From an uncultured Bacteroidota bacterium (GTDB lineage Bacteria > Bacteroidota > Bacteroidia > Flavobacteriales > Flavobacteriaceae), in assembly GCA_902581145.1 (NCBI GenBank), contig CACHNE010000002.1, forward strand, positions 83,531 to 119,440: DNA of 35,910 nt, in the 5' to 3' direction. Below, piece after piece: positions 1 through 35,910 of this stretch (positions are counted from its first letter, which is position 1; each line of letters begins with the position of its first letter). The translations under genes and the position numbers were made by a program. Below the pieces are notes generated by a model, which ran no database searches, had not been told where the DNA came from, and saw only the letters and a program-made list of their open reading frames with translations.

Positions 1-1
1 T

Positions 2-1291
2 AAAGATAATTTTTTGAGATTTGGATTCAACCCAATTGAAACTCCAAGTTTTGAGAGATCAGAAACCCTATTGGGAAAATATGGCCAAGAGGGGGAAAGA
101 TTAATTTTTAAAATACTTAAATCTGGAGATTTTCTGAAAGACTCAAACGTTGATGAAATAAAAGAGCTAAAATACTCTGATTTATCGCCAAAGATAGTAG
201 ATAAGGTACTACGCTATGACCTGACAGTACCTTTTGCTCGGTATGTGGTTCAAAACCAAAACAATATTACTATTCCATTTAAAAGGTATCAAATTCAAAA
301 TGTTTGGAGAGCAGATAGACCACAAAAAGGAAGATTTAGAGAGTTTTTACAGTGTGATGCTGATGTTATTGGTTCTAAATCCCTAATGCAGGAAATAGAT
401 TTTATTTCTTTGTTTGACAGTGTATTTTCTGATTTAAAATTAAGTGGATGCCAGATAAAAATAAATACAAGAAAATTATTGATAGCAATCTGTGATATAT
501 TTGATTGTCAAGACAAGTTTACAGCTTTGACAAATCAATTGGACAAGTTGGACAAGTTGGACAATGAAGTTGTAAAGGCCAATCTTATAAAAGCAGGTTT
601 TAAACAAAATGTTGTAAACTCGATCTTTGATGTAATCGATTTATCCAAAAATTTTACTGATAATTCAGAATTACTCAAATCTTATTTTAAATCATCAGAA
701 ATCGGTACAGAGGGAATTTCTGACATAGAGTATATTTTTAAATATTTTTCAAAAAATAATTTAATTAAATCAGAGCTTATTTTTGATATTGGATTGGCTA
801 GAGGTATTGACTACTATACAGGAGTAATATTTGAAGTTACACCCCCTAAAAATATAAGTATGGGTTCACTTGCAGGTGGGGGTCGTTATGATGATTTAAC
901 TGAAATTTTTGGATTAAAAAACATGAGTGGTATTGGAATAAGTTTTGGACTAGATAGATTGTTTCTTATTATTGAGGAATTAAATTTATTTCCGGAGACC
1001 CCAATTAATTCGGTTAAAGTCCTAATTTTAAATTTTGGAAATGATTTCTCTTATGATCTAATCCAAATTGCTAATTCATTAAGAAAAAGTAATATAAATA
1101 CAGAATTTTATCCTGATTCTGTATCATTGAAAAAGCAACTAAATTATGCAAATAAAAACATGATACCGTACGTTCTCTTTTATGGAGAAGAGGAGAAGGA
1201 GAACCTTTATTTCAATTTAAAGGATATGATTTCAGGAAATCAACAAAAGCTTAGCAAAGACCAACTTTTAAAAGTTTTAGTTGAAAATTAA
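2..1291 (+). CDS. hisS: Histidine--tRNA ligase, 5' end cut by window edge
   Basis: This enzyme charges tRNA-His with histidine in the cytoplasm. The reading frame is open to the left edge: the codons before the TTG at 14 read K-D-N-F and continue the family's conserved N-terminal helix, so the true start lies outside the window and only the beginning of motif 1 is missing. Class II motif 2 is visible (VWRADRPQKGRFREF, nt about 296-340), followed by the histidine-binding signature LARGIDYYTG (about 794-823), GGGRYDD, and motif 3 GIGISFGLDR. The last third is the HGTP anticodon-binding domain. A 9-bp unit repeated three times at 539-565 encodes LDKLDKLDN in the variable insertion. The gene is followed by a hairpin terminator. 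Identification is secure. Confidence 0.95.
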   Translation, partial: KDNFLRFGFNPIETPSFERSETLLGKYGQEGERLIFKILKSGDFLKDSNVDEIKELKYSDLSPKIVDKVLRYDLTVPFARYVVQNQNNITIPFKRYQIQNVWRADRPQKGRFREFLQCDADVIGSKSLMQEIDFISLFDSVFSDLKLSGCQIKINTRKLLIAICDIFDCQDKFTALTNQLDKLDKLDNEVVKANLIKAGFKQNVVNSIFDVIDLSKNFTDNSELLKSYFKSSEIGTEGISDIEYIFKYFSKNNLIKSELIFDIGLARGIDYYTGVIFEVTPPKNISMGSLAGGGRYDDLTEIFGLKNMSGIGISFGLDRLFLIIEELNLFPETPINSVKVLILNFGNDFSYDLIQIANSLRKSNINTEFYPDSVSLKKQLNYANKNMIPYVLFYGEEEKENLYFNLKDMISGNQQKLSKDQLLKVLVEN

Positions 1292-1338
1292 TTGGTACAG
1301 TTTATCCCTTTAAAAAATCATATTTATTCAAAAAATAA

Positions 1339-1373
1339 AAAACGGTTAGACTAAATTATTTAGTAACCGTTTT
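1339..1373. terminator. Bidirectional hairpin terminator between hisS and tRNA-Met
   Basis: A ten-base perfect stem (AAAACGGTTA at 1339-1348 with TAACCGTTTT at 1364-1373) encloses a smaller stem CTAAA/TTTAG. It is flanked by A-rich sequence on the left and T-rich sequence on the right, so it can act in both directions: for hisS on the plus strand and for the tRNA gene on the minus strand. Confidence 0.75.
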
Positions 1374-1382
1374 ATTGTTTGG

Positions 1383-1456
1383 TAGCGAGACCGAGATTTG
1401 AACTCGGGACCTCCGGGTTATGAATCCGACGCTCTGACCAACTGAGCTATCTCGCC
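1383..1456 (-). tRNA. tRNA-Met (anticodon CAT), elongator type
   Basis: On the minus strand the sequence folds into a full cloverleaf: acceptor GGCGAGA with TCTCGCT, D-stem GCTC/GAGC, anticodon loop TTCATAA, T-arm CCGAG-TTCAAAT-CTCGG and discriminator A. CCA is not encoded. The D-arm and the G1-U72 pair argue against an initiator. The anticodon stem TCGGA/CCCGG has an A31-C39 mismatch. A CAT anticodon could also belong to tRNA-Ile2 with a lysidine-modified wobble base, which I cannot exclude from sequence alone. Confidence 0.9.
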
Positions 1457-1470
1457 ATTTTCAGAGGCAG

Positions 1471-1501
1471 CAAATATAAAATTTAAATTTTTTAGATTCA
1501 A
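1471..1501 (-). promoter_or_regulatory. Promoter of the tRNA-Met gene
   Basis: On the minus strand there is TTG (1499-1501), a 20-base spacer, then TATATTTG (1471-1478), an exact match to the Bacteroidetes -7 consensus TAnnTTTG. The tRNA 5' end lies 14 bases further on, as expected for a short leader. Confidence 0.65.
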
Positions 1502-1580
1502 CATATGTTTAATAAATTATTTAAATAAATCTTGTTGTAAAATAGAATAAATGTATATATTACAACACTAATTATTCAAT

Positions 1581-1970
1581 ATGAACGACAGAATTAAATT
1601 TGAAATGGAGTTTCCGATAAAGGTTTCCCAAAAACTTTTATTTCAGTATATTTCTACACCATCGGGACTGTCTGAATGGTTTGCAGATAATGTTAATTCA
1701 AGAGGTGAAATTTTTATTTTTATTTGGGATGATTCTGAAGAAAGTGCTAAACTTTTAAGAAAAAATAATAACGAAAAAATTCAATTTCAATGGCTTGATG
1801 ATGAAGATTCTGATTATTATTTTGAGCTTAGAATTCAATTTGATGAAATTACTAAGGATGTGTCATTGATAGTTACAGATTTTGCTGATGACGAGGAAGA
1901 AGTGGAAGAGTCAAAATTATTATGGACTAATCAGATTTCAGATTTAAAAAAGGTATTAGGTTCAACTTAA
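1581..1970 (+). CDS. START-like domain protein (SRPBCC superfamily)
   Basis: A 129-residue cytoplasmic protein of the small START-like (AHSA1-related) family common in Bacteroidetes. Visible marks are the N-terminal strand followed by the helix with TPSGLSEWFADNV (about residues 26-38), typical of AHSA1 folds, several beta strands, a very acidic stretch near residues 101-110 (DDEEEVEE), and a C-terminal amphipathic helix. These folds bind hydrophobic ligands or partner proteins, but no specific role is known to me for this member. Its stop codon overlaps that of yqgE on the opposite strand (shared TTAA). An inverted repeat lies just upstream at 1534-1566. Confidence 0.8.
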   Translation: MNDRIKFEMEFPIKVSQKLLFQYISTPSGLSEWFADNVNSRGEIFIFIWDDSEESAKLLRKNNNEKIQFQWLDDEDSDYYFELRIQFDEITKDVSLIVTDFADDEEEVEESKLLWTNQISDLKKVLGST

Positions 1971-2515
1971 TTATTTTGCGGATCTTCTGGTGCATTTGAC
2001 CATATTTTAAATTTCTCATCCATCTGCTTCATATTTTCTCTCCACATTTTTTTTGAATCATTACAAAACATATCATTTGTTTCATTTTTTTTAATAATCC
2101 AAGACCCATTTTTTATTTCGTCAATTAATTGATCATGAGTCCATCCTGAATAGCCCGAAAAAAACTTTACCGATGGGTTAATAACTCTACTTTCATTAAT
2201 CATTTTAATACACTCTTTAAATTCCCCTCCCCAGAATAATTTATTATAAAAATTAATTCCATTATTTATTAACTCTGGGTGTGCATGTATAAAATATAAA
2301 TTATCCTGATTAACCGGACCTCCACTAAAAATTTTTATTTCTTTATCCAAGACCGAATTATCTAAATCTTTTAGTGTATAATCCAGCTCTTTATTAACTA
2401 TAAATCCAACAATTTCATCTTGATTGACCTCTGTAAGTATAACGATTGATCTATTAAAATAATAATCGCCTAAACTTTCAGGCGTTGAAATTAAAAAATC
2501 TCCTTTATTTATCAT
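1967..2515 (-). CDS. YqgE/AlgH family protein
   Basis: A 182-residue member of the YqgE/AlgH family (DUF179). The family start G-x-F-L-I-S-x-P appears as KGDFLISTPESLGDYYFNRS (residues 4-23), followed by VGFIVNKE, the conserved FSGGPV and, later, FFSGYSGWTHDQL, all family hallmarks. The biochemical function is unsettled; AlgH was first linked to alginate regulation in Pseudomonas. It lies last in a three-gene minus-strand unit (ATPase, fmt, yqgE) in which each start overlaps the preceding stop by 4 bases (ATGA), which suggests translational coupling. The 3' end meets the START-like gene with a 4-base overlap and there is no room for a terminator. Confidence 0.88.
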   Translation of the reverse strand: MINKGDFLISTPESLGDYYFNRSIVILTEVNQDEIVGFIVNKELDYTLKDLDNSVLDKEIKIFSGGPVNQDNLYFIHAHPELINNGINFYNKLFWGGEFKECIKMINESRVINPSVKFFSGYSGWTHDQLIDEIKNGSWIIKKNETNDMFCNDSKKMWRENMKQMDEKFKIWSNAPEDPQNN

Positions 2516-3465
2516 TTTACCATTTCGTATTTTTCAATCTTAAATCCGTTTAATAATGATTCTGTATCCATTCTTCTTTTACCTTCAATTTTCAAATTTT
2601 TTATTATTAAATAGCCATTTTTACAAGTAATCTTTATTTTACCTTTTTCATGTATTATTTTTCCATTGTTATGATTATGTTTTTCGACTAAATATTCCGA
2701 TTCATACAAAATTGAATTCACAGTTTCACCAGATTTAGAAATTAAAGAAGTTTTAGCTCCTGGATATGGGCTTAATCCTCTAATTTTATTATAAATTTCT
2801 AGACAATTTTGATTCCAATCTATTTTAATATTTTTTTTGTCAAACTTATATGCAGTATTAAAATCATTTTTTTCTATTTGCTTAACACGTTGAAGAGAAT
2901 TTTCAACTATGCCTTTCAAAGTTTTTTCAACTATCGATGCGCCTATTAATTTTAACTTATCGTGAAGTTCACCAGCATTAATTTTTTTGTCAATTTTAAT
3001 TTTTTCTTGAATTAGTATGTCTCCTGTATCAATTTTATCATCTATAAAAAATGTTGTTACTCCTGTAATTTTTTCATTATTCATTATAACCCAATTAATC
3101 GGGGCTGAACCTCTGTAGTCGGGGAGTAGTGAAGCATGGAGGTTTATTGTACCATATTTGGGGATATTCCATACAATTCTTGGAATCATTCTAAAAGCAA
3201 CAACTACAATAAAGTCTGGATTAATTTTTTGTATTTTTTTTACAAATGCTTCATCTTTCAAATTTTTTGGCTGTAATAAATTAATATTATTTGTAATTGC
3301 ATATTCTTTTACAGGTGAAAATCTAATTTTTTGACCTCTTCCTGAGGGCTTATCAAAATTTGTAACAATGGTATCCAGATTAAATACATCATTTAAAATT
3401 TTTAAAGTAGGTATTCCAAACTCGGCTGTACCCATAAAAACTATTTTTATATTTTTAAATTTCAC
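2512..3465 (-). CDS. fmt: Methionyl-tRNA formyltransferase
   Basis: This enzyme transfers a formyl group from 10-formyl-tetrahydrofolate to the initiator Met-tRNA. At 317 residues it has the usual length. The N-terminal formyltransferase domain opens with VFMGTAEFGIPTL (residues 9-21) and contains the catalytic set N108, H110 (INLHASLLPDYRGSAP) and D146 (DDKIDTGDIL). The C-terminal tRNA-binding domain spans about residues 205-310, with the LSPYPGA signature. It overlaps both neighbours by 4 bases. The pairing with yqgE and a small P-loop ATPase looks like a housekeeping unit. Confidence 0.95.
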   Translation of the reverse strand: MKFKNIKIVFMGTAEFGIPTLKILNDVFNLDTIVTNFDKPSGRGQKIRFSPVKEYAITNNINLLQPKNLKDEAFVKKIQKINPDFIVVVAFRMIPRIVWNIPKYGTINLHASLLPDYRGSAPINWVIMNNEKITGVTTFFIDDKIDTGDILIQEKIKIDKKINAGELHDKLKLIGASIVEKTLKGIVENSLQRVKQIEKNDFNTAYKFDKKNIKIDWNQNCLEIYNKIRGLSPYPGAKTSLISKSGETVNSILYESEYLVEKHNHNNGKIIHEKGKIKITCKNGYLIIKNLKIEGKRRMDTESLLNGFKIEKYEMVK

Positions 3466-3989
3466 TTGATAGTTTTGATAATAAAATTAACTCTTTGTTC
3501 TATGGAGTCTTCAGGAAGTATAAAATAATCGTAGCCATTCCCAGAATATGTTGTTTTTATATGCTTATTAATAATTTTCAGTTCTTCAAAACTTTCATAC
3601 CTCTCTTCGTCATTCTTAAAAATTTTTTCCCAGGGTTCAGCGATAAAAACATAATCATATCTTAAATTATTTGACGGATCATCAAAGTTCTTTCCAAAAG
3701 AAACATTTTTATAGCTTAGATATGCTAAAATATCAGGAATTCCTCTGTCAAAAAAAACATTCTTAAAATTTAATTTATCTGCATCTTCAAATTGTCGAAT
3801 TCTGTTTTCAAGAAGTATTTCGGAAAATTTAATCGGATCTGACAAAAACAATTGATTATGACCTAATTTTTTGTATTTCTGTATAATTTCCCTTGAGCTT
3901 TCATGAAATACTGTGTGGCCAATATCTTCTAACTTATTGATTATTGAAGTTTTTCCTGTTCCTGGACCTCCAGTTATTACAATTTTCAT
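3462..3989 (-). CDS. Small P-loop ATPase (AAA_28 / NadR-like)
   Basis: A 175-residue cytoplasmic P-loop protein. The Walker A motif is GGPGTGKTS at residues 7-15, the helix after it carries HESSREIIQ, and FFDRGIPDILAYLSY (about residues 79-93) is the second conserved block of the AAA_28 group, which resembles nucleoside kinases such as the NadR kinase domain. The C-terminal NGYDYFILPEDSIEQRV fits the same family. The substrate is not known. It is the first gene of the minus-strand unit with fmt and yqgE and is divergent from the DUF493 gene across about 70 bases. Confidence 0.82.
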   Translation of the reverse strand: MKIVITGGPGTGKTSIINKLEDIGHTVFHESSREIIQKYKKLGHNQLFLSDPIKFSEILLENRIRQFEDADKLNFKNVFFDRGIPDILAYLSYKNVSFGKNFDDPSNNLRYDYVFIAEPWEKIFKNDEERYESFEELKIINKHIKTTYSGNGYDYFILPEDSIEQRVNFIIKTIK

Positions 3990-4046
3990 CAGAATATTTT
4001 TTGTAAAATTCGATAATATTGTTTAAACCGAAAAAATAATTAGCAA

Positions 4047-4054
4047 TATATTTG
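4047..4054 (+). promoter_or_regulatory. Possible -7 box for the DUF493-DUF4290-murA genes
   Basis: TATATTTG is an exact match to the Bacteroidetes -7 consensus TAnnTTTG. No well-spaced -33 TTG is seen (the nearest, at 4019-4021, is 25 bases away). Transcription from here would give almost no leader before the ATG at 4064, so the call is tentative. Confidence 0.4.
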
Positions 4055-4063
4055 TTATTGATT

Positions 4064-4351
4064 ATGGATAAAGAAAATAAAGACTTTTACAAAAACTTAA
4101 AAAATCTTCTAGACGAAACCAGTAGTTGGCCCTCAGAATATATTTATAAGTTTATTTACAAGTCGAACGAAAATAATATTGATATTTTAAAAGATATTTT
4201 CAAAGATTCAAATGCTCATTTTAATATTAAAAAATCGAAGAACGAAAAATATACTTCAGTTTCTGTTAAAATTATTGCAAAAGATCCTGATTTAATAATT
4301 AATAATTATAAGAAGGTAGCTGAGCAGATTGAAAATGTTATTTTATTATAA
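4064..4351 (+). CDS. DUF493 family protein (YbeD-like)
   Basis: A 95-residue protein of the DUF493/YbeD family, a small ferredoxin-like alpha-beta fold. I chose the ATG at 4064 (MDKENKDFY) over the in-frame TTG at 4052, because family members start just before the FYxxLKxxL helix. The conserved WPSEYIYKFIYKS and the closing pattern SVSVKIIAKDPDLIINNYKKV are present. YbeD-like proteins have been proposed to have regulatory roles, but the function in Bacteroidetes is not established. It precedes the DUF4290-murA pair on the same strand. Confidence 0.85.
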   Translation: MDKENKDFYKNLKNLLDETSSWPSEYIYKFIYKSNENNIDILKDIFKDSNAHFNIKKSKNEKYTSVSVKIIAKDPDLIINNYKKVAEQIENVILL

Positions 4352-4406
4352 TTTCTGCCCATATTTTTTGTATTTTGCCCCCTGTTAACTTACCAAACAT
4401 AAAAAA

Positions 4407-5039
4407 TTGATTGAAAATTTAGAATATAACACAGTAAGAGAAGATTTAATCATACCCGAGTATGGAAGACATATTCAGAAAATGATAAACTATGCTTCCT
4501 CGAGAGAAACAAAAGAAGAGAGAAATAAATTAGCAAATGCTATTATTTCTGTGATGGGGAACCTACAGCCACATCTAAGAGATGTTGCTGATTTTCAGCA
4601 CAAATTATGGGATCAGTTGTTTATTATGTCTGATTTCAAACTTGATGCAGATTCTCCGTTTGAAAAACCATCTAAAGAAATTTTAAACGCTAAACCTGAA
4701 CCCCTTAGTTATCCTCAAAATTTTCCAAAGTATAGATTTTATGGAAATAACATTAAAATAATGATTGATGAAGCTGTGAAATGGGATTCTGGTGAAATGA
4801 AAGATGCTTTAGTGTTAACTATAGCAAATCATATGAAAAAGTGTTTTTTAAATTGGAATAAAGATAGTGTAAAGGACCAGGTCATTTTTGATCATCTATA
4901 CGAATTATCTGATACTAAAATTGATATTAGAGACTCCAAAGAAGAATTATTAGATTCTGCATTATTAATTAGATCTAAGAAAAAGTTTTCAAATAAGAAG
5001 TTTCCAAAGAAAAATAACAAAAACAGAAAAAGGTATTAG
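4407..5039 (+). CDS. DUF4290 family protein
   Basis: A 210-residue member of DUF4290, a family largely confined to Bacteroidetes. Recognisable blocks are NLEYNT at the start, LIIPEYGRHIQKMI, VMGNLQPHLRDVADFQHKLW, YPQNFPKYRFYGNNIK and ANHMKKCFLNWNKDSVKD. The tail (from about residue 188) is very basic and lysine-rich, which hints at nucleic acid or membrane contact. The start is a TTG at 4407 (an ATT follows); an in-frame stop at 4386-4388 excludes an upstream ATG. It stands 11 bases before murA and is probably co-transcribed with it. Function unknown. Confidence 0.85.
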   Translation: MIENLEYNTVREDLIIPEYGRHIQKMINYASSRETKEERNKLANAIISVMGNLQPHLRDVADFQHKLWDQLFIMSDFKLDADSPFEKPSKEILNAKPEPLSYPQNFPKYRFYGNNIKIMIDEAVKWDSGEMKDALVLTIANHMKKCFLNWNKDSVKDQVIFDHLYELSDTKIDIRDSKEELLDSALLIRSKKKFSNKKFPKKNNKNRKRY

Positions 5040-5050
5040 TTGATTTAAGA

Positions 5051-6358
5051 ATGCAAGCTTTTAGAATAAAAGGTGGAAAAAAATTAAAAGGGGAGGTTAG
5101 ACCCCAGGGCGCTAAGAATGAGGCCCTTCAAATCATTTGTGCAACTCTCTTGACACCTGAGAAAGTAATCATCAACAATATTCCTGATATTATCGACATA
5201 AATAAGCTCATTTCATTATTAATATCCCTTGGGGTAAAAGTCGAAAAATTAAATTCAAATAAATATTCATTTAAAGCTGATAATATTGATCTTGATTATT
5301 TAAAGTCAGAACAGTTTAAAATTGATGGTAAAAGTTTAAGAGGCTCAATAATGATTGTGGGTCCGCTTCTTGCCAGATTTGGGAAAGCATATATTCCTCG
5401 ACCAGGTGGTGATAAAATTGGAAGAAGGAGATTGGATACTCATTTCGAGGGTCTTATTAAGCTTGGTGCTAAATTTTCCTATAATAAAGAAGATTATTTC
5501 TATGGAGTTGAATCAAAGAAGTTAAAAGGCGCATACATTTTATTAGATGAAGCATCAGTAACTGGAACAGCTAATGTTTTAATGGCATCTGTACTTGCTG
5601 AGGGTAAAACAACAATATATAATGCAGCTTGTGAACCTTATATTCAACAACTTTGTAAGCTATTAAGTTCAATGGGTGCAAATATTAGTGGTGAAGGATC
5701 AAATCTATTAACTATCGATGGTGTAAGTTCGTTAGGAGGTGCAGAACACTCAGTCCTTCCAGATATGATTGAAATAGGAAGTTGGATTGGATTGGCTGCT
5801 ATGACTAAAAGTAATATTAGGATAAAGGATGTAAGTTGGGAAAATCTAGGGGTTATTCCTAATGTTTTTAGATCCTTAGGAATATCCCTTATTAAAGAAG
5901 GAGATGATATTGTAATTCCAGAGCATGACAAGGGTTATGAAATAAGTAATTACATTGATGGATCGATTTTATCTATTTCTGATGCCCCTTGGCCTGGATT
6001 TAGTCCAGATTTATTAAGTATAATTTTAGTCATTGCTACTCAGGCACGAGGAAGTGTTCTTATACATCAGAAAATGTTTGAAAGTAGACTCTTTTTTGTA
6101 GACAAACTAATTGATATGGGTGCTAAAATAATATTATGCGACCCTCATCGCGCAACCGTTATTGGTCATGATTTCAAATCCTCGTTAAAAGCTACCACAA
6201 TGAGCTCGCCAGACATAAGAGCAGGGATTTCACTTCTTATAGCTGCACTTTCTGCTAAAGGTGTATCTGTTATTCAAAATATTGAGCAAATTGACAGAGG
6301 TTATGAAAATATTGATGAAAGGCTAAAAACACTTGGCGCATCAATAGAAAGAATCTAA
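5051..6358 (+). CDS. murA: UDP-N-acetylglucosamine 1-carboxyvinyltransferase (MurA)
   Basis: MurA adds enolpyruvate from phosphoenolpyruvate to UDP-GlcNAc, the first committed step of peptidoglycan synthesis. The 435-residue protein has the full two-domain EPT fold. Landmarks are GAKNEALQ (residues 20-27, with the UDP-GlcNAc-binding Lys-Asn), GPLLARFG, DPHRATVIG and the closing GYENIDERLKTLGA. The loop that usually carries the fosfomycin-reactive cysteine reads RPGGDKIGRRRLDTH, so the residue is Asp121 (codon 5411-5413). In other MurA enzymes with Asp at this place, fosfomycin does not bind covalently. The stop overlaps the convergent M20 gene by 4 bases. Confidence 0.96.
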   Translation: MQAFRIKGGKKLKGEVRPQGAKNEALQIICATLLTPEKVIINNIPDIIDINKLISLLISLGVKVEKLNSNKYSFKADNIDLDYLKSEQFKIDGKSLRGSIMIVGPLLARFGKAYIPRPGGDKIGRRRLDTHFEGLIKLGAKFSYNKEDYFYGVESKKLKGAYILLDEASVTGTANVLMASVLAEGKTTIYNAACEPYIQQLCKLLSSMGANISGEGSNLLTIDGVSSLGGAEHSVLPDMIEIGSWIGLAAMTKSNIRIKDVSWENLGVIPNVFRSLGISLIKEGDDIVIPEHDKGYEISNYIDGSILSISDAPWPGFSPDLLSIILVIATQARGSVLIHQKMFESRLFFVDKLIDMGAKIILCDPHRATVIGHDFKSSLKATTMSSPDIRAGISLLIAALSAKGVSVIQNIEQIDRGYENIDERLKTLGASIERI

Positions 6359-7785
6359 TTTTGATTTATTGGCGGAGGACCATCAATCATTGGTTTGTAT
6401 ACATGATCACCTTTTCTCATTAGGAACTCATCTTTAACTTCCTTGATTAGTTTATCGCTTTTAAATAAATCTGACATTGTAAAAGCCATTGCTTTTGATG
6501 CGTAGATTGCGCCTTTGTGTCCAATACTCATGCCACCGCATGCTACAACTGCCCATGAGTGCCATGGAGTTTCGTAAGGGGCTGTTGTGACAGATAAATT
6601 AATATTAGGAACATTCCAGCTTACATCACCAACATCGGTTGAGCCACCACCACCATTAATTATTGTTTCTCTTAATGGATATATCTTACCATTTAAACCA
6701 ACTTGTGGTTTATCAAGAGTTAACTGTAATTCTTTGGCAAATTCAATCTCGTCTTTATCATATTGAATTGGACCTAAAAGCTCTAAATTATCCTGCATTA
6801 TTTCACCTCCTCGTCTGTTTACTAAAACCTCATATATTCCGGAGATTAATGTCACTTTATGATCAACATTTGCAAGAATCGCAGCTCCTTCTGCCATTTC
6901 CATAACTCTTTCATACACAGTTGTCATTCCAGCTCTATTGGAATCACGTATACGAACCCATACTTTTGAATAATCAGGAACAACATTAACCACCTTTCCT
7001 GCATCTTGAATATGATAATGCATTCTAACAGTAGGTTGAACATGTTCGCGATAATAGTTTATTGCTGAGGTATACAATTCTAGTGCATCTGAGGAACTTC
7101 TTCCATTCCAAGGATCCATTGAAGCATGGGCTGCTTGACCAAAAAACTCAACCTGAAAATCTATTAATGATAATGTCGATTGAACATCAGCTTCTGTATA
7201 ATATCCAGGGTGCCAGCTTATATTTACATCCACATCATCCCATAATCCAGCATCTACCATCCAGATTTTACCAAAGAATTTTTCCTCAGAAGGGGTCCCA
7301 AAAAACTTTATAGTACCCTTTAGATCTCCTTTCTCAATTTGTTCTTTTATCGCTATAGCAGAAGCAAGACTTGCAGCTCCAAATAAATTATGACCACATC
7401 CGTGTCCATTTCCACCATCAATTAAGGGTTTTTTTGACGGGGTAGTATCCTGAGATAATCCTGGAAGAGCATCAAACTCACCTAAAACACTAATAACTGG
7501 TTTACCTTCTCCGTAAGTTGCAACAAATGCTGTTGGCATTCCAGCGACACCTCTTTCGAGTGTAAAACCATTAGCCTCTGCATAATCTGAAAGAAGTTTA
7601 GATGATTCATGTTCATTGAATGCGGTTTCTGCTAACTCCCATATTTTATCACTTATCTTTATGATTTCTTCTTCATGATTTTCGATAGATTGAATAATAT
7701 TTTTTTTTGTTTGATTGTAATCTTGAGAATAAACAGTGATGCTATATAAGAATAAGAATGATAAAATTAATTTTGTGAATTTCAT
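6355..7785 (-). CDS. Secreted M20 amidohydrolase, AbgB-like
   Basis: A 476-residue metal-dependent amidohydrolase of the M20/AbgB group, whose members cleave amides such as p-aminobenzoyl-glutamate or N-acyl amino acids. A clear signal peptide (residues 1-21, hydrophobic core ILSFLFLYSITVYS then Q) sends it to the periplasm. Visible features are WELAETAFNEHESS, VLGEFDALPGLSQ (first metal-ligand region), GHGCGHNLFG, PSEEKFFGK, and the dimerisation domain after about residue 200 starting near WHPGYYTEADVQS. The late block GGGGSTDVGDVSW is typical of AbgB. The substrate cannot be told from sequence. It lies 30 bases downstream of the photolyase cluster on the same strand and may be read through from it. 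Confidence 0.85.
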   Translation of the reverse strand: MKFTKLILSFLFLYSITVYSQDYNQTKKNIIQSIENHEEEIIKISDKIWELAETAFNEHESSKLLSDYAEANGFTLERGVAGMPTAFVATYGEGKPVISVLGEFDALPGLSQDTTPSKKPLIDGGNGHGCGHNLFGAASLASAIAIKEQIEKGDLKGTIKFFGTPSEEKFFGKIWMVDAGLWDDVDVNISWHPGYYTEADVQSTLSLIDFQVEFFGQAAHASMDPWNGRSSSDALELYTSAINYYREHVQPTVRMHYHIQDAGKVVNVVPDYSKVWVRIRDSNRAGMTTVYERVMEMAEGAAILANVDHKVTLISGIYEVLVNRRGGEIMQDNLELLGPIQYDKDEIEFAKELQLTLDKPQVGLNGKIYPLRETIINGGGGSTDVGDVSWNVPNINLSVTTAPYETPWHSWAVVACGGMSIGHKGAIYASKAMAFTMSDLFKSDKLIKEVKDEFLMRKGDHVYKPMIDGPPPINQN

Positions 7786-7815
7786 AAAAAATACATTTAA
7801 CTAAATATAATAATT

Positions 7816-9111
7816 TTAGTCTAAATATTTTTTATACGTGTAAAGACACCTCTCTCTAGCAATTTTATGATCAATTATCTCATCTGGATAATCAGATGAA
7901 TCGCAATCTACCCATTTGTTTATATAGACTCGTTTTTTATCAAATCTGGTTATTTGAGTATGAGGATTAAAGATTCTAAAATAAGGAGCAGCATCAACTC
8001 CAGAGCCGCTTGCCCATTGCCAATTACCAACATTACTAGACATTTCATAATCGTTCAGTTTAAGAGCAAAATATTTTTCTCCTAGCCTCCAGTCAACAAG
8101 CAGGTGTTTACATAAAAAACTGGCGGTAATCATTCTAACTCTATTGTGCATAAATCCGGTATTATTAAGTTCTTTCATTCCAGCATCAACTAAAGGAAAT
8201 CCAGTTTCTCCTTTTTTCCATGCTTCTAAAGAATTGGGCTCGTTTAACCACACAATTTTATCATATTTAGGTTTAAAGCTATTCGTTGCAGTATGAGGAA
8301 AATGATATAAAATCTGCATAAAAAATTCTCTCCATATCAATTCATTCAAAAAAGTTTCATCTTTGAAGCTTAATAGTCCAGAAACAACCTTTCTGATACT
8401 TACGGTACCAAATCTTAGATAAGGCCCAATCTTTGAGGTTGAATTTAGGGAAGGAAAATTTCTTGTTTCAGCATATTGTTCAACAATTTTACTGTTTAAT
8501 TTAAAAGGCTCGATTTTATTTTTGTTTTCATAAAAACCGTAGTTTTTTAGATTTAAAAGTTTGGAAATAGATTTATCATAAAAGTTACTAGTAACCTTTT
8601 TTTCGTTAATGCATGTTAAATCTTCATTGAAAATACTTTTCCATTTTCTCATGTATGGAGTGTAAACAACATATGGTTTTCCGTCGTCTTTAACAACTTC
8701 GTTTTTTTCAAAGATTACCTGATCTTTAAATGACTTAAACTCAACATTTTTATCTGATAAAATTTTCTTTATCGAATTGTCCCTTGATATCGCATAAGGT
8801 TCATAGTCATTATTGGTGAAAACAGTATTTATTTTATATTCTGAAGTAATTTTGTTGAATATTTCTGTTGGATTACCCTTAAAAACAGTGATAGAAGAAT
8901 TAAAATCTTTTTTTAAATCTTCATTTATTTTTTTTAGATTATCATATATGAAATTTATCCGCCTGTCATCATGAGGAAGTTTATCAGTTATAGAGGTGTC
9001 ATAAATAAATAAGGGAATAACCTTGAGTTTTCCACTTGTTGCTTCAGATAATCCTGAGTTATCATATAGCCTTAGATCTCTTCGAAACCAAAAAATATTT
9101 AATTCTTCCAT
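7816..9111 (-). CDS. phrB: Class I deoxyribodipyrimidine photolyase (CPD repair)
   Basis: This flavoenzyme uses blue light to split cyclobutane pyrimidine dimers. The 431 residues cover an N-terminal antenna-binding Rossmann domain (starting NIFWFRRDLRLYDN) and a C-terminal FAD/DNA-binding domain. The electron-transfer tryptophan triad matches E. coli W306, W359 and W382 as W288 (IVWLNEP), W341 (DWRLGEKYF) and W364 (NWQW). N360 matches the CPD-type Asn378, and DAAPYFRIFNPHTQ is intact. All signs point to an active CPD photolyase rather than a DASH cryptochrome. It is the last gene of the cluster, and its ATG shares one base with the SRPBCC stop (TAATG). Confidence 0.93.
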   Translation of the reverse strand: MEELNIFWFRRDLRLYDNSGLSEATSGKLKVIPLFIYDTSITDKLPHDDRRINFIYDNLKKINEDLKKDFNSSITVFKGNPTEIFNKITSEYKINTVFTNNDYEPYAISRDNSIKKILSDKNVEFKSFKDQVIFEKNEVVKDDGKPYVVYTPYMRKWKSIFNEDLTCINEKKVTSNFYDKSISKLLNLKNYGFYENKNKIEPFKLNSKIVEQYAETRNFPSLNSTSKIGPYLRFGTVSIRKVVSGLLSFKDETFLNELIWREFFMQILYHFPHTATNSFKPKYDKIVWLNEPNSLEAWKKGETGFPLVDAGMKELNNTGFMHNRVRMITASFLCKHLLVDWRLGEKYFALKLNDYEMSSNVGNWQWASGSGVDAAPYFRIFNPHTQITRFDKKRVYINKWVDCDSSDYPDEIIDHKIARERCLYTYKKYLD

Positions 9112-9572
9112 TATAATCTTCCGAAGATTTCAATTAATTTTTTTTCTCTGTATTTAAAAATTTCATCAAGTTTTGGTTTTACCAAAAACGGATGAAAAAA
9201 TAAACCAATTAAACCAAAGGGCAGAGAATAATCTAGAATATCTATTATTTTAACACCCCCATCAATAATTTCAAATTTATGCTTATGATGCCAAAATTTA
9301 TATGGTCCAAATCTTTGTTCATCGACAAAAAAACTATTTTCCTTAACATGAGAAATCTCAGTAACCCATCTCATTTTAATTCCTAGTAAAGGAGTTACAT
9401 TATATTTGATTATTTGACCTGAATACATTTTTGTATACTCCAAGTCAATTATATCGAAACCCATATAATTTGGGGTGATAATTTTGAGATTCTTAGGATT
9501 GCTAAAAAACTCCCAGCATTCTTCTATTGTAATCGGTAAATTGATAGATTTTTCTAGTCTAAAAATCTTCAT
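9111..9572 (-). CDS. SRPBCC family protein, photolyase-associated
   Basis: A 153-residue SRPBCC (START/Bet v1-like) protein with the family entry INLPITIEECWEFFSNPKNL (residues 10-29) and ITPNYMGFDI. The block VDEQRFGPYKFWHHKHKFE is typical of the subgroup often found next to photolyase genes and sometimes labelled a cell-division inhibitor. It presumably binds a hydrophobic or flavin-like ligand; no catalytic residues can be named. It overlaps the glutathione peroxidase stop by 4 bases (ATGA) and the photolyase start by 1 base, so it is almost surely translated from the same message. Confidence 0.82.
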   Translation of the reverse strand: MKIFRLEKSINLPITIEECWEFFSNPKNLKIITPNYMGFDIIDLEYTKMYSGQIIKYNVTPLLGIKMRWVTEISHVKENSFFVDEQRFGPYKFWHHKHKFEIIDGGVKIIDILDYSLPFGLIGLFFHPFLVKPKLDEIFKYREKKLIEIFGRL

Positions 9573-10126
9573 TTGATATAGTTCGTAATTTTAGAACTCA
9601 TAGGACTTGTTAGAGAGTACCAATAATCTATTAGATTTCCATCTTTATCAACCAAATACTTTTGAAAGTTCCATTTTACACTTGAGGATTTTCTACCGTT
9701 AATCTCCTTTGAAGTAAGCCATTTATAGAGTTGGTGTTGATTAGAGCCCCTAACAGAAATTTTTTCTGTCATTGGAAATGTTACATCATATTTTTCTGAA
9801 CAAAAAATTGATATTTGTTCTTCGGTTCCAGGCTCTTGAGCTCCAAATTGATTACATGGCACCCCAATTACTACAAGTTTGTCAGAGTTTTCATTGTAAA
9901 GCTGTTGTAAATCTTTGTATTGTCTTGTAAAGCCACAATTTGAAGCCACGTTAACAAATAAAATGAACTTTCCTTTGTATTCATTTAGATTTATTTTATT
10001 GCCATCAATGCTATTGATAGGTATATCATATATAGACATAGGAGTGTTATTTAATTTTTTTGAATCAAAATCTCCATTAATGAGAGAGAGACCAACTAAT
10101 AATATTATTTTAAGTGTTTTTAACAT
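9569..10126 (-). CDS. Glutathione peroxidase family protein (thioredoxin-like)
   Basis: A 185-residue peroxidase that reduces hydrogen peroxide or lipid peroxides with thiols. The catalytic tetrad of Cys-type enzymes is complete: C64 (VASNCGFTRQY), Q93 (CNQFGAQEPG), W152 and N153 (VKWNFQKYLVDKDG). Cys rather than selenocysteine is encoded. In this family the electron donor is often thioredoxin rather than glutathione. A hydrophobic start (residues 5-16) suggests a signal peptide or membrane anchor, although no good cleavage site is evident. It sits between the SDR and SRPBCC genes of the photolyase cluster, which fits a role against photo-oxidative stress (inference). Confidence 0.92.
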   Translation of the reverse strand: MLKTLKIILLVGLSLINGDFDSKKLNNTPMSIYDIPINSIDGNKINLNEYKGKFILFVNVASNCGFTRQYKDLQQLYNENSDKLVVIGVPCNQFGAQEPGTEEQISIFCSEKYDVTFPMTEKISVRGSNQHQLYKWLTSKEINGRKSSSVKWNFQKYLVDKDGNLIDYWYSLTSPMSSKITNYIK

Positions 10127-10131
10127 ATTAA

Positions 10132-10815
10132 CTAGCTTTTAAAAGATACTATACCAGCATCCATGTTAAATATTTGACCAGAAATAGAAGAGGCGTCTTC
10201 TGAAATTAAAAAAGAGGCCATTTTAGCGACTTCATTAGATGAAAGGATTTTTTTAAGTGGGTGTCTCTCAACCATATTTTCGATTACTTTATCATTTCTG
10301 AGTATTTTTGAAGCAAGTTCTGTATTAGTAATGGTTGGAGCAATGGCATTAATCCTAACTTTTGGTGCAAGCTCTGATCCTAAAGTTTTGACAAGACCAT
10401 CAATACCTGATTTTGCAACTGAAACAGAAGCATGATATGGCATTCCAAGTTTTGTAGCTACTGTACTAAATAGAAGTATAGACGCTGACTCTGATTTTTT
10501 TAGCAAGTTTAAATACTTTTTTATAGCTCTTACAGCTCCAATGACATTAAGCTCAAAATCATTTCTAAAGTCATCAAGACTTAGTGTGGAGATTGGCTTT
10601 AGATTGATTGAACCAGGACAATATATCAAACAATCAACAAAGTCTAAATCTGGGTAATCGTCTACTAATGCATCAAAATTATGAAAAGTGTAATTGTCGT
10701 GACTAAAATCTGTTTGGTTTCTACTTAAACAAACCACTTTATGATTTTCCACAACCTCACTTACGATTGATTTTCCAATTCCTTTGGTTCCTCCAATGAT
10801 AACAATATTCTTCAT
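10132..10815 (-). CDS. Atypical short-chain dehydrogenase (SDR), photolyase-associated
   Basis: A 227-residue Rossmann-fold SDR. The nucleotide-binding motif GGTKGIGKS (residues 8-16), the catalytic-type Asn90 (FELNVIGA), Ser117 (LFSTVA) and Lys135 (SVAKSG) are visible, and INAIAPTITNTE follows as in SDRs. The residue four before the lysine, normally the catalytic tyrosine, is Val131; a tyrosine occurs only at 127. The usual NNAG is YCPG. The protein may therefore bind NAD(P) without standard oxidoreductase chemistry, or use other residues. It shares one base with the preceding 78-aa gene (TAATG) and is followed after 5 bases by the peroxidase gene. Confidence 0.85.
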   Translation of the reverse strand: MKNIVIIGGTKGIGKSIVSEVVENHKVVCLSRNQTDFSHDNYTFHNFDALVDDYPDLDFVDCLIYCPGSINLKPISTLSLDDFRNDFELNVIGAVRAIKKYLNLLKKSESASILLFSTVATKLGMPYHASVSVAKSGIDGLVKTLGSELAPKVRINAIAPTITNTELASKILRNDKVIENMVERHPLKKILSSNEVAKMASFLISEDASSISGQIFNMDAGIVSFKS

Positions 10816-11051
10816 TATGCTCCTGGTCTTCCTTTTAGTCTCTTTTCGACCTTTCTTTTGATAAGAGTAAGTCTTTTCATCATTTCCATAATTTCAGGGT
10901 CTTTAGTTTCCTTGTAGATTTCATTTAGATTCAGGATTAGACTCTTAACCTCTCTTGATGCAACTATCTTTTCATTGGTACTTTTATATACGTGCCTTCT
11001 ATTTTCAAATTCGGTTGCCTTTTCTACAATTTCAGTTTCTTTTACTTCCAT
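10815..11051 (-). CDS. Hypothetical protein in photolyase cluster, 78 aa
   Basis: I do not recognise this protein. It is 78 residues long, highly charged and predicted to be almost all helix, with no signal peptide and no cysteine. The N-terminal third is rich in glutamate (VKETEIVEKATEFENRR) and the C-terminal third is basic (LTLIKRKVEKRLKGRPGA), so a nucleic-acid or protein contact is possible. It starts with ATG at 11049-11051, overlaps the TIGR03643 gene by 20 bases and shares one base with the SDR start. This strict packing is the main evidence that it is real. Confidence 0.7.
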   Translation of the reverse strand: MEVKETEIVEKATEFENRRHVYKSTNEKIVASREVKSLILNLNEIYKETKDPEIMEMMKRLTLIKRKVEKRLKGRPGA

Positions 11052-11325
11052 TTCTTTTACTTATTTTATTTTGGTTTATATTCTTTTGTCGGGAACACTT
11101 AAATCTACCAAGCTGAAAATTTCTTTTAGCCTCATGCTTAGTTTTTCTTCCAGTAACTCTTTTTCTCCAAAGTTTAAAGCTAGAAGACTTGAGATTTTTT
11201 CTCATAATTGAAATAACCTCAGACTCATTTAAACCAAATGTTTTAAAAATAGCATCGAAAGTTGTTCTGTCTTCCCAGGCCATTTGTATGATTCTATCAA
11301 TATCTATGCCATTTAAATTTTTCAA
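11032..11325 (-). CDS. TIGR03643 family protein (DUF2805-like), photolyase-associated
   Basis: A 97-residue protein of the TIGR03643 family, whose genes typically stand near photolyase or cryptochrome genes. The family core is present: IDIDRIIQMAWEDRTTFDAI, FGLNESEVISIMRKNLKSS, FKLWRKRVTGRKTKH (residues 7-64). The tail after residue 65 is basic. The shape suggests a small helix-turn-helix-like DNA-binding fold, but no function is proven. The start is TTG at 11323-11325, one base after the preceding stop; the next ATG would remove the conserved DIDRIIQ start. Confidence 0.85.
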   Translation of the reverse strand: MKNLNGIDIDRIIQMAWEDRTTFDAIFKTFGLNESEVISIMRKNLKSSSFKLWRKRVTGRKTKHEAKRNFQLGRFKCSRQKNINQNKISKRNGSKRN

Positions 11326-11326
11326 T

Positions 11327-11749
11327 TTATATGTGATTATTATGTTTATTAAAGTTGTATTTGTGGTCTAAAACTTTTTTAAAAAAAGTTAAATTTTGCT
11401 TATGGTTTAATTGATTGCTATATCTAATAAAATTACCATCAGAGTGTATTGAAAATGAAGGAGATTTATATACCACTAGCTTGTAAAATGGAATCACCCA
11501 TGTAAATCTCTTTTGTCCCTCAACAACATATACAATTATTCCCTTATTTCTCAATTCAATGTTTGAGTAGATTAAATCATTCTTCTGTTGAATCATTTTT
11601 TTAAAATTTACACTCAAGTCTTCAACAATTAATCTTTTAGACCCAATACCACCAAGCCTGATTGATTTAATTAAATTGAACTTTTTTCCAACAAGATTAT
11701 TTGTTTCAATCTCTTTTTCAATATCATTATATGTGGAGTTATAGATCAT
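11327..11749 (-). CDS. Hypothetical protein in photolyase cluster, 140 aa
   Basis: I cannot assign this 140-residue protein to a named family. It has no signal peptide or membrane segment. A middle region of alternating hydrophobic residues (IIVYVVEGQKRFTWVIPFYK, about residues 70-89, then LVVYKSPSFSIHSDGNFIRY) looks like a beta-sheet or PH-like fold, and the C-terminus has several histidines and asparagines (NFNKHNNHI). Its ATG overlaps the stop of the FeS-type photolyase-like gene by 4 bases (ATGA), and it ends 1 base before the TIGR03643 start, so it belongs to the same message. Confidence 0.75.
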   Translation of the reverse strand: MIYNSTYNDIEKEIETNNLVGKKFNLIKSIRLGGIGSKRLIVEDLSVNFKKMIQQKNDLIYSNIELRNKGIIVYVVEGQKRFTWVIPFYKLVVYKSPSFSIHSDGNFIRYSNQLNHKQNLTFFKKVLDHKYNFNKHNNHI

Positions 11750-13218
11750 ACTAAATTTGATAAATATTCCTCTGAGATTTTGAGATGAGATTCAAGCTTT
11801 TGCTTATCCATTTTGTTTAGTGTTCTTACCATCATTGATAATCTTGGATTGGATTGAAAAAAAGACTGATTTTTATATATAAACCTCCAGTAAAGGCCAT
11901 CCCAAATTTTCTGCCAATCTCCCTTTTTATAATCACCCATTTTCATAATATAGTTGCTGCTACTTATATATGGTTTTGTAGACATTAGACCCCCGTCAGC
12001 AAATTGACTCATACCATAAACATTAGGAACCATAACCCAGTCATATGAATCAATAAAAAACTCCATAAACCATTTATATACATCATCTGGGCGAATCTCA
12101 CATAAAAACATAAAATTTCCAATTACCATCAATCTTTCAATGTGATGTAAATAAGCATTATCATTAACTTTATTTATGCAGTCATCAATCGGTTTAATTG
12201 CTGTTGTAGCATTGTAAAAGGCTTTAGGCATTTTCTTATCGAAATTCCAATAATTTCTAGTCCTTTCAATGCTTCCTTTTGCAACATAAATACCTCTTAT
12301 AAATTCCCTCCATCCGATTATTTGTCGAACTATTCCTTCAAATGAATTAATTGGTATGCTTTTTTTAATACCATATTTATTTAATTCATCAATGACATAT
12401 TTAGGGGTTAATAATCCAGAGTTAATAAGAGGAGACAGTAAGCTGTGATTAAGAATTGCTTCTTTCTCAACAATTGCATCTTCGTAATCACCAAATTCAG
12501 CAAACCTTTCATTTAAAAAATCATTAAACCAATTTTTAGCTGATGTAAAATCAGTCGGGTAGGATATTGCACCATTTAAAACTCCGTAGTTTTCACTGAA
12601 ATGTGTATTCACATAATTTATCCCATCTTCATAAAATTCTTTATTTTCTTTTGGATATCTAATAGTTGGAGGAGTTTTAGACTTGGGGTATTTTTTTCTG
12701 TTCTCGTCATCATAAGTCCATTTGTCACCTTTAGGATCGTTGCCAACCATTAAAATATTCATCTTCTTCCTTTGTAATTTGTAAAAACTAGTTTGGAAAT
12801 ATTTCTTTTTTGAAGGATTAAAGAAAACTTGATTCTCTGCTTCGGTGTTTAAAAATTGCAACGATTCGATTCGATTTATTTTTATAGAATCAATATTATT
12901 AATTCTTTTTTCAAGCCAATTGTCACAAGGATCTATATAATTTATTTTTTTAATATTATTTTTTGAAAGCTTGTCTAAAAGAACCGTAATATCAGAATTT
13001 TTATCACTTGAGTTAATATACTCTACTTCATCAAAATATTTTAAACAGTAATCGTAGTATTTTTTCATACTAACCCTATGAAAAAAAATCTTTTTCTTGT
13101 GGAATTTATATTGTTTGAAAAAAAGAAACTCTTCAATTAAGTACGTTTTGAACTTATAATTGAATAGGGGAGATTTTTCAAAAAGTTGATTAGGAAATAT
13201 AATGTTTACTTCTTCCAA
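11746..13218 (-). CDS. FeS-BCP/CryPro-type photolyase-like protein lacking most Fe-S cysteines
   Basis: A 490-residue member of the prokaryotic (6-4) photolyase/cryptochrome group (Agrobacterium PhrB, Rhodobacter CryB). The N-terminal domain starts NIIFPNQLF; the FAD-binding half holds [10 protein letters not shown] (300-309), [17 protein letters not shown] (356-372), [18 protein letters not shown] (393-410) and [10 protein letters not shown]. Members normally bind a [4Fe-4S] cluster through four cysteines. Here only the first is kept (C347, DDCINKV). The segment between KMGDY (430) and GLYWRF (441) is shortened and has none of the other three. The start is a TTG inside the end of the DUF2256 gene (29-base overlap). 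Confidence 0.9.
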
Positions 13219-13339
13219 TTTTACTGCATTTTTTACTACAATAAATCACGTTATCCCAGTCTCGCTTCCATTTTTTTCTCCATTTGAATGGAAATTTACA
13301 TACAGGACATGTCTTTTCGGGTAGATAAGTTTTTTTCAA
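13190..13339 (-). CDS. DUF2256 zinc-finger-like microprotein, 49 aa
   Basis: A short gene between the flavin reductase and the photolyase-like protein. It encodes 49 residues with the DUF2256 pattern: [13 protein letters not shown] (C11, C14), [12 protein letters not shown] (W20, W24, W28) and YCSKKC (C34, C38). The four cysteines should bind one zinc ion. DUF2256 genes are commonly found beside photolyase or cryptochrome genes; the function is unknown. The only possible start is TTG at 13337-13339, since an in-frame stop lies three codons upstream. This TTG overlaps the TGA of the flavin reductase (TTGA), which suggests coupling by re-initiation. Confidence 0.9.
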
Positions 13340-13956
13340 CTTTTGTTAGGTTTCTGGTATCCTTTTCTGATATTTCTTTTTGGGAATGAGTATCCATCGC
13401 AACCACTAATTGTTGCAACCTTTGCTGAGTTTAGATTTATAAACCCATCCTTAGAAATAAGAGCATCATCCACATTTAATTCAACAATTTTACCCACAAT
13501 TAATCTTGACTTATTGTAATTGATTTTTATCTCTTCTACAAACTTCATTCCAATCTTTATCGAAGAGGAGCTAACAAATGGAGCAGGGAAACCATTGATA
13601 GTCTCTGATGAAATATTTGCGATATCAAATTCAGAAACGTCTCTGTCATATTTAGCTGAGGTATGGTGGGCCTGATCAGCAAAGTCTTCTTGTACAGAAT
13701 TAATGGTGTAATATGAGTTTTGTTTAATATTTAAATAAGTGTGTCTTGGGACAATTTCTGTTGGTCTTAAAAAAAAACCTAACAAAGGGGGGGTTGAACC
13801 AAGATGTGTTATCGAACTAAATACAGCTAAATTCTTTACTCCTTTATCCGAAATTGTTCCAATTAAATTTGCTGACTTGTATCCTGAGCAAGAATTAATT
13901 AAATTAATTCTGAATATTTTATCAAGATTTTCAATTTGCTCTTCGTCAAAATGCAT
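13336..13956 (-). CDS. Flavin reductase family protein (FMN-binding split barrel)
   Basis: A 206-residue flavin reductase-like protein that would reduce FMN or FAD with NAD(P)H or bind FMN. The split-barrel signatures are visible: [20 protein letters not shown] (about 29-48), [12 protein letters not shown] (residues 56-67), [11 protein letters not shown] (residues 78-88) and the later [14 protein letters not shown] and IVGKIVEL strands. There is no signal peptide. Its ATG directly follows the aquaporin stop, and its TGA overlaps the DUF2256 start. Since photolyases need fully reduced FAD, supplying reduced flavin is an attractive role, but this is inference from context. Confidence 0.87.
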
Positions 13957-14583
13957 TTACTTTAAAACTTTTTTGTAAAGAAAAGATGCAAGAACTGAAC
14001 CAATTATACCTGTAATCAAAAAATAAACAAAAAAGTCACTAGAAGATACATTACTACCAATTACTTGTGGGTCAATAAAACTTAATAAAGACGGGCCAAA
14101 GCTTACAGCGGGATTAAAAACAGCCCCGGAGATATCACCAACCGAAAAAGCTCCAGCAGTAACTGTAAGACCTATCGCCAACCCATAAAACTGATTTCCT
14201 TTTAGACTTTCGTTGAGCGCCACATTAAGTATTACAAAAACTAATAAAAACGTAAATAAAATTTCTGCAACAAAAAAACTTTGTATTTCAGTAGTTTTAG
14301 AAACTACTGAAAATGAATCTTGTCCAAGTCCAATCATGGTGTATACCGCAACTACTGAACCTGTTAATTGACTTGCGATATATTTACCAGATTCTTTTAA
14401 ATCAATTTGGTCGTTTATATACATTGCTAGGGTTACAACTGGGTTATAATGTGCTCCTGAAATATGAGCTCCCATGTAAACTAAAACTGCTAATCCAAGA
14501 CCTATTGCTATTGGATTTTCTGTTAAACCAATGATTAATACGAGAAAAAAAGTACCGATTAGTTCTATTATATATTTTTTCAT
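13957..14583 (-). CDS. MIP family channel (aquaporin) with atypical filter
   Basis: A 208-residue inner-membrane channel with six membrane spans and two half-helices. The first signature is GAHYNPVVTLA (N47-P48-V49, NPV in place of NPA), the second GAVFNPAVSFGP (N157-P158-A159). The residue after the second NPA is Val160; in most water and glycerol channels it is the selectivity-filter arginine. Plant tonoplast TIP1 channels also have Val here and pass urea and hydrogen peroxide as well as water, so a peroxide or small-solute role is possible (inference). It is the first gene of the photolyase cluster, divergent from the DUF2911 gene across 54 bases. Confidence 0.92.
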   Translation of the reverse strand: MKKYIIELIGTFFLVLIIGLTENPIAIGLGLAVLVYMGAHISGAHYNPVVTLAMYINDQIDLKESGKYIASQLTGSVVAVYTMIGLGQDSFSVVSKTTEIQSFFVAEILFTFLLVFVILNVALNESLKGNQFYGLAIGLTVTAGAFSVGDISGAVFNPAVSFGPSLLSFIDPQVIGSNVSSSDFFVYFLITGIIGSVLASFLYKKVLK

Positions 14584-14594
14584 GAATAATTTTT

Positions 14595-14602
14595 TAAATT
14601 TG
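14595..14602 (+). promoter_or_regulatory. Possible -7 box for the DUF2911 gene
   Basis: TAAATTTG matches the Bacteroidetes -7 consensus TAnnTTTG exactly and lies 35 bases before the ATG at 14638. No clear -33 TTG is seen at the usual spacing. On the minus strand, TAGGTTTC within the same 54-base gap is a one-mismatch candidate for the photolyase cluster. Confidence 0.4.
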
Positions 14603-14637
14603 AAACCTAATTCGAATATAAAAATTATTTAAAGAAC

Positions 14638-15492
14638 ATGAGAGCAATTATTTTCACTTTGTTATTATTCACAGTTAATTTGAGTTTTTCTCAAATTAAC
14701 ACACCTAGATTTAGCCCAGCTTCTGAAGTTGAACAAATGGTTGGTTTAACCGAAATTGAGATTGAATACAGTAGACCATCGATGAGAGGAAGAGAAGTAT
14801 TTGGAAATTTAGTTCCTTTTGGTAAAGTTTGGAGAACTGGAGCAGATAATAGCACTAAGATTAGTTTTGATACTGATGTCATAATTTCCGGAAAAACAAT
14901 TCAGTCAGGAACCTATTCAATTTTTTCTATTCCTAACAAAGAAAGTTGGGAGATTATCTTTTACTCTGATGTTGAACTTTGGGGAGTTCCTAGAGATTGG
15001 TCAGAAAATAAAATAGTGTTTTCATCAATGTTTGATGTTAAAAAGTTAAAGAAACGTAATACCGTAGAGACTTTTACAATTTCTTTTAATGATTTAACTA
15101 ACAACGATGTAAATATGAGTATTTCTTGGGAAAATACGTTAGTAGATATCAAAATTGAAGTTCCTACAAGATCAATGGTTGAAAAGGATATTAGTAGTGT
15201 CCTTAATGATAATCCAAAGGCCTCTGATTATTATGCTGCAGCCGTTTTTTACAGACAAGAGAATGTTAATTTATTTCAAGCATTATTGTGGATGAATAAA
15301 GCAATAGAAATGTTTGAAAATCCAAGATTCTACCATTACAGACAACAATCTTTGTTAATGGCAGCTAATAACAAATTCTCCGAGGCAATTGATGCCGCAA
15401 ATAAATCATTGGATGATGCAATTAAGTCTGATAACCAAGGTTATGTAAAAATGAATAGAGAGTCTATTGCTGAATGGTCTAAGAAGCTTTAA
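14638..15492 (+). CDS. DUF2911 domain protein with C-terminal TPR-like helices
   Basis: A 284-residue exported protein. The signal peptide covers residues 1-19 (TLLLFTVNLSFS then Q). The DUF2911 domain follows: IEIEYSRPSMRGREVFGNLV (about residues 41-60), PFGKVWRTGADNSTKISF (residues 61-78) and SGTYSIFSIPNKESWEIIFY. The C-terminal part (about residues 185-280) is helical and resembles one or two TPR units (ASDYYAAAVFYRQ, LLMAANNKFSEAIDAANKSL). DUF2911 is widespread in Bacteroidetes and its function is unknown. The 3' end overlaps the convergent symporter gene by 14 bases. Confidence 0.88.
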   Translation: MRAIIFTLLLFTVNLSFSQINTPRFSPASEVEQMVGLTEIEIEYSRPSMRGREVFGNLVPFGKVWRTGADNSTKISFDTDVIISGKTIQSGTYSIFSIPNKESWEIIFYSDVELWGVPRDWSENKIVFSSMFDVKKLKKRNTVETFTISFNDLTNNDVNMSISWENTLVDIKIEVPTRSMVEKDISSVLNDNPKASDYYAAAVFYRQENVNLFQALLWMNKAIEMFENPRFYHYRQQSLLMAANNKFSEAIDAANKSLDDAIKSDNQGYVKMNRESIAEWSKKL

Positions 15493-17161
15493 AGCCTTTT
15501 AATGTTAGGTGAATTAAAAAAGATATTAATATTACCATAACACAACCAAAAACATTTAGCCAAAGGAAAGGCATCCAATCATAAAACCATGCAATAATTA
15601 TTGTTGCTTGTGTTATTATTGCTCCAATAAATACTGCATTTGATTTTAATGCCTTCACGAAAAACGCAATTAAAAATATTCCTAGTACGTTTCCGTAAAA
15701 TATTGACCCAATAATATTTACAAGTTGAATCAGGTTGTCTGCAAGATATGCTACACAAGCTACAGCTATGGCACACAAGCCCCAAAATAGTGTCATTAGT
15801 TTTGTAAAAAAAACAATATTATCATCGTTTATATAGCTAAAATTTCTTTTGAGAATATCTATTGACGTTGTTGTAGCTAGAGCGTTAATTTCACTTGAAG
15901 TTGAAGACATTGCAGCACTAATAATAACCGCCAAAAGTAATCCAATAAGACCTTTGGGCAGATTTTCAAGAATAAAATGTATAAAAACATAATCCTTGTC
16001 ATTGGATTCAATTTTCTGATTCTTTACTACTGCCGCTTTACCAATTAAAGTTTTGGCTCTGTCTCTTAAATTTTGTTCTTGCTTACTAAGACTGTTAATT
16101 TTATCTCTAAGTTCTTGATTTTCGTTGATTAAAAACTGGTTAACAACTAATGTTTTTTCTTTAAAATTGTCTTCTAAACTTTCTTTCAGTTCGATGTATT
16201 CATTCTGGTAAACTGTATTAACAATAACTTCTTCACCTTGGGGATTAAAATTTAATGGAGAGGGGTTAAACTGATAAAATACAAATACCATTACCCCAAT
16301 GAAAAGTATAAAAAATTGCATGGGAATTTTAAATATACCATTGAAAATCATCCCTAACTGCATCTCTTTGAGAGATTTTCCTGAAAGATATCTTTGAACT
16401 TGACTTTGGTCAGTGCCGAAGTATGACATCATCAAAAATGTACCTCCAATAATCCCACTCCAAACGGTATACCTATTTTCAAAGTCAAATGAGAAATTCA
16501 AAACTTCCATTTTTGAGTTAGCTGAGGCTACCTTAATTGCTTTGTCAAAGTTAATATCATTTGGAAGAAGGTTGAAAATTGTAAAAAGTACTATAACCAG
16601 TCCTATCAAAATTACACCCATTTGATATTTCTGTGTGAAGTTAACAGCTTTTGTCCCCCCAGAAACGGTGTAAATTATCACTAGTGAACCTATAATGATA
16701 TTTGTTGTTATTAAGTCCCAACCTAGTACTGTTGATAGAATTATAGCAGGAGCAAAAATGGTGATACTTGCAGATAAACTTCTTTGAATCAAAAAAAGAA
16801 CAGCTGTTAAAGATCTTGTTTTTAAATCAAAACGGCTTTCTAAAAACTCATATGCTGTATATACCTTTAATTTATGATAAATAGGAATAAATATGCTACA
16901 AACGATAATAATTGCAATTGGCAAACCAAAATAAAACTGAACAAAGCCTAACCCATCATTATATGCTTGACCAGGTGTGGATAAGAAAGTAATTGCACTT
17001 GCTTGCGTAGCCATAACAGATAATCCAATTGTCCACCATTTTGCATCGTTACCAGCTTTTAAATAAGCATTTGCTGTTTTAGCACCTCTTGTTTTTACGG
17101 TACCATAAATTACAATGGACAACAGAGTAAAAATTAACACAAACCAGTCTAAACTTTGCAT
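15479..17161 (-). CDS. Sodium:solute symporter (SSS family) with coiled-coil insertion
   Basis: A 560-residue inner-membrane transporter of the sodium:solute symporter family, with about 13 hydrophobic spans. Family features are ATQASAITFLSTPGQAYNDG (residues 51-70), the amphipathic YTAYEFLESRFD (101-112), TVSGGTKAVNFTQKYQMGVI and FGTDQSQVQRYLSGKS (248-263). The late AMSSTSSEINALATT segment is where Na+-site serines and threonines lie. A hydrophilic insertion at about residues 300-395 contains a predicted coiled coil (QELRDKINSLSKQEQNLRDR). The substrate is unknown. It starts two bases after a 33-aa membrane microprotein, which may be a partner. Confidence 0.9.
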   Translation of the reverse strand: MQSLDWFVLIFTLLSIVIYGTVKTRGAKTANAYLKAGNDAKWWTIGLSVMATQASAITFLSTPGQAYNDGLGFVQFYFGLPIAIIIVCSIFIPIYHKLKVYTAYEFLESRFDLKTRSLTAVLFLIQRSLSASITIFAPAIILSTVLGWDLITTNIIIGSLVIIYTVSGGTKAVNFTQKYQMGVILIGLVIVLFTIFNLLPNDINFDKAIKVASANSKMEVLNFSFDFENRYTVWSGIIGGTFLMMSYFGTDQSQVQRYLSGKSLKEMQLGMIFNGIFKIPMQFFILFIGVMVFVFYQFNPSPLNFNPQGEEVIVNTVYQNEYIELKESLEDNFKEKTLVVNQFLINENQELRDKINSLSKQEQNLRDRAKTLIGKAAVVKNQKIESNDKDYVFIHFILENLPKGLIGLLLAVIISAAMSSTSSEINALATTTSIDILKRNFSYINDDNIVFFTKLMTLFWGLCAIAVACVAYLADNLIQLVNIIGSIFYGNVLGIFLIAFFVKALKSNAVFIGAIITQATIIIAWFYDWMPFLWLNVFGCVMVILISFLIHLTLKGFKAS

Positions 17162-17163
17162 TG

Positions 17164-17265
17164 CTAAAACTTATTGGTTATGTATAAAAAAATTAAAAAA
17201 TAGAAAAAGTTTAGAAGAAGAAGAATTGTGTATTCTTTATTCCATTTGATTTTTTTTAAATCCAT
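17164..17265 (-). CDS. Single-span membrane microprotein, 33 aa, before the symporter
   Basis: This short reading frame starts with ATG at 17263-17265 and ends with TAG at 17164-17166. It encodes a basic, tryptophan-containing head (MDLKKIKWNKEY) followed by a single hydrophobic span of about 18 residues (TILLLLNFFYFLIFLYI) and a short tail TNKF. It overlaps the KdsC-like gene by 10 bases and is separated from the symporter ATG by 2 bases, so it fills the gap exactly. By analogy with DUF485 or DUF4212 small proteins encoded next to other SSS transporters it could be an accessory subunit, but it does not look like either family. This is inference. Confidence 0.65.
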   Translation of the reverse strand: MDLKKIKWNKEYTILLLLNFFYFLIFLYITNKF

Positions 17266-17759
17266 TTATTTTGAATCTTCATTACTTGTTCAATAACATC
17301 CCTGACACAACCATTACCTCCATTTTTTTGAGAAACGTAATTAGCTGCAGCTTTTACTTCCGGAACGGCATCTTGCGGGCAGCAACCTATACCCGCTGCT
17401 TTGATTATAGGTATATCAGGAATATCATCACCCATAACTAGAATTTCTTCATTACTTAAACCGTACTTGTTTATAATATCGTTGAAGTGGATTATTTTAT
17501 CATGGGATCTTAAATGTATCTCCTCAATACCTAGATTATTTAATCTTTTTTTGACTGCTTCATTAGTTCCCCCTGAGATAATTCCAATTTTATATCCATT
17601 GTCTATTGCAAACTTCATAGCAAAACCATCTTTAACATTCATTGTTCTTAGTAGTTCACCTGTCTCACTTATCAATAAACTACCATCTGTAAGAACTCCA
17701 TCCACATCAAAAATGAAAGCTTTGATTTTGATTAATTTTTGTTTGTAATTAATTTCCAT
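17256..17759 (-). CDS. KdsC-like HAD phosphatase (3-deoxy-D-manno-octulosonate 8-phosphate phosphatase family)
   Basis: A 167-residue capless HAD hydrolase of the KdsC group, which removes phosphate from KDO-8-phosphate in lipopolysaccharide synthesis. The HAD motifs are all visible: motif I FDVDGVLTDG (nucleophile D18, D20), motif II IISGG (S62), the motif III lysine downstream near KRLNNLGIEEIHLRSHDK, and motif IV MGDDIPD (D111, D112). The NVKDGFAMKFA block is typical of KdsC. It overlaps the DUF2520 gene by 11 bases and the microprotein by 10, which suggests one message. Small HAD proteins of this type can act on other sugar phosphates, so the exact substrate is moderately certain. Confidence 0.88.
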   Translation of the reverse strand: MEINYKQKLIKIKAFIFDVDGVLTDGSLLISETGELLRTMNVKDGFAMKFAIDNGYKIGIISGGTNEAVKKRLNNLGIEEIHLRSHDKIIHFNDIINKYGLSNEEILVMGDDIPDIPIIKAAGIGCCPQDAVPEVKAAANYVSQKNGGNGCVRDVIEQVMKIQNKWI

Positions 17760-18495
17760 ATTTTTCTTTAATCATCTTACTTATGACCATATACAGTGAC
17801 TTAATTTCTTCATTCTTTAGCATATTTTCATGCATCTTCATTATGTTTACATCATTTCTACGCGCTGGTCCTGTTTGAGCCTTAATGGGGTCTAATTTAT
17901 GAATTTTATTAACTGTTTCATTAATCAAAGGTTTTAAAATATTAAAATCTAAATTTTTTGAATCAATAATTTCTTTAGAAATACCAAACAAAAAATTTGT
18001 AAAATTATTTGAAATTATAGCAGCAAGATGTAGAGTTTTTCTTTCTTCAAAGTTTGTCTCATAATGTTTACAGTTAAGATCCTGAGATAATTTTTTGAGG
18101 GTTTCTAAATCTTTATTGTTTTCAGCTTCGATACAAATTGGAATTTCAGAGTAATTTAATTTTTGCGATTTAGAAAACGTTTGTAGTGGGTAAAATACAC
18201 CTCTTCTGTTTTTATTATTAAGCGAGTTGTATGGTGTACTACCAGATGTATGAACTACAAGCTTATTTTTAAACTGAATCTTGTCACTAACCTCGGTAAT
18301 TGATTTATCACTGACACAGATGACATAAATGTCGGATTCACTTAGATTTTCAATTTTATTAATTACTTTAACCCTTTCATCAAAGTCTATAGATCTTGAG
18401 CACCATTCGTTTAAATTTATTTTGGTTGAATTGTGGAATAAATTTACTAGATGAAACCCAACATTCCCTGATCCAATAATTGTAACTTTTATCAT
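17749..18495 (-). CDS. Rossmann-like / DUF2520 domain protein
   Basis: A 248-residue cytoplasmic protein with an N-terminal Rossmann-like NAD(P)-binding region (VTIIGSGNVGFHLVNLF, residues 4-20; later IYVICVSDKSITEV and VVHTSGSTPYNSL) and a C-terminal helical DUF2520 domain (ERKTLHLAAIISNNFTNFL, about residues 171-189; LDPIKAQTGPARRND). The layout resembles 6-phosphogluconate- or pyrroline-carboxylate-reductase-type enzymes, but the substrate is unknown. It is the first gene of the minus-strand unit leading to the KdsC-like phosphatase and the symporter, and is divergent from ccsBA across 95 bases. Confidence 0.88.
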   Translation of the reverse strand: MIKVTIIGSGNVGFHLVNLFHNSTKINLNEWCSRSIDFDERVKVINKIENLSESDIYVICVSDKSITEVSDKIQFKNKLVVHTSGSTPYNSLNNKNRRGVFYPLQTFSKSQKLNYSEIPICIEAENNKDLETLKKLSQDLNCKHYETNFEERKTLHLAAIISNNFTNFLFGISKEIIDSKNLDFNILKPLINETVNKIHKLDPIKAQTGPARRNDVNIMKMHENMLKNEEIKSLYMVISKMIKEKYGN

Positions 18496-18565
18496 ATAAA
18501 AAATGAATGTGTAAAATTTACAAAATAAATAATATAATTAGGTATAAAAAAAGCTAAAATGGTAT

Positions 18566-18573
18566 TAAATTTG
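18566..18573 (+). promoter_or_regulatory. Possible -7 box for the ccsBA unit
   Basis: TAAATTTG is an exact TAnnTTTG match 17 bases before the ATG at 18591. No good -33 TTG is seen at 19-20 bases upstream, so the call rests on the -7 box and its position in the divergent gap. Confidence 0.4.
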
Positions 18574-18590
18574 TAAGCCATAAAAACCTA

Positions 18591-21500
18591 ATGGATACAC
18601 TTAAAAAAATTCTATTTTCTAACAGGCTAACAGGTGTCTTATTTATCGCATTTGCAGTAGCAATGGCCATCGGAACTTTTATGGACGCCGGTCAGGAAAC
18701 TTCACCAACTCCACTTACAAGAAATTTAATTTACAACGCATGGTGGTTTGAAGCGATTATGCTTCTATTTGTGATCAATTTTATTGGTAATATTTTCAAG
18801 TATAATTTACTCAACAAAAGAAAATGGCCAGTACTTGTTCTTCATTTATCGTGGGTGTTTATTTTACTTGGAGCATTTGTTACTAGATACATAAGTTATG
18901 AAGGGGTTATGAGTATCCGTGAAGGTGCAACTGAAAGCTCTTTTCTTTCCGAAAAAACCTACTTGACAGTTTACATTGATGGTGATTATGAGATAGATGG
19001 ATTACCGCAGAGATGGTACACTGAAAGGCTGGTTGATTTTTCTCCAAGAATGGAAAATAAATTTAGCTTTAATGCCAACTATGCAGATATACCTATTTCT
19101 ATCAAATTAACCCAATTTATAAATGGAGCTGAAGAAGATGTTGTATTTGACGAAAATGGAGATTACTATTTAAAAATTGTAGAGTCAGCAGGAGGAATGC
19201 CTCACAATCATTTCTTAAAAGATGGATCAACAGAAAATATTCATGGGACTTTATATACTTTAAATAACTTTATTGAAGGTGCTGTAAATATATCATTTGA
19301 TGAAAATTATGACCTATTTATAAATTCACCCTATGACGGAGAATACATCGTTATGGCCTCAATGACCCAAGGTCTTTTAGAAAAAAATATTTCTGAGCCA
19401 TTAAATTTGAGGGCTAGATACATAATTAACAATCAACAACTCGTTTTCCCTAAGCCAGTAATCAAAGGGGTTTTTGATATTGTTAAAAAATCTGAGCTTC
19501 TCAAATCTGATCAAGATGGCCTTGAACTTTTGGTGTCTACCCCTGAGGAATCCAAACTTGTTAGAGTAATAGGAGGTAAGGGTACAAATAATGCTTTCAA
19601 AACCTTTACAGTTGGAAATCAAGATTTTACAATTAGATACGGGTCTAAAGTATATGATTTACCCTTTAGTATAAAGCTTAATGATTTTATCGCTGAAAAA
19701 TATCCAGGAACTGATAAGAGTTATTCGTCATTTGCAAGTGAAGTTACTGTTCTGGATAAAGAAACTTTTGATTATAGAATATACATGAATAATATTCTAA
19801 ATTATCAAGGGTTCAGATTTTTTCAAGCTTCATTCGATCCGGATGAGCAGGGTACTATACTTTCGGTCAATCATGATTTTTGGGGTACATTGTTAACTTA
19901 CATTGGATATATTCTCTTGTATATAGGACTTGTTGTTATTCTGTTTGCAAGATTTACAAGATTTGATTCCTTAAAAAAACAACTTGAGGTCGCTAGAAAT
20001 AAAAAGACTAAACTTTTAACATCATTATTAATTCTATTCACTCTTTCTGTTAGCGCTCAAGGATTTGGAGTGCACAGCTCATCTTCTTCTGATATCGAGA
20101 AAATTGACTCCATATTATCAAACAATATTGCGTCTAAAGAACAAGCTGATAAATTTGGCAGACTGGTAATCCAGGATTTGGGTGGTAGAATGATGCCGAT
20201 TAATACTTATTCCTCAGAGCTTTTGCGTAAGCTAAGCAAGAAAGATCATTACAATGATTTTGACGCGAATCAGGTTTATTTGTCGATGCAGGAAAGCCCA
20301 TTACTTTGGTACAGTGTTCCTCTAATATTTTTGAAAAGTAAAAAAGCAGATTCTATAAGAAGTATAATTGGAGTACCAAAAGATTTAAAACATGCATCAT
20401 TAGTTGATTTTTTTACTGAAAGGGGAGAATACAAATTAGGACCCTATCTAGAGGAAGCTTACAGAGCAGCAGTCCCCAATGCTTTTCAAAAAGAATTCAG
20501 AGAAACCGATCAGCGTGTAAACTTGCTTTATAATGCAATTCAAGGGACAACACTCAAAATTTTCCCTATTCCAAATGATGAAAATAACGAATGGATTTCA
20601 CCAAGTGAAAATAGGTTTGATGTTGTTCTTACCGACTCATTATATTCAAATTTCATAAATACTGGTTTTAAAACTTATTTATATTTTTTAAACGAGGGTA
20701 AAAAATCGGGTGAATACAGTGGAGCTGATGATATCTTGTTAGCAATAACAAATACTCAGAATAGATATGGTTCTGAAGTAATGTTGACAAAAAATAAAGT
20801 TGATGCAGAAATTCTATATAATAAGTATGATATTTTTAAAGCTCTGTTTAGTTGGTATCTATACGCCAGTACTATTTTATTTATCGCATTAATCATACAG
20901 ATTTTCAACAGAAATAAATTAATTAATGGACTTATTTCGATTTCTAAATTTTCTATTTATATACTTTTCTTTATTCATGCAATAGGATTGATTGCAAGAT
21001 GGTATATTTCAGGTCATGCTCCTTGGAGTGACGGATATGAGTCTATGATTTATGTAGCTTGGGCTACAATGTTATTTGGAATCTATTTTGGTAAAAAAAG
21101 TGAGTTAGCCCTTGCATCTACAACTTTTGTAACCTCAATGATACTGATGATAGCCCATTGGAGTTGGATGGATCCAGCTATCGCAAACCTGGTACCTGTT
21201 TTAGATAGCTATTGGTTGATGATTCATGTTGCTGTTATTGTTGGAAGCTATGGTCCATTTACAATTAGTATGATTTTGGGTATTGTTTGTCTCCTACTGA
21301 TGATTCTTGCAAATAAAAAAAATAAGGAATTATTAAACATAAATGTCAATGAGCTTGTTCTAATAAATGAAATGTCAATGACAATAGGTCTAGTTATGCT
21401 CACAATTGGGAATTTTCTAGGGGGTATGTGGGCAAATGAGAGTTGGGGAAGATATTGGGGATGGGACCCAAAAGAAACTTGGGCACTGATAAGTATTATG

Positions 21501-21761
21501 GTTTATGCTTTTGTTATCCACATGAGATTAATTCCAGGATTAAAAAGCAATTTTGCTTTCACTGTAGCTTCAATTTTATCATTTGGATCGATTATAATGA
21601 CCTATTTCGGAGTCAATTTCTATCTAGCTGGTCTACACTCATATGCAAAAGATGATCAAGAGATAAGTGTAGTATTTATTTCTATCACATTAGCAATTAT
21701 TTTTATTCTTTCACTTTTAGCTTACCCGAAGTACAAAAAATATCTAAAAAATAATCGTTAA
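18591..21761 (+). CDS. ccsBA: Fused ResB-CcsA cytochrome c biogenesis protein (CcsBA, system II)
   Basis: This large inner-membrane protein carries heme across the membrane and attaches it to cytochrome c. The 1056 residues comprise a ResB-like N-terminal half (four spans, three early and one near residue 440, with a large periplasmic domain in between) and a CcsA/ResC-like C-terminal half with many spans. The heme-handling WWD signature is ESWGRYWGWDPKETWALI (about residues 950-967). Conserved histidines appear in FIHAIGLIARWYISGHAPWS, in SYWLMIHVAVIVGSYGPF and in LAGLHSYAKD. A second signal-like span occurs near residue 475 (LLILFTLSVSAQG). It heads a plus-strand unit with the PLP enzyme and bshB1. 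Confidence 0.93.
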   Translation: MDTLKKILFSNRLTGVLFIAFAVAMAIGTFMDAGQETSPTPLTRNLIYNAWWFEAIMLLFVINFIGNIFKYNLLNKRKWPVLVLHLSWVFILLGAFVTRYISYEGVMSIREGATESSFLSEKTYLTVYIDGDYEIDGLPQRWYTERLVDFSPRMENKFSFNANYADIPISIKLTQFINGAEEDVVFDENGDYYLKIVESAGGMPHNHFLKDGSTENIHGTLYTLNNFIEGAVNISFDENYDLFINSPYDGEYIVMASMTQGLLEKNISEPLNLRARYIINNQQLVFPKPVIKGVFDIVKKSELLKSDQDGLELLVSTPEESKLVRVIGGKGTNNAFKTFTVGNQDFTIRYGSKVYDLPFSIKLNDFIAEKYPGTDKSYSSFASEVTVLDKETFDYRIYMNNILNYQGFRFFQASFDPDEQGTILSVNHDFWGTLLTYIGYILLYIGLVVILFARFTRFDSLKKQLEVARNKKTKLLTSLLILFTLSVSAQGFGVHSSSSSDIEKIDSILSNNIASKEQADKFGRLVIQDLGGRMMPINTYSSELLRKLSKKDHYNDFDANQVYLSMQESPLLWYSVPLIFLKSKKADSIRSIIGVPKDLKHASLVDFFTERGEYKLGPYLEEAYRAAVPNAFQKEFRETDQRVNLLYNAIQGTTLKIFPIPNDENNEWISPSENRFDVVLTDSLYSNFINTGFKTYLYFLNEGKKSGEYSGADDILLAITNTQNRYGSEVMLTKNKVDAEILYNKYDIFKALFSWYLYASTILFIALIIQIFNRNKLINGLISISKFSIYILFFIHAIGLIARWYISGHAPWSDGYESMIYVAWATMLFGIYFGKKSELALASTTFVTSMILMIAHWSWMDPAIANLVPVLDSYWLMIHVAVIVGSYGPFTISMILGIVCLLLMILANKKNKELLNINVNELVLINEMSMTIGLVMLTIGNFLGGMWANESWGRYWGWDPKETWALISIMVYAFVIHMRLIPGLKSNFAFTVASILSFGSIIMTYFGVNFYLAGLHSYAKDDQEISVVFISITLAIIFILSLLAYPKYKKYLKNNR

Positions 21762-21773
21762 ATTACGCCTCCA

Positions 21774-22931
21774 ATGTCTGATAAAAACACATACAAGGGT
21801 GTAAATACTATATGTACGCATGTGGGTCAAGTTAAGGATGAACAATTTGGCGGTTCAGTTTCTCCAATTTATCCTGGCACATCATACGAGTATATTGACA
21901 AAGAAACAGACAGATATCCTAGATATAGCTCAACACCAAATCAGGAATTTCTTGCAAAAAAAATATCTGCTCTTGAGGAAACTGAAGATGCAATAATATT
22001 GGGTTCTGGGATGGCTGCAATTAGTACTTCATTATTGGCTTTTTTAAATTCAGGAGATCACATAGTTCTTCAAAATGATATTTATGGAGGTACAAGAAAT
22101 CTTGTCGAAGCACAGTTTAAGAGATATGGTATACAGTATTCATTTACTGATGGATTAGATGTGCAGTCATTTGAAAAAGAAATAAAGCCAAATACCAAAG
22201 CAATATATATTGAAACTCCCTCAAATCCTCTTTTAAAGCTGGTTGATATTCAAAAAATTGCTAATTTATCTAAAAGCAAAAATTTAATATCATTTATTGA
22301 TAATACGTTTGCAACTCCTTTAATTCAAAAGCCACACAAATTAGGAATTGATATAATTTTACATAGTGCTACTAAATACTTTGGAGGTCATAGTGATATT
22401 TGTGCTGGTGCAGTTGCCGCTTCTACTGAACACAGAGAAATTATTTGGAACCTTTCAAAAAATATTGGAGGTAGTTTAAGTGATTACACTGCGTGGCTTT
22501 TAGAAAGAAGTATGAAAACTTTGTCAGTAAGATTTTTTGCTCAGCAAAAAAATGCAGAGGAATTATCGAAATATTTAACCGGATGTAGATTTATTAACAA
22601 GGTTTATTATCCTGGTCTTGAAGAACACCCAAATCACGAAATTGCAAAAAAACAAATGACTGGATTTGGTGCGGTAATTTCATTTGAATTAAATAAAAAG
22701 ATTGATCCAAAAACTTTTTTAAAATCTCTGAAAATGATTAATCCATCTATGAGTTTTGCGGGTGTAGAAAGCACAATGTTATCTCCAGCTGAAACATCAC
22801 ACTATCTACTTACTGCTGAAGATAGATTAGCGCAGGGTATTACTGATAATCTTATTAGATTTTCTGTTGGAATAGAAGATGTTCCAGATATACAAAATGA
22901 TATAGAGCAAGCCTTTAAAAATTGTAAATAA
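21774..22931 (+). CDS. PLP-dependent trans-sulfuration enzyme (cystathionine gamma-synthase/lyase type)
   Basis: A 385-residue fold-type I PLP enzyme of the Cys/Met metabolism family, acting in cysteine-methionine interconversion. The early block PIYPGTSYEY with YPRYSSTPNQEFLAKKI (residues 48-64) is the phosphate-binding arm, LGSGMAAIS follows, and D176 (FIDNTFATP) and the Schiff-base K201 (HSATKYFGGHSD) are in place. The C-terminal block with SFAGVESTMLSPAETSH and LIRFSVGIED completes the signature. Sequence alone does not decide between cystathionine gamma-synthase, gamma-lyase and beta-lyase. It starts 12 bases after ccsBA and ends 8 bases before bshB1. Confidence 0.9.
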   Translation: MSDKNTYKGVNTICTHVGQVKDEQFGGSVSPIYPGTSYEYIDKETDRYPRYSSTPNQEFLAKKISALEETEDAIILGSGMAAISTSLLAFLNSGDHIVLQNDIYGGTRNLVEAQFKRYGIQYSFTDGLDVQSFEKEIKPNTKAIYIETPSNPLLKLVDIQKIANLSKSKNLISFIDNTFATPLIQKPHKLGIDIILHSATKYFGGHSDICAGAVAASTEHREIIWNLSKNIGGSLSDYTAWLLERSMKTLSVRFFAQQKNAEELSKYLTGCRFINKVYYPGLEEHPNHEIAKKQMTGFGAVISFELNKKIDPKTFLKSLKMINPSMSFAGVESTMLSPAETSHYLLTAEDRLAQGITDNLIRFSVGIEDVPDIQNDIEQAFKNCK

Positions 22932-22939
22932 AGATAATT

Positions 22940-23656
22940 ATGAAAATTGACATTTTAGCGATAGGGGCACACCCAGATGATGTTGAGTTAGGTTGTTCTG
23001 GGACAATCGCAAAGGAAATTGCAAACAATAAAAAAGTTGGGATATTAGATTTAACCAAGGGTGAGTTAGGTACTCGAGGTACTGCTGAAATCAGAGAAAA
23101 AGAAGCAAACGATGCTGCTAAAATTTTGAATGTTGCTTTTCGCGAAAATTTAAATTTTAAAGACGGTTTTTTTAAAAATGATGAAAATCATCAATTGAAG
23201 TTGATAAAAGTAATTAGAAAATACAAGCCAGATTTAATTTTGTGTAACGCGCCTGATGATCGACATATAGATCATCCAAAGGGAGCTAATTTAGTCGTTG
23301 ATTCTTGTTTTTTAAGTGGACTCAAAAAGATTGAGACCATTGAAGATGGTGTTTTTCAAGAGCCATGGAGACCCAATAATATTTACCACTATATACAATG
23401 GAAAAGTTTGAAGCCTGATTTTGTTGTAGATATTAGTGATTATTTTGTTACAAAAATTAAAGCTGTTAAGTCATTCAAGTCCCAGTTTTATAATGAGAAT
23501 GAACCGGTTCATAATACTCCTATTTCTACTAAAAACTTTATTGATAGTATCGAATACAGGGCTAGAGATTTAGGAAGATTAACCAATGTTGATTATGCTG
23601 AAGGCTTTATTGCTGCACGATTACCTCTAATCGAAAGTATTAGCGACTTGAAATAA
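22940..23656 (+). CDS. bshB1: Bacillithiol biosynthesis deacetylase BshB1
   Basis: A 238-residue zinc-dependent PIG-L/LmbE deacetylase that removes the acetyl group from N-acetylglucosaminyl-malate to give the precursor of bacillithiol, the low-molecular-weight thiol of many Bacteroidetes and Firmicutes. Zinc ligands fall in AHPDDVELGCSGT (H11, D14) and DRHIDH (H112). The block LDLTKGELGTRGTAE (residues 36-50) and the late ARDLGRLTNVDYAEGF are typical of BshB1. It stands directly after a trans-sulfuration enzyme, a sensible neighbour since bacillithiol contains cysteine. The next gene is tRNA-His with its own promoter. Confidence 0.92.
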   Translation: MKIDILAIGAHPDDVELGCSGTIAKEIANNKKVGILDLTKGELGTRGTAEIREKEANDAAKILNVAFRENLNFKDGFFKNDENHQLKLIKVIRKYKPDLILCNAPDDRHIDHPKGANLVVDSCFLSGLKKIETIEDGVFQEPWRPNNIYHYIQWKSLKPDFVVDISDYFVTKIKAVKSFKSQFYNENEPVHNTPISTKNFIDSIEYRARDLGRLTNVDYAEGFIAARLPLIESISDLK

Positions 23657-23670
23657 ATTTTATCTCTCGT

Positions 23671-23701
23671 TTTGCAGAGAAATACAAAAAAATTACATTT
23701 G
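23671..23701 (+). promoter_or_regulatory. Promoter of the tRNA-His gene
   Basis: TTTG (23671-23674), a 19-base spacer and TACATTTG (23694-23701) match the Bacteroidetes consensus TTTG-N19-TAnnTTTG in sequence and spacing. The tRNA begins 12 bases after the -7 box. Confidence 0.7.
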
Positions 23702-23713
23702 CAATCCTAATAT

Positions 23714-23788
23714 GGTGGTTGTAGCTCAGTTGGTTAGAGCGTCTGATTGTGGTTCAGAAAGTCGCCGGTTCGAATCCGGTCTTCCACC
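23714..23788 (+). tRNA. tRNA-His (anticodon GTG)
   Basis: The cloverleaf has the histidine identity marks: an extra G at -1 (23714) facing discriminator C73 (23788). The D-stem is GCTC/GAGC, the anticodon arm TCTGA-TTGTGGT-TCAGA and the T-arm GCCGG-TTCGAAT-CCGGT. The acceptor stem GTGGTTG/CTTCCAC has two T-T oppositions at 5-68 and 6-67. CCA is not encoded. Confidence 0.93.
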
Positions 23789-23799
23789 CAAAATATAAG

Positions 23800-23823
23800 C
23801 CCTCATATTTTGAGGGTTTTTTT
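23800..23823 (+). terminator. Intrinsic terminator after tRNA-His
   Basis: The stem CCCTCA (23800-23805) pairs with TGAGGG (23811-23816) across a five-base loop and is followed by seven T. It closes the tRNA-His transcript 11 bases after the mature 3' end. The stretch from here to the next ATG at 23939 is AT-rich, with no gene and no strong promoter motif. Confidence 0.85.
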
Positions 23824-23938
23824 ATATTACATAGCTTATTTTGATTTATTTATTGACATTATAATATTTAAAATTCCTTAATTTTTTTTATATTTTATTG
23901 ATAATATTTCATTAAATTCAAAGAAACAATACATTATT

Positions 23939-25597
23939 ATGAAACAAATTTACTTTTTGGTACTTATTTTACTATCTACAAATATTTACTCTCAATGTCC
24001 GAATCCTGATATTTTTTGGTTTGAGACAGGGCAGGATTTTGTATTTATTAATGGAAATAATAATAGTCAAATTGATTATTATGAAATTGAATATAAAGCT
24101 TACGAAACCTTTACTCCAGGAGATGGTACTGCACAAACCTACACATTTTCAGAATTTCCGCATACGATTACTGGACTAATTCCTGGAACTCCTTATTATT
24201 TTACTAATCGGGGGGTTTGTAATGATGGCTCTGCAAGTGCTTGGAATGATAATGGGAATAATGGTCCAGACCTTTGGTACACTAACATGGAGCCAGGAGA
24301 ATTTTCTGCTGAGAATACACTCTCACATAACACTTCCCAAGAAATAACTCACGAACCATCACAAATTTGTGAATCAACAGAGGCAGCTTTTGATTTTATT
24401 TTTGCAGGGGTGAATACTGATCCTGGGTACTCATGCCCAGAAACGACTTTTACTGCTGAGTCAGATGGCCCTTATATAATTACAATCACTGATTCTTGGG
24501 GTGATGGATGGGTAGGAAATATAGTTGGAAATGAGACAGTTTTAGATGTTCTTGTGAATGGTTCTGTTGTTCTTGACGATCTTACATTGGAAAATGGGTT
24601 TTCAGCTGAATATACATTTGATGCATATGCTGGTGATGAGATTTCAACACAGTGGGTTAATGAAGGGTCATGGTTTTATGAAGTTGGCTATTCAATAATT
24701 TCTCAAAATGCAAATTCTGATGCACTTACATCTGTGGGAGCTCAACTTTATACAAGAAGTTATATACCTGCTGATTTTGGATATGAGGGTACTGTAACAA
24801 TTGGAGCTGTTGAATTGGGTATCTGGTATTCTGATGCTGAAGGTAACTATAACCCTGATTTACCAGTTACAGATTATGCAGGAACATCATATCAAAATAT
24901 TTTCTTGTATAGGCAAACCAATGGTGGGGTTGGAACAAGTAATGTAGGACAACAACAAGCATACTGGGAGCAGATCGCATTTAAATTAAATTTTGAGATA
25001 ACACCTGAAGATCATCAAACTGTTATAACCGTTCCACTAGAATTTTTACCTGGATTTGGTAACATGAATGGGAATGGAGTTGAGGTTTCTGCAAATGATG
25101 ACATAATTATTCAGGTCTGGATGGGTCCTGGTGATGAGACTTCAACTGGATTTGAGGGTGGAGTTAGGAAGTTTATAGCAGGAAATTTATCAGATTTCAC
25201 AGTTCTACCAGAGGATGCTACAAACTATCCTTACCCTGCTGTTCAAACTGGCTCATGGATTGATTCAACATGTGATTACTATAATTATGTGGAAGATAAC
25301 ACATCATTAATGAATTTAGTTATTGGATCAAACAATGAGTTATCAACGGACGAATTTAATATTAATGAGATTGGTCTATTTCCTAATCCTATTGAAAGAT
25401 CTGAACAATATTTAAACATTAAAATGAATTATGATTATTCTAAAGTAATTAAGATTTTTGATATTATGGGGAGACAAGTATATAATTTAGTGACAAACGA
25501 AAATAGAGTTGACATTTCATCTTTAAATCAAGGCACTTATATTGTTGAAATTAATGTAAATGGTCAATTACATAAATCAAAACTAATTGTAAAGTAG
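23939..25597 (+). CDS. Secreted protein with fibronectin-III-like region and T9SS type A sorting domain
   Basis: A 552-residue cell-surface or secreted protein. The signal peptide covers residues 1-19 (FLVLILLSTNIYS then Q). An Fn3-like domain follows (about 20-100, ending GLIPGTPYYFTNRGVC). Then comes a beta-rich domain with the ITDSWGDGWVGN motif (about 181-192), then a region with VGAQLYTRSYIPADFGYEGT. The C-terminal 75 residues are a T9SS type A sorting domain: IGLFPNPIE, VIKIFDIMGRQVYNL, VDISSLNQGTYIVEI and KSKLIVK at the end. It is thus exported by the type IX system. No catalytic motif is evident, so adhesion or glycan binding is possible but unproven. Terminators lie on both sides. 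Confidence 0.88.
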   Translation: MKQIYFLVLILLSTNIYSQCPNPDIFWFETGQDFVFINGNNNSQIDYYEIEYKAYETFTPGDGTAQTYTFSEFPHTITGLIPGTPYYFTNRGVCNDGSASAWNDNGNNGPDLWYTNMEPGEFSAENTLSHNTSQEITHEPSQICESTEAAFDFIFAGVNTDPGYSCPETTFTAESDGPYIITITDSWGDGWVGNIVGNETVLDVLVNGSVVLDDLTLENGFSAEYTFDAYAGDEISTQWVNEGSWFYEVGYSIISQNANSDALTSVGAQLYTRSYIPADFGYEGTVTIGAVELGIWYSDAEGNYNPDLPVTDYAGTSYQNIFLYRQTNGGVGTSNVGQQQAYWEQIAFKLNFEITPEDHQTVITVPLEFLPGFGNMNGNGVEVSANDDIIIQVWMGPGDETSTGFEGGVRKFIAGNLSDFTVLPEDATNYPYPAVQTGSWIDSTCDYYNYVEDNTSLMNLVIGSNNELSTDEFNINEIGLFPNPIERSEQYLNIKMNYDYSKVIKIFDIMGRQVYNLVTNENRVDISSLNQGTYIVEINVNGQLHKSKLIVK

Positions 25598-25627
25598 TTT
25601 ACAATCCACTTTTTTAATTGATAGATA

Positions 25628-25656
25628 AAAAAACCCTCCAAAAAGAGGGTTTTTTA
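25628..25656 (+). terminator. Intrinsic terminator after the T9SS protein gene
   Basis: CCCTC (25634-25638) pairs with GAGGG (25645-25649), extended by flanking A and T runs, and is followed by six T. It ends only 23 bases before the ATG of the GH3 gene. Confidence 0.82.
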
Positions 25657-25678
25657 TTTTTATTTTTATTTTTATAAA

Positions 25679-28006
25679 ATGAAAATTTCACACATACTTT
25701 TTGTTCTTACTTCACCATTCATCTTTTCTCAAAATACCTATTATCCATATCTTGATTCTAATCTTGAGATTGGCGTCAGAGTTGATGACCTACTAAGCAG
25801 AATGACTCTTTATGAAAAAGCATGCCAAATGAACCAGTTCGTTGGACTTGAGCATATGAAAAAAGCAGAAAAAGATTTATCGCCTGAGGATATGAAAAAA
25901 AGTGATGCTCAAGGATTTTATAGGGGTATATTTTCTGATGATGTGAAGCAAATGGTAATTAATGGACAAATAGGATCTTTTTTACATGTAATTACCGCTG
26001 AGGAAGCTAACTATTTACAGGAGTTGGCTAATAAATCTAAGTTAAAAATACCATTACTTATTGGAATTGATGCAATACACGGAAATGCCCTGTATAGAGG
26101 TGCCACTGTTTATCCATCTCCAATAACAATCGCTTCCACATGGGATGAAAATAATTCATATGATGTTGGTCTACAGACCGCATTTGAAATGAGATCCACA
26201 GGGTCTCATTGGGCATTTACACCTAATGTTGATGTTATGAGAGACGCAAGATGGGGTAGAGTTGGTGAGACCTTTGGAGAGGATCCATACTTAGTAACCC
26301 AGATGGGTATTGCTATGATAAATGGACTTCAACAGGAAGATTTCACAGGCATTAATAAAGTTATTGCTTGTGCAAAACATCTAATAGCTGGAAGTGAACC
26401 AATTAATGGTCTAAATTTATCACCAATGGATATTTCTGAAAGAACCTTAAATGAGATTTATCTTCCCCCTTACAAAAGCGCTGTTGATGCAGGTGTATTT
26501 TCGATTATGGCTGCTCATAATGAGGTAAATGGAGTGCCATCTCATTCAAATAAAAAACTGATGACTAATATTATTAGAAATGAATGGAGGTTTGATGGTT
26601 TTTATGTTAGTGATTGGTTAGATATCGAAAGATTAGAAACCTTACACAAAGTTGCAAGAAATTTTAAAGAAGCTGTATATCTTGCCGTTGATGCAGGAAT
26701 TGATATGCACATGCATGGTCCAAATTTTCCTGAATTAGTTGTTGAATTGGTAAATGAAGGAATGTTATCAGAAGAAAGGGTTAACTATGCATGTTCAAAA
26801 ATATTGGAGGCAAAATTTAAGTTGGGTTTATTTGAAAATCGATTTGTAGATGAAGATGATATTTCAGAAAAAATATTTAATCAGCACCATAGAGAAACAG
26901 CTCTTAAACTAGCAAGACAGGGGATAGTTTTGTTAAAAAACAATGATGTTTTACCCCTAACAAGCCCCTTAAATTCAAAAAATAGAATATTGGTAACAGG
27001 ACCAAATGCAAATAACCAATCAATATTAGGGGATTGGCATAGTGCTCAGCCTGATGAAAATGTATACACGGTATTTGAAGGAATTAAAAAAATTGGTACT
27101 GAAATGGGTTATTTAGTTGATTACCACAATTCCAATGAAAATATTAAGAAGATTTCAGAAAAAGATATCGATAAAACAATTGAAGTTGCTAATAAATATG
27201 ATTTAGTTGTACTTATAGTTGGAGATAATTCAATGAGATACAAGTGGAATCAAAAAACAGCTGGAGAGAACACAGCAAGATCTGAACTTAATTTAGCAGG
27301 AAAGCAATTAGATTTAGCAAAGAGATTAAAGGAGTCTGGAAAGAATGTAATTGTTGTTTATGTTAACGGAAGACCAATTTCAGAGCCATGGATATCAGAA
27401 AATATAAATGCAATAATTGAAGCATGGGAGCCAGGAAGTTTTGGTGGTTTGGCAGTTGCTGAAATTATATTTGGTAAAACAAATCCAAGCGGAAAGTTAC
27501 CTCTGACTGTAGCAAGGACAGTTGGACAATTAAAAATGTTTTACAATCATAAGCACTCAATGTACTTTAGAGACTATGCTATGCAAACTAATAAACCGCT
27601 TTATTCATTTGGATTTGGTCTCAGTTACACAAAATTTGATATTAGCACACCAAAACTAAATAGCTCAAAATTTAAAAATGGAAACCTGAGTGTTTCAGTT
27701 ATTGTAAAAAATATAGGGGAAATGTACGGAGAAGAGATTGTTCAGCTTTATATTTCTGACAAATATAGTAGTATAACCAGACCAGTTAAAGAATTAAAAG
27801 CCTACCAGAGAGTTAGTTTGAAGCCTGGGGAATCAAAAGAAGTTGTATTTGAATTGAACAAATCAGCTTTTGCTTATTATGATTCAGAGATGAATTATAT
27901 TGTTGAGTCAGGTGATTTTGATATCCTTGTGGGTAATTCATCAAGGGATGAAGACCTAAAGAATACAATATTTAATGTTGAAAAAACATTTTATATAGAA
28001 GACTAA
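25679..28006 (+). CDS. Secreted glycoside hydrolase family 3 (BglX-like beta-glucosidase)
   Basis: A 775-residue exo-acting glycosidase that would trim beta-linked sugars from oligosaccharides in the periplasm. The signal peptide covers residues 1-18 (ILFVLTSPFIFS then Q). The GH3 N-terminal barrel has LIGIDAIHGN, DVMRDARWGRVGETFGEDPY (residues 185-204), CAKH (231-234), the nucleophile D312 (YVSDWLDIERL) and the preceding IMAAHNEVNG. The GH3 C-terminal domain includes LARQGIVLLKN, VTGPNA, PGSFGGLAVAEIIFG and SGKLPLT, and the last 110 residues form the Fn3-like domain (GEEIVQLYISD). Beta-glucosidase is likely, but xylosidase or another specificity is possible. Its start lies just past a terminator. 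Confidence 0.92.
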   Translation: MKISHILFVLTSPFIFSQNTYYPYLDSNLEIGVRVDDLLSRMTLYEKACQMNQFVGLEHMKKAEKDLSPEDMKKSDAQGFYRGIFSDDVKQMVINGQIGSFLHVITAEEANYLQELANKSKLKIPLLIGIDAIHGNALYRGATVYPSPITIASTWDENNSYDVGLQTAFEMRSTGSHWAFTPNVDVMRDARWGRVGETFGEDPYLVTQMGIAMINGLQQEDFTGINKVIACAKHLIAGSEPINGLNLSPMDISERTLNEIYLPPYKSAVDAGVFSIMAAHNEVNGVPSHSNKKLMTNIIRNEWRFDGFYVSDWLDIERLETLHKVARNFKEAVYLAVDAGIDMHMHGPNFPELVVELVNEGMLSEERVNYACSKILEAKFKLGLFENRFVDEDDISEKIFNQHHRETALKLARQGIVLLKNNDVLPLTSPLNSKNRILVTGPNANNQSILGDWHSAQPDENVYTVFEGIKKIGTEMGYLVDYHNSNENIKKISEKDIDKTIEVANKYDLVVLIVGDNSMRYKWNQKTAGENTARSELNLAGKQLDLAKRLKESGKNVIVVYVNGRPISEPWISENINAIIEAWEPGSFGGLAVAEIIFGKTNPSGKLPLTVARTVGQLKMFYNHKHSMYFRDYAMQTNKPLYSFGFGLSYTKFDISTPKLNSSKFKNGNLSVSVIVKNIGEMYGEEIVQLYISDKYSSITRPVKELKAYQRVSLKPGESKEVVFELNKSAFAYYDSEMNYIVESGDFDILVGNSSRDEDLKNTIFNVEKTFYIED

Positions 28007-28072
28007 TTTCATTGATATCAAATATTAATATTACATTTATAAAATAAATATAAACTAACTAAAATTTAAATT

Positions 28073-28576
28073 ATGAAAAATTACATTTATCTAATCTGTT
28101 TATTGCTTTTGGCATCTTGTTCACAGAGCGAAAATACTTGTGATGAAAAATCAAATGGTTTTGCTCCTTTTGATGGTCAAACCGTTATGATGGGTAGTCA
28201 GGAAACTGTTGATATTTTTAATCAAATAGACGCTGCTTGGGCTGCAGAAGATTGGGATTTACTTGCATCATTTGTAGCTGATGGTGCCACCTTAACATTT
28301 GAAGATGGACAGACTGCCTCTAACGGAGAAGAATTTATTCTAAAAATAAAAGAGGAGTATAACGATAATATGCAAAATGATGAAGGATGGGGTTGGACAA
28401 CTACTTACGCATTTGCAATTAAACCGAGCAAACCTGAAGGAACAGATTATCCTAACAACAGAGGAGAGTGGGTTTGTGCAGGTTTTCAAGGTACTGATGG
28501 TTTCTATATGGAATGGTATCAAATTGAAGATGGTAAATTGATAAGCTGGTCACAGACTAAACAAGATCTCAATTAA
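28073..28576 (+). CDS. Lipoprotein with NTF2-like (SnoaL/DUF4440-type) domain
   Basis: A 167-residue lipoprotein. The signal is MKNYIYLICLLLLASC, with the lipobox LASC giving lipidated Cys16. The mature part is a single NTF2-like domain: IFNQIDAAWAAEDWDLLASFVADGATLTFEDG (two blocks, about residues 49-80) and the closing strands FYMEWYQIEDGKLISWSQ. This fold hosts both enzymes and binding proteins, and the ligand cannot be told. It lies 66 bases after the GH3 gene on the same strand and may share its transcript. It ends at a bidirectional terminator. Confidence 0.85.
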   Translation: MKNYIYLICLLLLASCSQSENTCDEKSNGFAPFDGQTVMMGSQETVDIFNQIDAAWAAEDWDLLASFVADGATLTFEDGQTASNGEEFILKIKEEYNDNMQNDEGWGWTTTYAFAIKPSKPEGTDYPNNRGEWVCAGFQGTDGFYMEWYQIEDGKLISWSQTKQDLN

Positions 28577-28590
28577 TAAATATTTAAAAA

Positions 28591-28617
28591 AACCCTCAAA
28601 AAATTGAGGGTTTTTTT
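28591..28617. terminator. Bidirectional terminator between convergent genes
   Basis: CCCTCAA (28593-28599) pairs with TTGAGGG (28604-28610) around an AAAA loop. It is flanked by A7 on the left and T7 on the right, so it can stop transcripts from both the NTF2-like gene and the M28 peptidase unit. Confidence 0.88.
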
Positions 28618-28619
28618 AT

Positions 28620-30113
28620 TCATTTTAACTTTATTCTTTCATCTCTATTTGCCAACTCCCATGCAGTGTGAAAAATTAATTTAACCCTTTTTTTATAAGG
28701 TTCATATAGGATTTTTTCTGCTGTATCTGTTGGCTCATGATAGTCTTGATGTACTCCACTGAAATAGAAAATAGCAGGTATATTATTTTTTATAAAATGG
28801 AAATGGTCGGACCTGTAGTAGAATTGGTCAGGATGATCAATACCATTAAATCTAAAATCTAGTTCAAGATTAGAATATTTATTGGCATCAATATTAATAT
28901 CATGTAAATCATCTGATAATACATCAGAACCAATGATATATACATAATTTAAATTTCTTATACCACGTTCCGGATCAGCTCTACCCATCATATCCATATT
29001 TAAATTTGCTATTGTTTGTTTGATTGGAACTAATGGCTCGTAATCTGTATAATATTTAGAACCTAGCAATCCTCTTTCTTCAGCCGTAACATGTAAAAAA
29101 ACTATTGATCTTTTAGGTTCTTTACCTATTTTTTTTGCCAAAGCAAAAGACTCTGCTATTTCAAGCATTGCAACAGTACCAGAGCCATTGTCGTCTGCAC
29201 CATTATAAATTTTTCCATTTCTTGGTAAAACATGATCTAGATGTGCTGTTAAGACTACATATTCATCTGGAAATTCAGAGCCTTCAATAATGGCCGCGAC
29301 ATTATCTGCACTAAATTTTTCAATATTTTTCTCAAATGACATGTCAAAAGCTAAATTTTCTTTTGTTAAAAAATTTTTAAATTTTTCAGGGAATAACAAT
29401 ACGTGAAAATTATTTTCTTTATTGTTTGAAAGAGTCATTCTTTTTTCGGAATATCCGATATCACTGTTTTTATATCTTCCGCTATATCTACTGTGAAGAT
29501 AGTTATCTATAATAATTATAGCTAAAGCATCATTACTTCTAGCCACTCTTTTTTTATTGTCAATTTCTTGTCTTAAAATAGACCACTTTGACTTATTTTT
29601 TCCGTTTATAAAATACTCGCCATTCTTATCTTTTGGCTCACCTCCAAATGCAACGACTACTTTACCTTTTACATTAATATTTTTGTAGTCTGAATAATTA
29701 GGATCATCAATTCCATAACCTATAAAAACAATTTCTTCAGATTTATATTCTCTGTCAGGACCATTTAGGTAGGACACATAATCTTGATAATAAATAAATT
29801 TTTGACCTGAAATATTTAGACTTATGTTAGGTTTTTCTTCAAATTGGAGTGGTACTGCCTGTAAATAAGTATCAGTTTTTACAGATTGAATACCTAAGTT
29901 TTTATAATGGTTTACCAAATATTCGACAGCGAGCTGCTGACCTTTACTAGGAGTGCCTCTACCGTCAAATTCATCAGACGAATAAGTGTACATTTTTTCC
30001 TTTAACTCGTCAATTTTAATTGAATTAGAGGCTTCCATTAAAATTTTATCCTGACCATAAGTTAAAATCACACTTATAATTAGAAAAGATGAAAATATAA
30101 ATTTTGATTTCAT
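28620..30113 (-). CDS. Secreted M28 family zinc peptidase
   Basis: A 497-residue exopeptidase of the M28 family. I place the start at the ATG at 30113, because it opens a good signal peptide (MKSKFIFSSFLIISVILTYG then Q); the longer frame, up to 30206, reads back into the nitroreductase gene and would bury that signal. The co-catalytic zinc set is visible: HLDH, GADDNGSGT, the catalytic pair in VTAEERGLLGS, NMDMMGR and SDHFHFI. A region of about 200 residues between the signal and the catalytic domain (IVFIGYGIDDPNYSDY) resembles a PA-type insert. It is the third gene of a unit with a nitroreductase and another M28 peptidase. Confidence 0.88.
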   Translation of the reverse strand: MKSKFIFSSFLIISVILTYGQDKILMEASNSIKIDELKEKMYTYSSDEFDGRGTPSKGQQLAVEYLVNHYKNLGIQSVKTDTYLQAVPLQFEEKPNISLNISGQKFIYYQDYVSYLNGPDREYKSEEIVFIGYGIDDPNYSDYKNINVKGKVVVAFGGEPKDKNGEYFINGKNKSKWSILRQEIDNKKRVARSNDALAIIIIDNYLHSRYSGRYKNSDIGYSEKRMTLSNNKENNFHVLLFPEKFKNFLTKENLAFDMSFEKNIEKFSADNVAAIIEGSEFPDEYVVLTAHLDHVLPRNGKIYNGADDNGSGTVAMLEIAESFALAKKIGKEPKRSIVFLHVTAEERGLLGSKYYTDYEPLVPIKQTIANLNMDMMGRADPERGIRNLNYVYIIGSDVLSDDLHDINIDANKYSNLELDFRFNGIDHPDQFYYRSDHFHFIKNNIPAIFYFSGVHQDYHEPTDTAEKILYEPYKKRVKLIFHTAWELANRDERIKLK

Positions 30114-30123
30114 TTTTATTATT

Positions 30124-30855
30124 TTAAATTTTTTTATAAACTTTTTCAAACGGTACTCTAAATCTTTCAGTGTAAACACCATTTTTTGCTCGAATCCCGC
30201 ACCCAATAATCATAGTAATTTCGGCTTTTGAGGGTAGATTAAGTATTTTTTTTACCCTAGTAGTATCTGACCCTTCCATTGGACATGTATCATACCCAAT
30301 TTCTGCCATACTTAACATAAAATTTTCTGCGGCTAATGCCACACTCTTATGTGTAACAACCCTTAAATCCGAAAACATGACTTCCCTGTATATGGGTCTA
30401 AACATGCCAATGAAAAATGATAATATTTTTTTGTAAACTCCTATTAAACCAAAAAAGTCGGTATATATAGTTGGCATCAATTTTTTATAGTATCTTCTTG
30501 AGACTTTTCTTCTTCTCCCAACATCAATACCTTTTTTTTCTTGCTTGTCAAACATATCCTCTAGGAAATCTAAATTATACTTTGCTCTTTCTCTCCACTT
30601 GTCTCTTCTTGCAACAAATACAACCATATTAACGGCTGTTTTTGCTGCGTTTTGGTCAAAACATGCTTTGGATAACTGATTTAACACTTTTTTATCGGTT
30701 ATATGATAAAATTCCCAAAGTTGCATATTGCTACTATTAGGTGCAAGTGTTGCATTTTTGATACAATTCTTAACTTTTTCTTCGTTTAAATCGGTATCAA
30801 GATATTTTCTAACTGATCTCCTGTATTCAATGGCTTCAGTAACAGTTTTTCCCAT
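30124..30855 (-). CDS. Nitroreductase family protein
   Basis: A 243-residue FMN-dependent oxidoreductase of the nitroreductase family. The N-terminal FMN-binding block EAIEYRRSVRKYLD (residues 7-20), LAPNSSNMQLWEF (37-49) and the C-terminal AENFMLSMAEIGYDTCPMEG (about 179-198) and IIGCGIRAKNGVYTERFRVP are family hallmarks. Between them is a long basic, hydrophobic insertion (about residues 108-155) holding GLIGVYKKILSFFIGMF, which may touch the membrane. The substrate is unknown. It lies 2 bases after the M28-PDZ gene and 10 bases before the second M28 gene. Confidence 0.85.
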   Translation of the reverse strand: MGKTVTEAIEYRRSVRKYLDTDLNEEKVKNCIKNATLAPNSSNMQLWEFYHITDKKVLNQLSKACFDQNAAKTAVNMVVFVARRDKWRERAKYNLDFLEDMFDKQEKKGIDVGRRRKVSRRYYKKLMPTIYTDFFGLIGVYKKILSFFIGMFRPIYREVMFSDLRVVTHKSVALAAENFMLSMAEIGYDTCPMEGSDTTRVKKILNLPSKAEITMIIGCGIRAKNGVYTERFRVPFEKVYKKI

Positions 30856-30857
30856 AG

Positions 30858-32099
30858 TTAAAATTTAATAGTAAAGTCAATAATTTGACCGTCTCTTTTA
30901 ATTTGTATTGTGGTGGTATCACCTTTATTAAAAGTTGACAAGGCATTCATGTACGACATCATATCAATAACATTTATATCTCCCATTTTAATGACTATAT
31001 CATTTTTTTGTAATCCTACTTTTCCTGCAGGTTTTTCCTCAGATGTAATCGCAGATATCTTCATACCACCTTCGTTATACAAATAGTCTGGCATGACACC
31101 TAAGCCTACTTTAAATCTTGGAGTAGCATTTTTGGTTTCTTCTGCTTTTATAAACTCAAGTTTATCCATTGAGTCTAACTCTTCAATTATATCTTCAATA
31201 TAATCTGAAATTTGTTCAATTCCTTGAAAATTAATTTTATCATAATCATCTGACGGTTTATGGTAATCTTCATGCTGACCAGTGAAAAAACTAAGAACAG
31301 GAATATCTTCATAATAAAAAGAAGCATGATCGGACGAACCAAAGCTTGAGGTACTTGATGATCCAAATTCAACAAGATTGAACTTAGAGTTATTAGAATT
31401 TACAATCTGTTTAAAGATTTTTGCACTTCCAACTCCAGATACTGATAATTTATTATCCTCGTTAAGTCTTCCAACCATATCCATATTAATCATATAATTA
31501 ATTTCTTCTTTTGAAACTGTAGGGTTTTTTAAAAAATAATTAGAACCGAGAAGCCCCATTTCTTCACCCGAAAAAGCTATAAAAAGGTAATTACTTTTAA
31601 GTTCTTTTGTTGATAGTCTATTTGCTAAGTCTAATAAAAGGCTTGTACCGCTTGCATTATCGTCTGCTCCATTATGAATCAAAATTTGATCTCCAAAATA
31701 TAAAGAAGACTCTTCACCATATCCTAAATGATCATAATGAGCACCAATAACAACTGTATTACTACCACCGTTATCAAGAAAACCAACCACATTTCTTGCA
31801 TGTATTTTACTGTCATCACTTTTCTTGTTAAACTCTATTTCTTCGTGTGGATTATTATTATTTCCGAAATAAAAATCTTGATAATAATTTTTAGTTCCTT
31901 TATCACTTAAATTTAATTTCTCAAATCTATCAGAGATATATTTAGCAGCTAATTTTTCTCCTTCAGTTCCAGTTTTTCTTCCCTCTAACTTATCATCAGC
32001 TAGGAACATTAAATCTGCTTTAATATTATTCTCATAACTTATATCCTGGCCACAAGAAAGCAGAAAAACAAAAAATGTTATTTTTATTAGATTGTTCAT
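30858..32099 (-). CDS. M28 family peptidase lipoprotein with C-terminal PDZ domain
   Basis: A 413-residue outer- or inner-membrane lipoprotein: the signal ends in the lipobox LLSC (Cys16), followed by GQDISYEN. The M28 zinc ligands are visible in GAHYDHLGYG, NGADDNASGTS, FSGEEMGLLGS, NMDMVGRL and GSSDHASFY. After about residue 320 comes a PDZ domain (GMKISAITSEEKPAGKVGL, then KNDIVIKMGDINV). M28-PDZ lipoproteins are common in Bacteroidetes and act on peptides at the cell envelope. It is the first gene of a three-gene unit and is divergent from the TolB-like gene across 43 bases with facing -7 boxes. Confidence 0.92.
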   Translation of the reverse strand: MNNLIKITFFVFLLSCGQDISYENNIKADLMFLADDKLEGRKTGTEGEKLAAKYISDRFEKLNLSDKGTKNYYQDFYFGNNNNPHEEIEFNKKSDDSKIHARNVVGFLDNGGSNTVVIGAHYDHLGYGEESSLYFGDQILIHNGADDNASGTSLLLDLANRLSTKELKSNYLFIAFSGEEMGLLGSNYFLKNPTVSKEEINYMINMDMVGRLNEDNKLSVSGVGSAKIFKQIVNSNNSKFNLVEFGSSSTSSFGSSDHASFYYEDIPVLSFFTGQHEDYHKPSDDYDKINFQGIEQISDYIEDIIEELDSMDKLEFIKAEETKNATPRFKVGLGVMPDYLYNEGGMKISAITSEEKPAGKVGLQKNDIVIKMGDINVIDMMSYMNALSTFNKGDTTTIQIKRDGQIIDFTIKF

Positions 32100-32110
32100 T
32101 TAATACCAAT

Positions 32111-32126
32111 TATTTTTGCAAAATTA
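32111..32126. promoter_or_regulatory. Abutting divergent -7 boxes (TolB-like gene and M28 unit)
   Basis: TATTTTTG (32111-32118) on the plus strand and TAATTTTG (32119-32126 read on the minus strand) are both exact TAnnTTTG matches and touch each other, forming a near-palindrome. They would serve the two divergent genes starting at 32143 and 32099. Suitable -33 TTG elements are not obvious. Confidence 0.45.
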
Positions 32127-32142
32127 ATAACGAAATAACTGA

Positions 32143-33201
32143 ATGAAAAATTTATTACCACTTTTATCTATACTATTATTAATAAGTTGTAAAAAAGAAT
32201 TAAATACAGATCTTTTATTTGAAGGAGAAAAGTATTTCAAAAATATTAAGCAAATAACATTTGGTGGTGATAATGCTGAGGCCTACTGGAGCTTTGACGA
32301 TAAACAACTAGTGTTTCAATCAAACCATAATAAATGGGGTGTAGAGTGTGATCAAATGTTTTTAATGGATAATTATGAAAGTTTTGAGTCTACAACTCCA
32401 AAGATGCTTAGCACTGGAAAGGGTAGAACTACTTGTTCTTATTTTATGCCTGATAATAAACATATTTTATATGCTTCAACTCATGAGTCGAATGAATCGT
32501 GTCCTGAGACACCACTAAGAGTTGACGGAAATTATGTTTGGCCAATTTATGACACATATGATATTTATGTTGCTGATTTAGATGGTAACATTGTAAGTAA
32601 ATTAACTAATCAAATTGGTTATGACGCAGAAGCCACTGTTTCTCCCAATGGAGATAAAATTGTTTTTACTTCTGATAGAAGTGGTGACTTAGAGTTATAC
32701 ACTATGAATATTGATGGTAGTGATGTAAAGCAGATAACTTATGATTTAGGATATGATGGAGGTGCTTTTTTCTCGCCAGATGGAACAAAATTAATATTTA
32801 GAGCCTCAAGACCAAAATCAAAAGAAGAGGTAGAAGAATACAAGGATCTTCTTTCAAAAGGATTGGTAAAACCTACTGAGATGGAATTATTCATATGTGA
32901 CAGTGACGGTAGTAACCTTAAACAAATTACTTATCTAGGAAACGCCAACTGGAGTCCATTTTTTCATCCTTCAGGTAAAAAAATTATATTTTCTTCAAAT
33001 TTTGAGGCTGTTCTTGGTTTTCCGTTTAATTTATATATTATTGATATTGACGGAAAAAATTTAGAAAGAATTACATACAGTGATACTTTTGATGCTTTTC
33101 CGGTATTTTCAAATGACGGAAAAAAAATAGCATTTTCTTCAAACAGAAATAACGGTGGTACTCGGGAAACTAATTTGTTTATTGCCGAATGGGTAGAGTA
33201 A
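32143..33201 (+). CDS. TolB-like beta-propeller lipoprotein (PD40/WD40-like repeats)
   Basis: A 352-residue lipoprotein with the lipobox LISC (Cys16), then KKELN. The mature part is a beta-propeller of TolB/PD40-type repeats: IKQITFGGDNAEAYWSFDDK, TVSPNGDKIVFTSDRSGDLE, GGAFFSPDGTKLIFRASRPK, WSPFFHPSGKKIIFSSNFEA and PVFSNDGKKIAFSSNRNN, each with an aromatic-S-P-D-G-K-x-I-x-F core. Such propellers bind proteins or glycans at the envelope. A region with several cysteines and prolines (CPETPLRVDGNYVWPIYD) sits between repeats. It has no enzyme motif. It ends 1 base before the convergent galK stop. Confidence 0.88.
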   Translation: MKNLLPLLSILLLISCKKELNTDLLFEGEKYFKNIKQITFGGDNAEAYWSFDDKQLVFQSNHNKWGVECDQMFLMDNYESFESTTPKMLSTGKGRTTCSYFMPDNKHILYASTHESNESCPETPLRVDGNYVWPIYDTYDIYVADLDGNIVSKLTNQIGYDAEATVSPNGDKIVFTSDRSGDLELYTMNIDGSDVKQITYDLGYDGGAFFSPDGTKLIFRASRPKSKEEVEEYKDLLSKGLVKPTEMELFICDSDGSNLKQITYLGNANWSPFFHPSGKKIIFSSNFEAVLGFPFNLYIIDIDGKNLERITYSDTFDAFPVFSNDGKKIAFSSNRNNGGTRETNLFIAEWVE

Positions 33202-33202
33202 T

Positions 33203-34309
33203 CTAATTTTTCATGACCTTTATTCCAGAACCGGATTTGGCAATTATAGCCTTAAGATTAATTCCAAAATCAGATTTATAATTCTTTTTGATTTTTGAAA
33301 CTATTGCGGAGGTTTCATTACAGTGTACTAAATTGACAGTGCAGCCTCCAAATCCACCACCCATCATTCTAGCACCAATAACTCCATCAATTTTTTTTGT
33401 TTGATCAACTAAAAAATCTAATTCTTTACAACTTACTTCATAATTATTTTTAAGTCCTTCATGTGACTGATACATAAGTTCTCCGAATTCTGATAAATTA
33501 TTCTTTTCAATTAATTCTGCAGATTTAATTGCCCTTTTATTTTCATTATATACAAAAACCGCTCTGTTGAATTGATTTTTACTTAAATCATTTTTTGCAT
33601 CGTTAATTTCTTCTAATGAAACCTGAGATAAATTTTCATATTTTTTATTGCTCACTCGATTTATAGTTTTTAAGGCTTGCTTACATTCATTTACTCTGGT
33701 ATTATATTCTGTACTTGCTAAATTGTGTTTAATATTAGTGTCAAGTAGAAGAATCTCTAAATCAACAAAATCAATATCAATATACTTATTTGTGAGGTCA
33801 TTGCAATTCAGTAAAATAGCTTTATTTTCTTTTGCATTAAGTATTGTATATTGATCCATAATACCCCCTAATAAGCCTATATAATTGTGCTCAACATTTC
33901 TACTAAGGTTAATTATTTCTGAATTATCCAGATTTAAGTTATTTAAAATGCTTAATCCTTTGATTAGCCCACATACAAGTGCAGATGAGGAACTAATCCC
34001 AGCACCATAGGGAAGTGAGGATTTAATATCACAAGAAAAATTATTTAAATCAGGTTTTATTTTTCTAATTTCTTCAATTACACCATAAACATAATTTTCC
34101 CAGTGGATTGAACTTTTTTTATAAGAATCATTGATATTAAATATCATTGAATAACCTAAATCGGTCTTAACGAATGATTGTTTATTATTGATTTCAAAAT
34201 TTAAATTAATCGAAAGATTTAGGGCACAAGGCAGTACATATCCACCATTATAATCAGTATGTTCTCCGATTAGATTTACTCTTCCAGGTGATGTAACTTT
34301 AATTTTCAA
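33203..34309 (-). CDS. galK: Galactokinase
   Basis: GalK phosphorylates alpha-D-galactose to galactose 1-phosphate with ATP, the entry step of the Leloir pathway. The 368 residues show the three GHMP kinase motifs: GRVNLIGEHTDYNGGYVLP (residues 9-27), the ATP-binding LPYGAGISSSSALVCGL (around 95-111) and MMGGGFGGCTV near the C-terminus. The catalytic Asp is in GGIMDQYT. It follows the sulfatase gene after 16 bases on the same strand, which suggests that galactose comes from a sulfated galactose-containing polymer (inference). Epimerase and uridylyltransferase genes are not in the window. Confidence 0.94.
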   Translation of the reverse strand: MKIKVTSPGRVNLIGEHTDYNGGYVLPCALNLSINLNFEINNKQSFVKTDLGYSMIFNINDSYKKSSIHWENYVYGVIEEIRKIKPDLNNFSCDIKSSLPYGAGISSSSALVCGLIKGLSILNNLNLDNSEIINLSRNVEHNYIGLLGGIMDQYTILNAKENKAILLNCNDLTNKYIDIDFVDLEILLLDTNIKHNLASTEYNTRVNECKQALKTINRVSNKKYENLSQVSLEEINDAKNDLSKNQFNRAVFVYNENKRAIKSAELIEKNNLSEFGELMYQSHEGLKNNYEVSCKELDFLVDQTKKIDGVIGARMMGGGFGGCTVNLVHCNETSAIVSKIKKNYKSDFGINLKAIIAKSGSGIKVMKN

Positions 34310-34325
34310 ACTATGACTAAAATTT

Positions 34326-35909
34326 TCATTTTTTGCCCTTGTTTGATTCTAATCCTCCAAAATCATTATCGGAAATAAATCTCAATTCATCCAATGATAA
34401 ATTATTACCATAATTCTTCTTAAGATTGTATAATTCAGATTTTAAGTTAGAAATTATATCTGTGAATTTATCATTACCAATTAAGTTGTTAAGCTCATTA
34501 GGGTCGTTTTTTAAATCATATAACTCCCATTGATCAATATCATAGTAAAAATGTATTAATTTATACCTCTCAGTTCTTATCCCATAATGAGGCTGAACAT
34601 GATGGTAATAAGGGTATTCATAGTAATGGTAATACATTGATTGCCTCCATTTTTTTGAGTTTTTTCTGATTAAATTTTCTAAAAAACTTTTTCCTTGAAC
34701 ACCAGAAGGAATTTTTATATCGGCTATTTCAAGTAATGTTGGTGCAAAATCGATATTTGTAATGATATCTTCATTAACGGTTTTTGGTTTAATTTTCCCT
34801 GGATATCTAATTACAAATGGCATTCTGCTAGATTCTTCATACATAAATCTCTTATCAAACCATCCATGCTCACCAATGAAAAAGCCCTGATCAGAAGTAT
34901 ATATAACAATCGTATTTTCTTCTAAATCATTTTCTTTCAGATAATTCAACACTCTACCTACATTATCATCAACAGACTTAACGGTAGCCAAATAGTCTTT
35001 AATATATTTTTGAAACTTCATATTCCTATTTTCCTCAAGCGAAAGTGTTGAGTCTAATAAAACAGTTTCGTTCCTTTTAAAACCATAAAACAACCATTGT
35101 CTTTTTTCTTTATTTGACAGAGAATCAGGAGGGGTTAATTTCATATCTCTTCTTGAAAAATAATCAATTGTCATTTCGGTATTTCCAGCTGTTAGTTCTC
35201 TGGAACTATAATTATCATTATAAGTTTCTGGATAGGCTAGGTCAATATCTTCCCAAAGATCCTCATATTTTTTATCGGGTGCCCATTCTCTATGAGGAGC
35301 CTTAAACTGAAGTAATAAACAAAAAGGTTCTTCTTCATTTCTTGAGTCAAGCCAATCTAAAGCATAATCAGTTGTTAAATTAGTAGCATAACCTTTTTCT
35401 TTAACTTTCTTACCATTTTCATTGTAGACAGGATCCCAATAAAATCCTTGTTGACCAAGATTATCATGATATTTATAATAATCAAAACCGGTTGGCTCTG
35501 AGGCAAGATGCCATTTACCAACTAGTGCAGTGTTGTATCCATTTTTTTGAAGTTCTTTTGGGAATGTCCAAAGACTATTGTCAAAAACACCTCCTTTATA
35601 ATTTTTGTTATAGCCATGAATATGGCTGTAAGTACCAGTTAGAATGGATGCACGACTTGGCCCACAAATTGAATTTGTAGCAAATGTATTTTTTAATATT
35701 GCACCTTCTTTGGCAATTTTGTCAATGTTTGGAGTAGGGGCAATGTCCTTATAAATACTACCGTATGCTGATATTGCATTGGTTGTATGATCATCAGAAA
35801 GAATAAAGATAATATTTGGTTTTTTATCGCTCTTACTTATTGTTTCTACTGTATCAATATCTCTATTACCTGCAATCAGTAAAAGAGAACTAATCATTAA
35901 AAATTTTAT
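34326..35909 (-). CDS. Sulfatase (S1 family, FGly type), 5' end cut by window edge
   Basis: A formylglycine-dependent sulfatase, at least 523 residues. The first Met in frame is at 35897, but the open frame continues upstream to the window edge (I-K-F-L before MISSLLLIAG), giving a longer signal peptide, so the true start is probably just outside. The metal site NIIFILSDDH, the active-site signature CGPSRASILTG (Cys78 counted from that Met, converted to formylglycine) and SDQGFFIGEHG are intact. The C-terminal YELYDL-type block (QWELYDLKNDPNELNNL) is typical of S1 enzymes. The substrate is unknown; a sulfated polysaccharide or glycosaminoglycan is likely. Confidence 0.92.
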   Translation of the reverse strand: MKFLMISSLLLIAGNRDIDTVETISKSDKKPNIIFILSDDHTTNAISAYGSIYKDIAPTPNIDKIAKEGAILKNTFATNSICGPSRASILTGTYSHIHGYNKNYKGGVFDNSLWTFPKELQKNGYNTALVGKWHLASEPTGFDYYKYHDNLGQQGFYWDPVYNENGKKVKEKGYATNLTTDYALDWLDSRNEEEPFCLLLQFKAPHREWAPDKKYEDLWEDIDLAYPETYNDNYSSRELTAGNTEMTIDYFSRRDMKLTPPDSLSNKEKRQWLFYGFKRNETVLLDSTLSLEENRNMKFQKYIKDYLATVKSVDDNVGRVLNYLKENDLEENTIVIYTSDQGFFIGEHGWFDKRFMYEESSRMPFVIRYPGKIKPKTVNEDIITNIDFAPTLLEIADIKIPSGVQGKSFLENLIRKNSKKWRQSMYYHYYEYPYYHHVQPHYGIRTERYKLIHFYYDIDQWELYDLKNDPNELNNLIGNDKFTDIISNLKSELYNLKKNYGNNLSLDELRFISDNDFGGLESNKGKK

Positions 35910-35910
35910 A

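Follow-up and report, generated by a model that had tools for sequence, protein, structure and literature searches.

A probable photolyase and photo-oxidative-stress operon with an FeS-less PF04244 protein in a marine flavobacterium

Eleven closely packed genes

The window, the 35,910-nucleotide stretch of DNA analysed here, comes from the genome (1.29 Mb, 68.5% complete) of an ocean-surface bacterium belonging to the genus of MAG MED-G13. It holds a run of eleven genes (7816–14583), all on the minus strand, whose neighbours overlap or lie at most 5 bases apart. The genes, in order of transcription, and the region upstream are as follows.

13957–14583, minus: aquaporin (MIP family), gene 1, 208 aa; PF00230, E 1.7e-33
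13336–13956, minus: flavin reductase-like split-barrel protein (FLR), 206 aa; PF01613, E 5.8e-18; PDB 3fge, E 8.8e-51
13190–13339, minus: DUF2256, small Cys-rich protein, 49 aa, TTG start; PF10013, 65 bits (cut-off 25)
11746–13218, minus: PF04244 photolyase-related protein, 490 aa, of the FeS-less clade of prokaryotic 6-4 photolyases; PF04244, E 4.2e-43
11327–11749, minus: U140, 140 aa, family without a name; no Pfam or NCBIfam match
11032–11325, minus: DUF2805/TIGR03643, 97 aa; TIGR03643, 122.3 bits (cut-off 66.55)
10815–11051, minus: U78, 78 aa, without a family name, strongly conserved; no Pfam match
10132–10815, minus: short-chain-type (SDR) oxidoreductase, 227 aa; PF13561, E 1.5e-34
9569–10126, minus: glutathione peroxidase family (GPx), 185 aa, hydrophobic N-terminus; PF00255, E 4.2e-39; PDB 6vpd, E 2.4e-43; HYR1 3cmi, E 2.1e-40
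9111–9572, minus: SRPBCC-like protein, 153 aa; label taken from a relative (see below)
7816–9111, minus: class I (CPD-type) photolyase, 431 aa; PF03441, E 6.6e-68; PF00875, E 8.7e-40
14584–14637, no strand: 54-base divergent intergenic region, presumed promoter
14638–15492, plus: DUF2911 gene, divergent, upstream of the operon; PF11138

The tight, one-strand packing described in the first-pass annotation is borne out by the open reading frames, with overlaps of 1–29 bases: the aquaporin and FLR genes abut (gap 0), followed by overlaps of 4 (FLR/DUF2256), 29 (DUF2256/PF04244) and 4 (PF04244/U140), a gap of 1 (U140/DUF2805), overlaps of 20 (DUF2805/U78) and 1 (U78/SDR), a gap of 5 (SDR/GPx) and overlaps of 4 (GPx/SRPBCC) and 1 (SRPBCC/CPD). 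Overlapping genes are to be expected where a genome is streamlined, so overlap alone is no proof of shared function. A single transcript would start from the short divergent region; the corresponding upstream regions of the genus (n = 16 aligned) share conserved AT-rich blocks, in which no regulator site was recognised. A scan for promoters and terminators gave counts like those of shuffled sequence and was uninformative (sigma-70 consensus, 43 against a shuffle mean of 43.1; terminators, 2 against 2.5). An M20-type amidohydrolase gene (6355–7785) lies on the same strand 30 bases downstream. We rejected it as a twelfth gene and kept it out of the core because, of the 14 whole genus loci, only 9 have it.

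Pfam and NCBIfam agree with the earlier assignments of the MIP, flavin reductase, DUF2805/TIGR03643, SDR, GSHPx and class I photolyase genes, and PF10013 with that of DUF2256; the two proteins originally left without a family, U140 and U78, indeed hit nothing in Pfam at E 0.1. The class I enzyme possesses both PF00875 and PF03441 domains, with photolyases 2e0i and 1owl nearest in the PDB, and reaches no NCBIfam cut-off (best 321.7 against 884.6); it would repair cyclobutane dimers. The SRPBCC label comes from a relative: the protein in locus L085 scores 23.1 bits for PF03364, just under the 23.4 cut-off, whereas the window copy matches no Pfam family above cut-off and nothing in the PDB at E 0.1.

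The PF04244 protein and its likely lesion

The second photolyase-like protein had been labelled 'FeS-type'. It is of the PF04244 family (N-terminal domain 148.2 bits, cut-off 22.1), but we rejected the label because all four [4Fe-4S] ligand cysteines are absent: Pro343 occupies the C350 position, and the loop carrying the remaining cysteines is missing. At the lesion site, H359, Y417 and Y423 are retained as equivalents of His366, Tyr424 and Tyr430, the residues AfPhrB requires for full 6-4 repair. These equivalents are present in 114/114 PF04244 sequences surveyed, a set that includes four repeats (L095–L098) and leaves out the short L093, L086 having no sequence. The cysteine motif is missing from 104 of them, a frequency biased because an FeS-less query was used to find most of the loci; an earlier count found it missing in ~7% of 464 members. 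Judged by its sequence, the window protein belongs to a clade that lacks the cluster but retains the histidine and tyrosines of the lesion site. It has family and lesion-site residues in common with the FeS-BCP enzyme AfPhrB and differs from it in the four cysteines, as does PromaPL of Prochlorococcus, beside which we place it by shared features rather than by direct sequence comparison.

The absence of the cluster has been read in different ways. For FeS-less picocyanobacterial Phr2, repair of CPDs has been suggested (PMC9426592), which would make the operon a double CPD-repair unit. In the text concerned, that suggestion is drawn from the missing cluster, whereas PMC9178010 describes the FeS-less Prochlorococcus enzyme as a 6-4 photolyase, and the histidine associated with 6-4 repair is retained here; we consider a second CPD enzyme quite unlikely.

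A photosensory role would make the PF04244 protein a cryptochrome-like photoreceptor, DUF2805 its DNA-binding output and the CPD enzyme the sole repairer. Rhodobacter sphaeroides CryB, a member of the FeS-BCP group, is described as a regulator of gene expression, and the Trp342 equivalent is Tyr in 91/104 FeS-less sequences. The AF2 model of DUF2805 (mean pLDDT 74, core >90) has a predicted four-helix core with a weak resemblance to helix–turn–helix (HTH) domains, and this core is perhaps an HTH. Against such a role, the Foldseek matches to sigma-4 and SorC HTH domains come at E>1 only, the 6-4 repair residues are kept throughout the survey, and PromaPL, a relative likewise without the cluster, has been described as a 6-4 photolyase; a regulatory operon is in our judgement improbable. 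We favour repair of 6-4 photoproducts as the probable task of the FeS-less enzyme.

Relation to a larger locus of other Flavobacteriaceae

Order and strand of all eleven genes are identical in 14 of the 15 other loci of the genus; the fifteenth ends with its contig after five genes. In four genus genomes, where the photolyases alone were sought, those of the operon are absent. Two further photolyase-family genes are located elsewhere in genus genomes, and a rhodopsin was found in 16/21. With relatives' genes taken as six-frame open reading frames from the first start codon, per-gene median dN/dS is 0.06–0.13 (0.06 for U78, 8/14 pairs), indicating purifying selection on each of the eleven genes; these values use only pairs with unsaturated dS (6–15 of 14–15 pairs per gene), saturated pairs being dropped.

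Beyond the genus, we examined the best 80 of 568 confirmed loci, found with the FeS-less query; four of the 80 (L095–L098) are genus genomes again. A larger locus is present in Winogradskyella and Polaribacter, running TetR, ABC1 kinase, flavin reductase, NmrA-like/DUF2867, DUF2256, DASH cryptochrome, PF04244, a second photolyase-family protein, U140, DUF2805, FolE, U78, SDR, GPx, TspO, SRPBCC and CPD photolyase. The order FLR–DUF2256–PF04244–U140–DUF2805–U78–SDR–GPx–SRPBCC–CPD, with other genes interspersed, recurs in at least nine non-genus loci among these best 80, and FolE is present in 9/9 of them; locus L085 (genome G138) has the larger form too, but lacks FolE. Fewer than nine of the ten shared genes are visible in 67 of the 80, and gene frequencies are lower bounds because many loci end at contig edges. 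For DASH, TspO, TetR and similar genes, the family was assigned with Pfam and NCBIfam in L085 (CIA30 in L079; FolE in L106) and by similarity to those elsewhere; 'CPD' matches in distant loci may be other superfamily members. The surroundings recur in part, with a divergent DUF2911 gene upstream in L080, L085, L106, L127, L134 and L140, and a MurA-like gene downstream in L080, L086, L106, L107 and L127.

The aquaporin stands apart. It is at the locus in 15/15 other genus loci, but the larger locus has nothing corresponding to it; elsewhere among L075–L174 it appears only in L140, beside a DUF6428 protein and a protein without a Pfam match that we take to be ArsC-like. Because these neighbours differ, we rejected the L140 gene as a counterpart and left it out when counting this addition.

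Conservation of the neighbourhood, whose absence the first-pass annotation had named beforehand as counting against its reading, is found across the genus and, in larger form, in other Flavobacteriaceae. From gene content and order, the window operon looks like a reduced form of that larger locus: a streamlined marine bacterium retaining ten of ~17 genes, plus an aquaporin. The packing could be a by-product of streamlining, with repair and unrelated redox genes sharing a promoter and not a function, and the small genome, the genus-only aquaporin (L140 apart) and the two photolyase-family genes elsewhere fit this. Yet the ten genes keep their order, with extra genes interspersed, in relatives with larger genomes, so the grouping is independent of small genome size, and DUF2256 and DUF2805 co-occur with PF04244 also when not adjacent. 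We give a mere by-product little credence.

The operon is probably one unit, a streamlined flavobacterial photolyase and photo-oxidative-stress locus in a rhodopsin-bearing marine bacterium. Besides the two photolyases, GPx would clear lipid or hydrogen peroxides from photosensitised oxidation, the flavin reductase and SDR may hold flavin and another redox pool reduced, and DUF2256, DUF2805, U140 and U78 may be accessory factors of the photolyases or of their regulation. The FolE, TspO and DASH cryptochrome genes present in addition in the larger form agree with such a role. The single light-repair and photoprotection system first proposed is partly upheld, by that content and the conserved neighbourhood, and weakened by a PF04244 protein that is not FeS-type and by an aquaporin that, among the loci examined, sits at the locus in this genus and otherwise, with different neighbours, in L140 alone. 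That flavin reduction and peroxide handling serve the photolyases, as first proposed, is conjectural.

Accessory proteins and comparison with known systems

The four small proteins DUF2256, DUF2805, U140 and U78 are the part of the locus without an explained job. DUF2256 is present with PF04244 in 53/54 genomes and DUF2805 in 52/54, a count made without G028 (PF04244 match below cut-off, one stop) and G123 (U140 match, seven stops); Fisher tests of this co-occurrence give p-values that are too small because related genomes are counted as independent. U78 lies on the PF04244 strand, at most 10 kb away, in at least 16 of the best 80 loci. PHROGs gave weak matches for U78 (E 9e-4) and DUF2256 (E 5e-4, an HNH endonuclease profile).

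The AF2 model of U140 (pLDDT 93.3) finds mostly PH/PTB/FERM-type folds with Foldseek (best E 0.037, TM-score 0.46), fatty-acid-binding proteins also being listed; its profile has no PDB match at E 1. PH-like domains are barrels of seven strands closed off by a C-terminal helix. The predicted order of elements in U140 matches such a barrel plus helix, and its fold is perhaps PH-like. In a metagenome correlation, DUF2805 is reported to group with translation-related domains and not with photobiology (PMC3597751).

The usual view has a photolyase as a lone enzyme, and in this bacterial order DUF2256 and DUF2805 keep it nearly constant company. The four families might be dedicated PF04244 partners (a DNA-binding helper for recruitment to damage sites, a metal-binding helper, an adaptor), making Bacteroidota 6-4 photorepair a multi-protein affair on which FeS-less enzymes depend; we rate this as doubtful, though not far-fetched. 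They form a short candidate list for removal tests in Winogradskyella and Polaribacter relatives.

Known regulators were sought in the 21 incomplete genus genomes, and neither LitR/CarH nor ChrR control of the operon was found. The ChrR cupin (PF12973) is above cut-off in 0/21, with one weak match below. B12-binding PF02607 is found in 3/21, always in open reading frames of 892–922 aa and in no short one; LitR is shorter than these. A TetR_C_23 search gave no hits in the genus or in the controls and so shows nothing.

Clustering of photolyase-related genes in marine Flavobacteriia is already published, as a photolyase proximity cluster in proteorhodopsin-positive members (PMC5932025, 2018), and the named-function parts of the operon are of an already known kind. 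As in that cluster, which is enriched in rhodopsin-bearing Flavobacteriia, photolyase(-related) genes lie close together in a rhodopsin-bearing group; the paper's section and passages on the cluster name no gene order, DUF2256, DUF2805, GPx, FolE or reduced operon, its annotations being in supplementary tables. Gene content also resembles RpoE–ChrR regulons, which are proteobacterial and under ECF sigma and ChrR control. In Rhodobacter, GPx, CryB, PhrB, FolE2 and TspO are described as singlet-oxygen-induced, and the R. capsulatus GPx–CryB operon (bsaA1–cryB), likewise induced by singlet oxygen, adjoins rpoE–chrR; in Shewanella, a GPx gene is RpoE2-dependent, and a promoter motif marks two further RpoE2 candidates, one a photolyase operon and the other a photolyase-related gene accompanied by an SDR (PMC7074977, PMC4336711). 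Pseudomonas LitR/PplR light-regulated regions are reported to include phrB, an SDR, an FAD oxidoreductase, cryB and folE (PMC9758184); their regulators are of the B12-type MerR/LOV kind, and the eleven window genes include no UfaM. Photolyase-family operons of Vibrio cholerae are induced by blue light. In these published systems, peroxidase and photolyase stand side by side as products of a single stress response and not as an enzyme and its helper.

Gene content and conservation in the genus

The putative operon is built from eleven minus-strand ORFs (7816–14583), as the first-pass annotation had described, with overlaps of 1–29 bases and gaps of 0–5 bases, in a source genome of 1.29 Mb (68.5% complete). 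Domain searches confirm the aquaporin, flavin reductase, DUF2256, PF04244, DUF2805 (TIGR03643), SDR, glutathione peroxidase (GPx) and class I photolyase (called CPD photolyase below); for the SRPBCC label, a relative's match falls just under the curated cut-off. GPx has a hydrophobic N-terminus and may be exported. Pfam searches gave no family for the two remaining proteins, named by length:

11327–11749, minus strand: U140, no Pfam family matched
10815–11051, minus strand: U78, no Pfam family matched

Full-length PF04244 genes occur in 16 of the 21 genomes of the genus, the window's own included. Surroundings were compared in the other 15: fourteen loci hold all eleven genes in identical order and strand, and the contig of the fifteenth (L063) stops after the fifth gene. 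The proposal of a single system, which hinged on a conserved neighbourhood in relatives, thus holds on this point. Genome G160, without a PF04244 gene, retains CPD photolyase–SRPBCC–GPx up to a contig end; in four genomes that are 56–79% complete (G152, G154, G156 and G161), neither operon photolyase was found. Median dN/dS between the window and genus members is 0.06–0.13 per gene, using only pairs with unsaturated dS (6–15 of 14–15 per gene). Rhodopsin is present in 16/21 genomes. The genus has two more photolyase-family genes, both away from the operon (L196–L201): a CRYb-like one (~490 residues) and a shorter one (~370 residues).

Thirty bases past the CPD photolyase gene lies an M20-type amidohydrolase (6355–7785, minus strand; TIGR01891 over cut-off, PF01546). 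The same gene follows the photolyase in 9 of the 14 genus loci seen whole, as well as in G160 and the fetched locus L080, and is perhaps an old neighbour now being lost.

A promoter scan and genus alignment of the 54-base upstream region (14584–14637) named no binding site. Of the 16 upstream regions aligned from the genus, 15 contain the block TTTCAAATTTAA just before the aquaporin start; its opposite strand is similar to the Bacteroidetes −7 box, and the block may serve the divergent DUF2911 gene. Searches of the 21 incomplete genus genomes for ChrR and LitR, regulators of parallel systems, found neither.

Relation to a larger flavobacterial locus

Outside the genus, ten window genes recur in the window's order in nine loci from named genomes, among the best 80 of 568 confirmed loci: L106, L107, L125, L127, L128, L134, L139, L140 and L145. 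Their hosts are four Winogradskyella (three named species and one uncultured), two Polaribacter, one uncultured Flavobacterium and two MAGs whose names are less specific. The full order is as follows:

TetR, ABC1 kinase, flavin reductase, NmrA-like/DUF2867, DUF2256, DASH cryptochrome, PF04244, second photolyase-family protein, U140, DUF2805, FolE, U78, SDR, GPx, TspO, SRPBCC, CPD photolyase

TetR and ABC1 were not seen in L128 and L145. L128, which comes from an uncultured Polaribacter, has an extra DUF3050 gene (PF11251; L128:16871–17653) separating TspO from SRPBCC. The window operon is without TetR, ABC1, NmrA-like, DASH, second photolyase-family, FolE and TspO genes, and a gene resembling the second photolyase-family one sits elsewhere in genus genomes. 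Among the loci examined, L140 is the only one outside the genus where an aquaporin was seen.

Variant forms also occur. G138 (L085) has the larger set except FolE, and carries U78 twice; G072 (L079) has a partial locus with CIA30 and without FolE, U78, GPx, SRPBCC and CPD photolyase at that place; G079 (L086) keeps the U140-to-CPD half, and a PF04244 search there gave no match. A divergent upstream DUF2911 gene is common to the window, L080, L085, L106, L127, L134 and L140, and a downstream MurA-like gene to the window, L080, L086, L106, L107 and L127. These shared flanks suggest that the operon and the larger locus descend from one chromosomal locus. The operon is best described as a reduced, genus-conserved form of an already known type of photo-oxidative repair locus, and its unexplained part is the four small proteins.

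The PF04244 protein and its small companions

The "FeS-type" label given earlier to the PF04244 protein does not survive comparison with AfPhrB (PDB 5kcm), an iron-sulfur 6-4 photolyase: C350 is replaced by Pro343, and the loop bearing the other three cluster cysteines is absent. We surveyed 114 PF04244 sequences (window plus fetched loci, four genomes counted twice). The cysteine motif is present in 10 and absent in 104, a set mostly sought with an FeS-less query. A FastTree edge separates the two sets with support 1.0, and two positions split them fully (C and Q in 10/10; P and E in 104/104). Equivalents of His366, Tyr424, Tyr430 and Trp390 are kept in all 114; at the position of Trp342, which relays electrons, 91 of the 104 FeS-less sequences carry Tyr. 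The L085 copy is of FeS type, in the slot held by the FeS-less type in the nine loci and the window, which points to a probable in-place replacement of one type by the other. Prochlorococcus PromaPL is described as an FeS-less member (PMC9178010), and an earlier count is quoted as placing such members at ~7% of 464 proteins. FeS-less Phr2 has been suggested to repair CPDs (PMC9426592); for the window enzyme we favour 6-4 repair as the predicted activity, because the 6-4-associated histidine is kept.

Among 148 genomes of the order, PF04244 is present in 54, DUF2256 in 58, DUF2805 in 64 and U140 in 32. PF04244 shares 53 genomes with DUF2256 (≤10 kb apart in 42) and 52 with DUF2805 (≤10 kb in 15), so both DUFs go with PF04244 even where non-adjacent; Fisher values (4e-33 and 1e-25) are overstated, as the genomes are related. 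U140 and PF04244 share 23 genomes and lie close by in nine. DUF2805 occurs without PF04244 in 12 genomes, DUF2256 in five. In the control set of 14 genomes, PF04244 is accompanied by DUF2256 in Caulobacter and Synechococcus elongatus and stands without it in Haloferax; DUF2805 was found in 0/14, PF04244-bearing controls included, and is thus no general partner of PF04244. Four genomes without a PF04244 match (G002, G018, G124 and G143) contain divergent DUF2805 copies (E ~1e-20), similar second copies are present in G048, G056, G064, G114, G119 and G128, and these possibly form a second DUF2805 subfamily.

The predicted U140 structure (high confidence, pLDDT 93.3) has helices, seven consecutive strands and a long C-terminal helix. 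Its Foldseek matches are chiefly domains of PH, PTB and FERM type (probability up to 0.99), plus some fatty-acid-binding proteins; the best E is no lower than 0.037. In a phylum sample, U140 occurs in 18/395 genomes, one being a weak match with a stop. DUF2805 is predicted with a confident four-helix core, but its mean pLDDT over the whole chain is 74; it resembles sigma region 4 and SorC-type HTH at E >1 only. In a metagenome study (PMC3597751), DUF2805 correlates with translation-related domains, which does not fit an accessory role to photolyases. A rare architecture joins DUF2805 to a Nudix/NADH diphosphatase (PMC6856373); a Prochlorococcus nudix–photolyase operon is also mentioned in the literature, and a tie of DUF2805 to nucleotide clean-up is conceivable. 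A published listing assigns DUF2256 to TRASH, a clan of metal-binding domains (PMC4047054).

Among the papers searched (main texts, few of them from subscription journals), none joins a photolyase with TIGR03643 or DUF2256; the examined passages of some papers naming DUF2256 or DUF2805 give no photolyase link. For the wider gene set, the search gave no flavobacterial study, judged by titles.

A putative photo-oxidative unit and its parallels

As a whole, the operon is quite likely a light-damage repair and photo-oxidative unit. What the analysis shows is the presence, conservation and co-occurrence of its genes; each functional step is inferred. In rhodopsin-bearing cells, light would be both the source of damage and the power for repair. 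With photolyases of two types, both main UV lesions would be covered; GPx would handle peroxides, reducing power would come from flavin reductase and SDR, and DUF2256, DUF2805, U140 and U78 would assist or regulate the photolyases. Two points temper our confidence slightly: part of the Shewanella parallel is a promoter prediction, and the study correlating DUF2805 with translation-related domains is contrary.

The strongest outside support is by analogy, from co-induction of like genes in other bacteria. In R. capsulatus, singlet oxygen co-induces GPx, CryB and two hypothetical genes beside rpoE–chrR, and likewise PhrB, FolE2 and TspO (PMC7074977). In Shewanella, GPx depends on RpoE2, and promoter motifs make photolyase and SDR genes candidates for the RpoE2 regulon (PMC4336711). 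Light-inducible genes of a Pseudomonas with PplR1–PplR3 include phrB, cryB and folE, and a light-regulated region of P. mendocina contains an SDR (PMC9758184). In V. cholerae, photolyase-family operons are induced by blue light (PMC5241685).
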